Shown: piece after piece, positions 1 through 64,000 of the stretch | Layout of the letters: each line of letters begins with the position of its first letter | Numbering within the stretch: position 1 is the first letter of the stretch | Source: Candidatus Omnitrophota bacterium | GTDB taxonomy: Bacteria > Omnitrophota > Omnitrophia > Omnitrophales > JACROU01 | Reading direction: 5' to 3' | Assembly: GCA_029261035.1 (NCBI GenBank) | Contig: JAJDCD010000006.1 | Location: 1 to 64,000, forward strand | Length of the DNA: 64,000 bases | The notes under the pieces: generated by a model | What the model saw: only the letters and a program-made list of their open reading frames with translations | Told to the model about the DNA's origin: nothing | Databases searched by the model: none | Translations under genes and position numbers: made by a program

Positions 1-1
1 G

Positions 2-172
2 ACAGGAGTAGTTAAATTACCAGAAGGAGTAGAGATGGTAATGCCTGGAGATAATGTAGAAGTAGAAGGCGATTTGATTGTACCAATTGCAATGGATAAA
101 GAACTACGCTTTGCTATTAGAGAAGGTGGAAAGACGGTTGGGGCTGGTGTTATTAGTGAAGTTTTAGACTAA
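2..172 (+). CDS. tuf: Elongation factor Tu, C-terminal fragment (cut by window edge)
   Basis: The last 56 codons of EF-Tu, the GTPase that delivers aminoacyl-tRNA to the ribosome. The visible part is domain 3: the stretches [19 protein letters not shown] and [20 protein letters not shown] are the usual C-terminal EF-Tu signature. The start lies outside the window. It sits 24 nt upstream of rpsJ, the common tuf-rpsJ order, so it may be the second tuf copy or the tuf of a str-S10 supercluster. Confidence 0.93.
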
Positions 173-196
173 ACGTGTAAAGGGAAATAATAATCA

Positions 197-541
197 ATGG
201 TTACTGAAAAGAAAGCTCAAGTTAAAGTTGCTAGTGGAAATGAAAAGGTAAGGATTAAACTCCGCGCTTATGATCATCGTTTATTGGATCAATCAGCTCT
301 GGAAATTGTGAATACCGCAAAGAGAACAGGAGCTCGTGTTCTTGGTCCGATTCCTCTCCCAACGCGAATTGAGAAATTTACGGTAAATAAGGGGCCTACA
401 ATCGATAAGAAAGCTCGTGAGCAGTTTGAAATAAGGACACACAAGCGCCTTATGGATATTGTAGAGCCAACTTCCAGAACCGTAGATGCACTCATGAAGC
501 TGGATCTTCCAGCTGGCGTTGACGTCGAAATAAAATTATAA
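197..541 (+). CDS. rpsJ: 30S ribosomal protein S10
   Basis: S10 of the 30S head, also the NusB partner in transcription antitermination. The core from about residue 16 ([18 protein letters not shown]) to the end is full length. The protein is 114 residues, against about 102 in most bacteria, because of a short Lys/Ala/Val-rich N-terminal extension. A start inside the extension is not excluded, but an AAGGGA Shine-Dalgarno near 180 supports the ATG at 197. First gene of the S10 operon. Confidence 0.95.
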
Positions 542-560
542 ATTTAGTAAAGGGATTGAA

Positions 561-1382
561 ATGGTTGGTTTATTAGGTAGAAAATTTGGGATGACGCAGA
601 TCTATGACGAAAACGGAAATGATATTCCTGTTACTGTTTTAGAGGTGGGTCCTTGTGTGGTTACAGATATTAGAACCTCCGAAAAAGATGGCTACTCAGC
701 TGTGCAGTTGGGTTATAGAGAAAAAAAAGAAAAAAATGTGAAAAAGCCAGTTTTGGGTCAATTTAGAAAGAATAAGATTGAGCCTAAGCAAATTTTGAGA
801 GAGTTTCGTACAGACAAGGCTGAAAGCGTTGAGATTGGTTCAAAAGTTGTTGTGAGTACTTTTGAAGCGGGTGACTATGTTGATGTTACAGGTTCTTCAA
901 TTGGAAAAGGTTATCAAGGTGTTGTTAAAAGGCATGGGTTTAGTGGTGGTGAGAGACGGCATGGTTCTAAGTTTGGACGTGAGCCAGGCTCTATTGGAAT
1001 GTCAGCAACTCCAGCTCGTGTATTTAAGGGGACGAAACTTCCTGGTCAGATGGGAAATAAACGAGTAACAGTTCAAAACGTAAAAGTATTACAAGTGGAT
1101 ATAGAAAATAATTTACTAATCGTAAAAGGGCAAGTTCCTGGTGTTGAGGGCGGTTTTGTTAGTGTGAATAATTCCGTTAAAAAAGGAAATCAGGATAAGG
1201 TCTGGAAATTATACGAAGAACCTAAGGTTGAAGAAGTTGTTGAAGTTAAAGAAGAAGTTCAGGAGACCTCTAAGGAAGATCTGAAACAAGAACATGTAAA
1301 AACAAAAGTTGAAGAACAAAAAGAGGAAGCTCCAGTAGAAAATTTAGAAAAAGAGACTAAAGAAGAAAAAGGCGATAAGTAA
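561..1382 (+). CDS. rplC: 50S ribosomal protein L3 with charged C-terminal tail
   Basis: L3 binds 23S rRNA near the peptidyl-transferase centre and starts 50S assembly. The N-terminus MVGLLGRKFGMTQIY and the central GFSGGERRHGSKFGREPGSIG loop are diagnostic. The family core ends near residue 217. Residues 219-273 form a Glu/Lys/Val-rich tail with no family counterpart, giving 273 residues against about 209. The tail is likely disordered. The stop codon lies 2 nt before rplD. A short forward ORF at 862-1068 is a frame shadow. Confidence 0.95.
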   Translation: MVGLLGRKFGMTQIYDENGNDIPVTVLEVGPCVVTDIRTSEKDGYSAVQLGYREKKEKNVKKPVLGQFRKNKIEPKQILREFRTDKAESVEIGSKVVVSTFEAGDYVDVTGSSIGKGYQGVVKRHGFSGGERRHGSKFGREPGSIGMSATPARVFKGTKLPGQMGNKRVTVQNVKVLQVDIENNLLIVKGQVPGVEGGFVSVNNSVKKGNQDKVWKLYEEPKVEEVVEVKEEVQETSKEDLKQEHVKTKVEEQKEEAPVENLEKETKEEKGDK

Positions 1383-1384
1383 AA

Positions 1385-2056
1385 ATGGCACAAGAATTAA
1401 TTGTAATTACACAAGATGGTAAGGAGTCGGGGAAGGTTGATGTGAACCCTGAAGTTTTTGCTTCAAGGATTAATCAGAGACTCATAGAGTTAGTGCTTAA
1501 TGCTTATGCTGGAAATCAAAGAAAAGGTTTAGCGGATACAAAGACACGTCGTGAGGTTAGGGGTGGTGGAAAAAAACCTTGGAGACAAAAAGGAACGGGA
1601 AATGCTAGGCAAGGTTCTATTCGTTCTCCTCAGTGGAGAGGTGGTGGCACTGTATTTGGTCCAACCCCAAGAAGTTATAGAACTGAATTGCCTAAATCTA
1701 TGAAACGAAAAGCTCTTGTAGCTGCTCTAAGTTTAAAAGCTAAACAAGAAACCATTCAAGTGATTGAATCTTTGAAGTTGAAAAATCCAAAAACTAAAGA
1801 ATTGGCTCAGATTATTGAAAATATAAAGCTGGAAAATAAAAAAGTTTTATTTGTCGGAACGAAGCTTGGTGACGAAATTAAAAGAGCTTCAAAGAATATG
1901 AGAAAGCGTTTCAAAATTGAAGAAGTTGAAAACGTAAACGCATATGATATTTTGAGAAAACAACATATTATTATTGAAAAAGATGCTTTGGCTGCTTTGG
2001 AAAAAAGAGCTCTTGCCACAGGTCGTAATGATAAGGCTAGGAAAGAGAAAGTATAA
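1385..2056 (+). CDS. rplD: 50S ribosomal protein L4
   Basis: L4 of the 50S exit tunnel; in Enterobacteria it also represses its own operon. The conserved loop is visible (TRREVRGGGKKPWRQKGTG, then RSPQWRGGGTVFGP), as is the C-terminal Rossmann-like core with LVAALSLKAK. At 223 residues it is slightly longer than the usual 200-210, with a basic C-terminus. Its stop shares one base with the rplW start (TAATG), indicating translational coupling. Confidence 0.95.
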   Translation: MAQELIVITQDGKESGKVDVNPEVFASRINQRLIELVLNAYAGNQRKGLADTKTRREVRGGGKKPWRQKGTGNARQGSIRSPQWRGGGTVFGPTPRSYRTELPKSMKRKALVAALSLKAKQETIQVIESLKLKNPKTKELAQIIENIKLENKKVLFVGTKLGDEIKRASKNMRKRFKIEEVENVNAYDILRKQHIIIEKDALAALEKRALATGRNDKARKEKV

Positions 2057-2337
2057 TGAAGACCATATATGATGTTATTGTAGAGCCGTTGATGACAGAA
2101 AAAGGTGCTGTTCAAAAAGAACAAGATAAATATTTGTTCAAGGTTGATCGTAAGGCAACGAAAAATGAAATTTCAACTGCGATTCAAAAGATTTTTAATG
2201 TGCATGTGATTAAAGTTCATACAATGAACGTTCGTGGTCGTTTGAAGAGAGTTCGTTATCAACCTGGTTTTACTGCAAGTTGGAAAAAAGCAATTGTGAC
2301 TCTTAAAAAGGGTGAAAGTTTAGATTTAACAGCTTAA
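2056..2337 (+). CDS. rplW: 50S ribosomal protein L23
   Basis: L23 at the exit-tunnel rim, docking site for trigger factor and SRP. It has the family opening IIVEPLMTEKG-like segment (here YDVIVEPLMTEKGA), the NVHVIKVHTMNVRG strand and the usual length (93 residues). It is coupled to rplD by a 1-nt overlap and followed by rplB after 14 nt with a GGAAG Shine-Dalgarno. Confidence 0.94.
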   Translation: MKTIYDVIVEPLMTEKGAVQKEQDKYLFKVDRKATKNEISTAIQKIFNVHVIKVHTMNVRGRLKRVRYQPGFTASWKKAIVTLKKGESLDLTA

Positions 2338-2351
2338 TTAAGGAAGATAAT

Positions 2352-3179
2352 ATGGGAATTAAAAAATTTAGACCAGTTACATCAACAACACGTTTTAAAA
2401 CAGCTTTTGACTTTGCTGAAATTACGACGGATAAGCCATATAAACCCCTTACTGTGATTAGGAAAAAAACAGGTGGGCGTAATTCGAATGGACGAATTAC
2501 GACGAGGCATAGAGGTGGTGGACATAAGCAACGTATTCGAATTATTGATTTTTATAGAAAAAGGCATGGTGAAGAAGCTAATGTTCTTACTATTGAGTAT
2601 GATCCCATTAGAACGGGTCGTATTGCTTTGATAGAATACAAAGATGGGACTAAGAATTATATGCTAGCTCCAGACAAATTAAAAGTTGGTGATAAGGTTA
2701 TGAGTGGTGAGATGGCCGAAATTAAAGTCGGTAACCATTTACCTCTTAAAAACATACCTTCTGGAACTCCTGTGCATAATATTGAATTGTTAAGCGGTCA
2801 AGGGGCAAAATTGGTTCGTTCGGCGGGTGGTGTTGCTCAAATTCTTTCTAAAGAAGAAAAGACAGTTAATATTAAGCTTCCTTCTGGTGAAGTTAGAATG
2901 TTTCCTTTTAATGCCTATGCTACTGTTGGTCAAGTTTCAAATATTGAAAATGAAAAGTTGATTTTAGGAAAAGCTGGAAGAAAAAGATGGTTGGGTGTAA
3001 GACCTACCGTCCGTGGTGTTGCAATGAACCCTGTTGACCATCCGTTGGGTGGTGGTGAAGGTAGAACTTCTGGTGGTCGTCATCCATGTTCTCCTTGGGG
3101 GCAAAAAGCAAAAGGCTTGAAAACGCGCAAGAAAAATAAAATGACTAACAAGTATGTTGTGAAAGACCGGAGAAAATAA
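2352..3179 (+). CDS. rplB: 50S ribosomal protein L2
   Basis: L2, a primary 23S rRNA-binding protein needed for subunit association and peptidyl-transferase activity. The 275-residue length is standard. Conserved blocks are [19 protein letters not shown] near residue 43, the [10 protein letters not shown] segment, and the C-terminal [20 protein letters not shown] block, whose histidine is the conserved near-centre residue. No unusual extension. Confidence 0.97.
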
Positions 3180-3181
3180 TA

Positions 3182-3454
3182 ATGTCTCGATCAAGTAAAA
3201 AAGGACCCTATGTTGACGACCGTTTGTTAGAAAAGGTCCAAAAAGCAGAAAAGACAGGCGATAGAAAACCGATCAAAACATGGAGTCGTAAATGTGCAAT
3301 TAGTCCTGAATTTATAGGTTTAACATTTGCTGTTCATAATGGAAAAGATTTTATTAGCGTATTTGTTTCTGAAAATATGGTTGGCCATAAATTAGGTGAA
3401 TTTGCACCAACTCGTATCTTTCGTAAGCATGCAGGTACAGACAAGAAAAAGTAA
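3182..3454 (+). CDS. rpsS: 30S ribosomal protein S19
   Basis: S19 of the 30S head, partner of S13. [19 protein letters not shown] and the C-terminal [20 protein letters not shown] are signature segments. The 90-residue length is normal. It starts 2 nt after the rplB stop. Confidence 0.96.
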
Positions 3455-3468
3455 TCGGATAGGAAAGA

Positions 3469-3912
3469 ATGATGAAGACTAAAGTTTCGGTTAAATATTT
3501 AAGAATTTCTCCAAGAAAAGCAAGGCTTGTTCTGAATGCAATTAAAGGCAAGTCTGTGAATGATGCTTTTGATCACTTGCGTTTTCTAAATAAGAAAGCA
3601 GCTCGTTTCACTGAGAGATTGCTAAAATCTGCTGTAGCAAGCGCTGTGGGTAAGAAGATGGATGAGCAGAGATTATATGTAGATGAAGTTAGATCTGATG
3701 GTGGCCCTATATTTAAAAGAATTATGACTCGTTCTATGGGGCGAGCAGACCGTATTAATAAAAGAACAGCGCATTTAACTTTGGTTTTAGGTGAAAAAGA
3801 ATTAACAAAAAAAGAGATTAGAGAACAATCTATTGCGGCAACAGAAGAAAAGCCTAAAAAAGGTATGTTTAAGAAAAAAAATAAAGAGACTAAAGAAGCT
3901 GCAAAAAAATAG
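3469..3912 (+). CDS. rplV: 50S ribosomal protein L22 with charged C-terminal tail
   Basis: L22 lines the nascent-chain tunnel with L4. The core is intact (VSVKYLRISPRKARLVLNAIKGK, then the tunnel hairpin around KRIMTRSMGRADRINKRTAH). The family is about 110-115 residues; this protein has 147 because residues about 108-147 are a Lys/Glu-rich tail (KKGMFKKKNKETKEAAKK). Two adjacent ATG codons are possible starts (3469 and 3472). Confidence 0.94.
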   Translation: MMKTKVSVKYLRISPRKARLVLNAIKGKSVNDAFDHLRFLNKKAARFTERLLKSAVASAVGKKMDEQRLYVDEVRSDGGPIFKRIMTRSMGRADRINKRTAHLTLVLGEKELTKKEIREQSIAATEEKPKKGMFKKKNKETKEAAKK

Positions 3913-3924
3913 AGGAGTTTAATT

Positions 3925-4761
3925 TTGGGACAGAAAGCACATCCTTACGGATTGAGATTAGGATATATTAGAACCTGGAAAAGTAAATGGTATGCAAGGA
4001 AAGAATATGTGCAGTTTCTTCATGAAGATATTGCTATTAGAAAATATATTAAAAAAACTCTTAGCTTTGCAGGTATTTCTAGTATTGAAGTGGAACGTTT
4101 TTCTGGAAAAGTTAGAGTTCGTATCTTTACAGCTAGACCAGGAATTATTATTGGAAGAAGAGGGCAGGAAATAGATAGAATTAAGGACAGTCTTTCAAAA
4201 ATAACTCCTGATGAAATTATTATAGATATAAAAGAGGTGAAGATCCCTCAAGTTAATGCTCAGCTTGTTGCTGAAAATGTAGCTTTACAATTGGAAAAAA
4301 GAGTCGCGTTTAGGCGTGCAATGAAAAAAGCAATCAGTGCTGCGATGATGAAAGGTGCTGGTGGGATAAAGATTATGTGTGGCGGACGTTTGGGTGGTAC
4401 TGAAATTGCGCGTACAGAAAGTTATAAAGAAGGCAAAGTTCCTTTGAGTACTTTTCGTGCAGATGTTGAATATGGATGTATTGAAGCGAATACCACTTAT
4501 GGAAAAATTGGTGTTAAGTGTTGGATTTATAAAGGGGAAGTCTTGGTTAAAAAAGAAGAGGCTGAAGAAGCTAAAGAAAGAGAAGCACGTTTCAAAAAAA
4601 GAGTTAAAAAAGAATTTAAACCAAAGAGTGAAAGTAAAGAACCTTCTGAATCTGGAGTGGTTGCTGCGGTAGCGACGGTAAAGAGTGATGTGGTAAGTGA
4701 GCCGGTTATTGAAAAAAAAGATTTAAAAACTGATAAAGCAACAGAAGATAAGGGTAAATAG
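3925..4761 (+). CDS. rpsC: 30S ribosomal protein S3 with long charged C-terminal tail (TTG start)
   Basis: S3 forms part of the mRNA entry channel and its helicase. The family opening [17 protein letters not shown] requires the TTG at 3925, preceded by a GAGGAG Shine-Dalgarno. The KH domain carries [16 protein letters not shown], and the C-domain has [23 protein letters not shown]. The core ends near residue 210. Residues 210-278 are an Ala/Glu/Lys/Ser-rich tail, longer than the roughly 20-residue tail of E. coli S3. Confidence 0.95.
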
Positions 4762-4763
4762 CA

Positions 4764-5189
4764 ATGCCATTGATGCCTAAAAGAGTTAAATTTCGTAAAA
4801 GTCACAGAGGTCGCCGTAAGGGGAATGCAACTAAGGGCAATTTCCTAGCCTTTGGTGAGTATGGTTTAAAAGTACTTGGACGTGGATGGCTTACTTCAAT
4901 TCAAATTGAAGCTGCTCGTGTTGCCCTAACAAGACACATTAAAAGAGGTGGTAAAGTTTGGATTCGTGTATTCCCAGACAAGCCTTATACAAAAAAGCCT
5001 GCTGAAACACGTATGGGTAAGGGTAAAGGTGCTGTGGAGCACTATGTTGCTGTTGTTAAGCCAGGACAGATTATATTTGAAATGGATGGTGTGCCTTCAT
5101 CTCTAGCTAGATCAGCTTTGAGACTGTGTGCTTTTAAAATTCCATTTAGAACGAAATTTATTAGTCGTCATGCGTCAGAGAAAGAGTAG
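4764..5189 (+). CDS. rplP: 50S ribosomal protein L16
   Basis: L16 positions tRNA at the 50S A and P sites. The opening [21 protein letters not shown] and the segment [22 protein letters not shown] are diagnostic. The 141-residue length is normal. The ATG at 4773 (MPKRVKFRK) matches the family N-terminus better than 4764, so the true protein may be three residues shorter. Confidence 0.95.
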
Positions 5190-5198
5190 GAATTTAAT

Positions 5199-5396
5199 AT
5201 GAAAATGGAAGAAATTAAAGATCTATCTAAAGACGAAATTGAAGCAAAGATATTTGGATTAAAAAAAGAATTGTTTCAATTAAGAGTGGAAGCTAAGAAT
5301 CAAAAGTTGGAACAGTTTCATAGGATGAAAGTAGTTAAAAAAAATATTGCAAGATTAATGACGCAAAATACAATTGCTAAAAAAACAACGAAGTAG
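5199..5396 (+). CDS. rpmC: 50S ribosomal protein L29
   Basis: Small alpha-helical L29 next to L23 at the tunnel exit. EEIKDLSKDEIEAKIFGLKKELFQLR is the family's opening helix, and the second helix has HRMKVVKKNIARLMT. It is 65 residues, standard size. It lies between rplP and rpsQ as expected. Confidence 0.93.
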   Translation: MKMEEIKDLSKDEIEAKIFGLKKELFQLRVEAKNQKLEQFHRMKVVKKNIARLMTQNTIAKKTTK

Positions 5397-5405
5397 AGAG
5401 AGATT

Positions 5406-5726
5406 ATGTCTGATACTGAAGAAAAAAAAGAAGAAAAAAAAGAAATACCAGCACAAAGAGAAGCTGAGAAATTAGTTGAAGATAAAAAAAGGTATGCAAA
5501 AACCCGTGTGGGGATGGTTGTTTCTGACAAGATGACAAAAACGGTTGTTGTTGAAGTTATGAGATTGATGCAGCACCCTCGTTTCAAGAAGTATATTAAG
5601 AGACATAAGAAGTATAAAGCTCATGACGAAAAGGGAGTTGCTAAGGTAGGCGATAAAGTTATGATTCGTGAAACCAAACCTCTTTCTAAAACAAAACGGT
5701 GGACTGTAGCTGAGGTATTAAAGTAA
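5406..5726 (+). CDS. rpsQ: 30S ribosomal protein S17 with acidic/basic N-terminal extension
   Basis: S17, an OB-fold primary 16S rRNA binder. The core begins near residue 31 ([20 protein letters not shown]) and includes [19 protein letters not shown]. About 28 residues rich in Glu and Lys precede it, giving 106 residues against about 84. The GAGAGA Shine-Dalgarno directly upstream of ATG 5406 supports translation of the extension. Stop and rplN start share one base. Confidence 0.94.
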
Positions 5727-6094
5727 TGATTCAAATGCAAAGTGTAGTAGAGATTGCTGATAATAGCGGGGCTAAAAAAGCAGCCATGATTGGTGTTATT
5801 GGTCGGCAGAATAAACGAACTGCAGGTATTGGAGATATTATTACTGCAAGCGTAAAAGAAGCGATCCCAAAAGGAAATGTTAAAAAGGGTGAAGTAGTTA
5901 AAGCGGTTGTGGTAAGAACAAGAAGTAGAGTAAAGAGAAAAGATGGAACTGTAGTACGTTTTAATTCAAATGCAATCGTAATTATTGATGCTAACAAAAA
6001 CCCAAGAGGAACGCGTATTTTTGGGCCCGTTGCACGTGAATTAAGAGATAAAGATTTTGGTAAAATTATTTCATTAGCCCCAGAGGTTGTTTAG
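5726..6094 (+). CDS. rplN: 50S ribosomal protein L14
   Basis: L14 sits at the subunit interface and forms bridge B8. [19 protein letters not shown] and [18 protein letters not shown] are family hallmarks; the C-terminus [23 protein letters not shown] is nearly invariant. 122 residues, standard. Coupled to rpsQ by a TAATG overlap. Confidence 0.97.
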
Positions 6095-6096
6095 TT

Positions 6097-6405
6097 ATGA
6101 AGTTAAAGAAAAATGATAGCGTAAAAGTGATTGCAGGAAAAGACAAGGGTAAGAATGGTAAGATTTTCAGAGTTTACCCAAAGACTCAGCGCGTTTTAGT
6201 TGAAGGAATAAATTTAGTGTCTAAAAACCAGAGACCAACTCAGGAAAACCCTAAGGGTGGGATTATTCATAAAGAGTCACCAATTCATGTGTCTAACTTG
6301 ATGCTTATTGATCCGTCAACATCAAAGCCTACACGCGTTGGTTATTCCTTTTTGTCAGATGGATCCAAAAAGAGAATAAGTAAGAAGTCCCAGGAGCTAT
6401 TGTAA
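6097..6405 (+). CDS. rplX: 50S ribosomal protein L24
   Basis: L24, an early 50S assembly initiator with a KOW motif. The KOW segment [17 protein letters not shown] and the strand [20 protein letters not shown] identify it. 102 residues is normal. It follows rplN by 2 nt and precedes rplE by 1 nt. Confidence 0.95.
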
Positions 6406-6406
6406 G

Positions 6407-6973
6407 ATGAGCGAAAAATATATACCAAGACTACAAAAATATTATGAGAGCGATGTTATTAATAAATTAAAAGAAGAGTTTTCCTTTTCTAATAGAATGT
6501 CCGTGCCTAAGCTAGAAAAAATTGTCATCAATATGGGAATCAAAGAGGGTACTACGGATATTAAAGTTATTGAACAGGCAAAAGTAGAGTTGTTAGCAAT
6601 TGCGGGGCAAAGTCCTGTTATTACTCGAGCAAAAAAGTCAGTAGCAGCTTTTAAGTTAAGAGAAGGAATGCCTGTTGGGCTTAAAGTTACCCTTAGAAAA
6701 CAAAGAATGTACGAGTTCCTAGAAAGATTGATTTGCATAGCGATGCCTCGTATTAGAGATTTTAGAGGAGCTTCAACAAAATCATTTGATAATAGTGGGA
6801 ATTATTCTATGGGATTAAGTGAACAGATTGTTTTTCCTGAAGTTGAATTTGATAGAGTTAAAAGAGTTCAAGGAATGGATATTACAATTGTTACAACAGC
6901 CTCTGAGAGAAATCAGTCTTTTAAGCTACTTGAGTATATGGGGTTTCCATTTAGAAAGGCACAAAATGGCTAA
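6407..6973 (+). CDS. rplE: 50S ribosomal protein L5
   Basis: L5 binds 5S rRNA and contacts P-site tRNA. Visible signatures are [38 protein letters not shown] and RIRDFRG. At 188 residues it is close to the usual 180. Its last codons overlap the start of rpsN by 8 nt, so the two are likely translationally coupled. Confidence 0.96.
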
Positions 6974-7151
6974 AAAGTGTTTAGTTGTAAAACAAAAGAG
7001 AGTACAGAAGTATCCTGTTAGAGAATATAATCGTTGTAAACAATGTGGAAGACCAAGGTCTTTTTTAAGACGTTTTGCATTATGTCGTATTTGCTTTAGA
7101 GAACTAGCGAACGCGGGAATTATTCCAGGCGTTACAAAATCAAGTTGGTAG
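6966..7151 (+). CDS. rpsN: 30S ribosomal protein S14, zinc-binding short form
   Basis: S14 type Z of the 30S head. The 61-residue form has two CxxC pairs (C24/C27 in RCKQCG and C40/C43 in LCRICFREL) that bind one zinc. I place the start at the ATG at 6966 ([20 protein letters not shown]) because it matches the family; upstream in-frame sequence belongs to rplE. The 8-nt overlap with rplE is compatible with coupling. Confidence 0.95.
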
Positions 7152-7161
7152 GGAGTTATAT

Positions 7162-7557
7162 ATGTCTGTATCAGATCCAGTAGCTGATTTTATCACCGTA
7201 ATAAGAAATGCTTCAAAAGCAAAAAAAAGTAAAGTGATGACTAAGTCGTCTAAACTTTTAAATAGCGTATGTGAAATTTTGAAGACAGAGAATTACATAG
7301 AAAATTATAAGCCAGTAGATGAAGGTAATAAGAAATTCGTTCGAATTCATTTGAAGTATAACGGGGAAGAGGCGGCTATACATCACATCAGCAAAGTTTC
7401 TAAGCCTGGCCTAAGAAGTTATATACCTTGTAAAGATATCCCGGTTGTTTTAGGTGGTTTAGGGATGTCTATTCTTTCTACGTCCAAAGGTATTGTTTCT
7501 GGAAAAACTGCCAGAAAAAGTAAGGTGGGCGGAGAATTGTTAATCAAAGTTTGGTAA
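7162..7557 (+). CDS. rpsH: 30S ribosomal protein S8
   Basis: S8 binds the central domain of 16S rRNA and represses spc translation in E. coli. The N-terminus SVSDPVADFITVIRNASKAKK and the C-terminal ILSTSKGIVSGKTARKSKVGGELL are typical. 131 residues, normal length. It starts 10 nt after rpsN with a GGGAG Shine-Dalgarno. Confidence 0.96.
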   Translation: MSVSDPVADFITVIRNASKAKKSKVMTKSSKLLNSVCEILKTENYIENYKPVDEGNKKFVRIHLKYNGEEAAIHHISKVSKPGLRSYIPCKDIPVVLGGLGMSILSTSKGIVSGKTARKSKVGGELLIKVW

Positions 7558-7575
7558 GGAAAGAGGAAATTAAGT

Positions 7576-8112
7576 ATGTCTAGAGTTGGAAAAGAACCTA
7601 TATTAATCCCTAGTGGCGTTAAATTGCAATTGAATGGTAATGCCTTAAATATTGAGGGTCCAAAGGGGAAGAAAGAAATGAAGATACATCACCGTATTAA
7701 AGTGAGTGTTTCTGATAAAGAAGTTCTTGTTGAGCGCTCAACGAACAACAAGTTGGACCGTTCTCTTCATGGAACGACGCGTTCTAACATTAACAATCAC
7801 ATTATAGGTGTTACAGAGGGATTTAAAAAAGAATTAGAAATTCAAGGAGTTGGATTTAAAGCGCAATCTAAGGGAAAGACAGTAAATTTGGCATTAGGGT
7901 TTTCGCATCCTGTCGATTTTCCAGTTCCTGAAGGTATAGAGGTTAAAACGCCTAAACCAACAATAATAGAAGTGACAGGTTTTGATAAGTATCTTGTGGG
8001 GCAAGTTGCTTCGGACTTAAGAAGATTGTACCCGCCAGAACCTTATAAAGGAAAAGGTGTTCGTTATAAGGGCGAAGTTATTAAGAGAAAACAAGGAAAG
8101 TCTGTAGGATAA
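7576..8112 (+). CDS. rplF: 50S ribosomal protein L6
   Basis: L6, near the factor-binding site. The family opening is SRVGKEPILIPSGV; the second domain has the signature PPEPYKGKGVRYKGEVIKRKQGKS. The 178-residue length is standard. No unusual features. Confidence 0.97.
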   Translation: MSRVGKEPILIPSGVKLQLNGNALNIEGPKGKKEMKIHHRIKVSVSDKEVLVERSTNNKLDRSLHGTTRSNINNHIIGVTEGFKKELEIQGVGFKAQSKGKTVNLALGFSHPVDFPVPEGIEVKTPKPTIIEVTGFDKYLVGQVASDLRRLYPPEPYKGKGVRYKGEVIKRKQGKSVG

Positions 8113-8116
8113 GCAT

Positions 8117-8488
8117 ATGCCTAAAAAATTAAAAAAAATATATACAACAAAAAAGAAAAGACAGCTGCGTATTAGAAAAAAACTCAGCGGGACTCCAGAA
8201 AAACCAAGGTTAAGTGTTTTTCGTTCTGCGAAAAATATGTCAATTCAAATAATTGATGATGTGAACCAAAAGACATTAATGTCTTTTTCCACATTGAGTA
8301 AAGATTTTCAGTCTAAGGGAAAAACGAGTGGGAATGTAGCGGAAGCAACTCAGCTTGCGGAGTTTTATGGCCCTAAAATAATTGAAAAGGGCATAAAACA
8401 AATTTCCTTTGATCGTAGTGGCTATATTTATCATGGCAGAATCAAGGCGTTAGCTGATACCTTAAGAAAAGCTGGCCTTCAATTTTAA
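8117..8488 (+). CDS. rplR: 50S ribosomal protein L18
   Basis: L18 binds 5S rRNA. Family segments are [10 protein letters not shown]-like [33 protein letters not shown] and the C-terminal [24 protein letters not shown]. 123 residues is normal. It starts 4 nt after rplF. A minus-strand ORF covering its end and rpsE is a coding shadow. Confidence 0.96.
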
Positions 8489-8516
8489 TCGAATAATAGA
8501 AAAAAGAGAAAGATTT

Positions 8517-9101
8517 ATGGTAAAAGAAAAAAAAGAAAACCCAACTAAAGCAGATGAGATTAAAAAAGAAGTAGTAAAAGAAGGAAAGCAGGTTGTTGCT
8601 ACAGTAAAAGAAGATCGTAAGCTTGCGGCAACTCCTCTTGAGCAAGACTTTTACGAAAAAGTAATTACGGTTAACCGTTGTTCTAAAGTAGTTAAGGGTG
8701 GTAAAAGGTTTTCCTTTTCGGCTCTTGTTGTTGTTGGAAATGGGCAAGGTGAGGTTGGATACGCTATTGGAAAAGCAAAAGAAGTTGCGGAAGCTATCCG
8801 TAAAGGGAATCAGAAAGCAAAAAAAAATATATTCAGAGTTAGACTTAAAGGGACAACGATTCCTCACGAAGTTTTGGGGCATTACGGTGCTGGAAAAGTT
8901 ATGTTGAAGCCAGCCTCTCCAGGTACTGGAATTATTGCTGGTGGAGCAGTTCGGGCGGTATGTCAAGCGTTGGGTGTTAAAGACATTTTAACCAAATGCC
9001 TTGGAACTAATAATCCAATTAATGTTGTGAAAGCTACTGCTAAAGGATTTCAAGATTTGATTTATAGCGACCAAACAAATGGGTCGTCAGAGAAAGGTTA
9101 A
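8517..9101 (+). CDS. rpsE: 30S ribosomal protein S5 with Lys/Glu-rich N-terminal extension
   Basis: S5 takes part in decoding fidelity and mRNA unwinding. The double-stranded-RNA-binding-like core begins near residue 41 ([35 protein letters not shown]) and runs through [17 protein letters not shown]. About 40 charged residues precede it, giving 194 residues against about 165. GAGAAAG before ATG 8517 supports the long start. No rpmD (L30) follows; rplO comes next. Confidence 0.95.
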
Positions 9102-9111
9102 GAATAGTCTA

Positions 9112-9561
9112 ATGATCGCTAAGAAACCATATAAAAAGAAACGTAAAAGATTAGGTCGTGGAGCAGGTTCTGGAACTGGGAAAACTTCTGGTAAAGGGCA
9201 CAAAGGGCAGTTGTCACGTTCGGGTAATGGAAAAGGAAAGAATCCTGGTTTTGAAGGAGGTCAATTTCCATTGTATCGTCGCGTGCCTAAACGAGGATTT
9301 ATCTCTCCATTTAAGAAAGATTTCGCTATTCTTAATTTAAGTGATTTGGAAAGAATGACTGAGACGGAAATAGATCCGAAAAAAGCAATTGATATTCGAT
9401 TAATTAGTCGCTTGAAAGATGGTTTGAAAATATTGGGAAAAGGTAAAATTAATAAAGCAGTTCAAGTGAAAGCTCATGCTTTTAGTGCCAGCGCAAAAGA
9501 AGGAATAGAAAAAGCTGGGGGTAAGGCGTTATTGATTACTGAAACTAAAGAAACGGCATAA
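9112..9561 (+). CDS. rplO: 50S ribosomal protein L15
   Basis: L15 is a late 50S assembly protein. The Gly/Lys-rich N-terminal segment [21 protein letters not shown] and [18 protein letters not shown] are diagnostic. I choose the ATG at 9112 (MIAKKPYKK), 10 nt after the rpsE stop. The in-frame ATG at 9079 would overlap rpsE by 23 nt and add 11 non-conserved residues. rpmD, normally between rpsE and rplO, is missing. Confidence 0.92.
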
Positions 9562-9568
9562 GGACGTA

Positions 9569-10924
9569 ATGATACAGGCTCTAGCGAACTCTTTTAAAAT
9601 ACCCGAACTCAGAAATAAAATATTATTTACTTTGGGCATTATTGTTGTTTATCGTATTGGTGCATTTGTTCCTACACCTGGAATTGATGGTTATGCGCTC
9701 AATCAGTTCTTTCAGAGTATCTCAGGTACTCCTGGGGGAAGGCTCTTTGGCATTATGGGAATGTTTTCTGGGGGAGCACTTCAGAAAGCTACGATTTTTG
9801 CGTTGGGTATTATGCCTTATATTTCGGCATCTATTATTCTTCAGTTGTTAACGGTTGTAATTCCTCATTTGGAAAAGTTAGCAAAAGAAGGTGGTGATGA
9901 AGGAAGAAAGAAGATAATACAGTATACTCGCTATACAACAGTGGGTTTAGCGCTGATACAAACTTTTTTTATAGCTTTGTGGCTGGAGAATCCTAACGCG
10001 TTTCAAGGTACTGTTGTTGTTCCAAATCCAGGATGGGCATTTAGATTGATGACTATTCTGACTTTAACTACAGGGACTGCTTTTATTATGTGGTTAGGAG
10101 AGCAGATTGACCAATATGGAATAGGAAATGGAATGTCCATGTTGATTACTGTAGGGATTATTGAATCAATCCCGACAGCAATTTGGCAGACTTTTATTTT
10201 GGTTTCTCCATTTGACCCAGCAAGACAACAGTTAGCTTATTGGAAATTAGCAATTATGGTTGCGTTGTTTTTGGGTGTTGTTCTCGGTGTGATTTCAATT
10301 ATTCAGGGGCAGAGGCGCATACCTGTTCAATATGCAAAGCAAATTAGAGGGCATAGGGTTTATGGTGGGGGGAGTACTTATCTGCCTTTAAAAGTAAACC
10401 AAGCAGGTGTAATTCCTATTATTTTTGCTCAATCAATTATTTTATTTCCGGCTACTATAGGAGCTTTTATTAGGACCCCTTGGATGCAGAATGTGGTTCA
10501 AGCGTTGAGCCCAGATAGTTGGATTTATCAAATGCTGTATGCTTTATTTATTATCTTTTTTACTTTTTTCTATACAGCAATAACTTTTAACCCTATAGAA
10601 GTTTCTGCTAATTTACAGAAGTATGGGGGTTTTATTCCAGGCATTAGGCCTGGGAAAAATACGGCTTCATATTTAGATTTTATTATGACTCGTATTGCGT
10701 TTAGTGGTGCAATGTTTTTAGCCATTATTGCTTTGATTCCGAGTGTGGTATCTTCTCCAAGAGTTATGAATATACCATTTTTGATTGCGAGTTTTTTTGG
10801 AGGAACAGGACTTTTGATTATTGTAGGTGTTTTATTAGACACGGCTAAGCAGATCGAAAGCCAGTTGTTGACAAGGCATTATGAAGGTTTCTTTAAAAAG
10901 GGAAAGATTAAAGGAAGAAGATGA
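9569..10924 (+). CDS. secY: Protein translocase subunit SecY
   Basis: SecY forms the protein-conducting channel of the inner membrane with SecE and SecG. Ten membrane segments can be read along 451 residues. Diagnostic stretches are RIGAFVPTPGIDG after TM1, the plug region GGALQKATIFALGIMPYISASII, the cytosolic loop with GQRRIPVQYAKQIRG, and IRPGKNTASYLD. Normal length. Its last four bases overlap the adk start (ATGA), the usual secY-adk coupling. Confidence 0.97.
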   Translation: MIQALANSFKIPELRNKILFTLGIIVVYRIGAFVPTPGIDGYALNQFFQSISGTPGGRLFGIMGMFSGGALQKATIFALGIMPYISASIILQLLTVVIPHLEKLAKEGGDEGRKKIIQYTRYTTVGLALIQTFFIALWLENPNAFQGTVVVPNPGWAFRLMTILTLTTGTAFIMWLGEQIDQYGIGNGMSMLITVGIIESIPTAIWQTFILVSPFDPARQQLAYWKLAIMVALFLGVVLGVISIIQGQRRIPVQYAKQIRGHRVYGGGSTYLPLKVNQAGVIPIIFAQSIILFPATIGAFIRTPWMQNVVQALSPDSWIYQMLYALFIIFFTFFYTAITFNPIEVSANLQKYGGFIPGIRPGKNTASYLDFIMTRIAFSGAMFLAIIALIPSVVSSPRVMNIPFLIASFFGGTGLLIIVGVLLDTAKQIESQLLTRHYEGFFKKGKIKGRR

Positions 10925-11589
10925 GATTAGTTTTTTTGGGTCCTCCAGGAGCAGGAAAAGGGACTCATGCAAAAATATTAAGTGAGCGATATCAAATCCC
11001 GCATATATCAACGGGCGATATATTACGATCGAAAATTAAAGATGGTTCCGAAATTGGAAAAAAAGCAAAGCAGTTCATGGAATCAGGTGGGTTAGTTCCG
11101 GACGAAGTAGTGATTGATATGGTTACAGAAAGGCTTCAAGAACCAGATACGAAAAAAGGTTTTTTACTTGATGGCTTTCCAAGAACTTTAAATCAAGCAA
11201 AAGCGTTTGATTTAGCTCTTTCACAATTAGAAATGAAGTTAGATTCAGTTTTGTATTTCAAAGCATCTCTGGAAACTCTTTTAATGAGATTGACGGGTAG
11301 AAGAGTCTGTTCTCAGTGTGGAGCGACGTACCATGTTAAAAATCTTCCACCTAAAAAAGAAGGGTTTTGTGATTTCTGTGAAAATACAGAAATTATACAA
11401 CGTAAAGATGATAACGAAGATACGATAAAGAATCGATTAGATGTGTATGACAAAGATACAGCGCCTCTGATTAATTTTTATAAATCTTTAGATGTTTTGA
11501 GTGATATGAATGCGGATCTAGATGTTGAAGAGCTGGATATTGATCTAGAAAAAGTTTTAGCACCAATAGTAAATGGCGGCTCTGAATGA
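10921..11589 (+). CDS. adk: Adenylate kinase, zinc-type LID
   Basis: Interconverts ATP + AMP and 2 ADP in the cytosol. The P-loop is GPPGAGKGTHAK at residues 7-18, the AMP-binding segment is STGDILR, and DGFPRTLNQA follows. The LID is the long type with two CxxC pairs (CSQC near residue 130 and CDFC near 149), expected to bind zinc. 222 residues, normal. It overlaps secY by 4 nt and map by 4 nt. Confidence 0.97.
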   Translation: MRLVFLGPPGAGKGTHAKILSERYQIPHISTGDILRSKIKDGSEIGKKAKQFMESGGLVPDEVVIDMVTERLQEPDTKKGFLLDGFPRTLNQAKAFDLALSQLEMKLDSVLYFKASLETLLMRLTGRRVCSQCGATYHVKNLPPKKEGFCDFCENTEIIQRKDDNEDTIKNRLDVYDKDTAPLINFYKSLDVLSDMNADLDVEELDIDLEKVLAPIVNGGSE

Positions 11590-12344
11590 TATCGTTGAAG
11601 TCTGAACGTGAAATAGAAATAATGAGGCAGTCAGCAAACATCTTAAAGAAAGTTTTTATTGAGCTTCTTGGTTTTGTCAAAGAAGGAATGACAACTTTAG
11701 ATGTTGATGCTAAAGCAGAAAAAACGATTAGAAGTTTAGGTGGGGAGCCGGCATTTAAGGGATACAGAGATTTTCCAGGAACAATATGTGCGTCAGTTAA
11801 TGATGAAGTGGTGCATGGGATTCCTTCTAAAAGAGTATTGCAAGAAGGGGATATATTTAGTTTGGATATGGGCGTTAAATATCAAGGTTACTACAGTGAT
11901 TCAGCAAGAACATTGCCTATAGGTCAGATATCTGCTGAAGCTAAGAAGTTGATTGAAGTAACTCGTGATTCTGTTTTTGAGGGTGTGCAGGCAATAAAAA
12001 AAGGTAATCGTTTGGGAGATGTATCAAGTCGTATTCAAAAGCATATAGAAAAGCATAAATACGGTGTAGTAAGAGAGTTTGTTGGACATGGTATTGGTAA
12101 AGAGTTACACGAAGATCCTCAGGTACCTAATTATGGGGAATCGGGAACTGGAATTGAGTTAAAAGAAGGTTTGGTTATAGCAGTAGAGCCCATGGTTAAT
12201 TTAGGATCTGCTGCAGTTTGTATTTTGGATGACGGATGGACAGTAGTAACAGAAGATGGTCGCTTATCAGCTCATCATGAAGAAATGATAGCTATTACTA
12301 CTAATGGTCCAGAGGTTTTAACTAGTTTTGAGAGAGATATTTAA
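11586..12344 (+). CDS. map: Methionine aminopeptidase, type I
   Basis: Removes the initiator Met from nascent proteins using a dinuclear metal centre. Visible ligands and motifs are [28 protein letters not shown] (two Asp ligands), [21 protein letters not shown] (His ligand) and the Glu residues in AVEPMV and HHEEMIAIT. 252 residues fits the type I catalytic core without an N-terminal zinc domain. Coupled to adk. Confidence 0.97.
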
Positions 12345-12355
12345 AGGAGATTTGC

Positions 12356-12577
12356 TTGAGTCCTAAAGAAGATGCAATTGAAGTAGAGGGGATTGTTGTT
12401 GAACCATTGCCTAATGCAATGTTTCGAGTAGAGCTTGATAATGGACATAAAGTATTAGCTCATATCTCAGGAAAGATGAGAATGCACTATATAAAAATTT
12501 TGCCAGGAGATAAAGTTAAAGTAGAGTTATCTCCCTACGATTTGACTCGAGGACGTATTACCTATCGTATTAAATAA
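12356..12577 (+). CDS. infA: Translation initiation factor IF-1 (TTG start)
   Basis: IF-1 occupies the ribosomal A site during initiation. The OB-fold segments [42 protein letters not shown] and [11 protein letters not shown] are near-invariant. The only start giving the 73-residue family length is TTG at 12356, with AAGGAG at 12344-12349. The position between map and rpmJ is the conserved one. Confidence 0.96.
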
Positions 12578-12594
12578 ATTTGAGAGGTTTTGAT

Positions 12595-12708
12595 ATGAAA
12601 GTTAGAAGTTCAGTAAGAAGAATTTGTGAAAAGTGTAAAGTTGTAAAAAGAAAGGGAGTTGTTTACGTCATTTGTGATACAGCGAAGCACAAGCAAAGAC
12701 AAGGATAG
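12595..12708 (+). CDS. rpmJ: 50S ribosomal protein L36, zinc form
   Basis: A 37-residue protein starting [20 protein letters not shown] and ending KHKQRQG, the L36 pattern. The zinc ligands C11, C14, C27 and H32 are all present, so this is the C+ form. GAGAGG about 10 nt upstream serves as ribosome-binding site. The gene lies between infA and rpsM as usual. Confidence 0.95.
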
Positions 12709-12728
12709 CTTTTAAAGAGAGGAATATT

Positions 12729-13118
12729 ATGGCACGTATATTAGGAATTGATTTACCTAAAGAGAAGAGAATGGAAGTAGCTATTCGTTATATTTATGGA
12801 ATAGGCCCTGCTTTAGGTGTAAAAATTTTAGCTGAAGCTCAAATTAATCCAAATACAAGATGTAAGGACTTAACAGAAAAAGATGTTGCTAATTTAACAT
12901 CTGTAATTCAGAAGGATGAGTTTCAAGTCGAGGGAGATTTAAGAAGAGAAATTCAACAAAATATCAAAAGACTTATTGATATTCGATCATACAGAGGAAC
13001 GCGTCATATACGAGGGCTTCCATGTCGTGGGCAGAGAACGCATACAAATTCAAGGACCAGAAAAGGCCCTAAAAAAACTATTGGTGGATTAAGCAGAAAA
13101 GCACCAGCACCTAAATAA
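12729..13118 (+). CDS. rpsM: 30S ribosomal protein S13
   Basis: S13 of the 30S head contacts P-site tRNA and bridges to the 50[26 protein letters not shown], the segment [21 protein letters not shown] and the basic tail [15 protein letters not shown] are diagnostic. 129 residues, slightly long at the C-terminus. First gene of the alpha group after rpmJ. Confidence 0.97.
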
Positions 13119-13141
13119 AATTTTGAGAACGGGAGTTTATA

Positions 13142-13537
13142 ATGGCAAAAGCAACAAAAGGTAAGATTAAAAAAGTAAAAAAAACCTTATCGAGTACAAA
13201 AGGTATTGTTCATATTCAGGCAACATTTAACAATACATTAATTACGATTACGGACCCTAAGGGAAATACGATTTGTTGGGCGAGTGCTGGAGGATCAGGT
13301 TTTAAAGGTTCTAAAAAATCAACCCCTTTTGCAGCGCAAGTTGCAAGTGAAACAGCCGCTAAAAAAGCCGCTGAAATGGGTTTGAAAGAAGTAGAAGTGT
13401 TTATTAAAGGCCCAGGATCTGGAAGAGAATCTGCAATTCGAGCGTTACAAATTGCAGGACTTAATGTAACGGTAATCAAAGACGTTACTCCAATTCCACA
13501 TAACGGCTGTCGACCACCAAAGAAAAGACGCGTTTAA
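13142..13537 (+). CDS. rpsK: 30S ribosomal protein S11
   Basis: S11 of the 30S platform, near the E-site m[44 protein letters not shown] and the C-terminal [16 protein letters not shown] are conserved. The 131-residue length is standard. Confidence 0.97.
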
Positions 13538-13561
13538 AATAGAATTTAGGAGGAAAATTTA

Positions 13562-14188
13562 GTGGGAAGAAGATTAGAACCCAAATGTAGATTATGTCGA
13601 AGAGAAGGTGTTAAACTTTTCTTAAAAGGCATGCGTTGTTACACAGAGAAATGTGCTATCGAGAAACGAAACTTTGCTCCTGGACAGCATGGTCAGAGAA
13701 GAACAAAATTATCTGATTATGGTATTCAGTTAAGAGAGAAGCAAAAGATGAAGAAGTTTTATGGTGTATTAGAGAAGCAGTTTAGAAATGGTTTCGCTGA
13801 AGCTGCCCGAATGAAAGGTGTAACTGGAAGTAACTTAGTAGAGCTGATGGAGCGCAGACTGGATAATGTTGTTTATCGTCTTTTATGGTCTCTCTCTAGG
13901 CAGGAAGCTAGGCAGATGGTTCGTCATAAAAAAATATCAGTTAATGGGAAACTTGTTGATATTCCATCATTCCGAGTTCGTGTGGGCGACAAAGTAGCTT
14001 TAAGAATGAATGAATCGTTAGAAACTAGAATTAAAGATGTCCAAGAAAAAAGAGAGACTCATGATCTTGTTGGTTGGTTAGACATGGATAAAAGTAGAAC
14101 TTCAGGAACTGTGATTCGTCTTCCAGAAGAACAAGACGCAGGTTTACCTGTTGAAGTACAACAAATTGTAGAGCTTTATTCAAAATAA
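13562..14188 (+). CDS. rpsD: 30S ribosomal protein S4, zinc-type (GTG start)
   Basis: S4 nucleates 30S assembly. The start is GTG at 13562 after AGGAGG at 13549-13554. The N-terminus has four cysteines (C9, C12, C26, C31) in the C+ arrangement that binds zinc. The S4 RNA-binding domain is ELMERRLDNVVYRL through ARQMVRHKKISVNGKLVDIPSFRV. 208 residues, standard. Confidence 0.97.
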   Translation: MGRRLEPKCRLCRREGVKLFLKGMRCYTEKCAIEKRNFAPGQHGQRRTKLSDYGIQLREKQKMKKFYGVLEKQFRNGFAEAARMKGVTGSNLVELMERRLDNVVYRLLWSLSRQEARQMVRHKKISVNGKLVDIPSFRVRVGDKVALRMNESLETRIKDVQEKRETHDLVGWLDMDKSRTSGTVIRLPEEQDAGLPVEVQQIVELYSK

Positions 14189-14224
14189 TTTTGAATGAGT
14201 TTTTAATAAGGAGGAAATATATTT

Positions 14225-15226
14225 ATGGGAATTCGATGGAAATCATTTGAGACGCCAAAGCTTCTTGAATGTGACAAAAAGACTTTAACTCCTGGGTATG
14301 GAAAGTTTATTGCGGAGCCTTTTGAAAAGGGGTTTGGAACAACTATTGGGAATTCTTTGAGAAGAGTTCTTTATTCTTCTATTGATGGCTCAGCCATTAC
14401 AAACTTGAAGATCGAAGGAGCTTTGCACGAATTTTCAGCATTGGATGGTGTTTATGAAGATGTCGCGCAAATCATTCTTAATATCAAACAGCTTGTATTA
14501 AGATACCATGGTAAAGGGCCTAAAACGATTAGTTTGAAAGCTTCTAAAGAAGGTGTTGTTACAGCTAAAGACATTACTACTGATGATACTGTTGAAATTG
14601 TGAACCCAGAACTTCATATTTGCACATTAACCAAAGACACCAACTTTTCAATGGAAATGGAAGTTGAAAAAGGTCGTGGTTATGTTTCTGCAGTAAAAAA
14701 CAAAAAGGAAGATTCTCCTATTGGAGTTATTCCGATCGACTCTTTGTTTTCTCCTGTTCAAAAAGTCAACTTTTCAGTAGAGGAAACCCGTGTAGGACAA
14801 GTGACGGATTACGATCGTTTGGTTCTAGAAGTATGGACTAATTCTGCCGTAGGTCCCGAAGAAGCGGTTCTTTATGCTTCTAATATCTTACACAAGCATT
14901 TAGATATTTTTGTTAATTATGGAGAAATTGAAGTTGAAGAAGAAGACCAGCCTGAAGAAGAAGTGGACAAGGATTTTCTTGATCTGATTAACAAACCTAT
15001 TTCTGAGTTGGAGCTTTCTGTTCGTAGTGCTAATTGTTTAGAAGCTGCAAATATTAAGACAATTGGTGACTTAATTCAAAGAGGCGAGCAGCAAATGTTA
15101 AAATATAAGAACTTCGGAAAGAAGTCGTTGACAGAAATCAATGCTATTTTAATAACTATGGGGCTTTCTCTTGGATTGGATATTCAACAAAGATTAACAA
15201 AAAAGAAGGTTGAGTTAGAACAATGA
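14225..15226 (+). CDS. rpoA: DNA-directed RNA polymerase subunit alpha
   Basis: Alpha dimerises to seed RNA polymerase assembly. The N-terminal domain shows EPFEKGFGTTIGNSLRRVLYSS and LDGVYEDV (residues about 31-82). The C-terminal domain, from about residue 250, has the HhH segment ISELELSVRSANCLEAANIKTIGDL, which contacts UP elements and activators. 333 residues, standard. A strong AAGGAGGAAA ribosome-binding site precedes it. It overlaps rplQ by 4 nt. Confidence 0.97.
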   Translation: MGIRWKSFETPKLLECDKKTLTPGYGKFIAEPFEKGFGTTIGNSLRRVLYSSIDGSAITNLKIEGALHEFSALDGVYEDVAQIILNIKQLVLRYHGKGPKTISLKASKEGVVTAKDITTDDTVEIVNPELHICTLTKDTNFSMEMEVEKGRGYVSAVKNKKEDSPIGVIPIDSLFSPVQKVNFSVEETRVGQVTDYDRLVLEVWTNSAVGPEEAVLYASNILHKHLDIFVNYGEIEVEEEDQPEEEVDKDFLDLINKPISELELSVRSANCLEAANIKTIGDLIQRGEQQMLKYKNFGKKSLTEINAILITMGLSLGLDIQQRLTKKKVELEQ

Positions 15227-15831
15227 GACACAGAAAAAGAACGGCTAAATTAGGCGTTAAATCAGCTCATAGAAAGGCGATGTTGGCTCATATTGTGGTA
15301 GCGCTTGTTGAACATCATCGTATTCGTACTACAGTTGATAGGGCAAAAGAAGCTCGTCGTTTAGCTGAAAAAATGATTACGTTAGCAAAAAGAAATACGT
15401 TGCATGCTAGAAGGCAAGCTATAGCTGCTCTACGGGATGAAATGGCTGTAAAAAAGCTTTTTGATAAGATTAGCCCCGAATTTGAATTGGTTCAAGGTGG
15501 TTATACTCGTATCATTAAAGAAGCTGTCCGTCCTGGGGATGGCGCTCAAATGGTTTATTTGGAATTTTCTAAGAATATCGCCTTAGAGGAGCCAAAGACA
15601 GAGAAGAAGATTAAGCCTAGTAAATCAAAAAAATCTAGTTTAGATGATGTTTCTGTAGTTAAGAAAGATAAGGTGGATACTGGGAAAATAAAGGCTAGTA
15701 CAGAAAAGCCTAAAAAATCAGAATCTACTACTGATAAAGAAGATGAGGAATCAGATATTGAAAAAGCACAGCAAAAAGGTGGTTTTTTAACATCTCTCAG
15801 AAAGTTTTTAAAAGGCGACGAAAAAAAGTAA
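15223..15831 (+). CDS. rplQ: 50S ribosomal protein L17 with long charged C-terminal tail
   Basis: L17 near the tunnel exit. The core is MRHRKRTAKLGVKSAHRKAML to about residue 120 (GGYTRIIKEAVRPGDGAQMVYLEF). The next 80 residues are Lys/Ser/Glu/Asp-rich and presumably disordered, giving 202 residues against about 120. Last gene of the ribosomal cluster. The downstream A7/T7 run around the stop could weakly terminate but lacks a GC stem. Confidence 0.95.
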   Translation: MRHRKRTAKLGVKSAHRKAMLAHIVVALVEHHRIRTTVDRAKEARRLAEKMITLAKRNTLHARRQAIAALRDEMAVKKLFDKISPEFELVQGGYTRIIKEAVRPGDGAQMVYLEFSKNIALEEPKTEKKIKPSKSKKSSLDDVSVVKKDKVDTGKIKASTEKPKKSESTTDKEDEESDIEKAQQKGGFLTSLRKFLKGDEKK

Positions 15832-15859
15832 TTTTTTTCTTACCATACAACTTACCTGA

Positions 15860-17032
15860 ATGAAAACAATGCAACTATCGACTCGTTTAGAAAAAGTAAA
15901 GCCTTCTGCTACTTTAGCAATTACAGCTAAAGCTAAGCAGATGAAAGCAGAAGGTCTTGATGTTATTTCTTTTGGGGCGGGCGAACCTGACTTCGATACT
16001 CCTGAAAATATTAAACAAGCAGCAATTAAAGCGCTTCAAGAGGGCTTTACTAAGTATACCGCTGCGTCTGGATTAGATGAGTTCAAAAAAGAAATTGTAA
16101 AAAAATTTAAAAATGATAATCAAATTGATTATGAAACGAATCAAATTGTAGTCTCTGTCGGAGCAAAGCATTCTTTGTTTAATATTTTTCAGACTATATT
16201 AAATGATGGAGATGAAGTAGTTATTCCTTCGCCTTATTGGTTGAGTTACCCCGAAATGGTACGTCTTTCAGGTGGTGAGCCTGTCATTATTAATACGACA
16301 GAAAAAAGCCAATTTAAAATTACACCAGAACAATTCAGGAACAGCATTACATCAAAAACAAAAGCTCTTATTATTAATTCACCCTCTAATCCAACGGGGA
16401 TGCTTTACTCTGAAGAAGAGTTAAGGGCTATTGCAGAAATTGCTGTTGAGAAAGGTGTTTTTATTGTGAGTGATGAAATATACGAGAAGCTTGTTTTTGA
16501 TTCTAAGAAGTTTATTTCTGTCGCTTCTTTAAGTGAAGAGATTAAGAGTTGGACTTTTACTGTGAATGGCATGAGCAAAGCTTATTCGATGACTGGGTGG
16601 CGCTTAGGGTATATAGGAGGCCCCAAAGAGATTGTTTCTAAAATTTCTAGTTTACAGAGTCACTCGACTTCAAACCCTACTTCTTTTGCTCAATTTGGAG
16701 GTATAGAGGCTTTAAAAAACGGCAAACAGTCTATAGACAAAATGCGGATTGTGTTTGAACAGAGAAGAAATTTAATTGCTCAGGAAATCGGGAAAATAGC
16801 GAAGTTAAGTCTTTTGTTGCCCGACGGAGCTTTTTACGTATTTGTTAATATATCTCAAACAGGTTTAACTAGCAGTGAGTTTACGGAAAAATTGCTAGAA
16901 TCAGAAAAAGTTGCAGTAGTACCAGGAATTGTCTTTGGCAGTGATGATCACATACGTTTGAGCTTTGCTTCCTCAGATGAAAATATAACTAAGGGCATTG
17001 CGCGCATCAAGAATTTTGTAGATCAACTTTAA
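15860..17032 (+). CDS. Class I aminotransferase, aspartate/prephenate type (AT-Ib)
   Basis: PLP-dependent transfer of an amino group, most likely between aspartate and 2-oxoglutarate. The Ib-subgroup opening LSTRLEKVKPSATLAITAKAK and SFGAGEPDFDTPENIK are present. Other motifs are NSPSNPTG, SDEIYEKLVF, the PLP lysine in NGMSKAYSMTGWRLGY near residue 239, and the substrate arginine in HIRLSFA. 390 residues, normal. Family members can also use prephenate, so specificity is not fixed. It is 28 nt downstream of rplQ and may be read-through or have its own promoter. Confidence 0.88.
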   Translation: MKTMQLSTRLEKVKPSATLAITAKAKQMKAEGLDVISFGAGEPDFDTPENIKQAAIKALQEGFTKYTAASGLDEFKKEIVKKFKNDNQIDYETNQIVVSVGAKHSLFNIFQTILNDGDEVVIPSPYWLSYPEMVRLSGGEPVIINTTEKSQFKITPEQFRNSITSKTKALIINSPSNPTGMLYSEEELRAIAEIAVEKGVFIVSDEIYEKLVFDSKKFISVASLSEEIKSWTFTVNGMSKAYSMTGWRLGYIGGPKEIVSKISSLQSHSTSNPTSFAQFGGIEALKNGKQSIDKMRIVFEQRRNLIAQEIGKIAKLSLLLPDGAFYVFVNISQTGLTSSEFTEKLLESEKVAVVPGIVFGSDDHIRLSFASSDENITKGIARIKNFVDQL

Positions 17033-17071
17033 ACTATTTTTGTTTTTTTCCGACTAAATTCTCATGGTCTT

Positions 17072-18985
17072 ATGATATCTAATGATTTCGACTCAATTGA
17101 GCTCTCCATAGGAAATTCTTTTCCTCCTAATTTTCTAATCGAAAAATTAAAATCTATCGGATACATTGAACAAGATTATGTCTCGCAACCAGGAGACTAT
17201 TCGGTTCGTGGCTATTTGTTTGATGTTTTTCCAATTACATACAGAAACCCAGTTCGTATTACTTTTAATATTGATACGATAGAGGAGATCAAAGATTTTT
17301 CTGCAAATGAACAGAAAACTTTTTCAACTTATAAATCAGTTCGCATAATTCCATTTAGTCAACTTTTCCAAAAAAAATTTTCTAGAAAAAATATAACAGA
17401 AGAGTATTGGCCTGTTACAGAGATTAAAGATTTGCAGCCTGGAGATTCTATTGTTCATCTAAACTATGGAATTGGTCAATTTGTTGGTGTAAAAATTCTG
17501 AAAGTGGAGAAGGGAAATAAAAAGTTTTTAGCTATAGAATATGATAAAAAAGAGATTCTTTACTTAGAGCTAGATGAGATGAAGTATATAGAACGTTATA
17601 TGGGGATAAAGGGAAAATCTGCTAAGTTAAGCAAGTTGCATAGTAAAGAGTGGGTTCGGATACGTGAAAAAACAAAACGAGCCATAAAAGGATATGCAAA
17701 TGATCTGTTAGAAATGCAGGCAAAAAGGCAACTATTAAAAGGAATCAAATTTCCAAAAGACAATGATTGGCAAAAAGAGTTTGAAGGAGAATTTCCATTT
17801 GATTTGACTCGCGATCAAGAGAAGTCTATTGTTGAGATTAAAATAGATATGGAAAGTTCTCGTCCGATGGACAGACTTCTTTGTGGGGATGTAGGCTATG
17901 GAAAAACCGAAGTTGCTTTAAGAGCAGCCTTTAAAGCTGTGAATGGCAATAAGCAAGTTGTATTTTTAGTTCCTACTACTATATTGGCGGAGCAGCACTA
18001 CTTATTATTTGCGAATAGAGTTAAAAATTTCCCAGTACGTGTTGAAGTTTTGAGCCGTTTTAAAACTAAAGCGGAGCAGAAAAAAATTGTAAAAGATATG
18101 AATGCAGGGCTCGTGGATGTCGTCATAGGAACACATAGACTTTTTTCTTCGGATATTAAGTTTAAGAATTTAGGGTTAGTGATTGTTGACGAGGAGCAGA
18201 GGTTTGGGGTTAGGCATAAAGAAAAATTAAAGCAATTAAGAACGCTTGTGGATGTATTAACTTTAACAGCGACTCCCATTCCGAGGACATTGTACTTATC
18301 TCTAATGGGAGCTAGGGATATGTCTGTTATCAATACACCACCTAAATCGAGATTACCTGTTCATACGGAAGTTTTGGATCTGAAAGAAGAAAAATTAGTT
18401 CAAATATTTGAAAGAGAGTTAGAGCGTAAAGGCCAAATTTTCTTTGTTCACAATAGGGTTCAATCGATAGAAAAAATATCAAAAAAGTTAACTAAACTAT
18501 TTCCTAAAGTTCGCTTTGCAGTTGCTCATGGTCAATTGCCGCCAAAAACGTTAGAACATGTATTAATGCAATTTATGCAAAATGAGGTTGATTGTCTTAT
18601 TTGTAGCAATATTATTGAATCGGGTGTGGATATTCCAAATGCGAATACAATTATTGTGAATAGGGCAGACCTTTTTGGTTTAGCAGATCTTTATCAGCTG
18701 AGAGGACGTGTTGGCAGGTATGCTAAGAAAAGAAAGGCCTATGCGTACTTTTTTGTCCCTAAAAGTTGGAGGATGACAGAGGAGGCTGAAAAGAGATTGA
18801 GCGCTATTGAAAGATTTACCGATTTAGGGTCTGGCTTTAAGATTGCAATGGAAGATTTGGAGATTCGAGGGGCTGGAAACCTGATAGGCTCAGAGCAAAG
18901 TGGGTTTATTCATCAGGTTGGGTTTGATATGTATTGTCGACTCTTACAACAGATGATTGATGAAGAGAGAAAACGTTTGAAGTAG
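17072..18985 (+). CDS. mfd: Shortened transcription-repair coupling factor (mini-Mfd)
   Basis: An Mfd-type DNA translocase that would displace stalled RNA polymerase. In order: a remnant of the UvrB-like D1b segment with VRGYLFDVFP (residues 1-105), the CarD-like polymerase-binding domain PGDSIVHLNYGIGQFVGV (about 122-180), and the two RecA-like lobes. These carry GDVGYGKTEVALRA (near 272), DEEQRFGV (near 372), TATPIPRTLYLSL and QLRGRVGR (near 543). The TRG segment ends at the C-terminus. Full Mfd is about 1,100-1,150 residues. The D1a and D2 (UvrA-binding) modules and C-terminal D7 are absent. There is no reading frame for them between aspC and this ATG, nor downstream. Not RecG, because of the CarD-like domain. 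Confidence 0.82.
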   Translation: MISNDFDSIELSIGNSFPPNFLIEKLKSIGYIEQDYVSQPGDYSVRGYLFDVFPITYRNPVRITFNIDTIEEIKDFSANEQKTFSTYKSVRIIPFSQLFQKKFSRKNITEEYWPVTEIKDLQPGDSIVHLNYGIGQFVGVKILKVEKGNKKFLAIEYDKKEILYLELDEMKYIERYMGIKGKSAKLSKLHSKEWVRIREKTKRAIKGYANDLLEMQAKRQLLKGIKFPKDNDWQKEFEGEFPFDLTRDQEKSIVEIKIDMESSRPMDRLLCGDVGYGKTEVALRAAFKAVNGNKQVVFLVPTTILAEQHYLLFANRVKNFPVRVEVLSRFKTKAEQKKIVKDMNAGLVDVVIGTHRLFSSDIKFKNLGLVIVDEEQRFGVRHKEKLKQLRTLVDVLTLTATPIPRTLYLSLMGARDMSVINTPPKSRLPVHTEVLDLKEEKLVQIFERELERKGQIFFVHNRVQSIEKISKKLTKLFPKVRFAVAHGQLPPKTLEHVLMQFMQNEVDCLICSNIIESGVDIPNANTIIVNRADLFGLADLYQLRGRVGRYAKKRKAYAYFFVPKSWRMTEEAEKRLSAIERFTDLGSGFKIAMEDLEIRGAGNLIGSEQSGFIHQVGFDMYCRLLQQMIDEERKRLK

Positions 18986-19028
18986 ATTTTGTAAGTGTTT
19001 TCTATAAATAGACTTAGCAAGTTTGTGT

Positions 19029-19034
19029 TATAAC
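19029..19034 (+). promoter_or_regulatory. Possible extended -10 promoter before surA
   Basis: TGt-TATAAC is a good extended -10 element about 85 nt before the chosen surA start. No clear -35 lies 17 nt upstream. It would give the surA-pdxA-rsmA group its own start. Low certainty because the region is AT-rich. Confidence 0.3.
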
Positions 19035-19119
19035 CTCAGAATGCGTTTTCTTTATGGAAAACTATTGGATTTGGGGATATACTAAGGGAATTGCATTTGA
19101 ACGAAAAGGGGAACGATAC

Positions 19120-20085
19120 ATGAGTAAATTTTATATTAGGCCTATTGTCTTGTTATTAGTCTTGTTTTTATGGATGCCTAAGGGACATTCTGAAATTATT
19201 GAGAGAGTTGTCGCTGTTGTGAATAATGATGTTGTTACCCAGTCAGAGTTGGATGATTTGATTCGACCTGTTTTTGAGCAATATAGAACTGTTTATCAAG
19301 GCCAAGAGTTTGCTGAAAAAATGACTGAAGCAAGAAGGAAACTGTTGAATCAGTTGATAGAAGATAAGCTAGTTTATCAAGAGGCTCAGGAAAAAGGAGT
19401 TGTTGTATCGGAAGGTGAGATAGATGGTCGAATTATTGATTTTAAAAAACGGTTTAAGAACCCACAAGATTTTCAGCGAATTTTATCTGCGCAAGGAATG
19501 TCTTTGAAGAAACTGCGAGAAAAGTATCGGCAACAAATTGCTGTTCGAAAACTAAACTATTTTGAGGTAAGGAATAAAGTTCTTGTTTCCCCTAAAGAGG
19601 TGAGGGAATATTATGAAGAGAATGAAGGGTTTTTTGTTCGTGATGAACAAGTCAGAATTTCTGGAATTACTATTCGTAAGGCGAAAGAGTTTAGAGATAA
19701 AGTAGATGAAGATGCGAAATTTAAAGCAGAACAAATCTTATCTAATATACAAAACGGCGCTGATTTTGGAAAAGTAGCAGAAGCTCAATCTGAAGACTAT
19801 CAGGCTTCTAATGGAGGCGATATGGGGTTTGTGGGGCGAGGTGAGTTGGCTCCGACTATTGATGAAGTTATTTTTGCTCTAAAGCCTCAGCAGTTGTCTC
19901 AGGTTATTGAGACTGAAGTTGGGTATCATATATTTAGAGTTGAAGAACGGTCGGAAAAAGAAAAGAAGACATTGGAAGATGTCCGAAAAGATATAAGAGG
20001 TATTTTGTATCGAAAAAAAGCTGGAGAACGTTTTGATGAATGGCTGAAAGAATTAAAAGCCAAAGCATATATTTCCATTCGTTAA
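19120..20085 (+). CDS. surA: SurA-like periplasmic chaperone/peptidyl-prolyl isomerase
   Basis: Periplasmic chaperone for outer-membrane proteins. I choose the ATG at 19120 because AAAGGGGAACG lies just upstream and the product then opens with a signal peptide (MSKFYIRPIVLLLVLFLWM then GHSE). The SurA N-domain follows (IIERVVAVVNNDVVTQSELDDLI). One parvulin domain is present (about residues 175-300, with ASNGGDMGFVGRGELAP and VGYHIFRVEER); E. coli SurA has two. The order surA-pdxA-rsmA is the same as in E. coli. Confidence 0.88.
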   Translation: MSKFYIRPIVLLLVLFLWMPKGHSEIIERVVAVVNNDVVTQSELDDLIRPVFEQYRTVYQGQEFAEKMTEARRKLLNQLIEDKLVYQEAQEKGVVVSEGEIDGRIIDFKKRFKNPQDFQRILSAQGMSLKKLREKYRQQIAVRKLNYFEVRNKVLVSPKEVREYYEENEGFFVRDEQVRISGITIRKAKEFRDKVDEDAKFKAEQILSNIQNGADFGKVAEAQSEDYQASNGGDMGFVGRGELAPTIDEVIFALKPQQLSQVIETEVGYHIFRVEERSEKEKKTLEDVRKDIRGILYRKKAGERFDEWLKELKAKAYISIR

Positions 20086-20108
20086 TGCCTACCTGATTAA
20101 GTGATATA

Positions 20109-21107
20109 ATGAAAAAAATGATCATTGCAATAAGTCTTGGGGACCCTGGGGGTATAGGCCCTGAAATTACATTAAAAGCTGTTAAACAATTTAAACGAGA
20201 AAACCCTTCCGTCCAATGTGTTTTAATAGGACATCAAAACAGTTTAAAGCACTCTTTGCCTAAATCCTATAATTCTTCTTTCTTTACTCCTTTTAATGTT
20301 GATTTGTCTCGAAAACAAATTTTCTCATTAAAGAAGGGGGTGTGGTTTTTTGAATTACCACTTAAAAAGACTTTTGATAAAGGGGTGATAAGCAAGATTA
20401 ATGGCTCTATCGCACTAGACTCTATACAGGTGGCAATTCAATTGTGTATGAACAAACAAGCGGATTCTATGGTTACGGCGCCTGTTTCAAAAGCAGGTAT
20501 AAGAAAAGTTTCAAAACAATTTAAGGGGCATACCGAATTATTAGCTAAAGAGTCTGGGGCCAAAAATGTCTCGATGATGTTTGTTTCAGATAAGGTTAAA
20601 ATTGTTTTAGCAACGACTCATTTACCTCTGAAGATGGTTTCTAAATCGATTACGAAACAGCTGATATATAAGAAAATCTGTTTTACCCAAAAAGTGCTAA
20701 AACAGATGTTTGGAATGAAAAAAATAAAATTAGCCATTTCTGCTTTGAATCCACATGGAAATGAATTTGGAACTGAAGAAGATTTGGAAATAAAGCCTGC
20801 TATACAGCAAGCAAAAAAGAAGCGAATTCCTGTGTATGGCCCTATCCCTGGTGATGAAATTTTTCGGGAGCTAATCGAGGGGAAGTGGGATGCTATTATT
20901 TCAATGTATCATGACCAAGCATTGGCGCCTTTTAAGGCATTTTACTTTGATTCGGGCGTCAATCTAACTGTAGGGCTTCCATTTATCAGAACCTCTCCTG
21001 ATCATGGTACAGCGTATGATATTGCATACAAAAGAAAAGCGAACTTTAAGCCTATGTTATCAGCTCTTAATTTAGCAAAAAAATTAAATGGAAAAGTGGT
21101 TTGTTGA
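20109..21107 (+). CDS. pdxA: 4-hydroxythreonine-4-phosphate dehydrogenase
   Basis: NAD-dependent step of DXP-dependent pyridoxal phosphate synthesis. ISLGDPGGIGPEITLKA at the N-terminus, the metal-binding histidines in KGHTELLA, YHDQALAPFK and TSPDHGTAYDIA, and the 332-residue length identify it. It starts 23 nt after surA and ends 2 nt before the rsmA ATG. Confidence 0.94.
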   Translation: MKKMIIAISLGDPGGIGPEITLKAVKQFKRENPSVQCVLIGHQNSLKHSLPKSYNSSFFTPFNVDLSRKQIFSLKKGVWFFELPLKKTFDKGVISKINGSIALDSIQVAIQLCMNKQADSMVTAPVSKAGIRKVSKQFKGHTELLAKESGAKNVSMMFVSDKVKIVLATTHLPLKMVSKSITKQLIYKKICFTQKVLKQMFGMKKIKLAISALNPHGNEFGTEEDLEIKPAIQQAKKKRIPVYGPIPGDEIFRELIEGKWDAIISMYHDQALAPFKAFYFDSGVNLTVGLPFIRTSPDHGTAYDIAYKRKANFKPMLSALNLAKKLNGKVVC

Positions 21108-21109
21108 TT

Positions 21110-21961
21110 ATGGCTTCTAAATCTTTTCATCTTAGACCTAGAAAATCTCTCGGGCAAAACTACCTTAAAGATAAAAATATTATTACTAAAATAGTAGAAG
21201 CCTTGCATTTAAAAGAAGGTGAGACGGTCCTTGAGATTGGTCCAGGCCAAGGGGCTTTAACTCATGAGTTGATGAAGCATAAGATTGATTTGATAGCGGT
21301 AGAAAAAGATATTAAGTTAGTGGAGTTCTTATTAAAAGAATTTGAGCCTTTTAAGACTCGTTTTAATCTTTATTGTCAGGATATTTTGAAGTTTAAATTT
21401 TCAGAGTTAGCTCTTAAGAAAAAGATCAAGGTTGTTGGAAATTTACCTTACTATTTAACAACTCCTATATTATTTCATTTAGCGGAAGAAAGAGACTGTG
21501 TTGAGTCTGCATTGCTTATGGTTCAGCAAGAGGTGGCTGATCGGATTTTGGCGTCCCCAGGGAGTAAGTCTTATGGTCGTCTTTCAGTAACTTTGCGTTA
21601 TTTTGCAGATGTCGAAAGGGTAATGAACGTTTCTAGTAGTTGCTTTTTTCCTGTTCCTAAAGTTAATTCTACGGTTATTTATGTGAAGTTTAAAGATTCA
21701 GCTGAGCTAGATGCAGATCCCGTTAATTTGGAGTTATTCCAGAGTATAGTCCGAGCTTTTTTTAGTCAAAGAAGAAAAAATATTTTAAATTGTCTGCATC
21801 GCTCAAAAGTTGCAGACTGGAGCAAAGAAGATTGGCAATTGCTTTTAGAAACTCTCCACTTAGCGACTAATCTAAGACCGGGGGACTTATTTCTAAAAGA
21901 TTTTATTCGTTTAAGCCAAGCAATTGAAAAAAGGCTTAAATCGAGTGATATGAAGGCCTAA
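21110..21961 (+). CDS. rsmA: 16S rRNA dimethyladenosine transferase RsmA/KsgA
   Basis: Dimethylates two adjacent adenosines at the 3' end of 16S rRNA. The ATG at 21110 gives MASKSFHLRPRKSLGQNYL, the usual family opening; an earlier in-frame TTG overlaps pdxA and is less likely. SAM motif VLEIGPGQGALT, catalytic NLPYYLTTPI, and the C-terminal segment FSQRRKNILNCL are visible. 283 residues, normal. Confidence 0.94.
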   Translation: MASKSFHLRPRKSLGQNYLKDKNIITKIVEALHLKEGETVLEIGPGQGALTHELMKHKIDLIAVEKDIKLVEFLLKEFEPFKTRFNLYCQDILKFKFSELALKKKIKVVGNLPYYLTTPILFHLAEERDCVESALLMVQQEVADRILASPGSKSYGRLSVTLRYFADVERVMNVSSSCFFPVPKVNSTVIYVKFKDSAELDADPVNLELFQSIVRAFFSQRRKNILNCLHRSKVADWSKEDWQLLLETLHLATNLRPGDLFLKDFIRLSQAIEKRLKSSDMKA

Positions 21962-21967
21962 GAGCGA

Positions 21968-21997
21968 TTGACAGCATCCTAGGGCTTATGTTACGCT
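21968..21997 (+). promoter_or_regulatory. Candidate sigma70 promoter upstream of gatCAB
   Basis: TTGACA at 21968-21973, an 18-nt spacer and TACGCT at 21992-21997, with the extended TG at 21989-21990. The 6-bp inverted repeat AGAGCG/CGCTCT (21961-21966 and 21994-21999) brackets it. A compact hairpin (CAGGTC-TAAA-GACCTG, 22045-22060) lies in the resulting leader. The rest of the 21962-22160 gap shows no gene. Confidence 0.42.
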
Positions 21998-22160
21998 CTA
22001 CATCTTCGATATTAGTTTTTTGTGGCTATGAGGCTTTTGTGAAGCAGGTCTAAAGACCTGTCACAGTCGGTACATAACTAAGAATTGCCAAAGAGGATGA
22101 GTTTGATATGAATCAAACTGGAATTTTTGGGATAAAAGTTGGTGGAGAGGAGATTCCATT

Positions 22161-22445
22161 ATGGAAATGGATATTAACAAAGTGGCTTTGTTATCTCGAA
22201 TTAAGTTGGATGAAGAAGAGAAGGTGAAGCTTCAGAACGATTTAAATCAAATTTTGTCTTATGTAGAACAGCTAAATGAATTGGATATTGCTGATGTTGA
22301 GCCTACAAGCCATGTTTTGAACTTAGAAAATGTTTACCGAGAAGATAAGGTAATTCAATCCGAGGCGTATAAGGAAGTATTGAAACATGCTCCAGATATT
22401 CATGGGAGTTATTTTAAAGTTCCTAAAGTAATTGAGGGGTCCTAA
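22161..22445 (+). CDS. gatC: Asp-tRNA(Asn)/Glu-tRNA(Gln) amidotransferase subunit C
   Basis: Small subunit that clamps GatA to GatB. KVALLSRIKLDEEEKVKLQNDL, ILSYVEQLNELDIADVEPTSH and REDKV are the typical order of segments. 94 residues, normal. GGAGAGGAG precedes the start; ATG 22167 is an equally valid start. It leads the gatC-gatA-gatB operon. Confidence 0.94.
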   Translation: MEMDINKVALLSRIKLDEEEKVKLQNDLNQILSYVEQLNELDIADVEPTSHVLNLENVYREDKVIQSEAYKEVLKHAPDIHGSYFKVPKVIEGS

Positions 22446-22450
22446 TCGTA

Positions 22451-23890
22451 ATGGCTAAAGAACTCTATGAAATGACAGTCGTTGAGGCTGTAAACCATAA
22501 TAAAGACGAAAAAAATGTTAATGAGTTACTTTCTTCTTTGAGCAAAAGAGCGGAGAAAGTAAACCCTAAGGTAAAAGCTTATCTTAATTGGAAAACAGAA
22601 GCTTCTGAGTTTGATGGTAAAACTTCTAAAGATGGGAAGTCTTTATGGGGGGTTCCTATTTCCATTAAAGATAATATTTGCACCCATGGCTGGGAAACTT
22701 CTTGTAGCTCCAAAATTCTGAAAGGATATATCCCGCCTTATGATGCTACTGTTGTTAATAAATTAAAAAATGAAGGGGCCTTCATTTTTGCTAAATGTAA
22801 TATGGATGAATTTGCTTTTGGTTCATCTTGTGAATCTTCTGCAGATTTTCCAACATTGAACCCTTGGGATTTAGAGCGTGTTCCTGGAGGATCTAGTGGG
22901 GGTTCGGCTTCTTCTGTTGCTTCGGATGAAGCTATAGTTGCTTTAGGTTCTGATACCGGTGGATCTATTCGTCAACCAGCTTCTTTTTGTGGGGTAGTTG
23001 GTTTAAAACCTACCTATGGACGTGTTTCTCGTTATGGTTTGATAGCATTTGGATCGAGCTTGGATCAAATTGGGCCATTGACTAAAAATGTGGAAGACAA
23101 CGCAAGAATCATGAACGTAATTGCAGGATATGATCCTAAGGATTCCACTTCAGCTAATGTGGAAGTTCCAGACTATACTCAAACATTAACAAAAAATGTG
23201 GAAGGTCTGCGAATTGGGATTCCTAAAGAATATTTTATTGATGGTTTAGATCCAGAGGTGGAAGCTGCTGTCAGGGAAGCTACAGCAATGTACGAAAAGT
23301 TAGGTGCTAAGGTTAAGGAAATTAGTTTACCTCATACGAAGTATGCTGTGAGTGTTTATTATATAGTAGCAACAGCTGAAGCAAGCTCTAATCTTGCTCG
23401 TTTCGATGGTGTTCAATATGGATATAGACACCCTTCTAAGGATTTAGTAGAAATGTATATGAATACACGTAGCCAAGGGTTTGGGGAAGAAGTGAAGCGG
23501 CGTGTTCTTCTAGGAACGTTCGTTTTATCTGCAGGCTACTATGATGCTTATTATCTAAAAGCACAAAAGGTGAGGACGCTTATAAAGAAGGATTTTGATG
23601 AGGCTTTTAAGGAGGTGGATGTTATTATTTCTCCAACGGCTCCCACCACAGCATTTAAGCTTAATGAAAAGAAAGAGGATCCTCTTTCTATGTATCTTTC
23701 TGATATTTATACAATACCCAGTAATCTTGCAGGCGTTCCTTCGATATCAATTCCTTGTGGGTATGACAGTAAAGGGCTTCCAATAGGATTGCAGCTTATA
23801 GGAAATTATTTTGATGAAGCTACGTTGTTTCGTGCAGGGTACAACTATGAACAAACGATGCATTGGAATGATAAAAAACCTTCGATTTAA
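22451..23890 (+). CDS. gatA: Glu-tRNA(Gln) amidotransferase subunit A
   Basis: Amidase that frees ammonia from glutamine for the transamidation of Glu-tRNA(Gln) or Asp-tRNA(Asn). The amidase triad is readable: Lys in GVPISIKDNI (about 72), cis-Ser in PGGSSGGSASS (about 148) and the nucleophile in SDTGGSIRQPASFCG (about 171). 479 residues, normal. It follows gatC by 5 nt. Confidence 0.96.
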   Translation: MAKELYEMTVVEAVNHNKDEKNVNELLSSLSKRAEKVNPKVKAYLNWKTEASEFDGKTSKDGKSLWGVPISIKDNICTHGWETSCSSKILKGYIPPYDATVVNKLKNEGAFIFAKCNMDEFAFGSSCESSADFPTLNPWDLERVPGGSSGGSASSVASDEAIVALGSDTGGSIRQPASFCGVVGLKPTYGRVSRYGLIAFGSSLDQIGPLTKNVEDNARIMNVIAGYDPKDSTSANVEVPDYTQTLTKNVEGLRIGIPKEYFIDGLDPEVEAAVREATAMYEKLGAKVKEISLPHTKYAVSVYYIVATAEASSNLARFDGVQYGYRHPSKDLVEMYMNTRSQGFGEEVKRRVLLGTFVLSAGYYDAYYLKAQKVRTLIKKDFDEAFKEVDVIISPTAPTTAFKLNEKKEDPLSMYLSDIYTIPSNLAGVPSISIPCGYDSKGLPIGLQLIGNYFDEATLFRAGYNYEQTMHWNDKKPSI

Positions 23891-23915
23891 TATTTTATTT
23901 TAAGGGGATGACGGA

Positions 23916-25361
23916 ATGGCATCAGATAAATATGAAACAGTTATTGGATTAGAAGTACATGTACAACTTCAGACAGAGAGTAAATTGTTTTGTTCGAGCT
24001 CAACTCAGTTTGGAGCAGAACCCAACACTCAAACAACAGAGGTTTCTTTTGGGCTACCAGGTTCTCTTCCTGTTTTGAATGAAAAAGCATTGGAATATGG
24101 AATTCAGATTGCTTTGGGTATTAATTGCAAAATTGCTGAGCGCCTCAAGTTTGATAGAAAACATTATTTTTATCCAGACCTCCCAAAAGCGTATCAAATC
24201 TCTCAATTTGATATGCCGTTGTCTTACGAAGGTTATTTAGATGTAACAACAAAAGATAATGATTCTATTCGGGTTCGTATTAACAGAGCTCATCTAGAGG
24301 AGGATGCTGGGAAATTGGATCACGAATCTCATTCTGATGGAAGTTTGGTAGACTATAATCGAGCAGGGATTCCTCTTTTAGAAATTGTGACAGAACCTGA
24401 CCTAAAAACACCAGAGCAAGCTTATGCTTATTTAACCTTATTGAAATCAACAATAAAGTATATTGGTGTCAGTGACTGTAGTATGGAACAAGGTTCTTTG
24501 CGTTGTGATGCAAACATATCTATCCGTCCAAAGGGTCAAAAAGAATTGGGAACAAAAACAGAGATTAAGAATCTGAACTCCTTTAAAGCAGTTGCCAGAT
24601 CTCTACAGTACGAAATTGATAGACAGACTCAGGTTGTTGAGTCGGGGGATCGTGTTGTTCAGGAAACACGCTTGTGGAATGATGCAAAACAAAAAACAGT
24701 TACGATGAGATCTAAGGAAGAGGCACATGACTATCGTTTTTTTCCAGAACCTGATTTAGTTCCTTTTACCATTTCTAGAGAAAAAGTAGAAGAGCTTAAA
24801 AAACTATTACCTGAGCTTCCACAAGCAAGAGAACATCGTTTTGTTAAAGAGTTTCAGCTTTCAGAATATGATGCACAAGTTTTAGTTTCTGATAAAAAAA
24901 CGGCAGACTATTATGAAGTTTGTGTTAATTCAGGAGCGGATCCTAAAAAAGCATCTAACTGGCTTACAACGGAACTGTTAGGTATTTTAAATGCCAGAAA
25001 AGAAAGTTTGGAGAACTGCAAGGTTACCCCTGAGTCTTTATCCTTGTTGCTACAAATGATGGATAAACAAGTTATTAACGGTAAAATTGCTAAAGAAATT
25101 TTGCCAGAGATGGTTGAAACGGGAAACTCACCAGAAGATATTGTGAAAGATAGAGGTATGGAACAGGTTTCGGATACGGGATTGCTTGAAGAGTTAGCTA
25201 AGAATATTATTAATGCAAACCCCAAATCTGTTGAAGATTTTAAATTAGGAAAGAAAAATGCAATTAGTTTCTTGGTAGGACAGATGATGAAAGAAACCAA
25301 GGGGAAAGCAAATCCTGCTATCGTAAACCAATTGCTGCAAAAAACTCTCTCAGAAATGTAA
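23916..25361 (+). CDS. gatB: Glu-tRNA(Gln) amidotransferase subunit B
   Basis: Kinase/tRNA-binding subunit that activates the misacylated tRNA with ATP. The signature is YETVIGLEVHVQLQTESKLFC, then DLPKAYQISQFD, YNRAGIPLLEIVTEPD and QGSLRCDANISIR. The C-terminal YqeY-like tail domain is complete (481 residues). With gatC and gatA it gives a full GatCAB, consistent with indirect Gln-tRNA synthesis; the window also carries tRNA-Gln. Confidence 0.96.
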   Translation: MASDKYETVIGLEVHVQLQTESKLFCSSSTQFGAEPNTQTTEVSFGLPGSLPVLNEKALEYGIQIALGINCKIAERLKFDRKHYFYPDLPKAYQISQFDMPLSYEGYLDVTTKDNDSIRVRINRAHLEEDAGKLDHESHSDGSLVDYNRAGIPLLEIVTEPDLKTPEQAYAYLTLLKSTIKYIGVSDCSMEQGSLRCDANISIRPKGQKELGTKTEIKNLNSFKAVARSLQYEIDRQTQVVESGDRVVQETRLWNDAKQKTVTMRSKEEAHDYRFFPEPDLVPFTISREKVEELKKLLPELPQAREHRFVKEFQLSEYDAQVLVSDKKTADYYEVCVNSGADPKKASNWLTTELLGILNARKESLENCKVTPESLSLLLQMMDKQVINGKIAKEILPEMVETGNSPEDIVKDRGMEQVSDTGLLEELAKNIINANPKSVEDFKLGKKNAISFLVGQMMKETKGKANPAIVNQLLQKTLSEM

Positions 25362-25449
25362 AAATAGTTTTTGGCTCTTAGCTTTTTGCTTTTGGCAAAA
25401 TATGCTTTTGAACCAAGACCTAAAAGCTACTGGCCAAAATTTTAATTTT

Positions 25450-26586
25450 ATGAAAAAACAGATCCTATTTTTTGCTCTTTTTATTTTAATCCTTCCTTTA
25501 GGCTATTTATATTCAACAACTCTTAACCAGGCTGAACATATAAAATTTGATGAAGTTGTAAGTTTAATCAACCAGCATTATCCAAGCCAAATTAGTGTTA
25601 GAGGCAATTTAAAAAAGAATGTTTCGGAATTGCTTAAATCTTTAGACTCCTATTCTGAATATTTGTCTGCTAGAGAATTTTATGAGATTAAGAGTGAAGT
25701 TTTAGGAAAGTATGAAGGTGTTGGAGTTGTTTTAGAAATAGAAAATTACTTTCCTTTTGTAAAACGAGTTATTCCCAATTCTCCGGCTCAGAAGGCAGAT
25801 ATAAAAGCGGGGGATGTTATTGAATTTGTCGATGAGGTATCTACGCACCAACGCCCTTTAAGAGAAGTGTTAAAACTGATTCGAGGCTCTATTCACACAG
25901 AAGTACTATTAAAAATCTCTCGAGATGGGTCTGAAGCCATTTCTGTTTTAATCCAAAGAGATAAGGTTAAGGTGACATCCATTCATGGTGCGAGACTCTT
26001 AAATTCGGAAGTGGGCTATTTGGCTATTTCTGAATTTACAAGTATGACGCCCAGTGATTTAGTGTCTCAGATTGGAAGTTTCCTGAATAAAGGAGTAAAA
26101 TATTTCATTATCGATTTAAGGCACAACTCAGGAGGGGAATTAGATTCTGTTGTTCGTGTTTGCGATTTGTTTTTACCTGAAAATAAGATTCTTGTTCAGA
26201 TTGAAGGCTCTGATTTTCAAGTTACCGAAAAAATATTTTCAACAAAATTGAAAATTGAAGAAGAGTTCAATTTTGTGCTTTTGGTAGACTCGAAAACAGC
26301 GAGCTCTGCAGAGCTTATGGCTGCATGCTTGCAGGATCATGAGAGAGCATGGATTATTGGAGAAAAGACATTTGGTAAGGGGTCGGTTCAGACGGTGTTT
26401 CCTTTATCTGATGGATCCGCAGTTAAATTGACTACCGCGTATTATTTAACGCCTCTAGGCAAAAGCATCGAAGGGATTGGTGTTACCCCTAACTTAGCGT
26501 TGAATTTGTCTAAGGAAATAGAAATTGCTGAGACTATAAAAGACGACGTGTTTATTAAAGCTGCATTGGAGTATTTAAATGCCTAG
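25450..26586 (+). CDS. ctpA: C-terminal processing peptidase (CtpA/S41 family)
   Basis: Periplasmic S41 serine protease. From ATG 25450 the product opens with a signal peptide or anchor (MKKQILFFALFILILPLGYLY); an in-frame ATG at 25402 would put 16 polar residues before it. A PDZ domain follows (VLEIENYFPFVKRVIPNSPA through LKLIRG). The catalytic Ser lies in SKTASSAELMA (about 285) and the Lys in GEKTFGKGSVQT (about 309). At 378 residues it is compact. It overlaps the next gene by 8 nt, a pairing also seen in Proteobacteria. Confidence 0.9.
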   Translation: MKKQILFFALFILILPLGYLYSTTLNQAEHIKFDEVVSLINQHYPSQISVRGNLKKNVSELLKSLDSYSEYLSAREFYEIKSEVLGKYEGVGVVLEIENYFPFVKRVIPNSPAQKADIKAGDVIEFVDEVSTHQRPLREVLKLIRGSIHTEVLLKISRDGSEAISVLIQRDKVKVTSIHGARLLNSEVGYLAISEFTSMTPSDLVSQIGSFLNKGVKYFIIDLRHNSGGELDSVVRVCDLFLPENKILVQIEGSDFQVTEKIFSTKLKIEEEFNFVLLVDSKTASSAELMAACLQDHERAWIIGEKTFGKGSVQTVFPLSDGSAVKLTTAYYLTPLGKSIEGIGVTPNLALNLSKEIEIAETIKDDVFIKAALEYLNA

Positions 26587-27802
26587 AAAGAAAAAAGTAG
26601 TTCGTAAAAGCGGGAAGAAAAAAGCCTCTAAAAGGGGGAGAAAGAAAGCGAAGAAAAGCTTATCTCCATCTTTAGTTGCTATGTTTATGGGGATTGTTAT
26701 TGGAGCAGGACTTTTGTGGTTGGCTCTTAATTGGAATACAATAACTCCCAATGTAATTTCTACCATTTCTTCATCTGTATCGAGCTTTCAGAAAAACTTT
26801 ACGGAGTTTACGAAGACAAAAACTTCTCTTTCTGGTTTAAGTTCTTTTAAACTACCAGAAGCTAAAAAGAAAGTGGTTCCAACAAAAAAACCCATAGTTC
26901 AAAAGAAGAAAATACCGGTTGTGGCTAAGAAAAAAGTTAGTTCTAGGAGTGTGAAGAAGTCTGCGGCTCCAACAAAAAAGAAAGTGGCTGTAAAAACGAA
27001 GGCAATTGAGAGAGCGACTCCTCCTAAAAAAACGACAGTAACAATGCGGTCTCAACCAAAAGTTGAGAGGAAAGTTACGACCCAAACTGTTTACTTAGCT
27101 AAGCCAGAACCTGTTCCTGCAAAAGCACTTAATCGATTTTCTCCAAAAATTGTATTTGTAATAGATGATGTTGGATATCATTTGCGATATGAGCAATTAC
27201 TCTATTCTGCAGGAGCCCCATTAACGATAGCTATTTTGCCTCAACTAGACTATTCGGAGCATTTCTCAAGAGAAGCACGAAGAAGAGGGTATGAAGTTAT
27301 TCTACATCAACCCATGGAACCCTTAGGGAAGAATGTAGACCCAGGCCCAGGAGTGATTAAAGGGGGGATGAGGAGAAGTGAAGTGGAACGAGTTTTGGAT
27401 AAAAATCTAAGAACAGTGCCTGGGGCTAGTGGTATCAATAATCATATGGGTTCCAAAGCAACTCAAGACGGACAAATTATGAATTGGGTGATTTCGGAAT
27501 TAAAAGATCGAAATATGTTTTTTTTAGACAGCATGACATCGAATAACTCAATGGGTTGGAGGACTGCAAGAAGCAAGGGGCTCCCTTATTTAAAAAGGTC
27601 GGTTTTTATCGATAATGAAGATGATGCCGTTTATATTGCAAACCAAATTGGGAAATTGATTGATAAAGCAAAGAAAGAAGGATATGCAATTGGTATTGGC
27701 CATTACAAAAGAAAAACATTAGAAACGATTCGTAGAATGGCTCCGCAAATTAACAGAAAAGGAGTTCAAATAGTTCGTTTAAGAGAGGTTGTGAAAAGAT
27801 GA
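26579..27802 (+). CDS. Divergent polysaccharide deacetylase family protein (YibQ-like)
   Basis: A periplasmic or membrane-anchored protein with the divergent polysaccharide deacetylase fold (PF04748 type). Residues 1-35 are highly basic, one membrane segment spans about 40-62 (LVAMFMGIVIGAGLLWLAL), and a Lys/Pro/Val-rich linker runs to about 180. The domain shows IVFVIDDVGYHL, TIAILPQLDYS, VILHQPMEPLG, INNHMGSKAT and GYAIGIGHYKR. Substrate unknown; family members are linked to envelope glycans. Overlaps ctpA by 8 nt and tsaD by 4 nt. Confidence 0.85.
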   Translation: MPRKKKVVRKSGKKKASKRGRKKAKKSLSPSLVAMFMGIVIGAGLLWLALNWNTITPNVISTISSSVSSFQKNFTEFTKTKTSLSGLSSFKLPEAKKKVVPTKKPIVQKKKIPVVAKKKVSSRSVKKSAAPTKKKVAVKTKAIERATPPKKTTVTMRSQPKVERKVTTQTVYLAKPEPVPAKALNRFSPKIVFVIDDVGYHLRYEQLLYSAGAPLTIAILPQLDYSEHFSREARRRGYEVILHQPMEPLGKNVDPGPGVIKGGMRRSEVERVLDKNLRTVPGASGINNHMGSKATQDGQIMNWVISELKDRNMFFLDSMTSNNSMGWRTARSKGLPYLKRSVFIDNEDDAVYIANQIGKLIDKAKKEGYAIGIGHYKRKTLETIRRMAPQINRKGVQIVRLREVVKR

Positions 27803-28791
27803 TAACTCTTGGAATTGAGACTTCATGTGATGAAACTTCATGTGCTATTTTAGAAGGTGAACAGAATTTATTATCCAATATAATTAGTTCGAGCTTAAAT
27901 CGACATAAGCCTTATGGTGGAATTGTTCCAGAAATTGCTTCCAGACATTCTCTGGAAAATATACAAATTGTTTTTGATGAGGCATTGAAAAAGGCAAAAA
28001 AGAAAATAAGTGATATAGATTTGATTAGTGTTACGTATGGACCTGGTTTGATAGGCTCCCTTTTGGTAGGGGTGTCTTTTGCTAAAGCTTTGTCTTTTTC
28101 TAATAAAATTCCTCTTGTAGGCGTAAATCATTTAATTGCCCATATGGAAGCGAATCTAATTGAACATTCTAGGCCTAAGGGAGATTATCTTGGTGTTGTT
28201 GTTTCGGGGGGGCACTCTATGTTGCTTCATTGTAAGAAAGGACAATATCAAAAAATAGGTACGACTATTGATGATGCTATCGGTGAGGCCTATGACAAGG
28301 TTGCTAAATTGATGGGGCTTGGGTATCCAGGTGGGCCAATTATGGATCGCTTAGCTAGAGAAGGAGATCCTCATTGTTATCGTTTTACTAAACCTAAATT
28401 AAAATCCTCTTTAGATTTTAGTTTTAGTGGTATTAAAACGGCAATGCTTTATTTAATTCGAGATTTAAACGGGAAGTTAGAAAGTGAGAAGAATCATTTA
28501 GCAGCAAGCTTTCAACATAATGTTACAGAATGGATTGTTCTTGCGGTTGAAGAGGCTATTAAAAAAACAAATTCTAAACATGTTCTAGTTGGAGGGGGAG
28601 TGAGCGCAAACTCGCTTTTGAGAACAAAATTACAAGATTTAGGTAAGAAGCTCTCTGTAGATATTTGGATTCCACCTTTAGCTTTAACTTTGGATAATGC
28701 AGGGATGATAGCTCGCGTGGGTTATGATTTATATAAGAATAAACAAAGTGTAGGAATGGATTTAACTGCTAAGCCTAATTTGTCGATATAA
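27799..28791 (+). CDS. tsaD: tRNA N6-adenosine threonylcarbamoyltransferase TsaD
   Basis: Transfers the threonylcarbamoyl group to A37 of ANN-decoding tRNAs. ITLGIETSCDETSCAI, GGIVPEIASRHSLENI, metal ligands in NHLIAHMEAN, VVSGGHSML, and DFSFSGIKTA are all present. 330 residues, normal. Start ATGA overlaps the upstream stop. Confidence 0.95.
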   Translation: MITLGIETSCDETSCAILEGEQNLLSNIISSSLNRHKPYGGIVPEIASRHSLENIQIVFDEALKKAKKKISDIDLISVTYGPGLIGSLLVGVSFAKALSFSNKIPLVGVNHLIAHMEANLIEHSRPKGDYLGVVVSGGHSMLLHCKKGQYQKIGTTIDDAIGEAYDKVAKLMGLGYPGGPIMDRLAREGDPHCYRFTKPKLKSSLDFSFSGIKTAMLYLIRDLNGKLESEKNHLAASFQHNVTEWIVLAVEEAIKKTNSKHVLVGGGVSANSLLRTKLQDLGKKLSVDIWIPPLALTLDNAGMIARVGYDLYKNKQSVGMDLTAKPNLSI

Positions 28792-28814
28792 GTTGATACA
28801 CATGGAGGGTTGTT

Positions 28815-29270
28815 ATGGATTTTGATTGGAGTGTTATTCTTCCTTTGGGGAGTGCTCTTATTTTAGGTGGGTTTGTTGGTTTTGAAAGGGAGTTGGTGGG
28901 TAAAGCCGCTGGATTTAGAACCCATTCTATTGTAAGCGTTGGAGCGGCATTGATTATGATGATTTCAATTATGATGTTCGAGAGCTTTAAGGGGCAGGGT
29001 GCTGTAAGCGATCCTTCTCGTATTGCAGCGCAGGTTGTGAGTGGTATTGGATTTTTGGGTGCTGGAGCCATCATTCGTTCGGGTGTGTCTGTGGTAGGGA
29101 TTACTACAGCAGCTACATTATGGGTTTGTGCGGGCATAGGATTGGCTTGTGGGGCAGGTTATTATAATATAGCAATAATTACGACGCTTTTAGTGATTTT
29201 GGTGTTAATTGTTTTCCGCTATTTGGATCAATATATCTCCTCTAAAAAGTCTTCTGAAAATGGCATATAA
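28815..29270 (+). CDS. MgtC/SapB family membrane protein
   Basis: A small inner-membrane protein with four or five hydrophobic segments. The family core is LILGGFVGFERELVGKAAGFRTHSIVSVGAAL and GIGFLGAGAIIRSG with TTAATLWVCAGIGLACG. 151 residues covers the membrane domain only; the C-terminal ACT-like domain of MgtC is absent, as in most SapB-type members. Function may relate to Mg homeostasis, but this is not shown here. GGAGGG precedes the ATG. Confidence 0.86.
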   Translation: MDFDWSVILPLGSALILGGFVGFERELVGKAAGFRTHSIVSVGAALIMMISIMMFESFKGQGAVSDPSRIAAQVVSGIGFLGAGAIIRSGVSVVGITTAATLWVCAGIGLACGAGYYNIAIITTLLVILVLIVFRYLDQYISSKKSSENGI

Positions 29271-29311
29271 TGTGGTGAGAAAGGCCCGATAAGGGTATCT
29301 GAAACCATTCA

Positions 29312-29340
29312 TTGACAGCACCCCGTTTCCTTAATAGAAT
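29312..29340 (+). promoter_or_regulatory. Sigma70-type promoter upstream of hisG
   Basis: TTGACA at 29312-29317, a 17-nt spacer and TAGAAT at 29335-29340, a near-consensus match. The transcript would start near 29347 and read hisG, the bS22-like gene and possibly ispE-spoVG. Confidence 0.7.
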
Positions 29341-29379
29341 ATACGGCTTTTATTAGTAAATAGAAAGGATTCTTGTGAT

Positions 29380-30252
29380 ATGCCTACGTTGAAGTTAGGG
29401 CTTCCCAAGGGTAGCCTAGAAAAGTCTACCTACGAATTATTTAATAAAGCTGGTTTTAATATCAGTTCTGCGTCTCGATCTTATTTTCCTTCTGTAGACG
29501 ATGATGAGCTAGAAGTAGTTCTTTTTCGTCCTCAAGAAATGGCTCGCTATGTTGAGGATGGAGTTATTGATTGTGGTTTAACCGGTAAAGATTGGATTGA
29601 AGAGAACGGATCTAAAATTGTTGAAGTTGCAGAGTTAGCTTACTCGAAACAAACGCGAAACCCTATACGATGGGTGCTGGCTGTTCATAATGATTCGCCT
29701 ATTAAAAGCGTTAAGGGGTTACAGGGAAAAACTATTGCAACAGAACTGATGAATGTAACAAAGAATTATTTAAAAAAACATAAGATAAAAGCTCAGGTTG
29801 AATTTTCTTGGGGGGCGACAGAAGTAAAACCTCCAAAACTTGCAGATGCCATTGTTGAGGCTACTGAGACAGGGTCTAGTTTGCGTGCAAACAATTTAAG
29901 AATTGTAGATACTGTTTTAACATCGACAACTCGTTTTATTGCTAGTAAAGAATCTCTTAAGAATAGTTGGAAAAAAAAGAAAATTGAAAACATAGCACTT
30001 CTTTTATCTTCAGCAATTTTAGCTAGAGAAAAAGTAGGTCTTAAGATGAATGTTTCGTCAAAAGATTTAAAGAAAGTTATTAAGATTTTACCTGCGCTAA
30101 AGAAACCAACAGTCATGCCTCTTTCAGATGGGAAGTGGTTTGATGTTGATACAATTATAGATGAGAAGGTTGTAAGAGTTTTAATTCCTGAGTTGAAAAA
30201 AGCAGGAGCTTCAGGGATTATTGAATATCCGTTGAATAAAGTAATTTATTAA
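29380..30252 (+). CDS. hisG: ATP phosphoribosyltransferase, long form
   Basis: First step of histidine synthesis, joining PRPP to [40 protein letters not shown], and the PRPP-loop region [17 protein letters not shown] identify the catalytic domain. The 290-residue length includes a C-terminal regulatory domain ([19 protein letters not shown]), so this is the HisZ-independent, histidine-inhibited form. No other his gene is in the window; hisG stands behind its own promoter. Confidence 0.93.
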
Positions 30253-30258
30253 TTTATT

Positions 30259-30282
30259 CTCAAATTCTATTTAGAATTTGAG
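30259..30282 (+). terminator. Perfect hairpin after hisG
   Basis: A 10-bp perfect stem with loop ATTT, CTCAAATTCT (30259-30268) pairing with AGAATTTGAG (30273-30282). Only TTT follows, so it is a weak intrinsic terminator or an mRNA-stability element before the small ribosomal-protein-like gene. Confidence 0.4.
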
Positions 30283-30303
30283 TTTGGAAAGGAAAATGAA
30301 GAT

Positions 30304-30402
30304 ATGCCTTGTGGTAAGAAGCGTAAGAAAAAGAAAATGAATAAGCACAAAAGAAAAAAGAAGCTTAGAAAAAACCGCCATAAAAAGAAAACCTGGTCTT
30401 AA
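30304..30402 (+). CDS. 32-residue basic protein, AURKAIP1/COX24 (mS38, bS22-like) family
   Basis: A very small, highly basic protein beginning MPCGKKRKKKKMNKHKRKKK and ending HKKKTWS. The KKRKKKKMNKHKRKKKLRKNRHKKK pattern is that of the C-terminal domain of mitochondrial mS38 (AURKAIP1/COX24) and bacterial homologues; the mycobacterial bS22 sits at the 30S decoding-side helix 44 region. Start chosen for GGAAAGGAAA upstream and the family-like MxxGKKRK opening. Role as a ribosomal protein is inferred. It lies alone between hisG and ispE. Confidence 0.78.
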   Translation: MPCGKKRKKKKMNKHKRKKKLRKNRHKKKTWS

Positions 30403-30410
30403 GAGTTTCT

Positions 30411-30445
30411 GACAGAATCAGATAGGAGTGCTTCTGACTTCTGTC
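30411..30445 (+). other. Long stem-loop between the bS22-like gene and ispE
   Basis: GACAGAA (30411-30417) pairs with TTCTGTC (30439-30445), and inside it TCAGA pairs with TCTGA with one bulged C: a 12-bp stem with a 10-nt loop. No T-run follows, so it is not an ordinary terminator. It could protect or process the bS22-like mRNA. It lies 19 nt before ispE. Confidence 0.5.
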
Positions 30446-30464
30446 ACGCTTGTGGGTAACCGCC

Positions 30465-31391
30465 ATGAATAAAATAATCATTCCAGCCCCAGCCAAGACT
30501 AATTTAACCCTTCATATTCAGAAAAAACGTTCTGATGGATTTCATGGTTTAATATCCTTATTCCAAAGAATTTCGTTGTGTGACGACATCTCTCTTTCAA
30601 AAAATGATTCTAAAAAACTCAATTTTAAAGTTTCAAACAAAAAACTTTCCCAAATCAAAGAAAATTTAATAGAAAAAGCATATCGATTGCTTTCGCAAGA
30701 AGTGGGCTTTTCTCCTGGACTTACTGTATTTTTGAAGAAGCGAATTCCTATGGGAGCTGGTTTGGGGGGTGGAAGTAGCGACGTAGCCTCATTTTTAATG
30801 GGAGTAAATCAGCTTTACTCTTTAAATCTTACTCGATCTCGTCTCTGTCGTCTGGGAGCTCGAATTGGTTCTGACGTTCCTTTTTTTCTTTATGATACCC
30901 CTTTGGCTCTGGTCGAGGGTCGCGGAGAAAGGGTTCGTCCTTTGGGTGTGAAATTGGACTTAGTTTATTTGATCGTTAGTTTTCGTAAGTCTTTTTCAAC
31001 AAAAGAGATGTATCATCTTTTTGACCTTAAATTACAGCAACCCCTTTCCTTGACAAAGGTTAGAGCCGATGCTAAAATCTGTCTCTCTTTGTTATATCGC
31101 AGAGAGTTATGCAAGGCGACTCCATATTTGATTAACGATTTTAACTCCATTGCAGAGGACAAATTTGCTCGCATAAGTCAGTTGTATTGCCGTTGGAGAG
31201 GAAAGAAAATTCCTCACTTCTTGTCCGGAAGCGGGTCGTCAGTTGTTGCTGCATTTGAATCTAACAGGGCCGCTGCAAGTGAACAAAGGCTACTAAGAGA
31301 AGTTGGGTATCGTGATACGACTATTTGCGAACCTTATTCTTTTAGCCTTAACACTTACCTGAAAGAGGAGTTGAGTCGTGAAGATAACTGA
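30465..31391 (+). CDS. ispE: 4-diphosphocytidyl-2-C-methyl-D-erythritol kinase
   Basis: Phosphorylates CDP-ME in the MEP isoprenoid pathway. The opening is PAPAKTNLTLHI with GFHGL; the GHMP ATP loop is PMGAGLGGGSSDVASFL (near residue 95) and the third motif is FLSGSGSSVVAAF. I choose the ATG at 30465 (MNKIIIPAPAKTN) over the in-frame GTG at 30450. 308 residues, slightly long. It overlaps spoVG by 14 nt, a conserved pairing. Confidence 0.92.
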   Translation: MNKIIIPAPAKTNLTLHIQKKRSDGFHGLISLFQRISLCDDISLSKNDSKKLNFKVSNKKLSQIKENLIEKAYRLLSQEVGFSPGLTVFLKKRIPMGAGLGGGSSDVASFLMGVNQLYSLNLTRSRLCRLGARIGSDVPFFLYDTPLALVEGRGERVRPLGVKLDLVYLIVSFRKSFSTKEMYHLFDLKLQQPLSLTKVRADAKICLSLLYRRELCKATPYLINDFNSIAEDKFARISQLYCRWRGKKIPHFLSGSGSSVVAAFESNRAAASEQRLLREVGYRDTTICEPYSFSLNTYLKEELSREDN

Positions 31392-31773
31392 AGTTCGGGT
31401 TTACAAAAAACAAGATACAAAGAATAAATTACGTGCCTTTTGTACCATAACTATCGATGATAGTTTTGTTGTTAGGGACATCAAAGTAATTGAGGGAAGC
31501 AAAGGTCTTTTTGTTGCGATGCCTTCTAGAAAACAGAAAGAACCGTGCCCTGCTTGTAATCATTTAGTTGATCTGGGAAGCAAGTTTTGTAGTCATTGTG
31601 GTGCTAACATAGAGGGTGTTGCTTCTTCGGAAGCTGTCCACGGGACAGATAAACAAAATCAGCATAAAGATATTGCTCATCCTATTACTTTAGAATGTCG
31701 CGAATATATACAAAAAACAGTCTTAGAAGCTTATGAAAAAGATGCCTCTTCATCCGCATCAAATGCAGTTTAA
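31378..31773 (+). CDS. spoVG: SpoVG-family RNA/DNA-binding regulator with inserted zinc ribbon
   Basis: SpoVG proteins are small nucleic-acid-binding regulators. The N-terminal half, MKITEVRVYKKQ through GLFVAMPSRK, is typical. The family C-terminal half (DIAHPITLECREYIQKTVLEAYE) normally follows at once. Here about 43 residues are inserted (54-96), containing CPAC (57, 60) and CSHC (71, 74), a zinc-ribbon pattern. Total 131 residues against about 85-100. Start GTG 31378 lies inside the ispE end, with GAGGAG upstream. The insertion does not break the frame. Confidence 0.85.
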   Translation: MKITEVRVYKKQDTKNKLRAFCTITIDDSFVVRDIKVIEGSKGLFVAMPSRKQKEPCPACNHLVDLGSKFCSHCGANIEGVASSEAVHGTDKQNQHKDIAHPITLECREYIQKTVLEAYEKDASSSASNAV

Positions 31774-31805
31774 TTAGCTTTTAGTTAACTTTTTGTTTTT
31801 GTATT

Positions 31806-31846
31806 AAATGGTACGAAATTCTACATAGAGTTCGTGCCATTTTTTT
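31806..31846 (+). terminator. Strong rho-independent terminator after spoVG
   Basis: A 12-bp stem (AAATGGTACGAA at 31806-31817 with TTCGTGCCATTT at 31831-31842, one G-U pair), a 13-nt loop and seven consecutive T to 31846. It ends the ispE-spoVG transcript before tRNA-Gln. Confidence 0.85.
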
Positions 31847-31877
31847 GTCTTTATTATTAAAATCTTTTATTTGATTT

Positions 31878-31951
31878 TGCCCGATGGTGTAACGGTAACA
31901 CACCGCCCTTTGGAGGCGTGATTCGAGGTTCGAATCCTCGTCGGGCAGCCA
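31878..31951 (+). tRNA. tRNA-Gln (anticodon UUG), CCA encoded
   Basis: A 74-nt cloverleaf. Acceptor TGCCCGA pairs with TCGGGCA, the discriminator is G73 and CCA is encoded. The D arm is GTGT-AACGGTA-ACAC, the anticodon loop CTTTGGA gives anticodon TTG (UUG, decoding CAA), and the T arm is CGAGG-TTCGAAT-CCTCG. The first pair of the anticodon stem is a C-T mismatch. GatCAB in this window may supply its glutamine. A tRNA-Gln next to ispE/prs/rplY/pth is also seen in Proteobacteria. Confidence 0.95.
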
Positions 31952-31966
31952 TACACTACAAGAGGG

Positions 31967-32025
31967 TATGGCGAAGCCATATGAAGTAAAACTGGTATGA
32001 GCCCTGCACCCTTGTGGTACAGGGC
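31967..32025 (+). other. Two hairpins in the tRNA-Gln to clpX spacer
   Basis: TATGGC-GAA-GCCATA (31967-31981) and GCCCTG/CAGGGC (32001-32006 with 32020-32025, with an inner CAC-CCTT-GTG stem). Neither has a T-run. They probably mark tRNA 3' processing or the clpX 5' leader, if tRNA and clpX share a transcript. Confidence 0.45.
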
Positions 32026-32057
32026 CAAATAAAAACACTTCGAAAGTTGGGTTTGGA

Positions 32058-33341
32058 ATGGTTAAAAACAAACAAGAAAAATGCTCGTTTTGTGAACGAG
32101 ACAAATCAGGTGACATTAAAAAGATTTTTGCAGGACCCAATGCCTATATTTGCGATGTCTGCGTTCGTATTTGTTTCGAAATTCTTCAAAAAGATAAAAC
32201 GGTAAAGCAATCTCAGCTAAAAAGTAAAGCTGATGAGAAAGCTTTTGATGTTTCTAATTTTGTTGTTCCTAAGCCAAAAGATATTAAACGAAAATTAGAT
32301 GATTTTATTATTGGCCAAGAGAGTGCTAAGAAACTCATCTCTGTAGCGGTTCATAATCATTATAAGAGAATTAAACACAAAGATAGCAATGATGATGTTC
32401 AGTTGGAAAAATCGAATATCCTATTTATTGGACCAACGGGTTCTGGAAAAACTTTAATGGCAAGAACGCTCGCAAAGTTATTGGATGTTCCTTTGGCTAT
32501 TTGTGACGCTACGGCTTTGACAGAGGCGGGGTATGTTGGTGAAGATGTTGAAAACGTGCTTTTAAGACTGTTGCAAGCTTCTAACTTTGATGCTAAGAAA
32601 GCAGAGCTTGGAATTGTTTATATTGATGAAATTGATAAAGTTGCCAGAACCACGGATAATGTTTCTATTACCCGAGATGTTAGCGGTGAAGGGGTTCAGC
32701 AAGCACTTTTAAAATTATTAGAAGGAACTATTGCTAACATTCCCCCTCAAGGCGGGAGAAAGCATCCTCAGCAAGAGTATATCCAAGTGGATACAACCAA
32801 TATTCTATTTATTTGTGGAGGAACATTCGCACATTTAGAAAATTTAATTGAAAGACGAATTTCTAATAAATCTATGGGGTTTGGGGCTGAAGTAAAGTCT
32901 AAATCTAAAAAGAAAATTGGTGAAATTCTCTCTAAAGTGGAAACGGAAGATCTTTTGAAATTTGGGTTTATTCCAGAATTTGTTGGACGCTTTGGTGCAA
33001 TGACTACTTTGGATGGTTTAGGGGAAGAAGATTTAGTTCGAGTTTTAACAGAACCTAAAAATGCGCTATTAAAACAGTACTCAAAGTTTCTTAAACTTGA
33101 AAATGTGAAGTTAGTATTTGAGGACGACGCTTTAAAAGAAGTTGCAAAGAGAGCTATTAAGAAGAAAACCGGAGCAAGAGCTTTGCGGATGATTTTGGAA
33201 GAGTTGATGTTGGAAGTGATGTATGAAATTCCCTCAGATGAAAACATCGAAGAATGTATTATTACTCGTGCAGTTGTTCAGAAAAAAGAATCCCCTATTT
33301 TAATTCGTAAAGTAGTAGATAGGGAGGTTTCTGCAGCCTAA
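32058..33341 (+). CDS. clpX: ATP-dependent Clp protease ATP-binding subunit ClpX
   Basis: AAA+ unfoldase that feeds ClpP. The N-terminal zinc domain has C9, C12, C31(region YICDVC) and its CxxC pair; then [15 protein letters not shown] (Walker A), IVYIDEIDK (Walker B) and [11 protein letters not shown]. 427 residues, normal. No clpP or tig lies beside it, which is unusual. ATG 32058 is preceded by GTTTGGA. Stop overlaps the next permease start by one base. Confidence 0.96.
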
Positions 33342-34312
33342 TGAATAATACTGAAACATTACCTAAAGCAAAAGATGGGATAACAAGACAAAAAATAAAA
33401 CGTAGTAAAATTGAAATGAAAAATGCTTCAAAAGAAGCTGTTGCGGCATATTTGTTTTTAATGCCCAATTTTTTAGGCTTCTTAGTTTTCACGTCTTTAC
33501 CCGTAGTTTTTTCATTTCTTTTAGGGTTTGTTCAGTGGGATTTGTTGTCCGCGCCAATATGGGTAGGTTTTGAAAACTACATCCAGCTTTTTAAAGACCC
33601 CTACTTTTGGAAATATTCTTGGAATACACTTTTTATGATGTTAGGTATTCCGATTGGAATGATGGGATCTTTGCTCTTAGCTTTAGCTATGAATCAAAAG
33701 ATTAAGGGAATTGTTTTTTTTAGAACTGTTTATTTTTTACCCACCATTTGTTCTGGTGTAGCGATTTTTGTATTATGGCGGTTTATTTACAATCCTGATT
33801 TTGGTTTATTTAATATGGTGATTGGAAAATTTGGAGATGTTGTAGGACTTCCTTTGGTGGGCCCAAACTGGTTAACAGACGAAAAATGGGCAAAACCCGC
33901 TTTAATTATTATGGGGATTTGGCAAACTGTGGGTGGTCACAACATGATTTTATATCTTGCAGGGTTACAAGGCATCCCAAAGGATTTGTATGAGGCTGCT
34001 TCAATTGATGGTGCTAATGGGTGGCAAAGGTTTTGGAATATCACCTGGCCGCATTTGTCTCCAACAACTTTTTTTATTGGTGTGATGAGTTTGATTGGTG
34101 GTTTTCAATCCGGGTTTGATGCTGCATATGTAATGACGGGTGGAGGGCCGAATGGTTCTACCACTACGATTATGTATTATATTTTTAATAATGCGTTTCA
34201 ATGGACTAATATGGGGTATGCAGCTGCTATTTCATGGGTCTTGTTTGCTATTATTTTTATTTTCACCATGTTTTATTGGAAAAGTGGTGAAAGATCTGTT
34301 CATTATATGTAG
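33341..34312 (+). CDS. Carbohydrate ABC transporter permease (MalF/UgpA-like)
   Basis: Inner-membrane permease of a CUT1-type sugar importer. After a polar N-terminus of about 30 residues, six membrane segments are readable. The EAA motif that contacts the ATPase is YEAASIDGANGWQRFWNITWPHLSP near residue 215-240, as in MalF-type subunits. 323 residues. It is coupled to clpX (TAATG). No solute-binding protein or ATPase is nearby, so the substrate cannot be inferred. Confidence 0.87.
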   Translation: MNNTETLPKAKDGITRQKIKRSKIEMKNASKEAVAAYLFLMPNFLGFLVFTSLPVVFSFLLGFVQWDLLSAPIWVGFENYIQLFKDPYFWKYSWNTLFMMLGIPIGMMGSLLLALAMNQKIKGIVFFRTVYFLPTICSGVAIFVLWRFIYNPDFGLFNMVIGKFGDVVGLPLVGPNWLTDEKWAKPALIIMGIWQTVGGHNMILYLAGLQGIPKDLYEAASIDGANGWQRFWNITWPHLSPTTFFIGVMSLIGGFQSGFDAAYVMTGGGPNGSTTTIMYYIFNNAFQWTNMGYAAAISWVLFAIIFIFTMFYWKSGERSVHYM

Positions 34313-34323
34313 GGAATTGAAAT

Positions 34324-35205
34324 ATGTCTAAAATACAAACATTTGAAGAGAGCAAGAAGAAGAAGCAAAGGGAAGAAAACATCCGAAAAGCAATAAGTTA
34401 TGTTGTTTTAGGGTTAGGGGCTATTTCTATGATTGCACCCTTTTTGTGGATGTTAACAACTTCTTTAAAAGAACCTGGAATGGTTTTTGAATCATTAAAA
34501 ACCCATTGGTGGAAGGATTGGATCCCAACAACTTTTATTTGGGAGAATTATGTTAAAGCATGGGAAGTTGTTCCGTTTGCGCGATTCTATATGAACTCTG
34601 TTTTTATTGCTTTGTGCACGACTTTTGGCCAAGTGTTTACGAGTGCGATGTCCGGTTACGCATTTTCCAGACTCTACTTCCCTGGTCGAACACAATTGTT
34701 TTTGGGTTATTTAGCTACGATGATGGTTCCACAAGCGGTTACGATTATCCCTGTATTTATTTTATTAAGAAAATTAGGGTGGGTGGATACTTATAAAGCT
34801 GTGATTCTACCTGGGATGTTCACGGCTTATGGAACGTTCATGTTGAGACAGTTTTTTATGAGTTTACCTAGAGATCTTGAGGACGCCGCTAAAATTGATG
34901 GATGTAATTATTTTGGAATTTTTTGGAAAATTATTTTACCTCTATCAAAACCTGCTTTGGCAACGTTAACAACATTTACATTTATGGGTTCTTGGATGAG
35001 TTTTATGTGGCCTTTGATTGTTTTGACTTCCAAAGAAAAATTAACATTACCTGTTGGTTTGGCCTATTTTCAAAGTTTATACTCGACAGACTGGACATTG
35101 TTGATGGCTGGTTCTATGATGGTTTTGTTGCCGGTATTACTTGTATTTATATTTTGTCAACGTTACTTTGTTGAGGGGATTAAGCTTTCAGGAATTAAGG
35201 GTTAG
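34324..35205 (+). CDS. Carbohydrate ABC transporter permease (MalG/UgpE-like)
   Basis: Second permease of the same importer. Six membrane segments, with the EAA motif LEDAAKIDGCNYFGIFWKIILPLSKPAL near residue 180-205 and the MalG-type C-terminus FVEGIKLSGIKG. 293 residues, normal. 11 nt after the first permease. A shared ATPase (MsmX/UgpC type) encoded elsewhere is the likely energiser. Confidence 0.88.
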   Translation: MSKIQTFEESKKKKQREENIRKAISYVVLGLGAISMIAPFLWMLTTSLKEPGMVFESLKTHWWKDWIPTTFIWENYVKAWEVVPFARFYMNSVFIALCTTFGQVFTSAMSGYAFSRLYFPGRTQLFLGYLATMMVPQAVTIIPVFILLRKLGWVDTYKAVILPGMFTAYGTFMLRQFFMSLPRDLEDAAKIDGCNYFGIFWKIILPLSKPALATLTTFTFMGSWMSFMWPLIVLTSKEKLTLPVGLAYFQSLYSTDWTLLMAGSMMVLLPVLLVFIFCQRYFVEGIKLSGIKG

Positions 35206-35221
35206 CTTAAATATAAAAAAT

Positions 35222-36508
35222 ATGCCTTTATTTTCTTTAGATGTTTTGATTTTGGCAGCAGGAAAAGGAACTCGGATGAAGTCCGAGTTGCCTAAGGTGT
35301 TACACCTTTTAGAAGGTAAAACATTAGTTGAGCATGTTTTAGATAGTTTGAGTTCTTTGAAAATAAATTCAAAAGTTATTGTTGTAGGACATGGGGGTTC
35401 TCAGGTTCAAAAACAATTAATTGCTGTAGATGATAAGATTAAGTTTGTTACTCAAGCAAAGCAGTTAGGAACGGCACATGCTGTTCAATGCGCTCATTCG
35501 AAGTTAAAAAACAAAGCGACTCATCTTTTGATTTTAGCTGGGGATGCGCCTTTTATACAGAAGGAAACACTCTGTAAATTTATTCAAAAGCATCAGCAAG
35601 AAAAAGCAGATGTAAGTATTTTGACGTCGTTGTTTTCGGACCCGAAAGGCTATGGAAGAATTGTTCGTAACATAAAAAAACAAGTAGTTGCTATTAGAGA
35701 AGAGCTGGATGCGTCTAGTAAAGAAAAAAGAATCAAAGAAATTAATTCTGGAATTTATCTTTTTAATAAAAAAGCACTATTTACAGCCTTAAAAAAAGTG
35801 AGTTCGAATAATAAGAAAAAAGAATATTATTTAACAGATACGATCCAGATAATGATGGATCAACAAAAAAGAATTTCTGCCTTTAATTTAGCTTTAGAAG
35901 ATGAAGTAATGGGCATTAATTCCAGAACAGATCTGGTTATGGGATATAAAAATCAGAATCAAAAAACAATTGAGAAATTATTAAAACAAGGAGTTACTGT
36001 TGTTTCTCCTGAAAATACTTTTATTGCTAAAGATGTAAAAGTTGGCAAAGATACAGTGATTTATCCTTTTACCTATATTGAAAGCGGGGTAAAGATTGGG
36101 AAGAAATGTCATGTAGGACCTTTTGCAAGATTGAGAGAAAAAACAAATATTAGTGACTTAGCTCAGGTTGGTAGTTATGTGGAGATAGTTCGTTCGGATA
36201 TAGGGAAGAAAACTATGGTGAAGCATTTAAGCTATATTGGAGATGCTTCTATTGGCAATAACGTTAATATTGGAGCTGGAACTATTACTGCAAATTACGA
36301 TGGAAAGAAAAAACATAAAACGCAAGTGCAGGATGGAGCCTTTATTGGCTCGAACACAGTTTTGGTTTCCCCAGTAAAGGTGGGTAAGGGTGCCAAAACT
36401 GGTGCTGGATCCGTTGTGTTAAAAAATAGAGATATACCCAAGGGGGCTGTTGCATTTGGAGTTCCAGCTAAAAATTTTAAGAATAGTAAAAGAAATAAGG
36501 GTAAATAA
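35222..36508 (+). CDS. glmU: Bifunctional GlmU (uridyltransferase/acetyltransferase)
   Basis: Makes UDP-GlcNAc for peptidoglycan and lipid A. The N-domain has LDVLILAAGKGTRMKSELPKVLH and GTAHAVQCA; the C-domain is a left-handed beta-helix with VGPFARLREKT and the catalytic His in VKHLSYIGDASIG, and NYDGKKKHKTQ. I choose ATG 35222 (428 residues), since earlier in-frame starts lie inside the permease gene. It is placed with prs, rplY and pth as in Bacillus. Confidence 0.93.
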   Translation: MPLFSLDVLILAAGKGTRMKSELPKVLHLLEGKTLVEHVLDSLSSLKINSKVIVVGHGGSQVQKQLIAVDDKIKFVTQAKQLGTAHAVQCAHSKLKNKATHLLILAGDAPFIQKETLCKFIQKHQQEKADVSILTSLFSDPKGYGRIVRNIKKQVVAIREELDASSKEKRIKEINSGIYLFNKKALFTALKKVSSNNKKKEYYLTDTIQIMMDQQKRISAFNLALEDEVMGINSRTDLVMGYKNQNQKTIEKLLKQGVTVVSPENTFIAKDVKVGKDTVIYPFTYIESGVKIGKKCHVGPFARLREKTNISDLAQVGSYVEIVRSDIGKKTMVKHLSYIGDASIGNNVNIGAGTITANYDGKKKHKTQVQDGAFIGSNTVLVSPVKVGKGAKTGAGSVVLKNRDIPKGAVAFGVPAKNFKNSKRNKGK

Positions 36509-36510
36509 GA

Positions 36511-37464
36511 ATGAAAAAAATATCAGTAATAGCAGGTAATTCAAATTTAAAGTTGGCAAAAGATATATGTGAACATTTAAAAGTTTCTGTTGGTCAGACT
36601 ATATGTGAAAGTTTCCCCGGCGGTGAAATTCATGTCCAAATCAAAGAAAATATTCGTGGACAGGATGTTTTTATTGTTCAGCCGACATGTTATCCACCCA
36701 ATGACAGTATGATGGAATTGTTTTTGCTTATTGATGCTGCTAGAAGGGCATCTGCAGCTCGTATTACTGCAGTGGTTCCTTATTATGGATATGCCAGACA
36801 AGATCGTAAGGATAGACCTCGTGTTCCTATTTCAGCGAAATTAGTTGCTAACTTAATAAGTACAGCGGGAGCAGACAGAATTTTGACCATGGATTTACAT
36901 GCGGGGCAAATTCAAGGGTTTTTTGATATTCCTGTAGATCATTTATATTCGATTAATGTACTAACTTCTTATTTCAAAAAGAAGAAAATTAAAGATTTGA
37001 TTGTCGTCTCTCCCGATGTGGGTGGTATTAAAATGGCTAGAGCTTATTCAAAAGTATTAAACTCTCCTTTTGCTATTGTGGATAAGCAAAGACAGAGTGC
37101 GAAAAAGACAAAAGTAATGAACGTGATAGGAGATATTAAAGATAAAAATGTTGTTATTGTGGATGATTTAATTTCTACGGGAGGTTCTTTGGTTGAAGCG
37201 GCTAATGCTTTAAGAGCCAATGGAGCTAAAGATGTATATGCAGCAATTGTACATCCTGTTTTGGCAGACCCTGCTGTAGAACGAATAAAGAAATCAATTC
37301 TTAAAGAAGTTATTGTAACTGACTCGATTCCGATTCCTAAAAATAGGAAAACGTCGAAAATTAAAGTGTTGTCAGTTGCGCCACTTCTTGCTGAGACTAT
37401 CCGAAGAATTCATCAGAATAGATCTGTAAGTTCTTTGTTTGCTCGAGCTGGAGTTGAAGCGTAG
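36511..37464 (+). CDS. prs: Ribose-phosphate pyrophosphokinase
   Basis: Makes PRPP for nucleotide, histidine and tryptophan synthesis. Motifs are ESFPGGEIHVQI, VVPYYGYARQDRKDRPR (catalytic His-containing class I pattern), LTMDLHAGQIQGFFDIPVDHL and the PRPP loop VVIVDDLISTGGSLVEAA. 317 residues, normal class I. It starts 2 nt after glmU. Confidence 0.96.
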   Translation: MKKISVIAGNSNLKLAKDICEHLKVSVGQTICESFPGGEIHVQIKENIRGQDVFIVQPTCYPPNDSMMELFLLIDAARRASAARITAVVPYYGYARQDRKDRPRVPISAKLVANLISTAGADRILTMDLHAGQIQGFFDIPVDHLYSINVLTSYFKKKKIKDLIVVSPDVGGIKMARAYSKVLNSPFAIVDKQRQSAKKTKVMNVIGDIKDKNVVIVDDLISTGGSLVEAANALRANGAKDVYAAIVHPVLADPAVERIKKSILKEVIVTDSIPIPKNRKTSKIKVLSVAPLLAETIRRIHQNRSVSSLFARAGVEA

Positions 37465-37522
37465 ACGGAATTGTGAAGATGAACACCTTCACTAAAAATA
37501 TAGAAAAAGGGGATAACGAACA

Positions 37523-38200
37523 ATGCAAAAGTTAAATTTAAAAGCAGTAAAAAGAGAGAAGACAGGAAAGCAATACGCGAAGGAGATTAGAAAAAGAAAA
37601 ATGATTCCTGGAGTTGTCTACGGGAAAAATCTAGAACCCATTTCGCTTGAGGTTAACGCTAAAGATTTAGAGACACTTTTAAAGACAGGATCAGGTGAGA
37701 ACGCTCTTATTAACTTGTCTATTGAAGGTGAGTCTAAGAATGCTGAAAACACTGTCTTGATTCATGACTTACAAATGCATCCTGTTCAGGACTTTGTGGA
37801 GCATGTCGATTTTCATGTAATCTCTTTAAGTGAGAAAATTCACGTTAAAGTTCCTGTTCATGAAAAAGGAGAAGCTCCTGGTGTTAAAGAGGGTGGTGTT
37901 TTGGATCACAGTCACCGTGAACTTGAAGTTGAATGTTTGCCTACTGAAATTCCAGAACGAATTGATGTAAGTATAGAAGGTTTAAAAATCGGTGATGGGG
38001 TTCATGTAAAAGACATTACATTTCCATCTGGAGTTAACTGTCTGTTGGATCCGGATGAAGTGATATTAACTATTTTAGCGCCACGTGTAGAAGAAGTTGC
38101 TGAAGTAGAAGAAGAACAACCTGAAACTCCTGAACTGATTAGAAAAGAAAAAGAAGAAGGTTCTGAAGGAGAGGGTGCTGCTCCGACTGAGAGTAAGTAA
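37523..38200 (+). CDS. rplY: 50S ribosomal protein L25, general stress protein Ctc type
   Basis: L25/Ctc binds 5S rRNA. The N-domain shows LKAVKREKTGKQYAKEIRKRKMIPGVVYGK, and the TL5 C-domain has HVDFHVISLSEKIHVKVPVHEKGEAPGVKEGGVLDH and the strand ELEVECLPTEIPE. 225 residues fits the two-domain form; about 30 acidic residues end it. A GGGGATAACGA site precedes the ATG. Confidence 0.93.
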   Translation: MQKLNLKAVKREKTGKQYAKEIRKRKMIPGVVYGKNLEPISLEVNAKDLETLLKTGSGENALINLSIEGESKNAENTVLIHDLQMHPVQDFVEHVDFHVISLSEKIHVKVPVHEKGEAPGVKEGGVLDHSHRELEVECLPTEIPERIDVSIEGLKIGDGVHVKDITFPSGVNCLLDPDEVILTILAPRVEEVAEVEEEQPETPELIRKEKEEGSEGEGAAPTESK

Positions 38201-38218
38201 TTATTGGAGCTCCTAAAA

Positions 38219-38779
38219 ATGAAGCTAATTTTAGGCTTAGGTAATCCTGGTGAGAGATATCAAAACACACGGCACAACATAGGTGTTTTGGTTCTTCAAT
38301 CTTTGCTTCGAGAGCTTTCTTTGTCTTGGAGTAAAAAAGGAAAGATTTACTCTGCAATTTCTAATACAGATGGAGTTGAATTTGCTTTGATTAAGACAAG
38401 CTACTTTATGAACGAGTCTGGAAAATGTTTACCTCGGTTGTTTCGCGATTTTAATGTAGAAGATTTGCAAGATATCATGGTGCTTGTTGATGATGTTTAC
38501 TTACCACTAGGAAAAGTTAGATATAGAACTCAGGGATCCTCTGGAGGACATAATGGGTTGTTGTCTTTAGAGGAACAGTTGAACTCAACAGAGTTTCCTC
38601 GGCTTCGATTAGGTGTCGGAGGGCCTGAAGATAGTTCGGGCCTGAAGGATTATGTTTTGGACGAATTTTTGTCTGAAGATGTTCCTCTATTAGAGGGGGT
38701 AGTAGAGAAAGCTTCCCAATGTGTTTTGAGTTGGGCTTCTGGAGCTCCGTCAGAGGAGATTATGCAGAAATTTAATTAA
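38219..38779 (+). CDS. pth: Peptidyl-tRNA hydrolase
   Basis: Recycles tRNA from dropped-off peptidyl-tRNA. I choose ATG 38219 (MKLILGLGNPGERYQNTRHNIG), which is the family N-terminus; an earlier TTG adds five residues. KTSYFMNESG, the catalytic-region VDDVYLPLGKVRYRTQGSSGGHNGL and 186 residues match. Adjacent to rplY as in many bacteria. Confidence 0.94.
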   Translation: MKLILGLGNPGERYQNTRHNIGVLVLQSLLRELSLSWSKKGKIYSAISNTDGVEFALIKTSYFMNESGKCLPRLFRDFNVEDLQDIMVLVDDVYLPLGKVRYRTQGSSGGHNGLLSLEEQLNSTEFPRLRLGVGGPEDSSGLKDYVLDEFLSEDVPLLEGVVEKASQCVLSWASGAPSEEIMQKFN

Positions 38780-38801
38780 GATTATGAGTTTATTGAAAAT
38801 A

Positions 38802-38831
38802 TTGGTTTTTTTACAATTGTTATGATATATT
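38802..38831 (+). promoter_or_regulatory. Candidate promoter before rpsF
   Basis: TTGGTT at 38802-38807, an 18-nt spacer and TATATT at 38826-38831 with an extended TG at 38823-38824. It would start the rpsF-ssb-rplI-dnaB transcript. The region is AT-rich, so overlapping -10 sites are possible. Confidence 0.45.
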
Positions 38832-38876
38832 ACACTGCTCAATTGCAGACAGATTAGAAATATTAAGGAGATAGAT

Positions 38877-39203
38877 ATGCGTGCTTATGAAAGTATTTTG
38901 ATTTTAGAATCTAATTTAAATGAAGAACAAGTTTCTGAAAATTTTAAAAAAATAGAAGCAATTTTGACTAAATATGAAGCGAAATTTGAAAAGAAAATTG
39001 ATTTAGGTAAAAGAGCTCTAGGTTTTATGATGGATAAGAAGACAGATGGTCTTTTCTTTCGCTGTGAATTTTCTGCAGCACCTGAAAAGGTTAAAGATTT
39101 GCATTTTGCTTTTAAATTAGCGGATTATATTTTGCATTTTACTATTTTCACAAAAAACAAAGACGTAAACCCTGTTAAAGAAACTCAAAAAACAAGCGTA
39201 TAA
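38877..39203 (+). CDS. rpsF: 30S ribosomal protein S6
   Basis: S6 of the 30S platform, which normally acts with S18. MRAYESILILESNLNEEQV, LGKRALGFMMDKKTDG and FRCEFSAAPEKV are conserved. 108 residues, normal. AAGGAG precedes the ATG. The usual downstream partner rpsR is absent from the cluster. Confidence 0.92.
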   Translation: MRAYESILILESNLNEEQVSENFKKIEAILTKYEAKFEKKIDLGKRALGFMMDKKTDGLFFRCEFSAAPEKVKDLHFAFKLADYILHFTIFTKNKDVNPVKETQKTSV

Positions 39204-39217
39204 TAAGGAGAAGAGGC

Positions 39218-39688
39218 ATGGCTGCAAGTTTAAATAAAGTACTTTTAATTGGAAACTTAACTCGTGATCCAGAAATGAAGTATTTGCCATCAGGACAAGC
39301 TGTAACTACATTTACAATCGCCTTAAATAGAACGTATCAAACGCAACAAGGTGAAAAGAAAGAAGAAGTTACTTTTATTCGTATCGTGACTTGGGCAAAA
39401 AGAGCAGAGCTTTGTAATCAATATTTGCAAAAGGGAAGTTCGGTGTGTGTTGAAGGAAGACTTCAAACCCGTTCTTGGGAAGCTCAAGATGGTTCTAAAC
39501 GAAATACGGTTGAAGTTGTAGCGATTAATGTCCAGTTTTTAAGTCGAGCTCAAAAAGGTGGAGAGTCAGCGTCGGGCGTTCAAGACAAAGAATCTATTAT
39601 TCAAGATTCGTTTGGTGAAGGGGAGCCAGTTAAAGGGCTTTCTGTTGCTGAGGGCGAATTAAGTCCAGACGAAGAAGTTCCATTCTAA
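39218..39688 (+). CDS. ssb: Single-stranded DNA-binding protein
   Basis: Binds single-stranded DNA as a tetramer. OB fold: LNKVLLIGNLTRDPEMKYLPSGQAVTTFTIALNR, IRIVTWAKRAELCNQYLQKGSSVCVEGRL. The C-terminal acidic tip ends DEEVPF, close to the DDDIPF partner-binding tail. 156 residues, normal. Between rpsF and rplI. Confidence 0.95.
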   Translation: MAASLNKVLLIGNLTRDPEMKYLPSGQAVTTFTIALNRTYQTQQGEKKEEVTFIRIVTWAKRAELCNQYLQKGSSVCVEGRLQTRSWEAQDGSKRNTVEVVAINVQFLSRAQKGGESASGVQDKESIIQDSFGEGEPVKGLSVAEGELSPDEEVPF

Positions 39689-39713
39689 AATTTGATTAGA
39701 AAGAGGGAGAGTT

Positions 39714-40157
39714 ATGGAAGTATTATTAGCGCAAAAAGTTGAAAAATTAGGTAAGGAAGGTGATGTTGTTAAAGTAAAGGACGGGTATGCAAGAAATTAC
39801 CTTCTGCCAAAAAAACTAGCTTTAGCGATCACTAAAGGAACTCGTAAGCAGGTTGATGAACAAAGAAAGCATTTGGTTCTATCTTTGGAACGTCAGGAGA
39901 AAAAAGCAAAGGAAATTAAAGTTAAAATAGAAAGTACTTCTTTGACAATTAAAGTGAAGGCTGGAGAAAATAATAAAATATTTGGCTCAGTCACTAATTT
40001 GCTTATCCAAAAAGAACTTGTAGAACAAGGGATTAAAATTGATAAGAAGAAGATTTTTGTAGAAGAACCAATACAGAGTTTAGGTAGCTATGAAATTCCA
40101 GTTAAATTAACAGCGGATATTGAAGCAATTCTTCAAGTTGCTGTTGTTAAGTCCTAA
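39714..40157 (+). CDS. rplI: 50S ribosomal protein L9
   Basis: L9 reduces frameshifting. The N-domain MEVLLAQKVEKLGKEGDVVKVKDGYARNYLLPKKLA is unmistakable; a central helix and C-domain complete 147 residues. GAGGGAG precedes the ATG. rpsR, normally between ssb and rplI, is missing (the spacer is 25 nt). Confidence 0.95.
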   Translation: MEVLLAQKVEKLGKEGDVVKVKDGYARNYLLPKKLALAITKGTRKQVDEQRKHLVLSLERQEKKAKEIKVKIESTSLTIKVKAGENNKIFGSVTNLLIQKELVEQGIKIDKKKIFVEEPIQSLGSYEIPVKLTADIEAILQVAVVKS

Positions 40158-40212
40158 CGTTGTTAAAAAGTTCTATTTTTAAAATACAGATTACTTTCTA
40201 AGATTTCTGTCT

Positions 40213-41589
40213 ATGTCGCCAACTAAAAATTCACCCAACCTTATTGAGAAAACACCCCCACATAATTTAGATGCAGAAATTAGTGTGCTAGGGGCTATTC
40301 TATCGGATGATCAAGCCGCTCCCAGAGCTTTGGAGTTGTTGCGATCTTCCCACTTCTATTCAACAGCTCATCAACTTATTTATGAATCTATTTGCCGTCT
40401 ATTTGATAAAAATATTCCGATTGAGTTAGTTACACTTTCAGATGATTTAGATAAATCGTCTGACTTAGATAAAGTAGGGGGGCGAAGCTATTTAGCCCAT
40501 TTATCTTCCAGTGTAGCGACTTCGGCCCATATTGAGCATTATGCCAAAATGGTAAAAGAGAAAGCTATTTTAAGAAGCTTAATTAATACGGCCACAGAGA
40601 TTGTTCAAGAAGGTTCGGAATCTGGTGTTGATGTAAATATTCTATTGGATCAAGCAGAGCAAAAGATATTTGATATTGGTCAAAATAAAATCGAATCCAA
40701 ATTTATTTCTATGTCAGAAATTATTAAGGACAGCATTGAAACTATTGATCAACTTTATCAGAGAAAAGAGCATGTAACGGGTGTTGCTACAGGGTTTCAC
40801 GAATTTGATTCTAAAACAGCAGGCCTTCAACCTTCCGATCTTGTAATCATTGCGGGACGTCCTTCGATGGGTAAGTCTGCCTTTGTGACTTGTTTGTGTG
40901 AGCACGTTGGTATTAAAGACAAAAAAGGAGTTGCTGTATTTTCTTTGGAAATGAGTAAAGAGTCTCTCGTGCAAAGAATGCTGTGTTCCCATGCTCGAGT
41001 AGACGCTCAAAAAGTGAGGACAGGTTACTTATCTCATCAAGATTGGCCAAAACTTACGAGTGCGGCAGGAAAATTGTCTGAAGCGCCTATTTATATAGAT
41101 GACACCCCCGGTTTAACCGTGTTGGAGCTGCGAGCTAAAGCAAGACGTCTTAAATCTCAAAAAGATATCCAACTTATTGTGATTGACTATTTACAGTTAA
41201 TGCAAGGAAGTAATCGTGAAAATCGTCAGCAAGAAATTTCAGATATTTCTCGATCTCTTAAGGCATTAGCTCGTGAGTTGAGAGTGCCAGTTATTGCAAT
41301 TAGTCAGTTATCTCGTGCTGTCGAGAGTCGTACGGGAAATAGGCCAATGCTTTCGGATTTAAGGGAATCTGGAGCTATTGAGCAAGATGCAGATTTGGTC
41401 GTTTTTTTATTTCGAGAAGAATACTATACCCCTACAGAAGAGAACAAAAATAGGGCGGAAGCAATTATTGCAAAGCAAAGAAATGGTCCTATTGGGACGG
41501 TGGATTTACTCTTCTTGAAGGATTGGACTCGGTTTGAAAACCCTGATTTTAATCATGCTGAAAACGTTGAAGATCAAGGGTATGTCTAA
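40213..41589 (+). CDS. dnaB: Replicative DNA helicase DnaB
   Basis: Hexameric 5'-3' replication helicase. The N-domain has EKTPPHNLDAEISVLGAIL. The RecA-like domain has AGRPSMGKSAFVT (Walker A), LQLIVIDYLQLM (Walker B), VIAISQLSRAVESR and SGAIEQDADLVVFLFREEYY. 458 residues, no intein. It lies after rplI, a common order. Confidence 0.96.
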   Translation: MSPTKNSPNLIEKTPPHNLDAEISVLGAILSDDQAAPRALELLRSSHFYSTAHQLIYESICRLFDKNIPIELVTLSDDLDKSSDLDKVGGRSYLAHLSSSVATSAHIEHYAKMVKEKAILRSLINTATEIVQEGSESGVDVNILLDQAEQKIFDIGQNKIESKFISMSEIIKDSIETIDQLYQRKEHVTGVATGFHEFDSKTAGLQPSDLVIIAGRPSMGKSAFVTCLCEHVGIKDKKGVAVFSLEMSKESLVQRMLCSHARVDAQKVRTGYLSHQDWPKLTSAAGKLSEAPIYIDDTPGLTVLELRAKARRLKSQKDIQLIVIDYLQLMQGSNRENRQQEISDISRSLKALARELRVPVIAISQLSRAVESRTGNRPMLSDLRESGAIEQDADLVVFLFREEYYTPTEENKNRAEAIIAKQRNGPIGTVDLLFLKDWTRFENPDFNHAENVEDQGYV

Positions 41590-41604
41590 GGCCTTACTAC
41601 CCTT
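41576..41604 (+). terminator. Hairpin over the dnaB stop codon
   Basis: AAGGGTA (41576-41582) pairs with TACCCTT (41598-41604), with the palindrome TAAGGCCTTA inside the loop. No T-run follows within 10 nt, so it is a poor intrinsic terminator; it may mark the end of the dnaB message before the bamA promoter. Confidence 0.35.
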
Positions 41605-41649
41605 AGAGTTACTAAAAAATTAGCTCCGTAAAATAATCTCTCAATAGGG

Positions 41650-41678
41650 TTTACACTCCTTCGCCTATTGTGTATCAT
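41650..41678 (+). promoter_or_regulatory. Sigma70-type promoter upstream of bamA
   Basis: TTTACA at 41650-41655, a 17-nt spacer and TATCAT at 41673-41678. The start point near 41685 leaves about 55 nt of leader before the bamA ATG. It would drive bamA-skp-lpxC/fabZ-lpxA and beyond. Confidence 0.62.
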
Positions 41679-41739
41679 ACACTCTTATTTTGTTTAAATT
41701 ATTTGAAACCAAGGGTATCTATAACGATCTGAGTTACTT

Positions 41740-44247
41740 ATGGATGATAGCAAAAGACAAACTGTTTTCTTTGAACGTGGATGGGTTATAGCCATTGTTT
41801 TGGCTTTATGTTTCTCCCCTGTAACGGCATGGACACAGACTGAAAGTTCGCCTAAGGCTGTGGAAGAAGTAAGTCAAAGTGCTTCTCCGAAGAAATCAAT
41901 GCTTCCTGCATCTGGGGTAACACAGGCTGAAAATTCTCAGCTACCCAATGCTTCAGTGGGGAATCAAGGAACATCGCAGCAGCCTTCTAAAGGCTCTTCC
42001 ACATCGGATGTTGCACCTTCAATTCCTCAACCTAGAGAAATAATAGTTTTCGAGGTAGAAGTTAGAGGCAATCGTGTCGTGAGCACGAATGCAATCTTGT
42101 CTAAGGTTAAAACTAAAAAGGGAAAGTCTTTAAGGCAGCAGATTATTAATGACGATGTGCGTCGTTTGTATGGAACTGGTTTTTTTCAGGATGTTCGTGT
42201 TGATGTTCAAGAAAAGCAAGATGGGGTTTTGGTTACTGTTGTTGTTGATGAAAAGCCTATTGTAAAACGAATTATTATTGAAGGTAGCAGTGCTTTTGCT
42301 GAAGATAAGCTTAGAAAAGAATTGAATATTGTTGAAGGACAAATTTTAGATCAGAGAGCTGTTAAGCAGGGAGTGAATAAAATTCAAGAGAAGTACTTTG
42401 ATAAGGGTTTTCGGTTTGCTGAAGTTAAATCGAACATAGATGTAAATCAACAAGCTAAAGAAGCTGTGTTGTACATTCTGATTGATGAAGGGGATAAATA
42501 TAAAATAAACAAAGTGAGTTTTGAAGGGAATGAAAGTTATCCTGAGAAAGACTTAAAGCGATTACTGAAAACAAAACCGCGCATGCTTATTTTACTTAGA
42601 AAAGGCGTATTCAACGAAGATACATTTCAAGAAGATTTGGAGCGAGTTAGAGCGTATTATCAATCGCAAGGTTTTTTGGATGTTCAGTCTACATCAAAGT
42701 TTGATTATAACAGGGAAAAGAAAGAGATTTATGTTACTGTAGTTGTTGGCGAAGGAGAACGTTACTACGCAGGTGATATTAAGATTAAAGGGAATGTTTT
42801 ATTTCCTGAAAGTGAGATTTGGGATCAGTTGGAAATGTTACCTGGATTCCCTTTCTCTCAATCGAATATGACGGGCGATGTAGCGGCTATTCGTCAATAC
42901 TATTTTCAGAAGGGTTACATTGGGATTCAAATAACTCCTGATGTTGTTCTGAACCCAGATACAGGAAAAGTGGATGTTAATTACAACCTTGTCGAGGGGG
43001 ATTTGTTCTTTGTAGATAAAGTTAAAATTCGAGGAAATACAAAAACAAAAGATATCGTGATTCGTCGCGAATTGAGAACGCGTCCTGGAGATCGTTTTGA
43101 CGGACAAAAAATAGATCGTTCCAAACAGAGATTAGATAATTTAGGTTTTTTCCAAGAAGTTGTTTACGATACAGAAGGTGGGTCAGCTCCAAATCGTAGA
43201 GATGTGGTATTTAAGGTTAAGGAGAAACAGACAGGTGAGCTTTCTTTTGGAGCCGGTGTGAGCTCTATTGATCAGTTTGTTGGATTTGCTGAAATTTCGC
43301 AAAGAAACTTTGATATTAAAAATTTCCCAAGATTTACTGGGGGTGGACAAAGCTTATCTTTAAGAGGTCGAATTGGTACGATTACTCAAGATATTGATGC
43401 TAGTTTTGTGGAGCCTTATTTGTTTAACAAGAACCTATCTTTGGGGTTGAATGGGTTTAGAGTAACTAGAGAAGCAAACAATACGGATTTTGATGAAATA
43501 AGAACAGGTGTTTCTATTAGTTTTGCCAGAGCTTTATCAGAGTTTATTCGTGCGGGTATTGGTTATACGGCAGAGCAGGTAGAACTGGATGACCTCGAAG
43601 CAGATGCAGGACCTTCTGTTAGGGCTTTTGAGGGGAAGACAAATCTGAGTCGTTTGAAATTTAATATTTCTCGAGATACGAGAGACAATGCTGTTGCGCC
43701 TAAAAAAGGAACTTTAATCACGAGTTCTATAGAATTAATAGGAAGTTTTATAGGTGGAGATGAAGACTATTATAATGCTCAAATTTCGTTCACGAAATAT
43801 TTTAGCTTTAAAGAAAATCATGTTATTGAAGCCAAAAGTCGTTTAGGTATTACCGATGAAATTGGAGGGAGTGGTTCTGGATCCGTACCTGTATTTGATC
43901 GTTTTTTTGCAGGTGGCTTAGGAACGGTTCGTGGTTTTGAGCCTCGTCGAGTAGGGCCTAAGGAAGCTGGAGATGCTGTAGGTGGTAACTCTTTATTTAT
44001 TTTAAATTTGGAGTATACCTTTCCTTTGATTCAGAACTTCAAAGGGGCGGTGTTTTTGGATGTGGGGCAAGTTGCAGCGGACGCTTTTAGTTTTGAAGGA
44101 GGCGAATTTGCAGCGAGTGTGGGGCCGGGTCTGAAAATTGCTACTCCCATTGGCCCAGTTGCTTTATACTATGGTTATCCTATAGCAAATGAAGACACAG
44201 AAAGTGAAAATGGTCGATTTGAATTTAGTTTTAGCAGAGGTTTTTAA
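41740..44247 (+). CDS. bamA: Outer membrane protein assembly factor BamA
   Basis: Omp85 protein that inserts beta-barrels in the outer membrane. A signal peptide (about residues 14-31, VIAIVLALCFSPVTAW) is followed by about 70 Ser/Gln/Pro-rich residues. Five POTRA repeats follow (about 100-440; glycine-rich starts such as VEVRGNRVV, KVSFEGNESY, IKIKGNVLF, VKIRGNTKT). The barrel begins near GELSFGAGVSS and contains the lid motif GTVRGFEPRRVGP; the C-terminal residue is Phe. 835 residues, close to the usual 800. No clear Shine-Dalgarno before ATG 41740. Confidence 0.93.
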   Translation: MDDSKRQTVFFERGWVIAIVLALCFSPVTAWTQTESSPKAVEEVSQSASPKKSMLPASGVTQAENSQLPNASVGNQGTSQQPSKGSSTSDVAPSIPQPREIIVFEVEVRGNRVVSTNAILSKVKTKKGKSLRQQIINDDVRRLYGTGFFQDVRVDVQEKQDGVLVTVVVDEKPIVKRIIIEGSSAFAEDKLRKELNIVEGQILDQRAVKQGVNKIQEKYFDKGFRFAEVKSNIDVNQQAKEAVLYILIDEGDKYKINKVSFEGNESYPEKDLKRLLKTKPRMLILLRKGVFNEDTFQEDLERVRAYYQSQGFLDVQSTSKFDYNREKKEIYVTVVVGEGERYYAGDIKIKGNVLFPESEIWDQLEMLPGFPFSQSNMTGDVAAIRQYYFQKGYIGIQITPDVVLNPDTGKVDVNYNLVEGDLFFVDKVKIRGNTKTKDIVIRRELRTRPGDRFDGQKIDRSKQRLDNLGFFQEVVYDTEGGSAPNRRDVVFKVKEKQTGELSFGAGVSSIDQFVGFAEISQRNFDIKNFPRFTGGGQSLSLRGRIGTITQDIDASFVEPYLFNKNLSLGLNGFRVTREANNTDFDEIRTGVSISFARALSEFIRAGIGYTAEQVELDDLEADAGPSVRAFEGKTNLSRLKFNISRDTRDNAVAPKKGTLITSSIELIGSFIGGDEDYYNAQISFTKYFSFKENHVIEAKSRLGITDEIGGSGSGSVPVFDRFFAGGLGTVRGFEPRRVGPKEAGDAVGGNSLFILNLEYTFPLIQNFKGAVFLDVGQVAADAFSFEGGEFAASVGPGLKIATPIGPVALYYGYPIANEDTESENGRFEFSFSRGF

Positions 44248-44271
44248 TCTTAACATAAGGAGAATAAAACG

Positions 44272-44784
44272 ATGAATTTAACAAAACAGCTTATGATTGC
44301 CTTTATTGTTATATTAGGGTCTTTTGGAATTTCTTTTTCAGCTTATGCGGAAAAAACAGCTTACGTTGATGTTGCGAAAGTTTTTGATCAGTATGAGAAA
44401 ACAAAAAAGTTTGATCAACAGCTAGCAGAGATGGGGAAAGAAAAACAGACCGTTAGAGATTCTTTAGTTTTAGATGTTAGACGATTGAAAGATGAAATGG
44501 CTCTTCTTTCAGATTCTGGTAAGGGAGAGAAGCAACTTCTTGTTGATAAAAAATTGAGAGAACTTCAAGAGTTCGATAGAGGTGCTCAAAAAGAACTAGG
44601 GGAAAAGAGAGAAGGAATCATAAAAGATGTGTTTAAAGATATTGATGATGTGATTAAGGTTTATGGGCAGAAAAATAATTATGATTTTATTTTCAACGAA
44701 AGATTAATGTTATTTAGAAATGATAAGTATGATATTACGGATGAAATTCTAGGGGAGCTTAACGCGCAATATAAAAAGAAATAA
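44272..44784 (+). CDS. skp: Skp/OmpH-family periplasmic chaperone
   Basis: Holds unfolded outer-membrane proteins in the periplasm. It has a signal peptide (LMIAFIVILGSFGISFSAYA), the family start KTAYVDVAKVFDQYEKTKKFDQQL, and a charged coiled-coil middle. The conserved C-terminal strand is YDFIFNERLMLF. 170 residues, normal. AAGGAG precedes the start. It lies between bamA and lpxC as in many diderms, but lpxD is absent. Confidence 0.88.
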   Translation: MNLTKQLMIAFIVILGSFGISFSAYAEKTAYVDVAKVFDQYEKTKKFDQQLAEMGKEKQTVRDSLVLDVRRLKDEMALLSDSGKGEKQLLVDKKLRELQEFDRGAQKELGEKREGIIKDVFKDIDDVIKVYGQKNNYDFIFNERLMLFRNDKYDITDEILGELNAQYKKK

Positions 44785-44827
44785 TCTTTTAAAAAAATAC
44801 GCATACGGGTGGTTTAAATAAATTTCA

Positions 44828-46147
44828 ATGGAAAAAGAAAAAACGATTAAAACTAGGATTGATTTTGAAGGTATTGGGGTTCATAAAGGGGAAAAAGTAA
44901 CTGTTTCTTTGATCCCAGCAGAACCAGGTACTGGAATTGTTTTCAAGCGGGTTGATTTACCGGATTCACAACCCTTTAAAGCAGATATTGAAAATGTGAT
45001 TCAGATTCCTGAAGTGGAAGGAAGACAAACAACACTTGGAATTGGAAATGCTTACATTGTCACTGTCGAACATTTACTATCCTCTTTGCATGGTTTGGGC
45101 GTGGATAATTGCTTTGTTGAAGTTTCTGGGGATGAAATGCCCGTGTTGGATGGTAGTTCGGATGTTTATTCAGAAAAAATTATAGAAGCTGGACTAGAAG
45201 AGCAAGACCGTGATAGAGAATATTTAACTGTGACAGAACCATTTGAAATGTCTTATGGTGAATCCACGATTAAAGTTCTTCCCTCGGATGAATTTAAGGT
45301 GACTTACTCCTTAAGTTATCAAGGGGACCCATTATTACAAGATCAAACAGCAACCTTTCTTGTTAACCCTACCACTTACAAAGATGATATATCACCGGCT
45401 CGGACTTTTTGCTTAAGAGAAGAGGTGGAGGATTTACTTTCTAAGGGGTATGGGAAAGGCGCCTCTTTCGAGAATACACTTGTTTTTGAAAATGGAAAAC
45501 CAATTCAAAATGAATTACGTTTTGAAGATGAGGCTTGCCGCCATAAAATTTTAGATTTAATAGGAGATATTTATCTCTTAGGGAGAAGAATTAAAGCACA
45601 TATTATCACTTTTAAAACTGGGCATCGACATAATGTCGAATTAGTTAGGAGGTTAAAGGAAATGGTTGATCAATCTAAAGGGACTAAAGCAGTGTCTGAG
45701 AAGAGTTCTGAAATTGTATATGATGTGAATGGAATTATGGGGATCATTCCTCATCGTTACCCATTTTTACTCGTCGACAGAATCATTGAGATGGAAGAGG
45801 GTAAAAGAGCTGTAGGAATTAAGAATGTGACTATGAATGAGCAGTTTTTTCAAGGGCATTTTCCAGGGCACCCAGTAATGCCGGGAGTTCTCATTGTTGA
45901 AGCAATGGCTCAAGTAGGGGGTGTTTTGATGCTGAGCCAAGCGGATAATAAAGGGAAGATCGCTTATTTTATGAGTATTGATAAAGCTAAATTCAGAAAA
46001 CCCGTATTTCCTGGGGATCAGCTTCGTTTTGAAATTGATGTCCTTAAAGTTCGTTCTAGAACAGGGCAATGCTTGGGGAAGGCTTTTGTCGACGGAGCTC
46101 TTGTTTGTGAAGCTGAAGTTAAATTTGCCATAGTTACTCCAGAGTAA
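44828..46147 (+). CDS. lpxC-fabZ: LpxC-FabZ fusion: UDP-3-O-acyl-GlcNAc deacetylase / hydroxyacyl-ACP dehydratase
   Basis: Two enzymes in one chain. LpxC (about 1-285), the committed step of lipid A synthesis, shows [15 protein letters not shown] (zinc His), [19 protein letters not shown] (zinc His and Asp) and GHRHNVEL (active-site His). FabZ (about 300-439), fatty-acid dehydration, has [13 protein letters not shown] and the catalytic His/Glu in [18 protein letters not shown]. The linker is about 15 residues (TKAVSEKSS). 439 residues fits the fused form known from Bacteroidetes and several other phyla. No stop or frameshift between domains. Confidence 0.93.
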
Positions 46148-46169
46148 AAGGAAAGAGGAATCTACATAC

Positions 46170-46967
46170 ATGAGTTTAAATGCCGAACTTAAAAAAACGG
46201 TGATCCACCCAACAGCGATTGTACATCCAAATGCTAAGATTGCAGAAGGTGTTGAAATAGGACCTTATGCAATTATAGAAGAGAATGTTTCTATAGGTTT
46301 TGGAACAAAAGTTGGAGCAAGAGTTACGATTGAAGGGTATACAGAGATCGGGAAAGAAAATCAGATTTTTACGGGAGCTGTTATTGGGAGTATGACCCAA
46401 GATAAGAAATGTGATGGGGGAATTAGCTATTTAAAGATAGGTAATTCTAATATTATTAGAGAATACGTGACAATGAACCCTGGAACTTTAGAGGGAACAA
46501 AAACGATTATTGGGAATGGGAATTTGTTTATGGCCTATGCTCATGTTGCCCATGATTGTATTGTTGGGAACTATAATGTTATTGCTAATAATGGAACTTT
46601 GGCTGGACATGTTATTGTTGAAGACAGAGCAATTATTGGGGGGCTAAGCGGTGTTCACCAATTGGTACGCATCGGTTCTTTGGCCATTGTTGGAGGTTGT
46701 TCTAAGGTGGTGCAAGATGTCCCTTCTTTTATGATGGTCGACGGACATCCGGCAAAGGCTTTTGGTGTGAATGGTGTTGGCCTTGAAAGAAATGATGTCT
46801 CTTCTGAAGAACGCATGATTCTAAAAAAGGCGTTTAAAATTATTTTTAGATCAGGCCTTGCGTTAAAGAGTGCTATATCCAAACTAGAAGAAGACTTTCC
46901 AGCTTCTCCTGCCTTAACTACATTGATTGAATTTCTTCAAAAATCAGAAAGAGGAATTTGTCGTTAA
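46170..46967 (+). CDS. lpxA: UDP-N-acetylglucosamine O-acyltransferase LpxA
   Basis: First step of lipid A synthesis, adding a hydroxyacyl chain to UDP-GlcNAc. Left-handed beta-helix repeats run from IHPTAIVHPNAKIAEGVEIGPYAII. The catalytic His lies in YAHVAHDCIVGNYNVIANNGTLAGH, and the C-terminal helical region follows. 265 residues, normal. It is 22 nt after lpxC-fabZ. Confidence 0.95.
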   Translation: MSLNAELKKTVIHPTAIVHPNAKIAEGVEIGPYAIIEENVSIGFGTKVGARVTIEGYTEIGKENQIFTGAVIGSMTQDKKCDGGISYLKIGNSNIIREYVTMNPGTLEGTKTIIGNGNLFMAYAHVAHDCIVGNYNVIANNGTLAGHVIVEDRAIIGGLSGVHQLVRIGSLAIVGGCSKVVQDVPSFMMVDGHPAKAFGVNGVGLERNDVSSEERMILKKAFKIIFRSGLALKSAISKLEEDFPASPALTTLIEFLQKSERGICR

Positions 46968-46973
46968 TTTGAC

Positions 46974-46996
46974 AAGCCCATTGTGAGGCTTTTTTT
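46974..46996 (+). terminator. Terminator-like hairpin between lpxA and lpxI
   Basis: AAGCC (46974-46978) pairs with GGCTT (46987-46991), with a possible CA/TG extension and a following run of seven T. It lies 3 nt before the lpxI GTG, and the GTGAGG at 46983-46988, the likely lpxI Shine-Dalgarno, is inside the stem-loop. It may attenuate transcription or hide the ribosome-binding site. Confidence 0.45.
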
Positions 46997-46999
46997 ACA

Positions 47000-47842
47000 G
47001 TGAATCTATCTACATTAAAATCAAAAATTGGTGTTATTGCGGGGTATGGTGATTTACCTAAGGAAGTGTGCCGTGCTGCGAAAAAAAACGAGTATGATGT
47101 TGCTTTATGCGCGATCAAAGGAGAGGCAGATCCTGAATTAGAATCTATCGTTCCTGATAATGTTTCTTGGATAAAATTGGGAGAGCTCGGAAAACTGATT
47201 AAGTTTTTTAAGAAAAATAATATTACAGAAGCTATTTTGTGTGGGAAGATTCATAAAATTAATATTCTAAAAGGAAATGTTCTTCCTGATCTAGAAATGA
47301 TAAAAATGTTATCTGGAATTAGAACTTTTAAAGATCATAGCTTATTAGAACGCTTGTGTAACTATTTGGAATCGAGAGGGGTTAAGATAATTGATTCCAC
47401 TTATTTCATTAAGGATTTTTTTAATATTGAAGGTGTTTTAACTCGACTTAAGCCATCTACATCTGAGTGGGAAGATGTTCAGTTTGGTTTTGAAATGGCA
47501 AAACAAATTGCGGACTTAGATATTGGCCAAACTGTTGTTGTGAGAAATAAGTCTGTAGTTGCTGTAGAATCTATTGAAGGTACGGACCAAGCGATATTGC
47601 GTGGTGGGAAATTAGCTGAAGAGGGAGGGGTTGTTGTTAAAGTGGCTCGCCCAAATCAAGATATGCGTTTTGATGTTCCGACCATTGGACCAGATACACT
47701 TCAGGCGTGTCATGAAGCTAAGATTCGGGTTTTGGCCTTTGAACAAGGAAAAACTATTTTGCTTCATTCGGAAAAACTCATTGATATGGCAAATGAATTT
47801 AAAATTAAACTTATAGCATTTGAAGGAAATAATGGGATATGA
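47000..47842 (+). CDS. lpxI: UDP-2,3-diacylglucosamine pyrophosphatase LpxI (GTG start)
   Basis: Hydrolyses UDP-diacylglucosamine to lipid X; it replaces LpxH in many lineages. Family blocks are KIGVIAGYGDLPKEVCRAAK, ITEAILCGKIHKINI, GRAK-like positions in VVVRNKSVVAVESIEGTDQAILRGGKLA and DVPTIGPDTLQACHEAKIRVLAFEQGKTILL. 280 residues, normal. The only plausible start is GTG 47000. It overlaps the sigma54 activator by 4 nt. Confidence 0.92.
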   Translation: MNLSTLKSKIGVIAGYGDLPKEVCRAAKKNEYDVALCAIKGEADPELESIVPDNVSWIKLGELGKLIKFFKKNNITEAILCGKIHKINILKGNVLPDLEMIKMLSGIRTFKDHSLLERLCNYLESRGVKIIDSTYFIKDFFNIEGVLTRLKPSTSEWEDVQFGFEMAKQIADLDIGQTVVVRNKSVVAVESIEGTDQAILRGGKLAEEGGVVVKVARPNQDMRFDVPTIGPDTLQACHEAKIRVLAFEQGKTILLHSEKLIDMANEFKIKLIAFEGNNGI

Positions 47843-49410
47843 GCAGTCAAAAAAATAAGATCAAATCATCCGATAAAGAAATACCGGTTTTAAAAAGAGA
47901 AGTCTTGGAACTTACAACGTTATATGAGATTTCGCAAGCAATAGCTTCTTCATTGGATTTGTCTGTTATTTTGACGGAAATATTATCGATTCTTTCTAAA
48001 CGTATGGGGATGGAAAAAGGAACCGTTTCTTTGTTGGATATGGAGACGAATGAATTGGGAATTAATATTGCCCATGATATGAATGTTTCTCAAATTCAAA
48101 GAGGGAAGTATAAACTAGGCGAAGGTATTACAGGGAAAGTGGTTGCTGCAGGCGAGCCTATTATTGTTCCTAGTGTGGGGGATGAGCCTACATTTTTAGA
48201 TAGAACGAAGTCAAGAGGAGATCTTACTGATAAGAATTTTGCTTTTATTTGTGTTCCGATTAAATCGGATCAAAGAACCATTGGGGCGTTGAGTGTCGAT
48301 AGACATTTTGGAGAAGACCTATCTTTTGAAGAGGATTTAAGGTTGTTAACGATTATTAGTTCTGTTATAGCCCAAGCTGTGAAAATTCATGAAATGGTGG
48401 AAGAGGAGAAAGAAGAGTTAGTAAAAGAAACTCGTAAGTTGCGTTCCGAGTTGAAAAAGAAATACCGCCCTCAGAACGTGGTGGGTGAAAGCAAGAAAAT
48501 GACGGAGGTTTACTCGACGATTGATCTAGTGAGCCAGAGTAGGGCAACGGTATTACTTCGTGGAGAAAGTGGCACAGGCAAAGAGTTAGTAGCCAAAGCG
48601 ATTCATTATGCTAGTTCTAGGGCTCAAAAAGCTTTTGTTAAGGTAGCATGTGCAGCTCTTCCAGAGACATTGCTTGAAAGTGAGTTGTTTGGTCATGAAA
48701 AAGGAGCTTTTACAGGGGCTATTGCTTCCAAGAAGGGTCGGTTTGAGCTTGCTCATGAAGGCACGTTGTTTCTAGATGAGATTGGAGATGTTAGTCCTTT
48801 AATTCAGGTTAAATTGCTTCGGGTTCTTCAAGAGAGAGAATTTGAGCGTGTCGGGAGTTCTGAGACGACAAGGGTGGATGTGAGAATTATTGCCGCTACT
48901 CATAAAGATTTAGAAAAAGAAGTTAGAGAAGGTCGTTTTAGAGAAGATTTATACTATCGATTGAATGTCGTTCCAGTGTTTCTTCCTGCCCTTAGAGAAA
49001 GAAAAGAGGATATCCCTCTTTTGGTTAATTCTTTCTTGGAAAAATCATGTATTGAAAATGAGAAAAAGATTAAAAAAATAGATGATGAAGTTTGGGAACA
49101 TATTATGAATTATCCGTGGCCGGGGAATGTTCGAGAGATACAAAATGCAATTGAGAGAGCTGTGGTTCTATGTAAAGATGATGTTCTTCAAAAAGAGCAT
49201 TTTCCCTTTGAGCTTCAAGATAAAATTAGAGATATTGATCCTTTAACATTGATTGACGATGGCAGTAAATTGTCTGATATTGTTAATCAGGTAGAAGAGA
49301 GAATGATTAAGTCTGCTTTGAATAAAACGGGTGGTAATAAGCGTAAAGCGGCTAAAGATCTAGGTGTTACTGAAAGAATCCTCAGTTATAAAATTTCTAA
49401 ATTAAGCTAA
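47839..49410 (+). CDS. Sigma54-dependent transcriptional activator with N-terminal GAF domain
   Basis: NifA/NorR-type bacterial enhancer-binding protein. A GAF-like sensor spans about 30-190 (ELTTLYEISQAIASSLDLSVILTEILSILSKRM, GITGKVVAAGEPIIVPSV). A short coiled coil is followed by the AAA+ domain: GESGTGKELVAKAI (near 241), GAFTGA (near 291) that contacts sigma54, and LFLDEIGDV. A Fis-type helix-turn-helix ends the protein (NKRKAAKDLGVTERILSYKISKL). 523 residues. Full set of motifs, so likely active. It sits in the lipid A operon, coupled to lpxI (4-nt overlap). Its signal and targets are unknown. Confidence 0.91.
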   Translation: MSSQKNKIKSSDKEIPVLKREVLELTTLYEISQAIASSLDLSVILTEILSILSKRMGMEKGTVSLLDMETNELGINIAHDMNVSQIQRGKYKLGEGITGKVVAAGEPIIVPSVGDEPTFLDRTKSRGDLTDKNFAFICVPIKSDQRTIGALSVDRHFGEDLSFEEDLRLLTIISSVIAQAVKIHEMVEEEKEELVKETRKLRSELKKKYRPQNVVGESKKMTEVYSTIDLVSQSRATVLLRGESGTGKELVAKAIHYASSRAQKAFVKVACAALPETLLESELFGHEKGAFTGAIASKKGRFELAHEGTLFLDEIGDVSPLIQVKLLRVLQEREFERVGSSETTRVDVRIIAATHKDLEKEVREGRFREDLYYRLNVVPVFLPALRERKEDIPLLVNSFLEKSCIENEKKIKKIDDEVWEHIMNYPWPGNVREIQNAIERAVVLCKDDVLQKEHFPFELQDKIRDIDPLTLIDDGSKLSDIVNQVEERMIKSALNKTGGNKRKAAKDLGVTERILSYKISKLS

Positions 49411-49474
49411 TTCACAGAAAAATTCCCTTAAAAGCATTTCTTAAGAAGTTGAAAAACTCTATTTTCTTTGAAAG

Positions 49475-49492
49475 AGTAAACACCTGTTTACT
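49475..49492 (+). promoter_or_regulatory. Inverted repeat upstream of the receiver gene, possible operator
   Basis: A perfect 7-bp inverted repeat, AGTAAAC-ACCT-GTTTACT, in the 160-nt gap before the receiver gene. A TTGAAA 3 nt upstream could act as a -35. It could be a protein-binding site; no partner is known. Confidence 0.35.
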
Positions 49493-49570
49493 ACTAGCTA
49501 TTAGGATAAAGTTTAAAGTCTTTAATGTTTCAATTCGATAATAGATATAACGAATTAGGTGGAGCTATCT

Positions 49571-49951
49571 ATGAAACGAATTCTTCTTGCTGATCTAGAT
49601 CCTTACAATGCGCAAGTTCTTGAAATGGCTTTATTAGGTGAGTCTTATCATGTGACGCGTGTTCATACCCTTGAAGAATGGACTTCTGTTTTGGAAACAA
49701 AATCATTTTCTTTGATTTTAATGGATGAAAGCTTTTTAGAGATATCCAGAGAGCTATTTGCTTTGTCTAAAAAAGCATATAAAAAATTAGAGAGAACTCC
49801 TTCAATTATTATGACGATGTACCCTGAGATTATGGAACACAGGCATAAATTCTCTTTAAAAGCAAAATTTCTGCTTAAACCTTTTCAGGCTAGTGAGATG
49901 TTTTTAATGATGAAACAGGTATTTTTCGAAAAGAAAGAACTAGCTATCTAG
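49571..49951 (+). CDS. Single-domain response-regulator receiver protein
   Basis: A lone CheY-like receiver domain of 126 residues. The expected residues are present: acidic pair D8 and D10, phospho-acceptor D52 in LILMDES, T82 and K103 in the LLKPF motif. I choose ATG 49571 with AGGTGGAG upstream; the in-frame GTG at 49559 is part of that site. No output domain and no histidine kinase nearby. The 3' end overlaps lpxB on the opposite strand by 12 bp. Confidence 0.82.
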   Translation: MKRILLADLDPYNAQVLEMALLGESYHVTRVHTLEEWTSVLETKSFSLILMDESFLEISRELFALSKKAYKKLERTPSIIMTMYPEIMEHRHKFSLKAKFLLKPFQASEMFLMMKQVFFEKKELAI

Positions 49952-51100
49952 AAATTTTATAATTTGATTGGCTGCTAATTGAGCAGCATTTCCGCGTTTT
50001 AATTTTTCTCTAATTTTAAAAAACTCTTTAATTTGAGCTTCTCTTTTTTCTGAGCTGTAAAGTAGTTCAGACATAATGCGTGTGGCTTTTTCTGCAGTTA
50101 AATTTCCTTGTATGAGTTCAGGGTTGACGGGTTTTTTGGAGAGGATATTAACAATGCCTAAATAAGGAATTTTAACCAAAGCTCTTCCAATAAGATAGGT
50201 GAGAAGAGAAGTTTTGTAGACAAGGAAAAACGGTTTGTCATGAAGAGCTGTTTCGAAAGTTGCTGTTCCTGAACAAACGGCAAGAATATTGGAAGCTTTG
50301 ATAATGTTGTGATGTTGGTCGGTGTAAGCATGGATATTGATTTTCCCTTGAACATCTTTCAATATGGAATCATAGACATTGTTTTGAATGGAAGATGTTT
50401 TGGAAAGAATGAATTGAATGTTAGATTCTTTTTGCGTCATTTTTTGGGCAGACTTTAAAAGAATGGGAAGTATGCGTTTCACTTCCTTTTCTCTAGAGCC
50501 TGGCAATATGCCAATAGTAGGAATGTCTGGGGATAGAGATAGCTTTTGTCTTATAACAATTATTTCAGACTTGCTAGGCCCCCCTTTAATTTCATCGACC
50601 AAGGGATGTCCTACGTAGGAGGCTGGAATTTGATGCTCCGCATAGAAATCTTTTTCAAAAGGGAAGATAACTAGGAGTTTCTTTATGTATTTTTTTAAAA
50701 TATAAATTCGACGTTTCCCCCATGCCCACAATTGAGGGGTGATGTAGTAAATCATAGGGAACTGCAGTCGGATCTTTTTTGCAAACCGAAGATTAAAGCC
50801 AGGGAAGTCGATAAGGATGATGAGGTCGGGCTTAATTTCCTTTACTCTATCTAGCGCCATATAAAATATTTTTCTAAATTTAAGATAATTTTTTAAAACA
50901 TCTGTGAAGCCAACGGCGGAAATTTGAGTCATGTCATAATCGAGTTGGACCCCGACGGATTTCATTTGTGGGCCTCCTAAACCATAGAATTGAACATTAG
51001 GCTTAGATTGTTTAATTTCTTCTATCAGCTTACGTCCATGTAAGTCGCCAGAAGGTTCTCCTGCGATAATATATATTTTTTTAGTTTGGGAAAATGACAT
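49940..51100 (-). CDS. lpxB: Lipid-A-disaccharide synthase LpxB
   Basis: GT19 glycosyltransferase joining lipid X to UDP-diacylglucosamine. IYIIAGEPSGDLHGRKLIEEI, ISAVGFTDVL, LIILIDFPGFNLRFAKKIR, YYITPQLWAWGKRRI, GILPGSREKEVKRILP and CSGTATFETAL identify it. 386 residues, normal. Transcribed opposite to the rest of the lipid A cluster, behind the Gfo/Idh gene, and convergent with the receiver gene. Confidence 0.94.
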   Translation of the reverse strand: MSFSQTKKIYIIAGEPSGDLHGRKLIEEIKQSKPNVQFYGLGGPQMKSVGVQLDYDMTQISAVGFTDVLKNYLKFRKIFYMALDRVKEIKPDLIILIDFPGFNLRFAKKIRLQFPMIYYITPQLWAWGKRRIYILKKYIKKLLVIFPFEKDFYAEHQIPASYVGHPLVDEIKGGPSKSEIIVIRQKLSLSPDIPTIGILPGSREKEVKRILPILLKSAQKMTQKESNIQFILSKTSSIQNNVYDSILKDVQGKINIHAYTDQHHNIIKASNILAVCSGTATFETALHDKPFFLVYKTSLLTYLIGRALVKIPYLGIVNILSKKPVNPELIQGNLTAEKATRIMSELLYSSEKREAQIKEFFKIREKLKRGNAAQLAANQIIKFLDS

Positions 51101-51119
51101 GATGAGTTTTTGATTCCAA

Positions 51120-52073
51120 TTATTTTTTCATGAGAAATTCTTTATTCTCAGTTTCTGATTCTTTGATGTTGTTTAAAATTTGTAAGGCAAGGGCTAAAGC
51201 TTCTCTTGCGGCTATGTCAGGAGTTCCAAAGTTTTCTTTTCTTTGAACCTGATTAACAAAATCTTGAATTTCTTTTTTGAGAGATTCTCCTTTTTCAATA
51301 GCGATTTCTTTTTTGCTAATAGAAATGAAAGATTTTTTAAATATCTTTGCTGCTTGATCGGCATAGTCTAAAGAGATATAAGCATCGGGTTGGAAGATTC
51401 TAATTTTCCTTTGAGTTTCCGGGGTGAGCCTACTAGCTGTGATGTCGGCAATGCAACCATTTTCAAATTTAAGACGAGCGTTAGCCAAATCTTCAAACTT
51501 TGTTAAAACAGATATTCCGACAGCCTCTGAACGAAGGACTTTCATATTGACTAAGCCGAGTAAAATATCGAGGTCATGAATCATCAGATCTAAGACAACC
51601 CCACAATCCGTAATGCGACCATTGAAAGGCCCTAAGCGATGAACTTCTATAAATCGAGGATTTTTAATTATTTTAGCTATTTTCTGAAAACCCGAGTTAT
51701 AACGTTCTACGTGGCCCACTTGTAAGAGGAGATTATTATTTTTTGCAATTTCAAGAACTTCATCTGCTTCTTCTAAATTCATAGCAATTGGTTTTTCGAT
51801 AAGACAGTGAATATTATGTTCTAAAACTACTTTGGCAACAGGGTGATGGTGAGAGGTTGGGACGCAAATAGAAACCAGGTCAACTTTGTCTAAAAGAGTT
51901 CTGTAGTCTGTAGTAAAGGGAACATTGAGGTTTTTAGCAATTTCTTCTTTTGAAGGATCTGTGTCGCACACGCCAATTAGATCAATGGACTCTGAAAGTT
52001 CCTTATAAATACGGGCGTGAAACTTACCAAGATGTCCAACGCCTATTACACCTGCTCTTAATTTACTCATCAT
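51120..52073 (-). CDS. Gfo/Idh/MocA-family oxidoreductase
   Basis: NAD(P)-binding sugar oxidoreductase. The Rossmann motif is GVIGVGHLGKFHARIY; the family EKP motif is HCLIEKPIAMNLEEAD, and VGHVERYN is followed by the catalytic-type DLMIHDLDILLGL. 317 residues, normal. It is 19 nt upstream of lpxB in the same operon, so it may act on a nucleotide sugar of envelope synthesis. A GnnA-like UDP-GlcNAc 3-dehydrogenase is possible, but the partner aminotransferase GnnB is not nearby. Substrate unknown. Confidence 0.85.
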   Translation of the reverse strand: MMSKLRAGVIGVGHLGKFHARIYKELSESIDLIGVCDTDPSKEEIAKNLNVPFTTDYRTLLDKVDLVSICVPTSHHHPVAKVVLEHNIHCLIEKPIAMNLEEADEVLEIAKNNNLLLQVGHVERYNSGFQKIAKIIKNPRFIEVHRLGPFNGRITDCGVVLDLMIHDLDILLGLVNMKVLRSEAVGISVLTKFEDLANARLKFENGCIADITASRLTPETQRKIRIFQPDAYISLDYADQAAKIFKKSFISISKKEIAIEKGESLKKEIQDFVNQVQRKENFGTPDIAAREALALALQILNNIKESETENKEFLMKK

Positions 52074-52146
52074 TTATCCTAACTTTATATATTACCGTAT
52101 CTTATGGAATCTTTGTTTTTCAGGAGGACTTATAGATCAAATCTTC

Positions 52147-52175
52147 TTGAGGCCCATCACCGTGTGTGCTAGAAT
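52147..52175 (+). promoter_or_regulatory. Sigma70-type promoter of msbA
   Basis: TTGAGG at 52147-52152, a 17-nt spacer and TAGAAT at 52170-52175, with an extended -10 TG at 52167-52168. The start near 52182 gives a leader of about 80 nt before the chosen msbA ATG. It lies in the divergent gap to the minus-strand Gfo/Idh gene. Confidence 0.65.
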
Positions 52176-52207
52176 CCTTAGCTTAACTAGATGATTTTAT
52201 TATGTTT

Positions 52208-52251
52208 AAACCGTCCTGGAAAGCATATTTTACACGGACGGTTTATTTTTT
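52208..52251 (+). terminator. Terminator-like hairpin in the msbA 5' leader
   Basis: AAACCGTCC (52208-52216) pairs perfectly with GGACGGTTT (52236-52244), loop 19 nt, followed by ATTTTTT to 52251. It lies after the promoter and 10 nt before the chosen msbA ATG. Nothing upstream on this strand needs terminating, so it looks like an attenuator or a translation-controlling element. Confidence 0.6.
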
Positions 52252-52261
52252 GGGAAAAATA

Positions 52262-54004
52262 ATGGATTTATATAAAAGACTCATAGCCTATATTAAGCCC
52301 TATAAAGGGAAGTTGATATCCGCAGGATTGTTTACCCTTTTCTATTCGTTAGCAAATAGTTTGGTATCCGTGACCGTGTATGTGGTTACGAGTGGATTTA
52401 TTAATAAGAAAACGGTAAGTTTAACCATTCCTAAAACAGACTATACGATAGATTTTACGACCGCTATTATTCCTGTGGTAGTGATAGGGGTATTTTTGTT
52501 TAGAGGTGTTTTTGACTATTTGTCTAAATTCCTTATGCAGTCGGTGGGGCAACATGCAGTGATGGATGTTCGTAATGAGCTATACAGTCATTTAATTCAT
52601 CAAGACGTAGATTTTTTTAGTAAGGGAAAGACAGGGGACTTTATTTCTAGAATCATGAATGATGTCAGTCGTATCCAAGGAGCTATTACAGATGCGATGG
52701 TAGATCTTATTCGTCAGCCGATGGTTATTCTATTTAATATTCCGCTGGTTTTTTATTGGGATTATAAATTGGCTTTTATTAGTTTAATTGTATTTCCGAT
52801 GGTCGCTTTACCTATTGGGTATTTTGGGAGACGTATTCGATCCAATAGTAAACACATCCAAGAAAAGACTTCAGATGTTACCACTATTCTTCAAGAGACT
52901 TTTACGGGCATTCGTATTGTTAAAGCATTTAATATGGAGAAAAAAGAAGTTAAAAAATTCGAACGTGTTAATCGTGGGGTGTTGAGTTATACGCTTAATG
53001 TGATTCGGATAACGTTGATTCAGAAACCTATGGTTGAGGTTTTTGGAGCTATAGGAGTTGCTTTTGCTGTTTGGTATGGGTTGACGTATTTACCCTTAGA
53101 TCGTTTTACGGCTTTTGTAGCATCTCTTTTTATTCTATATGAACCACTAAAGAAGGTGAGTAAAATTAATAGTACGATTCAACAGTCTCTCGCTGCGGGA
53201 TCTCGTATTTTTGAAATCATTGATCAAAAGCCGAAGATTAAGGATTCAAAAGAAGCAAAGGTTTTTGAAGATGAAGTAACGGAAGTTGCATTCGAAGATG
53301 TTTCTTTCTCATATAAGTCGGATGTTTCTGTTTTAAACAATGTAAATTTAAAAGTACCTTCTGGAGATGTTGTTGCCATAGTGGGTTCCAGTGGATCAGG
53401 GAAGACAACATTGGTGAATTTGTTGCCGCGATACTATGATCCTACCTCAGGACAAATTAAGATTAATGGGCAAGATATTAGAAGCTTCACTCTAGAGTCC
53501 TTAAGATCTCAGATTGGCTATGTGGCTCAAGAAATTATTCTTTTTAATGATTCTGTTCGGGACAATATTTCTTATGGTCGTTCGAGTGCTTCTTTTGAAG
53601 AGATTAAGGAAGCGGCTGAGAAAGCGCATGCTCATGACTTTATTATGGAGTTACCTAACGGGTATGATACGGAGATAGGAGAGAAGGGTGTTAGTTTGTC
53701 AGGAGGACAACGGCAAAGATTGTCTATTGCTCGTGCTATTTTGAAAAACCCACCTATTCTTATTTTTGACGAAGCAACATCTATGTTAGATACAGAGAGT
53801 GAACGTGAAGTCCAGAAGGCAATAGAATACGTAATGAAAGATAGGACTGTATTTGTAATTGCGCATCGACTATCCACAATTAAAAACGCTACTAAAATTG
53901 TTGTTTTTGAAGAAGGGAAAATTGTAGAGTCCGGTACAAATGAAGAGCTTTTAAATTCAGATGGTACCTATAAGCGTTTGTATGATTTGCAATTTCATGT
54001 GTAA
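52262..54004 (+). CDS. msbA: Lipid A export ABC transporter MsbA
   Basis: Flips the lipid A-core across the inner membrane. A six-helix ABC transmembrane domain (about 1-310) is followed by the ATPase: Walker A GSSGSGKTT (near 377), signature LSGGQRQRLSIARA (near 479), Walker B ILIFDEATSMLD and the H-loop IAHRLST. 580 residues from ATG 52262, with GGGA upstream, matches MsbA length. The in-frame ATG 52202 adds 20 residues encoded by the leader hairpin and has no Shine-Dalgarno. Confidence 0.9.
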   Translation: MDLYKRLIAYIKPYKGKLISAGLFTLFYSLANSLVSVTVYVVTSGFINKKTVSLTIPKTDYTIDFTTAIIPVVVIGVFLFRGVFDYLSKFLMQSVGQHAVMDVRNELYSHLIHQDVDFFSKGKTGDFISRIMNDVSRIQGAITDAMVDLIRQPMVILFNIPLVFYWDYKLAFISLIVFPMVALPIGYFGRRIRSNSKHIQEKTSDVTTILQETFTGIRIVKAFNMEKKEVKKFERVNRGVLSYTLNVIRITLIQKPMVEVFGAIGVAFAVWYGLTYLPLDRFTAFVASLFILYEPLKKVSKINSTIQQSLAAGSRIFEIIDQKPKIKDSKEAKVFEDEVTEVAFEDVSFSYKSDVSVLNNVNLKVPSGDVVAIVGSSGSGKTTLVNLLPRYYDPTSGQIKINGQDIRSFTLESLRSQIGYVAQEIILFNDSVRDNISYGRSSASFEEIKEAAEKAHAHDFIMELPNGYDTEIGEKGVSLSGGQRQRLSIARAILKNPPILIFDEATSMLDTESEREVQKAIEYVMKDRTVFVIAHRLSTIKNATKIVVFEEGKIVESGTNEELLNSDGTYKRLYDLQFHV

Positions 54005-54046
54005 AGAAAGAAAATAGATCTTTATTTTTAAATAAGGAGGAAACAT

Positions 54047-54769
54047 ATGAGAACATCTAATCCAGCACTCAATAGTAAGGCCTTTCAAAATTTAACATCT
54101 ACTTCAGATCAGAAAATGACGATTCAAGGGACAATCAATAAGACTGCTTTGTCCTTATTTATCCTTATGGCTTCAGCAGCTTGGGTTTGGTCTAAAACAA
54201 CATCAGGGGTGATCCCGCCTGTTGTGTGGCTCGGAGCTTTGGGGGGCTTTGTAGTGGCTATTATTACGGTATTCAAAAAAGAGTGGGCGCCTATTACGAC
54301 TCCTATTTATGCCGCTCTAGAAGGATTGTTTTTAGGAGCTATTTCAGCAATATTTGAAATGCAGTTTCCTGGCATTGTGATCCAGGCTGTAGCGTTGACT
54401 TTCGGGACAATGTTTTCGTTACTTTTCATGTATCAAACACGTATCATAAAAGTGACCCAGAATTTTAGAATGGGTGTTTTTGCCGCAACAGGAGCTATCG
54501 CGTTATTTTATATAATGAGTATGGTTCTCGGTTTTTTTGGCATTCGAATTCCTTTTATCCATGAAGGTGGGCTGTTAGGTATTGGGTTTAGTCTTTTTGT
54601 CGTTACTATTGCGGCATTAAACCTTGTTTTGGATTTTGATTTTATTGAGCAAGCTTCTGAGGCAGGAGTTCCTAAGTATATGGAGTGGTATGGTGCGTTT
54701 GGGTTATTGGTTACTCTTGTTTGGTTGTATATTGAAATACTAAGGTTATTAGGGAAGTTGAGAAGGTAG
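54047..54769 (+). CDS. Bax inhibitor-1/YccA family membrane protein
   Basis: Predicted seven-segment inner-membrane protein of the BI-1-like family, subgroup with the N-terminus RTSNPALNSKAFQ. Segments include LSLFILMASAAWVW, AALEGLFLGAISAIFE and LGIGFSLFVVTIAALNLVLDFDFIEQA with the conserved DFDFIE and the C-terminal MEWYGAFGLLVTLVWLYIEILRLL. 240 residues. Strong AAGGAGGAAA ribosome-binding site. Role (ion leak or membrane protease control) is unproven. Confidence 0.87.
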   Translation: MRTSNPALNSKAFQNLTSTSDQKMTIQGTINKTALSLFILMASAAWVWSKTTSGVIPPVVWLGALGGFVVAIITVFKKEWAPITTPIYAALEGLFLGAISAIFEMQFPGIVIQAVALTFGTMFSLLFMYQTRIIKVTQNFRMGVFAATGAIALFYIMSMVLGFFGIRIPFIHEGGLLGIGFSLFVVTIAALNLVLDFDFIEQASEAGVPKYMEWYGAFGLLVTLVWLYIEILRLLGKLRR

Positions 54770-54787
54770 AAGAGAGTACGTTGTGGC

Positions 54788-54812
54788 GGCGAGGATATTA
54801 TCCTAGCCTTTT
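54788..54812 (+). terminator. Intrinsic terminator after the BI-1 gene
   Basis: GGCgAGGAT (54788-54796) pairs with ATCCTaGCC (54800-54808) with one G-A mismatch and a 3-nt loop, followed by TTTT. Confidence 0.55.
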
Positions 54813-54843
54813 ACGGTAACCAATTTTAGGTTGTGGAGAGGGG

Positions 54844-54876
54844 TAAGAAAATAGGACATCGAGCCCTATTTTCTTA
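54844..54876. terminator. 12-bp perfect hairpin, second terminator
   Basis: TAAGAAAATAGG (54844-54855) pairs exactly with CCTATTTTCTTA (54865-54876), loop 9 nt. The A/T-rich arms can give a U-tract on either strand. Confidence 0.5.
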
Positions 54877-54895
54877 TAAAGTTTTAAGGTGCTTC

Positions 54896-54924
54896 TTGAC
54901 AATTCTTCTGCACTTTGTTATGTT
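54896..54924 (+). promoter_or_regulatory. Sigma70-type promoter of the pyr operon
   Basis: TTGACA at 54896-54901 (perfect -35), a 17-nt spacer and TATGTT at 54919-54924 with a TG at 54916-54917. The transcript would start near 54931, about 190 nt before pyrR. Confidence 0.75.
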
Positions 54925-54948
54925 TATGGATACGCATTAGTTAAATTT

Positions 54949-54981
54949 CCTTTTAAACTGGTTCTGTGAAGCCAGGAAAGG
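54949..54981 (+). promoter_or_regulatory. PyrR-binding hairpin (CNGNGA hexaloop) in the pyr leader
   Basis: The upper stem CTGGTT (54958-54963) pairs with AGCCAG (54970-54975) around the loop CTGTGA (54964-54969). This fits the CNGNGA hexaloop of PyrR-binding loops. A lower stem CCTTT/AAAGG (54949-54953 with 54977-54981) is separated by an asymmetric internal loop (TAAA against G), as in known PyrR sites. The consensus pairs are replaced by compensatory pairs. The lower 3' arm AAAGG is also the Shine-Dalgarno of the leader ORF. Confidence 0.68.
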
Positions 54982-54989
54982 TGAGGTAA

Positions 54990-55070
54990 ATGGTACAAAA
55001 TAAGAGTTTTATACAATATGGTTGTACGGATTTTAGTTTAGGGACGCCTGTTTCTCTTTATGAGGGATAG
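54990..55070 (+). CDS. Putative 26-residue pyr leader peptide
   Basis: An ATG-initiated ORF, beginning MVQNKSFIQYGCTDF, placed 8 nt after AAAGG (54977-54981). It crosses the 5' arm and loop of the downstream terminator and stops at 55068-55070 inside its 3' arm. I see no homology. The arrangement suggests that ribosomes on this ORF would prevent the terminator from forming. The ORF is short and could be chance. Confidence 0.42.
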   Translation: MVQNKSFIQYGCTDFSLGTPVSLYEG

Positions 55071-55081
55071 GCCTTTTTTTT
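55046..55081 (+). terminator. Attenuator terminator in the pyr leader
   Basis: GCCTGTTTCTC (55046-55056) pairs with GAGGGATAGGC (55062-55072) through 11 bp including G-U pairs, loop TTTAT, followed by a run of eight T (55074-55081). It lies between the promoter and pyrR, with no complete gene upstream in that transcript, so it acts as an attenuator. Confidence 0.8.
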
Positions 55082-55121
55082 GTCTGCTTATAACGAATAA
55101 CGTAGATTTTGAGGATAATTG

Positions 55122-55667
55122 ATGGAAACGGAAGTTATTAAGAAAATTTTGGATGCTGAGGGGATGGACCGGGTGATTACGCGTATTTCTCATGAGATTT
55201 TAGAGAAGAGTAAGGGAACTGAGAATCTGGTGATTGTGGGGATCGAAAGAGGTGGGGCTATTCTTGCAGAACGATTTCGCAAGAAAATTTCTCTAATAGA
55301 GAATGTAATTATTCCTAAGGGTTCGATTGATATCACTCTATATCGGGATGATATCGGGGAGGTAGGAACTCAACCTCTTATGAAAGGGACTCATTTAGAA
55401 TTTGATATATCAGGTAAGAAAGTTGTTTTGGTGGATGATGTTTTGTTTACAGGAAGAACGGTGCGTTCAGCTTTAGATGCTTTGGTGGATTTTGGTAGAC
55501 CTCAATGGGTGCGCTTAGCGGTTCTTTTAGACAGGGGGCATAGAGAGCTTCCTATTCGAGCAGATTATGTGGGTAAAAATATTCCAACAGCTTTAGAGGA
55601 AGAAGTGGTTGTTCACTTTGAAGAAAAAGATGCGATGGATGAAGTTTATGTCGCGAGGAAAAAATAG
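55122..55667 (+). CDS. pyrR: PyrR: pyr operon RNA-binding attenuation regulator / uracil phosphoribosyltransferase
   Basis: Binds UMP/UTP and the pyr leader RNA; family members also have UPRTase activity. [34 protein letters not shown] opens the PRT fold; the PRPP loop [21 protein letters not shown] is near residue 102; [20 protein letters not shown] is the PyrR signature. 181 residues, normal. I choose ATG 55122 with GAGGA upstream, not the adjacent TTG. The stop overlaps the pyrB GTG. Confidence 0.95.
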
Positions 55668-56653
55668 TGTTAGAAGGGAAGACAGACGTGGTTGAGGAAT
55701 TAACACCAAACAAATCAAATACACAGTGGACTAAAAAAGACTTGCTGGGTATAAAAGATTTATCTGCAGAAGAAATTGAGTTGGTTTTAGACACAGCAGC
55801 TTCATTGAGACAGGTCTCTGAGAGAAGCATTAAGAAAGTACCTACTCTTCGTGGCCGGACGGTTGTTAACTTTTTTATTGAGCCGAGTACACGAACTCGA
55901 GCATCCTTTGAGTTAGCTGAGAAACGGTTGAGTGCAGACACTTTAAATTTCTCTGGAGGTTCGAGTAGTTTAGTTAAAGGGGAAACGCTTAAAGATACGG
56001 CTAAAACAGTAGAAGCTTTACAAGTGGATTTGATTGTCATTCGGCATCCTTCTTCAGGAGCACCTCATCGTTTAAGTGAATATGTAAAACCTGGAATTAT
56101 TAATGCGGGTGATGGAATTAATGAGCATCCAACACAAGCTTTGTTAGATATGTATACACTGAGAGAGAAGAAGGGAAGACTTAAAGGTTTAAAGGTTTGT
56201 TTTATTGGAGATATTCTTCATAGCCGTGTGGCTCGTTCCAATATTTGGGGACTGACTAAGATGGGTGCTAAGGTGATGGTGGCGGGGCCAAAAATGTTGA
56301 TTCCTAAGGAGATTGAAAAAATGGGAGTCGAAGTCAGTTACGATGTCAAAAAAGCAGTTAAGGATGCGGATGCTATTAATTTACTTCGGATTCAATTAGA
56401 GCGCCAGAATGAACCGTTCTTTCCATCATTAAGAGAATATGCTCGATACTATGGTTTGAATTCGGATGTGATGAAAAATGCTAAGGAAGATGCGTTGATT
56501 ATGCATCCAGGACCAACGAACAGAGGAATCGAGTTGTCTTCAGAAGTTGCTGAAAGTAGCGGTTCTGTAATTTTAGAACAAGTAACGAATGGTTTAGCTG
56601 TTCGTATGGCTGTTTTGTATTTGCTAAGTATGTATAAGCCGGAAAATAAATAG
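55667..56653 (+). CDS. pyrB: Aspartate carbamoyltransferase catalytic subunit (GTG start)
   Basis: Condenses carbamoyl phosphate and aspartate. The carbamoyl-phosphate motif [17 protein letters not shown], the [11 protein letters not shown] motif and the C-terminal [11 protein letters not shown] are present. 328 residues; the first 25 or so are poorly conserved. GTG 55667 overlaps the pyrR stop. No pyrI is seen. Confidence 0.94.
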
Positions 56654-56666
56654 GTTGGAGTAAAAA

Positions 56667-57959
56667 ATGTCTATCTTAATAAAAAATGCACATGCTTTTG
56701 ATCCTCGAAATAATGTGGATGATATTTTGGATGTTGTTATTGATCGAGGTAAGGTGAAGCAAATAGGAAAGTCTTTAGATGTCTCTTGTGATGAAACTAT
56801 AGATGCAACAGGTAAGTATTTATTGCCGGGTTTTGTGGATTTGCATGTGCACTTTAGAGAGCCTGGGGATGAATACAAAGAAACGATTAAAACAGGAGCT
56901 ATGGCAGCTCTTCGTGGAGGGATTGTGGGTGCTGTAGCGATGCCTAACACAAGTCCTGCTACGGATAGTCAAGCTATTGTCGAATTTGTTTTAAAGCGTG
57001 CATCAGAAGCTAATTTTAACATTTTCCCTTGCGGAACCTTGTCAAAAGGGCGGGCTGGAAAAGATATTTCGGAAATGTCCGAGTTGAAAGAAGCGGGTTG
57101 TGTTGCTGTTAGTGATGATGGAAGCTATCTCAGCAATCCATTAGTTGCCCGACGGGCATTTGAATACGCTTCTTCTTTAGGGTTGATTGTCATGAGTCAT
57201 GCGGAAATTCCACAGCTTACCGTTGGTGGAGTTATGAATGAAGGTGAGACTTCTACACGTCTGGGGCTGAAAGGAAGTCCGGATATTGCAGAGTCCATGG
57301 CTGTTGCTTGTGATATTGAGCTAGCTAAATTGACAGGAGCGCACATTCATATCTGCCATATTTCTACAAAGAAAGCTTTAGAGAATTTAGTGAGAGCAAG
57401 AGAGCAAGGTGTTCACGCAACTTGCGAAGTAACGCCACATCATTTTGCTTTGACGGATACAAGAATTAAAAACTATGAGACTAACTTGAAGATGAATCCA
57501 CCCTTAAGAACAGATGAAGATAAACTGTTTATGATTGAAGGACTAAAAAAAGGGTATATCGATTGTATTGCAACAGATCATGCGCCACACTCTGAAGAAG
57601 AGAAAGATCGTGAATTTGAAAAAGCACCTGTGGGTGTTATTGGATTAGAAACGTCGTTTCCTGTAACAATGACAGAGCTCTATCACAAAGAGAAAATGTC
57701 TTTAGATCTAATCTTAGAAAAACTATCTTTAAATCCAACAAAGATGTTGGGGCTTCTAGATTTTAATGAAATTAAAGAGGGAAGTAAGGCGAACTTTGCA
57801 CTTGTTGATTTAGATGAAAAGTGGGTGGTTGCCGAAGACTTATTTTATTCTAAGTCGAGAAACTCGAGCTTTCTTGGCAAAGAAGTGCAAGGAAATGTTG
57901 TTGCAACGGTATGTAATGGAAAATTATATCAATGGGCTAAAGAGTTGGTCAAAGAATAG
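56667..57959 (+). CDS. pyrC: Dihydroorotase
   Basis: Zinc amidohydrolase cyclising carbamoyl aspartate. Class I pattern: LPGFVDLHVHFREPGDEYKETIKTGAMAALRGG, GAVAMPNTSPATDS, HICHISTKKAL, CEVTPHHFAL, and ATDHAPHSEEEK with the metal His/Asp. 430 residues, normal for class I. It follows pyrB by 13 nt. Confidence 0.95.
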   Translation: MSILIKNAHAFDPRNNVDDILDVVIDRGKVKQIGKSLDVSCDETIDATGKYLLPGFVDLHVHFREPGDEYKETIKTGAMAALRGGIVGAVAMPNTSPATDSQAIVEFVLKRASEANFNIFPCGTLSKGRAGKDISEMSELKEAGCVAVSDDGSYLSNPLVARRAFEYASSLGLIVMSHAEIPQLTVGGVMNEGETSTRLGLKGSPDIAESMAVACDIELAKLTGAHIHICHISTKKALENLVRAREQGVHATCEVTPHHFALTDTRIKNYETNLKMNPPLRTDEDKLFMIEGLKKGYIDCIATDHAPHSEEEKDREFEKAPVGVIGLETSFPVTMTELYHKEKMSLDLILEKLSLNPTKMLGLLDFNEIKEGSKANFALVDLDEKWVVAEDLFYSKSRNSSFLGKEVQGNVVATVCNGKLYQWAKELVKE

Positions 57960-58023
57960 AAATTGGTAGTTTTGATCAAATTTTAGAAATCACTGTTTGA
58001 AAATGATTAGAAAGGGTCTTGTA

Positions 58024-59169
58024 ATGAAACGAGCAATGTTAGTACTTGAAGATGGGTTGGTTTTTGAAGGAGAATCCTTTGGTGCTGAAGGGGAAGTCTT
58101 TGGGGAAGTTGTTTTTAACACTTCGATGGTAGGTTACCAAGAAATTTTAACGGACCCTTCTTACAAGCGTCAAATTGTTGTGATGACTTATCCTTTGATT
58201 GGAAACTATGGAGTTAATTATGATGATGTGGAGTCTTCTATTCCTCAGGTTGAGGGTTTTGTGATTAAAGAGCTTAGCCCTGTGGTTAGTAATTATCGCT
58301 CTAAACAATCGTTAGGGGAGTATTTGTATGACAATGCTGTCCCTGGAATTCAAGGAATTGACACTCGGAAATTAGTAACCCATTTAAGAGATAATGGGGT
58401 TAAGCGAGGGGTTATATCAACCATAGATTTAGATGCGGATAGTTTATTGCAAAAAGTTATTAACTCGCCTGAAATGACAGGGAGAGATTTGGTTAAAGAA
58501 GTTACAACATTTGAGTCTTATCAGTTTGATGAGACCTTGCTGCCGGAATTTACCTGGCCTCTTCTAGAGCTGAAAAAAAGAGAGGTTTTTAATATTGTTT
58601 GTATCGACTCTGGGATAAAGAGAAATATCTTAAGAAAATTAAACCAACATGGTTTTAAAGTTACTGTAGTTTCTGCAACAGATACTTACGAAGATATTAT
58701 GTCTAAAAATCCAGATGGTGTGTTTCTATCAAATGGTCCAGGGGACCCAGCTGCTTGTGATTACCTTGTTGAAACGGTTAAGCAACTTATAGGAAAAGTT
58801 CCGATTTTTGGTATTTGTTTAGGGCATCAAATACTTGCTTTGGCTTTAGGGGGGCAAACTTACAAACTGAAATTTGGTCATCGGGGAGCAAATCATCCTG
58901 TCATGGATTTAGAAACAAGAAAAGTTGAAATCACTGCTCAAAATCATGGTTTTTGTGTGGATGTTGATTCTCTTGATAGCAAAGATATCGAAGTGACGCA
59001 TATTAATTTGAATGACAAAACTTGTGAGGGTTTTCGACATAAACGACACCCTCTTTTTTCGGTTCAATATCACCCAGAAAGTTCTCCAGGACCTCACGAT
59101 AGTGATTATTTATTTGAACGTTTTCATCAACTGATTAAAAACAATCAAGCATCAGGACAAAAAGTTTAA
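58024..59169 (+). CDS. carA: Carbamoyl-phosphate synthase small subunit
   Basis: Glutaminase subunit. AMLVLEDGLVFEGESFGAEG and VFNTSMVGYQEILTDPSY lead; the glutamine amidotransferase domain has GPGDPAACDYL, catalytic Cys in GICLGHQILALALGG, and His/Glu in QYHPESSPGPHDSDYLF. I choose ATG 58024 with AAAGGG upstream (381 residues); earlier in-frame starts at 57997 (TTG) and 58003 are less likely. Confidence 0.95.
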   Translation: MKRAMLVLEDGLVFEGESFGAEGEVFGEVVFNTSMVGYQEILTDPSYKRQIVVMTYPLIGNYGVNYDDVESSIPQVEGFVIKELSPVVSNYRSKQSLGEYLYDNAVPGIQGIDTRKLVTHLRDNGVKRGVISTIDLDADSLLQKVINSPEMTGRDLVKEVTTFESYQFDETLLPEFTWPLLELKKREVFNIVCIDSGIKRNILRKLNQHGFKVTVVSATDTYEDIMSKNPDGVFLSNGPGDPAACDYLVETVKQLIGKVPIFGICLGHQILALALGGQTYKLKFGHRGANHPVMDLETRKVEITAQNHGFCVDVDSLDSKDIEVTHINLNDKTCEGFRHKRHPLFSVQYHPESSPGPHDSDYLFERFHQLIKNNQASGQKV

Positions 59170-59211
59170 TTTCTATCTGATAGCTGTAAGCTTTAATAAA
59201 GGATATGACCA

Positions 59212-62200
59212 ATGCCTAAAAGAACAGACATAAAAAAAATACTTATTATTGGGTCGGGCCCCATTATTATTGGGCAAGGTTGCGAATTTGATTATTCGGG
59301 GACGCAAGCTTGTAAGGCTTTGAAGGAAGATGGTTATGAAATTGTTTTGATTAATTCAAACCCTGCAACGATTATGACTGATCCAAATATTGCGGATCAA
59401 ACCTATATAGAGCCTGTGACTGTTGAATTTTTAGAGAAAGTGATCGAAAAAGAACGTCCTCAAGCTTGTTTGCCTACGATGGGTGGTCAAACGGGTTTAA
59501 ACATTGCCATTGAAGCATGTGATAAAGGGATTTTTGAAAAGTATGGCGTAGAACTTATTGGTGCTGATTATAACGCGATCAAAAAGGCGGAGAATCGAGA
59601 AGAATTTAAAGCCGCTATGAAGAAAATTGGTCTTGATTTGCCTCAAAGTGATTTTGCATACACGGTTGAAGAAGCCGAGGCTGTTGCGGACAAACTTGGT
59701 TATCCAATTGTGGTGAGGCCTAGTTTTACATTAGCGGGTTCTGGAAGTGGTATTTGTTTTAATCGGGATGAGCTGCTTAAAGTAGCGCGTCTCGGTTTGG
59801 AATACAGTATAACCACAGAAGTTTTAATTGAAGAATCGGTTATTGGTTGGAAAGAGTATGAGTTTGAAGTAATGCGGGACACGAAAGATAATGTGGTGAT
59901 TATTTGTTCTATTGAAAATTTAGATCCAATGGGAGTGCATACAGGGGATTCTATAACGGTGGCACCTGCGCAGACTTTAACGGATAAAGAGTATCAAAGA
60001 ATGAGGGATGCTTCTCTTGCTGTTATCCGAGAAATTGGGGTAGATACTGGAGGGTCAAATGTTCAGTTTGCTGTAAATCCTAAAGATGGACGTATGGTGG
60101 TAATTGAGATGAATCCGAGAGTCTCTCGTTCAAGTGCATTAGCGTCAAAGGCTACAGGATTTCCAATTGCTAAGTTTGCTGCCAAGCTAGCTGTGGGATA
60201 TTCACTGGATGAAATTTCTAATGACATTACTCGTTATACTCCAGCTTCTTTTGAACCATCCATTGATTACTGCGTTGTTAAAATTCCGAGATTTGCTTTT
60301 GAGAAATTTGAGGGAGTGGATGATACTCTTTCGACCCAAATGAAATCTGTAGGAGAAGCGATGTCCATAGGGAGGACATTTAAAGAGGCCTTTCAAAAAG
60401 GATTGCGCAGTTTGGAAATTAAACGTTTTGGGTTTGGAGGTGACGGTTATGATGAATTCTTTGGTGAAAAGCTTAATACAAAAGAAAAGTTAGTTCAATT
60501 TATTCAGAAAGCTAAAACCGATGAACATATTAAAGAAAAGATAATGCATTATATTTCTAAGCCAAAGGCAGATAGGCTTTTTTATTTGAAGTTTGCTTTT
60601 TATGCGGGTTTTACTTCAGAAGAAATAAATAAAGTTTGTTTTATAGATCTGTGGTTTTTAGAGAATATGCGTCAGATTGTTGATTTGGAAATGGAATTAC
60701 TTCATATTTCTGAAACGAAGCATGATTCAAGTTCTAGAGTTGTTTTGGGAAATCAAAGTGCTCTAAAAAATATAGATCTCTACTTATTGCGAAAAGCGAA
60801 ACAGTATGGGTTTTCTGATAAACAATTAGCCTTTTATTTTGATACAACAGAATCAAAAGTAAGAAAGTTTCGCGAAAAAAGCAATGTAACACCCGTATAT
60901 AAGCTTGTGGATACTTGTGCTGCTGAATTTAAAGCATATACACCTTATTTTTACTCAACGTATGAAGATGAACATGATGTAACACCGACACAGAACAAGA
61001 AAATTATGATTCTGGGTGGAGGGCCGAACCGTATTGGTCAGGGTATTGAATTTGACTATTGTTGTGTTCAAGCAGCGTTTGCTTTTAAAGAAATGGGTTT
61101 TGAAACAATTATGGTGAACTCGAACCCAGAAACTGTGAGTACCGATTATGATACATCAGACAAACTTTATTTCGAGCCATTAACCTTTGAGGATGTTCTT
61201 AATATTGTGCAGTTTGAAAAACCTCTGGGTGTGATCGTTCAATTAGGAGGTCAGACACCTTTAAATATCAGCAATGAACTAGAAAAAAATGGAGTTAAGA
61301 TTCTAGGAACTTCGGTAGCCTCTATTGATATGGCTGAAGATAGAAATAAGTTTAAGAAGTTACTCCATCGCATTAATTTAAAACAGCCAGCAAATGATAT
61401 TGTGTATACAGAAAAGGAGGCAATAAGAGCAGCCAATGAAATTGGATATCCCGTAGTTGTCCGACCTTCCTATGTTTTGGGTGGGCGAGCTATGGAAATT
61501 GCTTATGATGAAGACTTCTTGGTAAAGTATATGAAAACAGCCGTAAGTTTGAGTGATGAGCAACCTGTTTTAATTGATAAGTTTTTAGAAAATGCTTCTG
61601 AGGTTGATGTGGATATGATAGCTGATGGAACTATAGGTGTTGTTGGCGGAATTATGGAGCACGTTGAAGAGGCTGGGATTCATTCTGGGGACAGTGCTTG
61701 TGTGATTCCTCCTTACTCTTTATCTCCAGCCATTAAAAGTGAATTGAGAGATAAGACAGAGCAGTTAGCAAAAGAACTTAAAGTTAAAGGGTTGATGAAT
61801 GTTCAGTATGCCATTCAGAATGATGATATCTATTGTTTAGAAGTAAACCCTCGCGCGAGCCGAACTATTCCTTTTGTAAGTAAAGCAATAGGGGTTCCTC
61901 TTGCTAAATTGGCAGCAAAAGTTATGGCGGGAGCAAAACTTAAGGAGCTAGGTTTTGAAGAGCAAGTTCATCCAAAACATTTTTCTGTGAAAGAATCTGT
62001 GTTTCCATTTATTAAGTTTCCAGGGGTTGATATTATTTTGTCTCCAGAAATGAAGTCGACGGGAGAAGTGATGGGGATTGATGAAGATTTTGGAAGCGCA
62101 TTTTACAAATCACAGGATGCGGCTTCTGCTCAGTTGCCATCCAGCGGAACCGTATTTGTCAGTGTGAAGGACTCGGATAAATCTCGTATTCTACCGATTG

Positions 62201-62571
62201 CAAAAAGACTTCATGAAATGGGTTTTAATATTATTTCTACTAAAGGAACAGCGTCCTTTTTATCCGAAGCGAATGTGCCTGTAGAACCTGTTTTGAAGAT
62301 AGCAGAAGGGCGACCTAATATTGCGGATTTTATTAGAAACAGTACAGTTAATTTAATTATTAATACACCGAATGGAAAAGGTCCTATGTTGGACGAGGCT
62401 AAAATTCGTTCTTTGGCTGTTTCTTTTCAGGTGCCTTGTATTACAACAGTTCAAGCTGCAGAATGTGCTGTTATGGGAATTAAAGCAAAGCAAGAAAAGG
62501 GATTTAAAGTACAGAGTTTGCAAGAGTATCATTTGAATAAGAACGCTGAAAAGGCGTCTATTTCCTTATAA
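59212..62571 (+). CDS. carB: Carbamoyl-phosphate synthase large subunit
   Basis: ATP-dependent synthesis of carbamoyl phosphate from ammonia and bicarbonate. The two homologous halves start with [33 protein letters not shown] and [36 protein letters not shown]-grasp segments include [12 protein letters not shown] and [12 protein letters not shown]. The C-terminal allosteric domain begins near residue 975 ([27 protein letters not shown]). 1,119 residues, slightly longer than the usual 1,070. Single continuous frame. Confidence 0.96.
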
Positions 62572-62599
62572 GTACTATAGATATAAAGAGCTGTTTGTA

Positions 62600-62634
62600 A
62601 TTTAGGTAAAGTATGGTAGTCTTCCTAAATCTTT
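62600..62634 (+). terminator. Weak terminator-like hairpin after carB
   Basis: ATTTAGG (62600-62606) pairs with CCTAAAT (62624-62630), loop 17 nt, followed by CTTTT. A possible partial terminator between carB and the DUF962 gene. Confidence 0.35.
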
Positions 62635-62655
62635 TCTATAGAGGGGTGAGAATTA

Positions 62656-63021
62656 ATGAAACTAGTAGATGATTTTAATACATTTTGGCCTAAGTACATA
62701 GTAGAGCATCAGGATAAAAATAATAGAAGAATGCATTTTGTTGCTTCTTTATTAGGGCTCTCTCTGGCTATTGTCTTTTTGCTGACAATGAAGATCAGTA
62801 TCGCATTATTGGCTCTTGTGCTTTCTTATGGATTTGCATGGGCTGGGCATTTTATATTTGAGAAAAACAAGCCGCTCACTTGGAAAAACCCCTTACTTTC
62901 TTTAATGGCAGACTATCGTTTGTTCTTTGTTATGATCGTGGGAGATTTTAATGAGGAGCTGAATAAGTTTAAAGTTGTAGAAACGGTAGAAGAAAAAGAA
63001 GAAGAACTCGTCGAAGTTTAA
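62656..63021 (+). CDS. DUF962/Mpo1-like small membrane protein
   Basis: A 121-residue membrane protein with the DUF962 pattern: VEHQDKNNRRMHFVASLLGL, a TM segment (LAIVFLLTMKISIALLALVLSYGFAW), then AGHFIFEKNKPLTWKNPLLSLMADYRLFF. The conserved histidines are in EHQDK, MHF and GHF. Eukaryotic Mpo1 is an alpha-oxidation dioxygenase for 2-hydroxy fatty acids; bacterial function is unknown. A Glu-rich tail ends it. GAGGGG upstream of ATG 62656. It is embedded in the pyr operon without a known reason. Confidence 0.84.
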   Translation: MKLVDDFNTFWPKYIVEHQDKNNRRMHFVASLLGLSLAIVFLLTMKISIALLALVLSYGFAWAGHFIFEKNKPLTWKNPLLSLMADYRLFFVMIVGDFNEELNKFKVVETVEEKEEELVEV

Positions 63022-63045
63022 TCCTTACAAAAAACAAGGGAAGCA

Positions 63046-63828
63046 ATGTTTGATTTATTGGTTAAGGTCAAAGACAATAAAAAAATATCTCCAGATTTAT
63101 GGGTGCTTAGCTTTGATTCGGAAAAGCTAGCTCAAACAATTGTTCCTGGTCAATTTTTAGAATTTAAAGTTAGAAACTCTACAGATCCTTTCTTAAGACG
63201 TCCTTTCAGTGTTTATAAGATTAAAAATAATACCATCGAGATTTTGTATGAAGTTGTGGGTGAGGGAACTCACCTTATGTCTGAATTGCAACCCGGCGAC
63301 ACGTTTTTATCTTTAGGGCCTCTGGGGACCACATTTACTCCACAAAAAAATAAAAAAGTTATTATGGTCGGTGGTGGTGTGGGGGCTGCTCCGTTGGTGT
63401 TTTTAGCGCAAAAACAGGACTTTGATTCGATGATGTTGGGTTTTCGAGGAGAGTCTGCTGTTCTCCCATTGTCGGAAGCGATTGGAGACGATAATAAGTG
63501 GGTCTATGCAACGAATGATGGGTCCGTAGGTCACAAAGGGTTTATCACACAACCCTTGGAAGAACTATTTAAACAAGAAGATTCTCCTGAAAATTTGTTT
63601 ATTTATTCTTGTGGCCCTAACCCCATGTTGTTAGAAGTAGCACGTATATGCCAACAGTACGGAGTGGATGGAGAAGTTTCTTTAGAAGAACGTATGGGCT
63701 GTGGTGTTGGAGCTTGTTTAGGGTGTGCTGTGTTAACAAAGTCAAAAGGGTATGTACCATCCTGTAAATATGGGCCTGTTTTTAATATTCAAGATTTAGA
63801 ATTAGATGAATTGAAGAATAGCGGATAG
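63046..63828 (+). CDS. pyrK: Dihydroorotate dehydrogenase electron transfer subunit
   Basis: Carries electrons from PyrD to NAD+ using FAD and a 2Fe-2S cluster. FLRRPFSVYKI binds FAD, VGGGVGAAPLVFLAQ is the NAD-binding glycine loop, and ERMGCGVGACLGCAVLTKSKGYVPSCKYGPVF holds four cluster cysteines near residues 218-240. 260 residues, normal. Its last three codons run into the adjacent repeat element. Confidence 0.93.
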   Translation: MFDLLVKVKDNKKISPDLWVLSFDSEKLAQTIVPGQFLEFKVRNSTDPFLRRPFSVYKIKNNTIEILYEVVGEGTHLMSELQPGDTFLSLGPLGTTFTPQKNKKVIMVGGGVGAAPLVFLAQKQDFDSMMLGFRGESAVLPLSEAIGDDNKWVYATNDGSVGHKGFITQPLEELFKQEDSPENLFIYSCGPNPMLLEVARICQQYGVDGEVSLEERMGCGVGACLGCAVLTKSKGYVPSCKYGPVFNIQDLELDELKNSG

Positions 63829-63964
63829 CGTGGAGCGTGGAGCGGATAGAGCAAACCACCCACATCCTAACCTTCTACCTCCACCGGAGGGAGAAGGAAT
63901 AGAGAGTTTGACATGGAATAAAAACAAAGGAACCCTATTCGCTAAACGCTCTACGCTCCACGCT
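63822..63964. repeat. Palindromic repeat element between pyrK and the next gene
   Basis: An 18-nt arm AGCGTGGAGCGTGGAGCG (63827-63844) has an inverted copy with one mismatch, CGCTCTACGCTCCACGCT (63947-63964). The left side also has direct copies of AGCGGATAG (63820-63828 and 63841-63849). Between the arms lies a nested hairpin (CCTTCT-A-CCTCC against GGAGG-G-AGAAGG, 63871-63897). About 140 nt, MITE/REP-like. No ORF of note inside. Confidence 0.65.
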
Positions 63965-63983
63965 AATAAACATAGGAATTAAT

Positions 63984-64000
63984 ATGAGCCAGAAATCAAA
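63984..64000 (+). CDS. Start of a gene cut by the window edge, probably pyrD
   Basis: ATG 63984 (MSQKS, then the window ends) with GGAATT upstream. Identity is inferred only from context: pyrD normally follows pyrK. The sequence itself does not show the function. Confidence 0.35.

Follow-up and report, generated by a model that had tools for sequence, protein, structure and literature searches.

The pyr operon of this Candidatus Omnitrophota bacterium is preceded by a leader that most likely acts as a PyrR-gated, ribosome-dependent attenuator, a reading to which we assign a probability of about 0.78 on the strength of sequence comparison. A translating ribosome, and not an RNA antiterminator, would then probably decide whether the operon is transcribed. 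The anatomy of the leader, its conservation, the open frame of its ORF and the lack of a detectable antiterminator in the leaders compared are read directly from the sequences. The features of the window, i.e. the whole 64,000-nucleotide stretch that was analysed, are as follows.

54896..54924, + strand: sigma-70 promoter of the pyr operon, TTGACA-17 nt-TATGTT with an extended -10 (TG), from a promoter scan
54949..54981, + strand: predicted PyrR-binding hairpin, from an RF00515 alignment (53.9 bits) and covariation
54977..54981, + strand: AAAGG, Shine-Dalgarno sequence of the leader ORF, paired in the lower stem (3' arm) of the hairpin
54990..55070, + strand: leader ORF of 26 codons, MVQNKSFIQYGCTDFSLGTPVSLYEG, an open reading frame that is conserved as open
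55046..55081, + strand: intrinsic terminator (attenuator) with an 11-bp stem at 55046-55072 and a U-tract to 55081, from a terminator scan (-15.4 kcal/mol)
55122..55667, + strand: pyrR, bifunctional pyr operon regulator / uracil phosphoribosyltransferase (NF003549, 236 bits)
55667..56653, + strand: pyrB, aspartate carbamoyltransferase (NF002032)
56667..57959, + strand: pyrC, dihydroorotase (TIGR00857)
58024..59169, + strand: carA, carbamoyl-phosphate synthase small subunit (TIGR01368)
59212..62571, + strand: carB, carbamoyl-phosphate synthase large subunit (NF003671)
63046..63828, + strand: pyrK-like dihydroorotate dehydrogenase electron-transfer subunit (best match NF000798 at 172.9 bits, under the cut-off of 219)

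Each element named in the first-pass annotation, i.e. a consensus promoter, a hairpin with a CTGTGA loop, AAAGG, an ORF and an overlapping terminator, was found in the window. The genes following the leader are arranged as pyrR-pyrB-pyrC-carA-carB-pyrK, with pyrR starting 140 nt 3' of the PyrR hairpin and the leader ORF ending 51 nt 5' of pyrR. The ORF begins with the ATG at 54990, 8 nt past AAAGG, and its TAG stop codon is located within the 3' arm of the terminator. Transcription is expected to start near 54931. The promoter scan is weak alone, with 1 promoter-like site found where chance would give 1.2 in the region; a promoter lies at the equivalent place in 44 of the 49 Omnitrophota leaders of our first set, described below. 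The terminator scan of the window leader returned 1 terminator against 0.3 expected by chance.

Immediately 5' of the pyr promoter lies a perfect inverted repeat (54845-54855 / 54865-54875, AAGAAAATAGG / CCTATTTTCTT), which is probably the terminator of the gene at 54047-54769. In several other Omnitrophota, the upstream neighbor of the pyr promoter is rnpB, the class A RNase P RNA (L007 805-1283, L011 759-1262, L016 772-1285, L025 687-1228, L030 931-1276); no rnpB was found upstream of the pyr promoter in the window.

The hairpin of the window is composed of a lower stem CCTTTT/GAAAGG, an AAA bulge, an upper stem CTGGTT/AGCCAG and the loop CTGTGA (CNGNGA) at 54964-54969. Located upstream of pyrR, with a CNGNGA hexaloop and a purine bulge on the 5' side of its stem, it has the sequence characters expected of a PyrR-binding hairpin. 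RF00515 (PyrR) aligns to 54945-55081 with 53.9 bits, 0.1 under the gathering threshold of 54.0 (E 7e-7 on a 351-base stretch). Across the Omnitrophota leaders the C, G and GA of CNGNGA are invariant, and the upper stem covaries: all 6 of its pairs are changed on both sides, with 41 such cells against 12.8 in shuffled alignments (0/500 shuffles). No convincing second PyrR site was found in the same genome.

The 3' end of the 16S rRNA of the same genome (CCTCCTTT; GGATCACCTCCTTT) is complementary to AAAGG. Since AARGG is part of our hairpin search pattern and is carried by Bacillota as well, its conservation alone is no evidence for a Shine-Dalgarno sequence. Folding of the leaders gives a mean hairpin energy of -9.9 kcal/mol, with a cost of only ~2.6 kcal/mol for freeing AARGG alone. 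In equilibrium folds without PyrR, the accessibility of the Shine-Dalgarno sequence is nevertheless low (mean 0.10-0.19), because the hairpin is fairly stable even by itself (-10 kcal/mol). The window is an exception, in that its hairpin is predicted to open and free the Shine-Dalgarno sequence at some transcript lengths, ~55045 and ~55075. The rearrangement at ~55045 was considered as an anti-sequestor and was dropped from the general mechanism, most relatives having no such opening.

The evidence for the leader ORF comes from two sets of genomes. The first comprises 49 hairpin-bearing leaders upstream of pyrR, from relatives and named Omnitrophota records, the window included. The start codon was taken as the first ATG at +4 to +14 past AARGG, else GTG, else TTG, with the frame ignored in the choice. 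By this rule every leader of the first set has a start codon (40 ATG, 8 GTG, 1 TTG) with a spacer of 5-11 nt, most often 7; shuffled leaders have a mean of 9.6 ATG at +4..+14, with a maximum of 16 in 300 shuffles, against the 40 observed. A terminator is likewise present in 49/49. The ORF frame is open to the 5' arm of the terminator in all 49 leaders, against 30 and 24 for the +1 and +2 frames, and through the entire terminator hairpin in 42, against 17 and 17. Of the 49 ORFs, 23 continue with AAA or AAG directly after the start codon, resembling efficiently started genes.

The second set of 80 further genomes, mostly from other Omnitrophota families, was scored by the same rules and shares no exact duplicates with the first. 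The PyrR hairpin is present in 78 of the 80, and a terminator was scored in 73 of these 78. Of the five leaders lacking a terminator by rule, four show by eye an ORF and, after it, a terminator-like stem whose U-tract is interrupted or shifted; in the fifth the hairpin adjoins pyrR. A start codon was found in all 73 terminator-bearing leaders, ATG in 69 of them, and in 71 no stop codon precedes the 5' arm, against 28 and 39 for the other frames (binomial p about 1e-13 and 1e-21, values that ignore shared descent and serve as a guide only); in both exceptions the ORF stops 8-9 nt short of the 5' arm. The ORFs extend through the whole terminator hairpin in 56/73, against 16 and 24 in the other frames. 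The ORF start, the Shine-Dalgarno sequence within the hairpin, the open frame into the terminator and the order hairpin-ORF-terminator are kept throughout the phylum, as had been anticipated from the window. Two Omnitrophota (L044, L045) with divergent PyrR proteins (44-47% identity) lack the hairpin upstream of the gene; pyrR of L044 seems to overlap its preceding neighbor.

Two further expectations of the first-pass annotation did not hold, i.e. that a stop codon would be conserved inside the terminator and that the ORF would vary synonymously. The stop is located inside the terminator hairpin in only 7/49 leaders, the 42 others reading through it. A synonymous-change signature is absent and the peptide sequence is not conserved; inspection by eye of the translated leaders of both sets revealed neither a conserved peptide nor a regulatory codon run. 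The 5' arm of the terminator mostly begins 24-37 nt past the start codon in the first set, compared with 20-34 nt in the second; the 56 nt of the window are the longest of the first set.

To what extent the RNA itself could provide the switch was evaluated by pairing the 5' arm of the terminator with all upstream RNA, using RNA-RNA duplex energies and mononucleotide shuffles. No antiterminator is detectable in the first set (mean z +0.38, 0/49 below -2) or in the second (mean z -0.01, 4/73 below -2), and the best upstream pairing of the 5' arm reaches -7 to -8 kcal/mol, against about -15 to -16 for the terminators. The same test detects the antiterminator pairing in Bacillota controls (mean z -1.38, -12.7 against -15.5 kcal/mol for the terminators), whereas other non-Bacillota phyla resemble Omnitrophota (mean z -0.08). 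A switch of the Bacillus type, in which the PyrR hairpin is an anti-antiterminator, an antiterminator including the terminator 5' arm forms without PyrR, and the ORF is incidental, is very unlikely in the light of these values. The hairpin does probably belong to the same family (RF00515), and the equilibrium fold of the window pairs the 5' arm of the hairpin with the region before the terminator. However, this alternative pairing is no antiterminator, because it leaves the terminator intact, and no pairing mutually exclusive with the terminator was found in the Omnitrophota leaders. The open frame in 49/49 would also be left unexplained.

Repression of translation only, as in mycobacteria, would have PyrR block a leader ORF that is coupled to pyrR, with the terminator being constitutive or independently regulated. 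The positions of the ORF ends are consistent with such coupling, since 36/49 are no more than 25 nt away from where pyrR begins, many of them overlapping it as ATGA, against 4 and 11 in the other frames (first set; the pyrR starts of relatives were placed from the alignment and are approximate). In addition, Actinobacteria and some deltas among the matches listed carry the hairpin at the pyrR start with no terminator. We regard this explanation as unlikely on account of the terminators found in 49/49 and 73/78 leaders, and of the narrow distance between start codon and 5' arm, which coupling alone would not need. In the window itself the hairpin does not sequester the ribosome-binding site of pyrR, and coupling is unlikely because the ORF ends 51 nt before that gene. 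Control of the E. coli pyrBI type, where the UTP-dependent speed of the polymerase would determine how it is coupled to the leader ribosome, with a minor part for the CNGNGA hairpin, has in its favor that the leader ORF overlaps the terminator as in pyrL (PMC5021804). It seems highly improbable, since the leaders inspected by eye show no consistent U-rich tract before the terminators, and pyrR accompanied by a covarying PyrR hairpin occurs throughout.

For PyrR-gated attenuation by a leader ribosome, we envisage the following course of events. When UMP is plentiful, PyrR-UMP bound to the CNGNGA hairpin would clamp its lower stem and hide AAAGG, so that the leader ORF would stay untranslated, the terminator would fold and RNA polymerase would halt before pyrR. 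Under low UMP, PyrR would depart, and the weak lower stem (~2.6 kcal/mol to free AARGG) may let a ribosome load. With the 5' arm lying mostly 24-37 nt past the start codon, translation of a few codons would suffice for the ribosome to cover it, and transcription could proceed into the operon. The peptide would have no role, the ORF serving as a ribosome track; in the many relatives whose ORFs cross the terminator and reach the start of pyrR, translational coupling to pyrR may be added. For the Omnitrophota leaders, we infer the binding of PyrR and UMP, the translation of the ORF, its effect on termination and the kinetics from sequence. The sequence of events originally proposed, from the hidden Shine-Dalgarno sequence to the untranslated ORF and the terminator, with ribosomes blocking the terminator when PyrR is absent, is supported by evidence of a comparative kind. 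The timing presents a difficulty: the ribosome would have to load within roughly 60-100 nt, from exposure of the start codon to completion of the terminator. At the general polymerase rate this corresponds to ~1-2 s, unless the polymerase pauses.

The arrangement is also seen in other phyla, for which hairpin matches were listed from a genome-wide scan with no ORF condition. Among the matches listed, an ORF following AAAGG reaches the terminator in 28 of the 34 terminator-bearing leaders that are neither Bacillota nor Omnitrophota (Smithella, Syntrophaceae, Geobacter, other deltas, Zixibacteria, Methylomirabilota and others), and in 7/22 Bacillota leaders, or 2/22 counting ATG only, which is near chance. 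Comparison of the 49/49 in Omnitrophota, the 28/34 in others and the 7/22 in Bacillota gives Fisher values of 2e-10 and 2e-4, again among the matches listed. In six of the listed genomes, from Actinobacteria, one myxococcal genome and some deltas (L067, L089, L092, L100, L115, L123), the hairpin sits on or just ahead of the start of pyrR and a terminator is absent, which is the mycobacterial layout. Four Zixibacteria (L084, L094, L114, L116) have a PyrR hairpin and no detectable terminator; in L094, L114 and L116 at least, the leader ORF ends near pyrR, and perhaps these leaders operate by translational coupling only. In four Poribacteria (L072, L077, L102, L105) the hairpin and terminator are present, and another gene seems to sit between the leader and pyrR because the latter is only found 730-835 nt downstream.

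It is about an even chance, in our estimation, that the whole phylum and several others use PyrR-gated leader-ORF attenuation as their standard pyr control, with the ORF often being dual, i.e. a terminator-blocking track and a bridge to pyrR, so that one PyrR binding event would act on operon transcription and pyrR translation. If the mechanism holds, it would constitute a third mode of PyrR action that joins the two well-known ones, the Bacillus antiterminator switch and mycobacterial blocking of the ribosome-binding site; it has reportedly been proposed for one organism, and it would be ordinary in Omnitrophota and probably also occur in many delta-proteobacterial, Zixibacteria and Methylomirabilota genomes. 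A hairpin on the pyrR start, a hairpin on a leader ORF and a hairpin with an antiterminator would form a natural series for attenuator evolution, and for uncultured phyla the leader may serve as a simple reporter of how transcription and translation are coupled.

The suggestion that the combination may be undescribed was too strong. Van de Casteele et al. reportedly proposed in 1997 for Thermus ZO5, where pyrR is said to be first in the operon, that PyrR acts on leader translation, with a translating ribosome instead of an antiterminator, and the 2008 review of Turnbough and Switzer is said to have touched on PyrR combined with leader translation. Our literature search found no other description of PyrR with leader-ORF attenuation. 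The new information would therefore be the broad distribution of a previously proposed mechanism, which the sequence comparison appears to support well.

The leaders share the CNGNGA loop, the CCUUUU/AAAGG stem and the intrinsic terminator before the genes with Bacillus subtilis pyr; they differ from its anti-antiterminator in having no detectable antiterminator and in having a conserved leader ORF that Bacillota lack. In Mycobacterium smegmatis, PyrR represses translation at the ribosome-binding site. The likeness lies in a Shine-Dalgarno sequence held in the 3' arm of the hairpin, whereas the site hidden in the window is that of the leader ORF, not of pyrR, and an attenuator follows. As in E. 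coli pyrBI, where the advancing ribosome on pyrL suppresses an intrinsic terminator, a leader ORF overlaps a terminator so that its translation would prevent termination (PMC5021804). The signal in pyrBI is UTP-dependent polymerase pausing, with no PyrR. The model reportedly proposed for Thermus ZO5 fits the Omnitrophota leaders: the PyrR site covers the ribosome-binding site of a leader ORF, the ORF overlaps the terminator, and there is no antiterminator. Relative to Thermus ZO5, the present leaders belong to another phylum, ~120 of them were compared, and many of their ORFs continue past the terminator as far as the start of pyrR.
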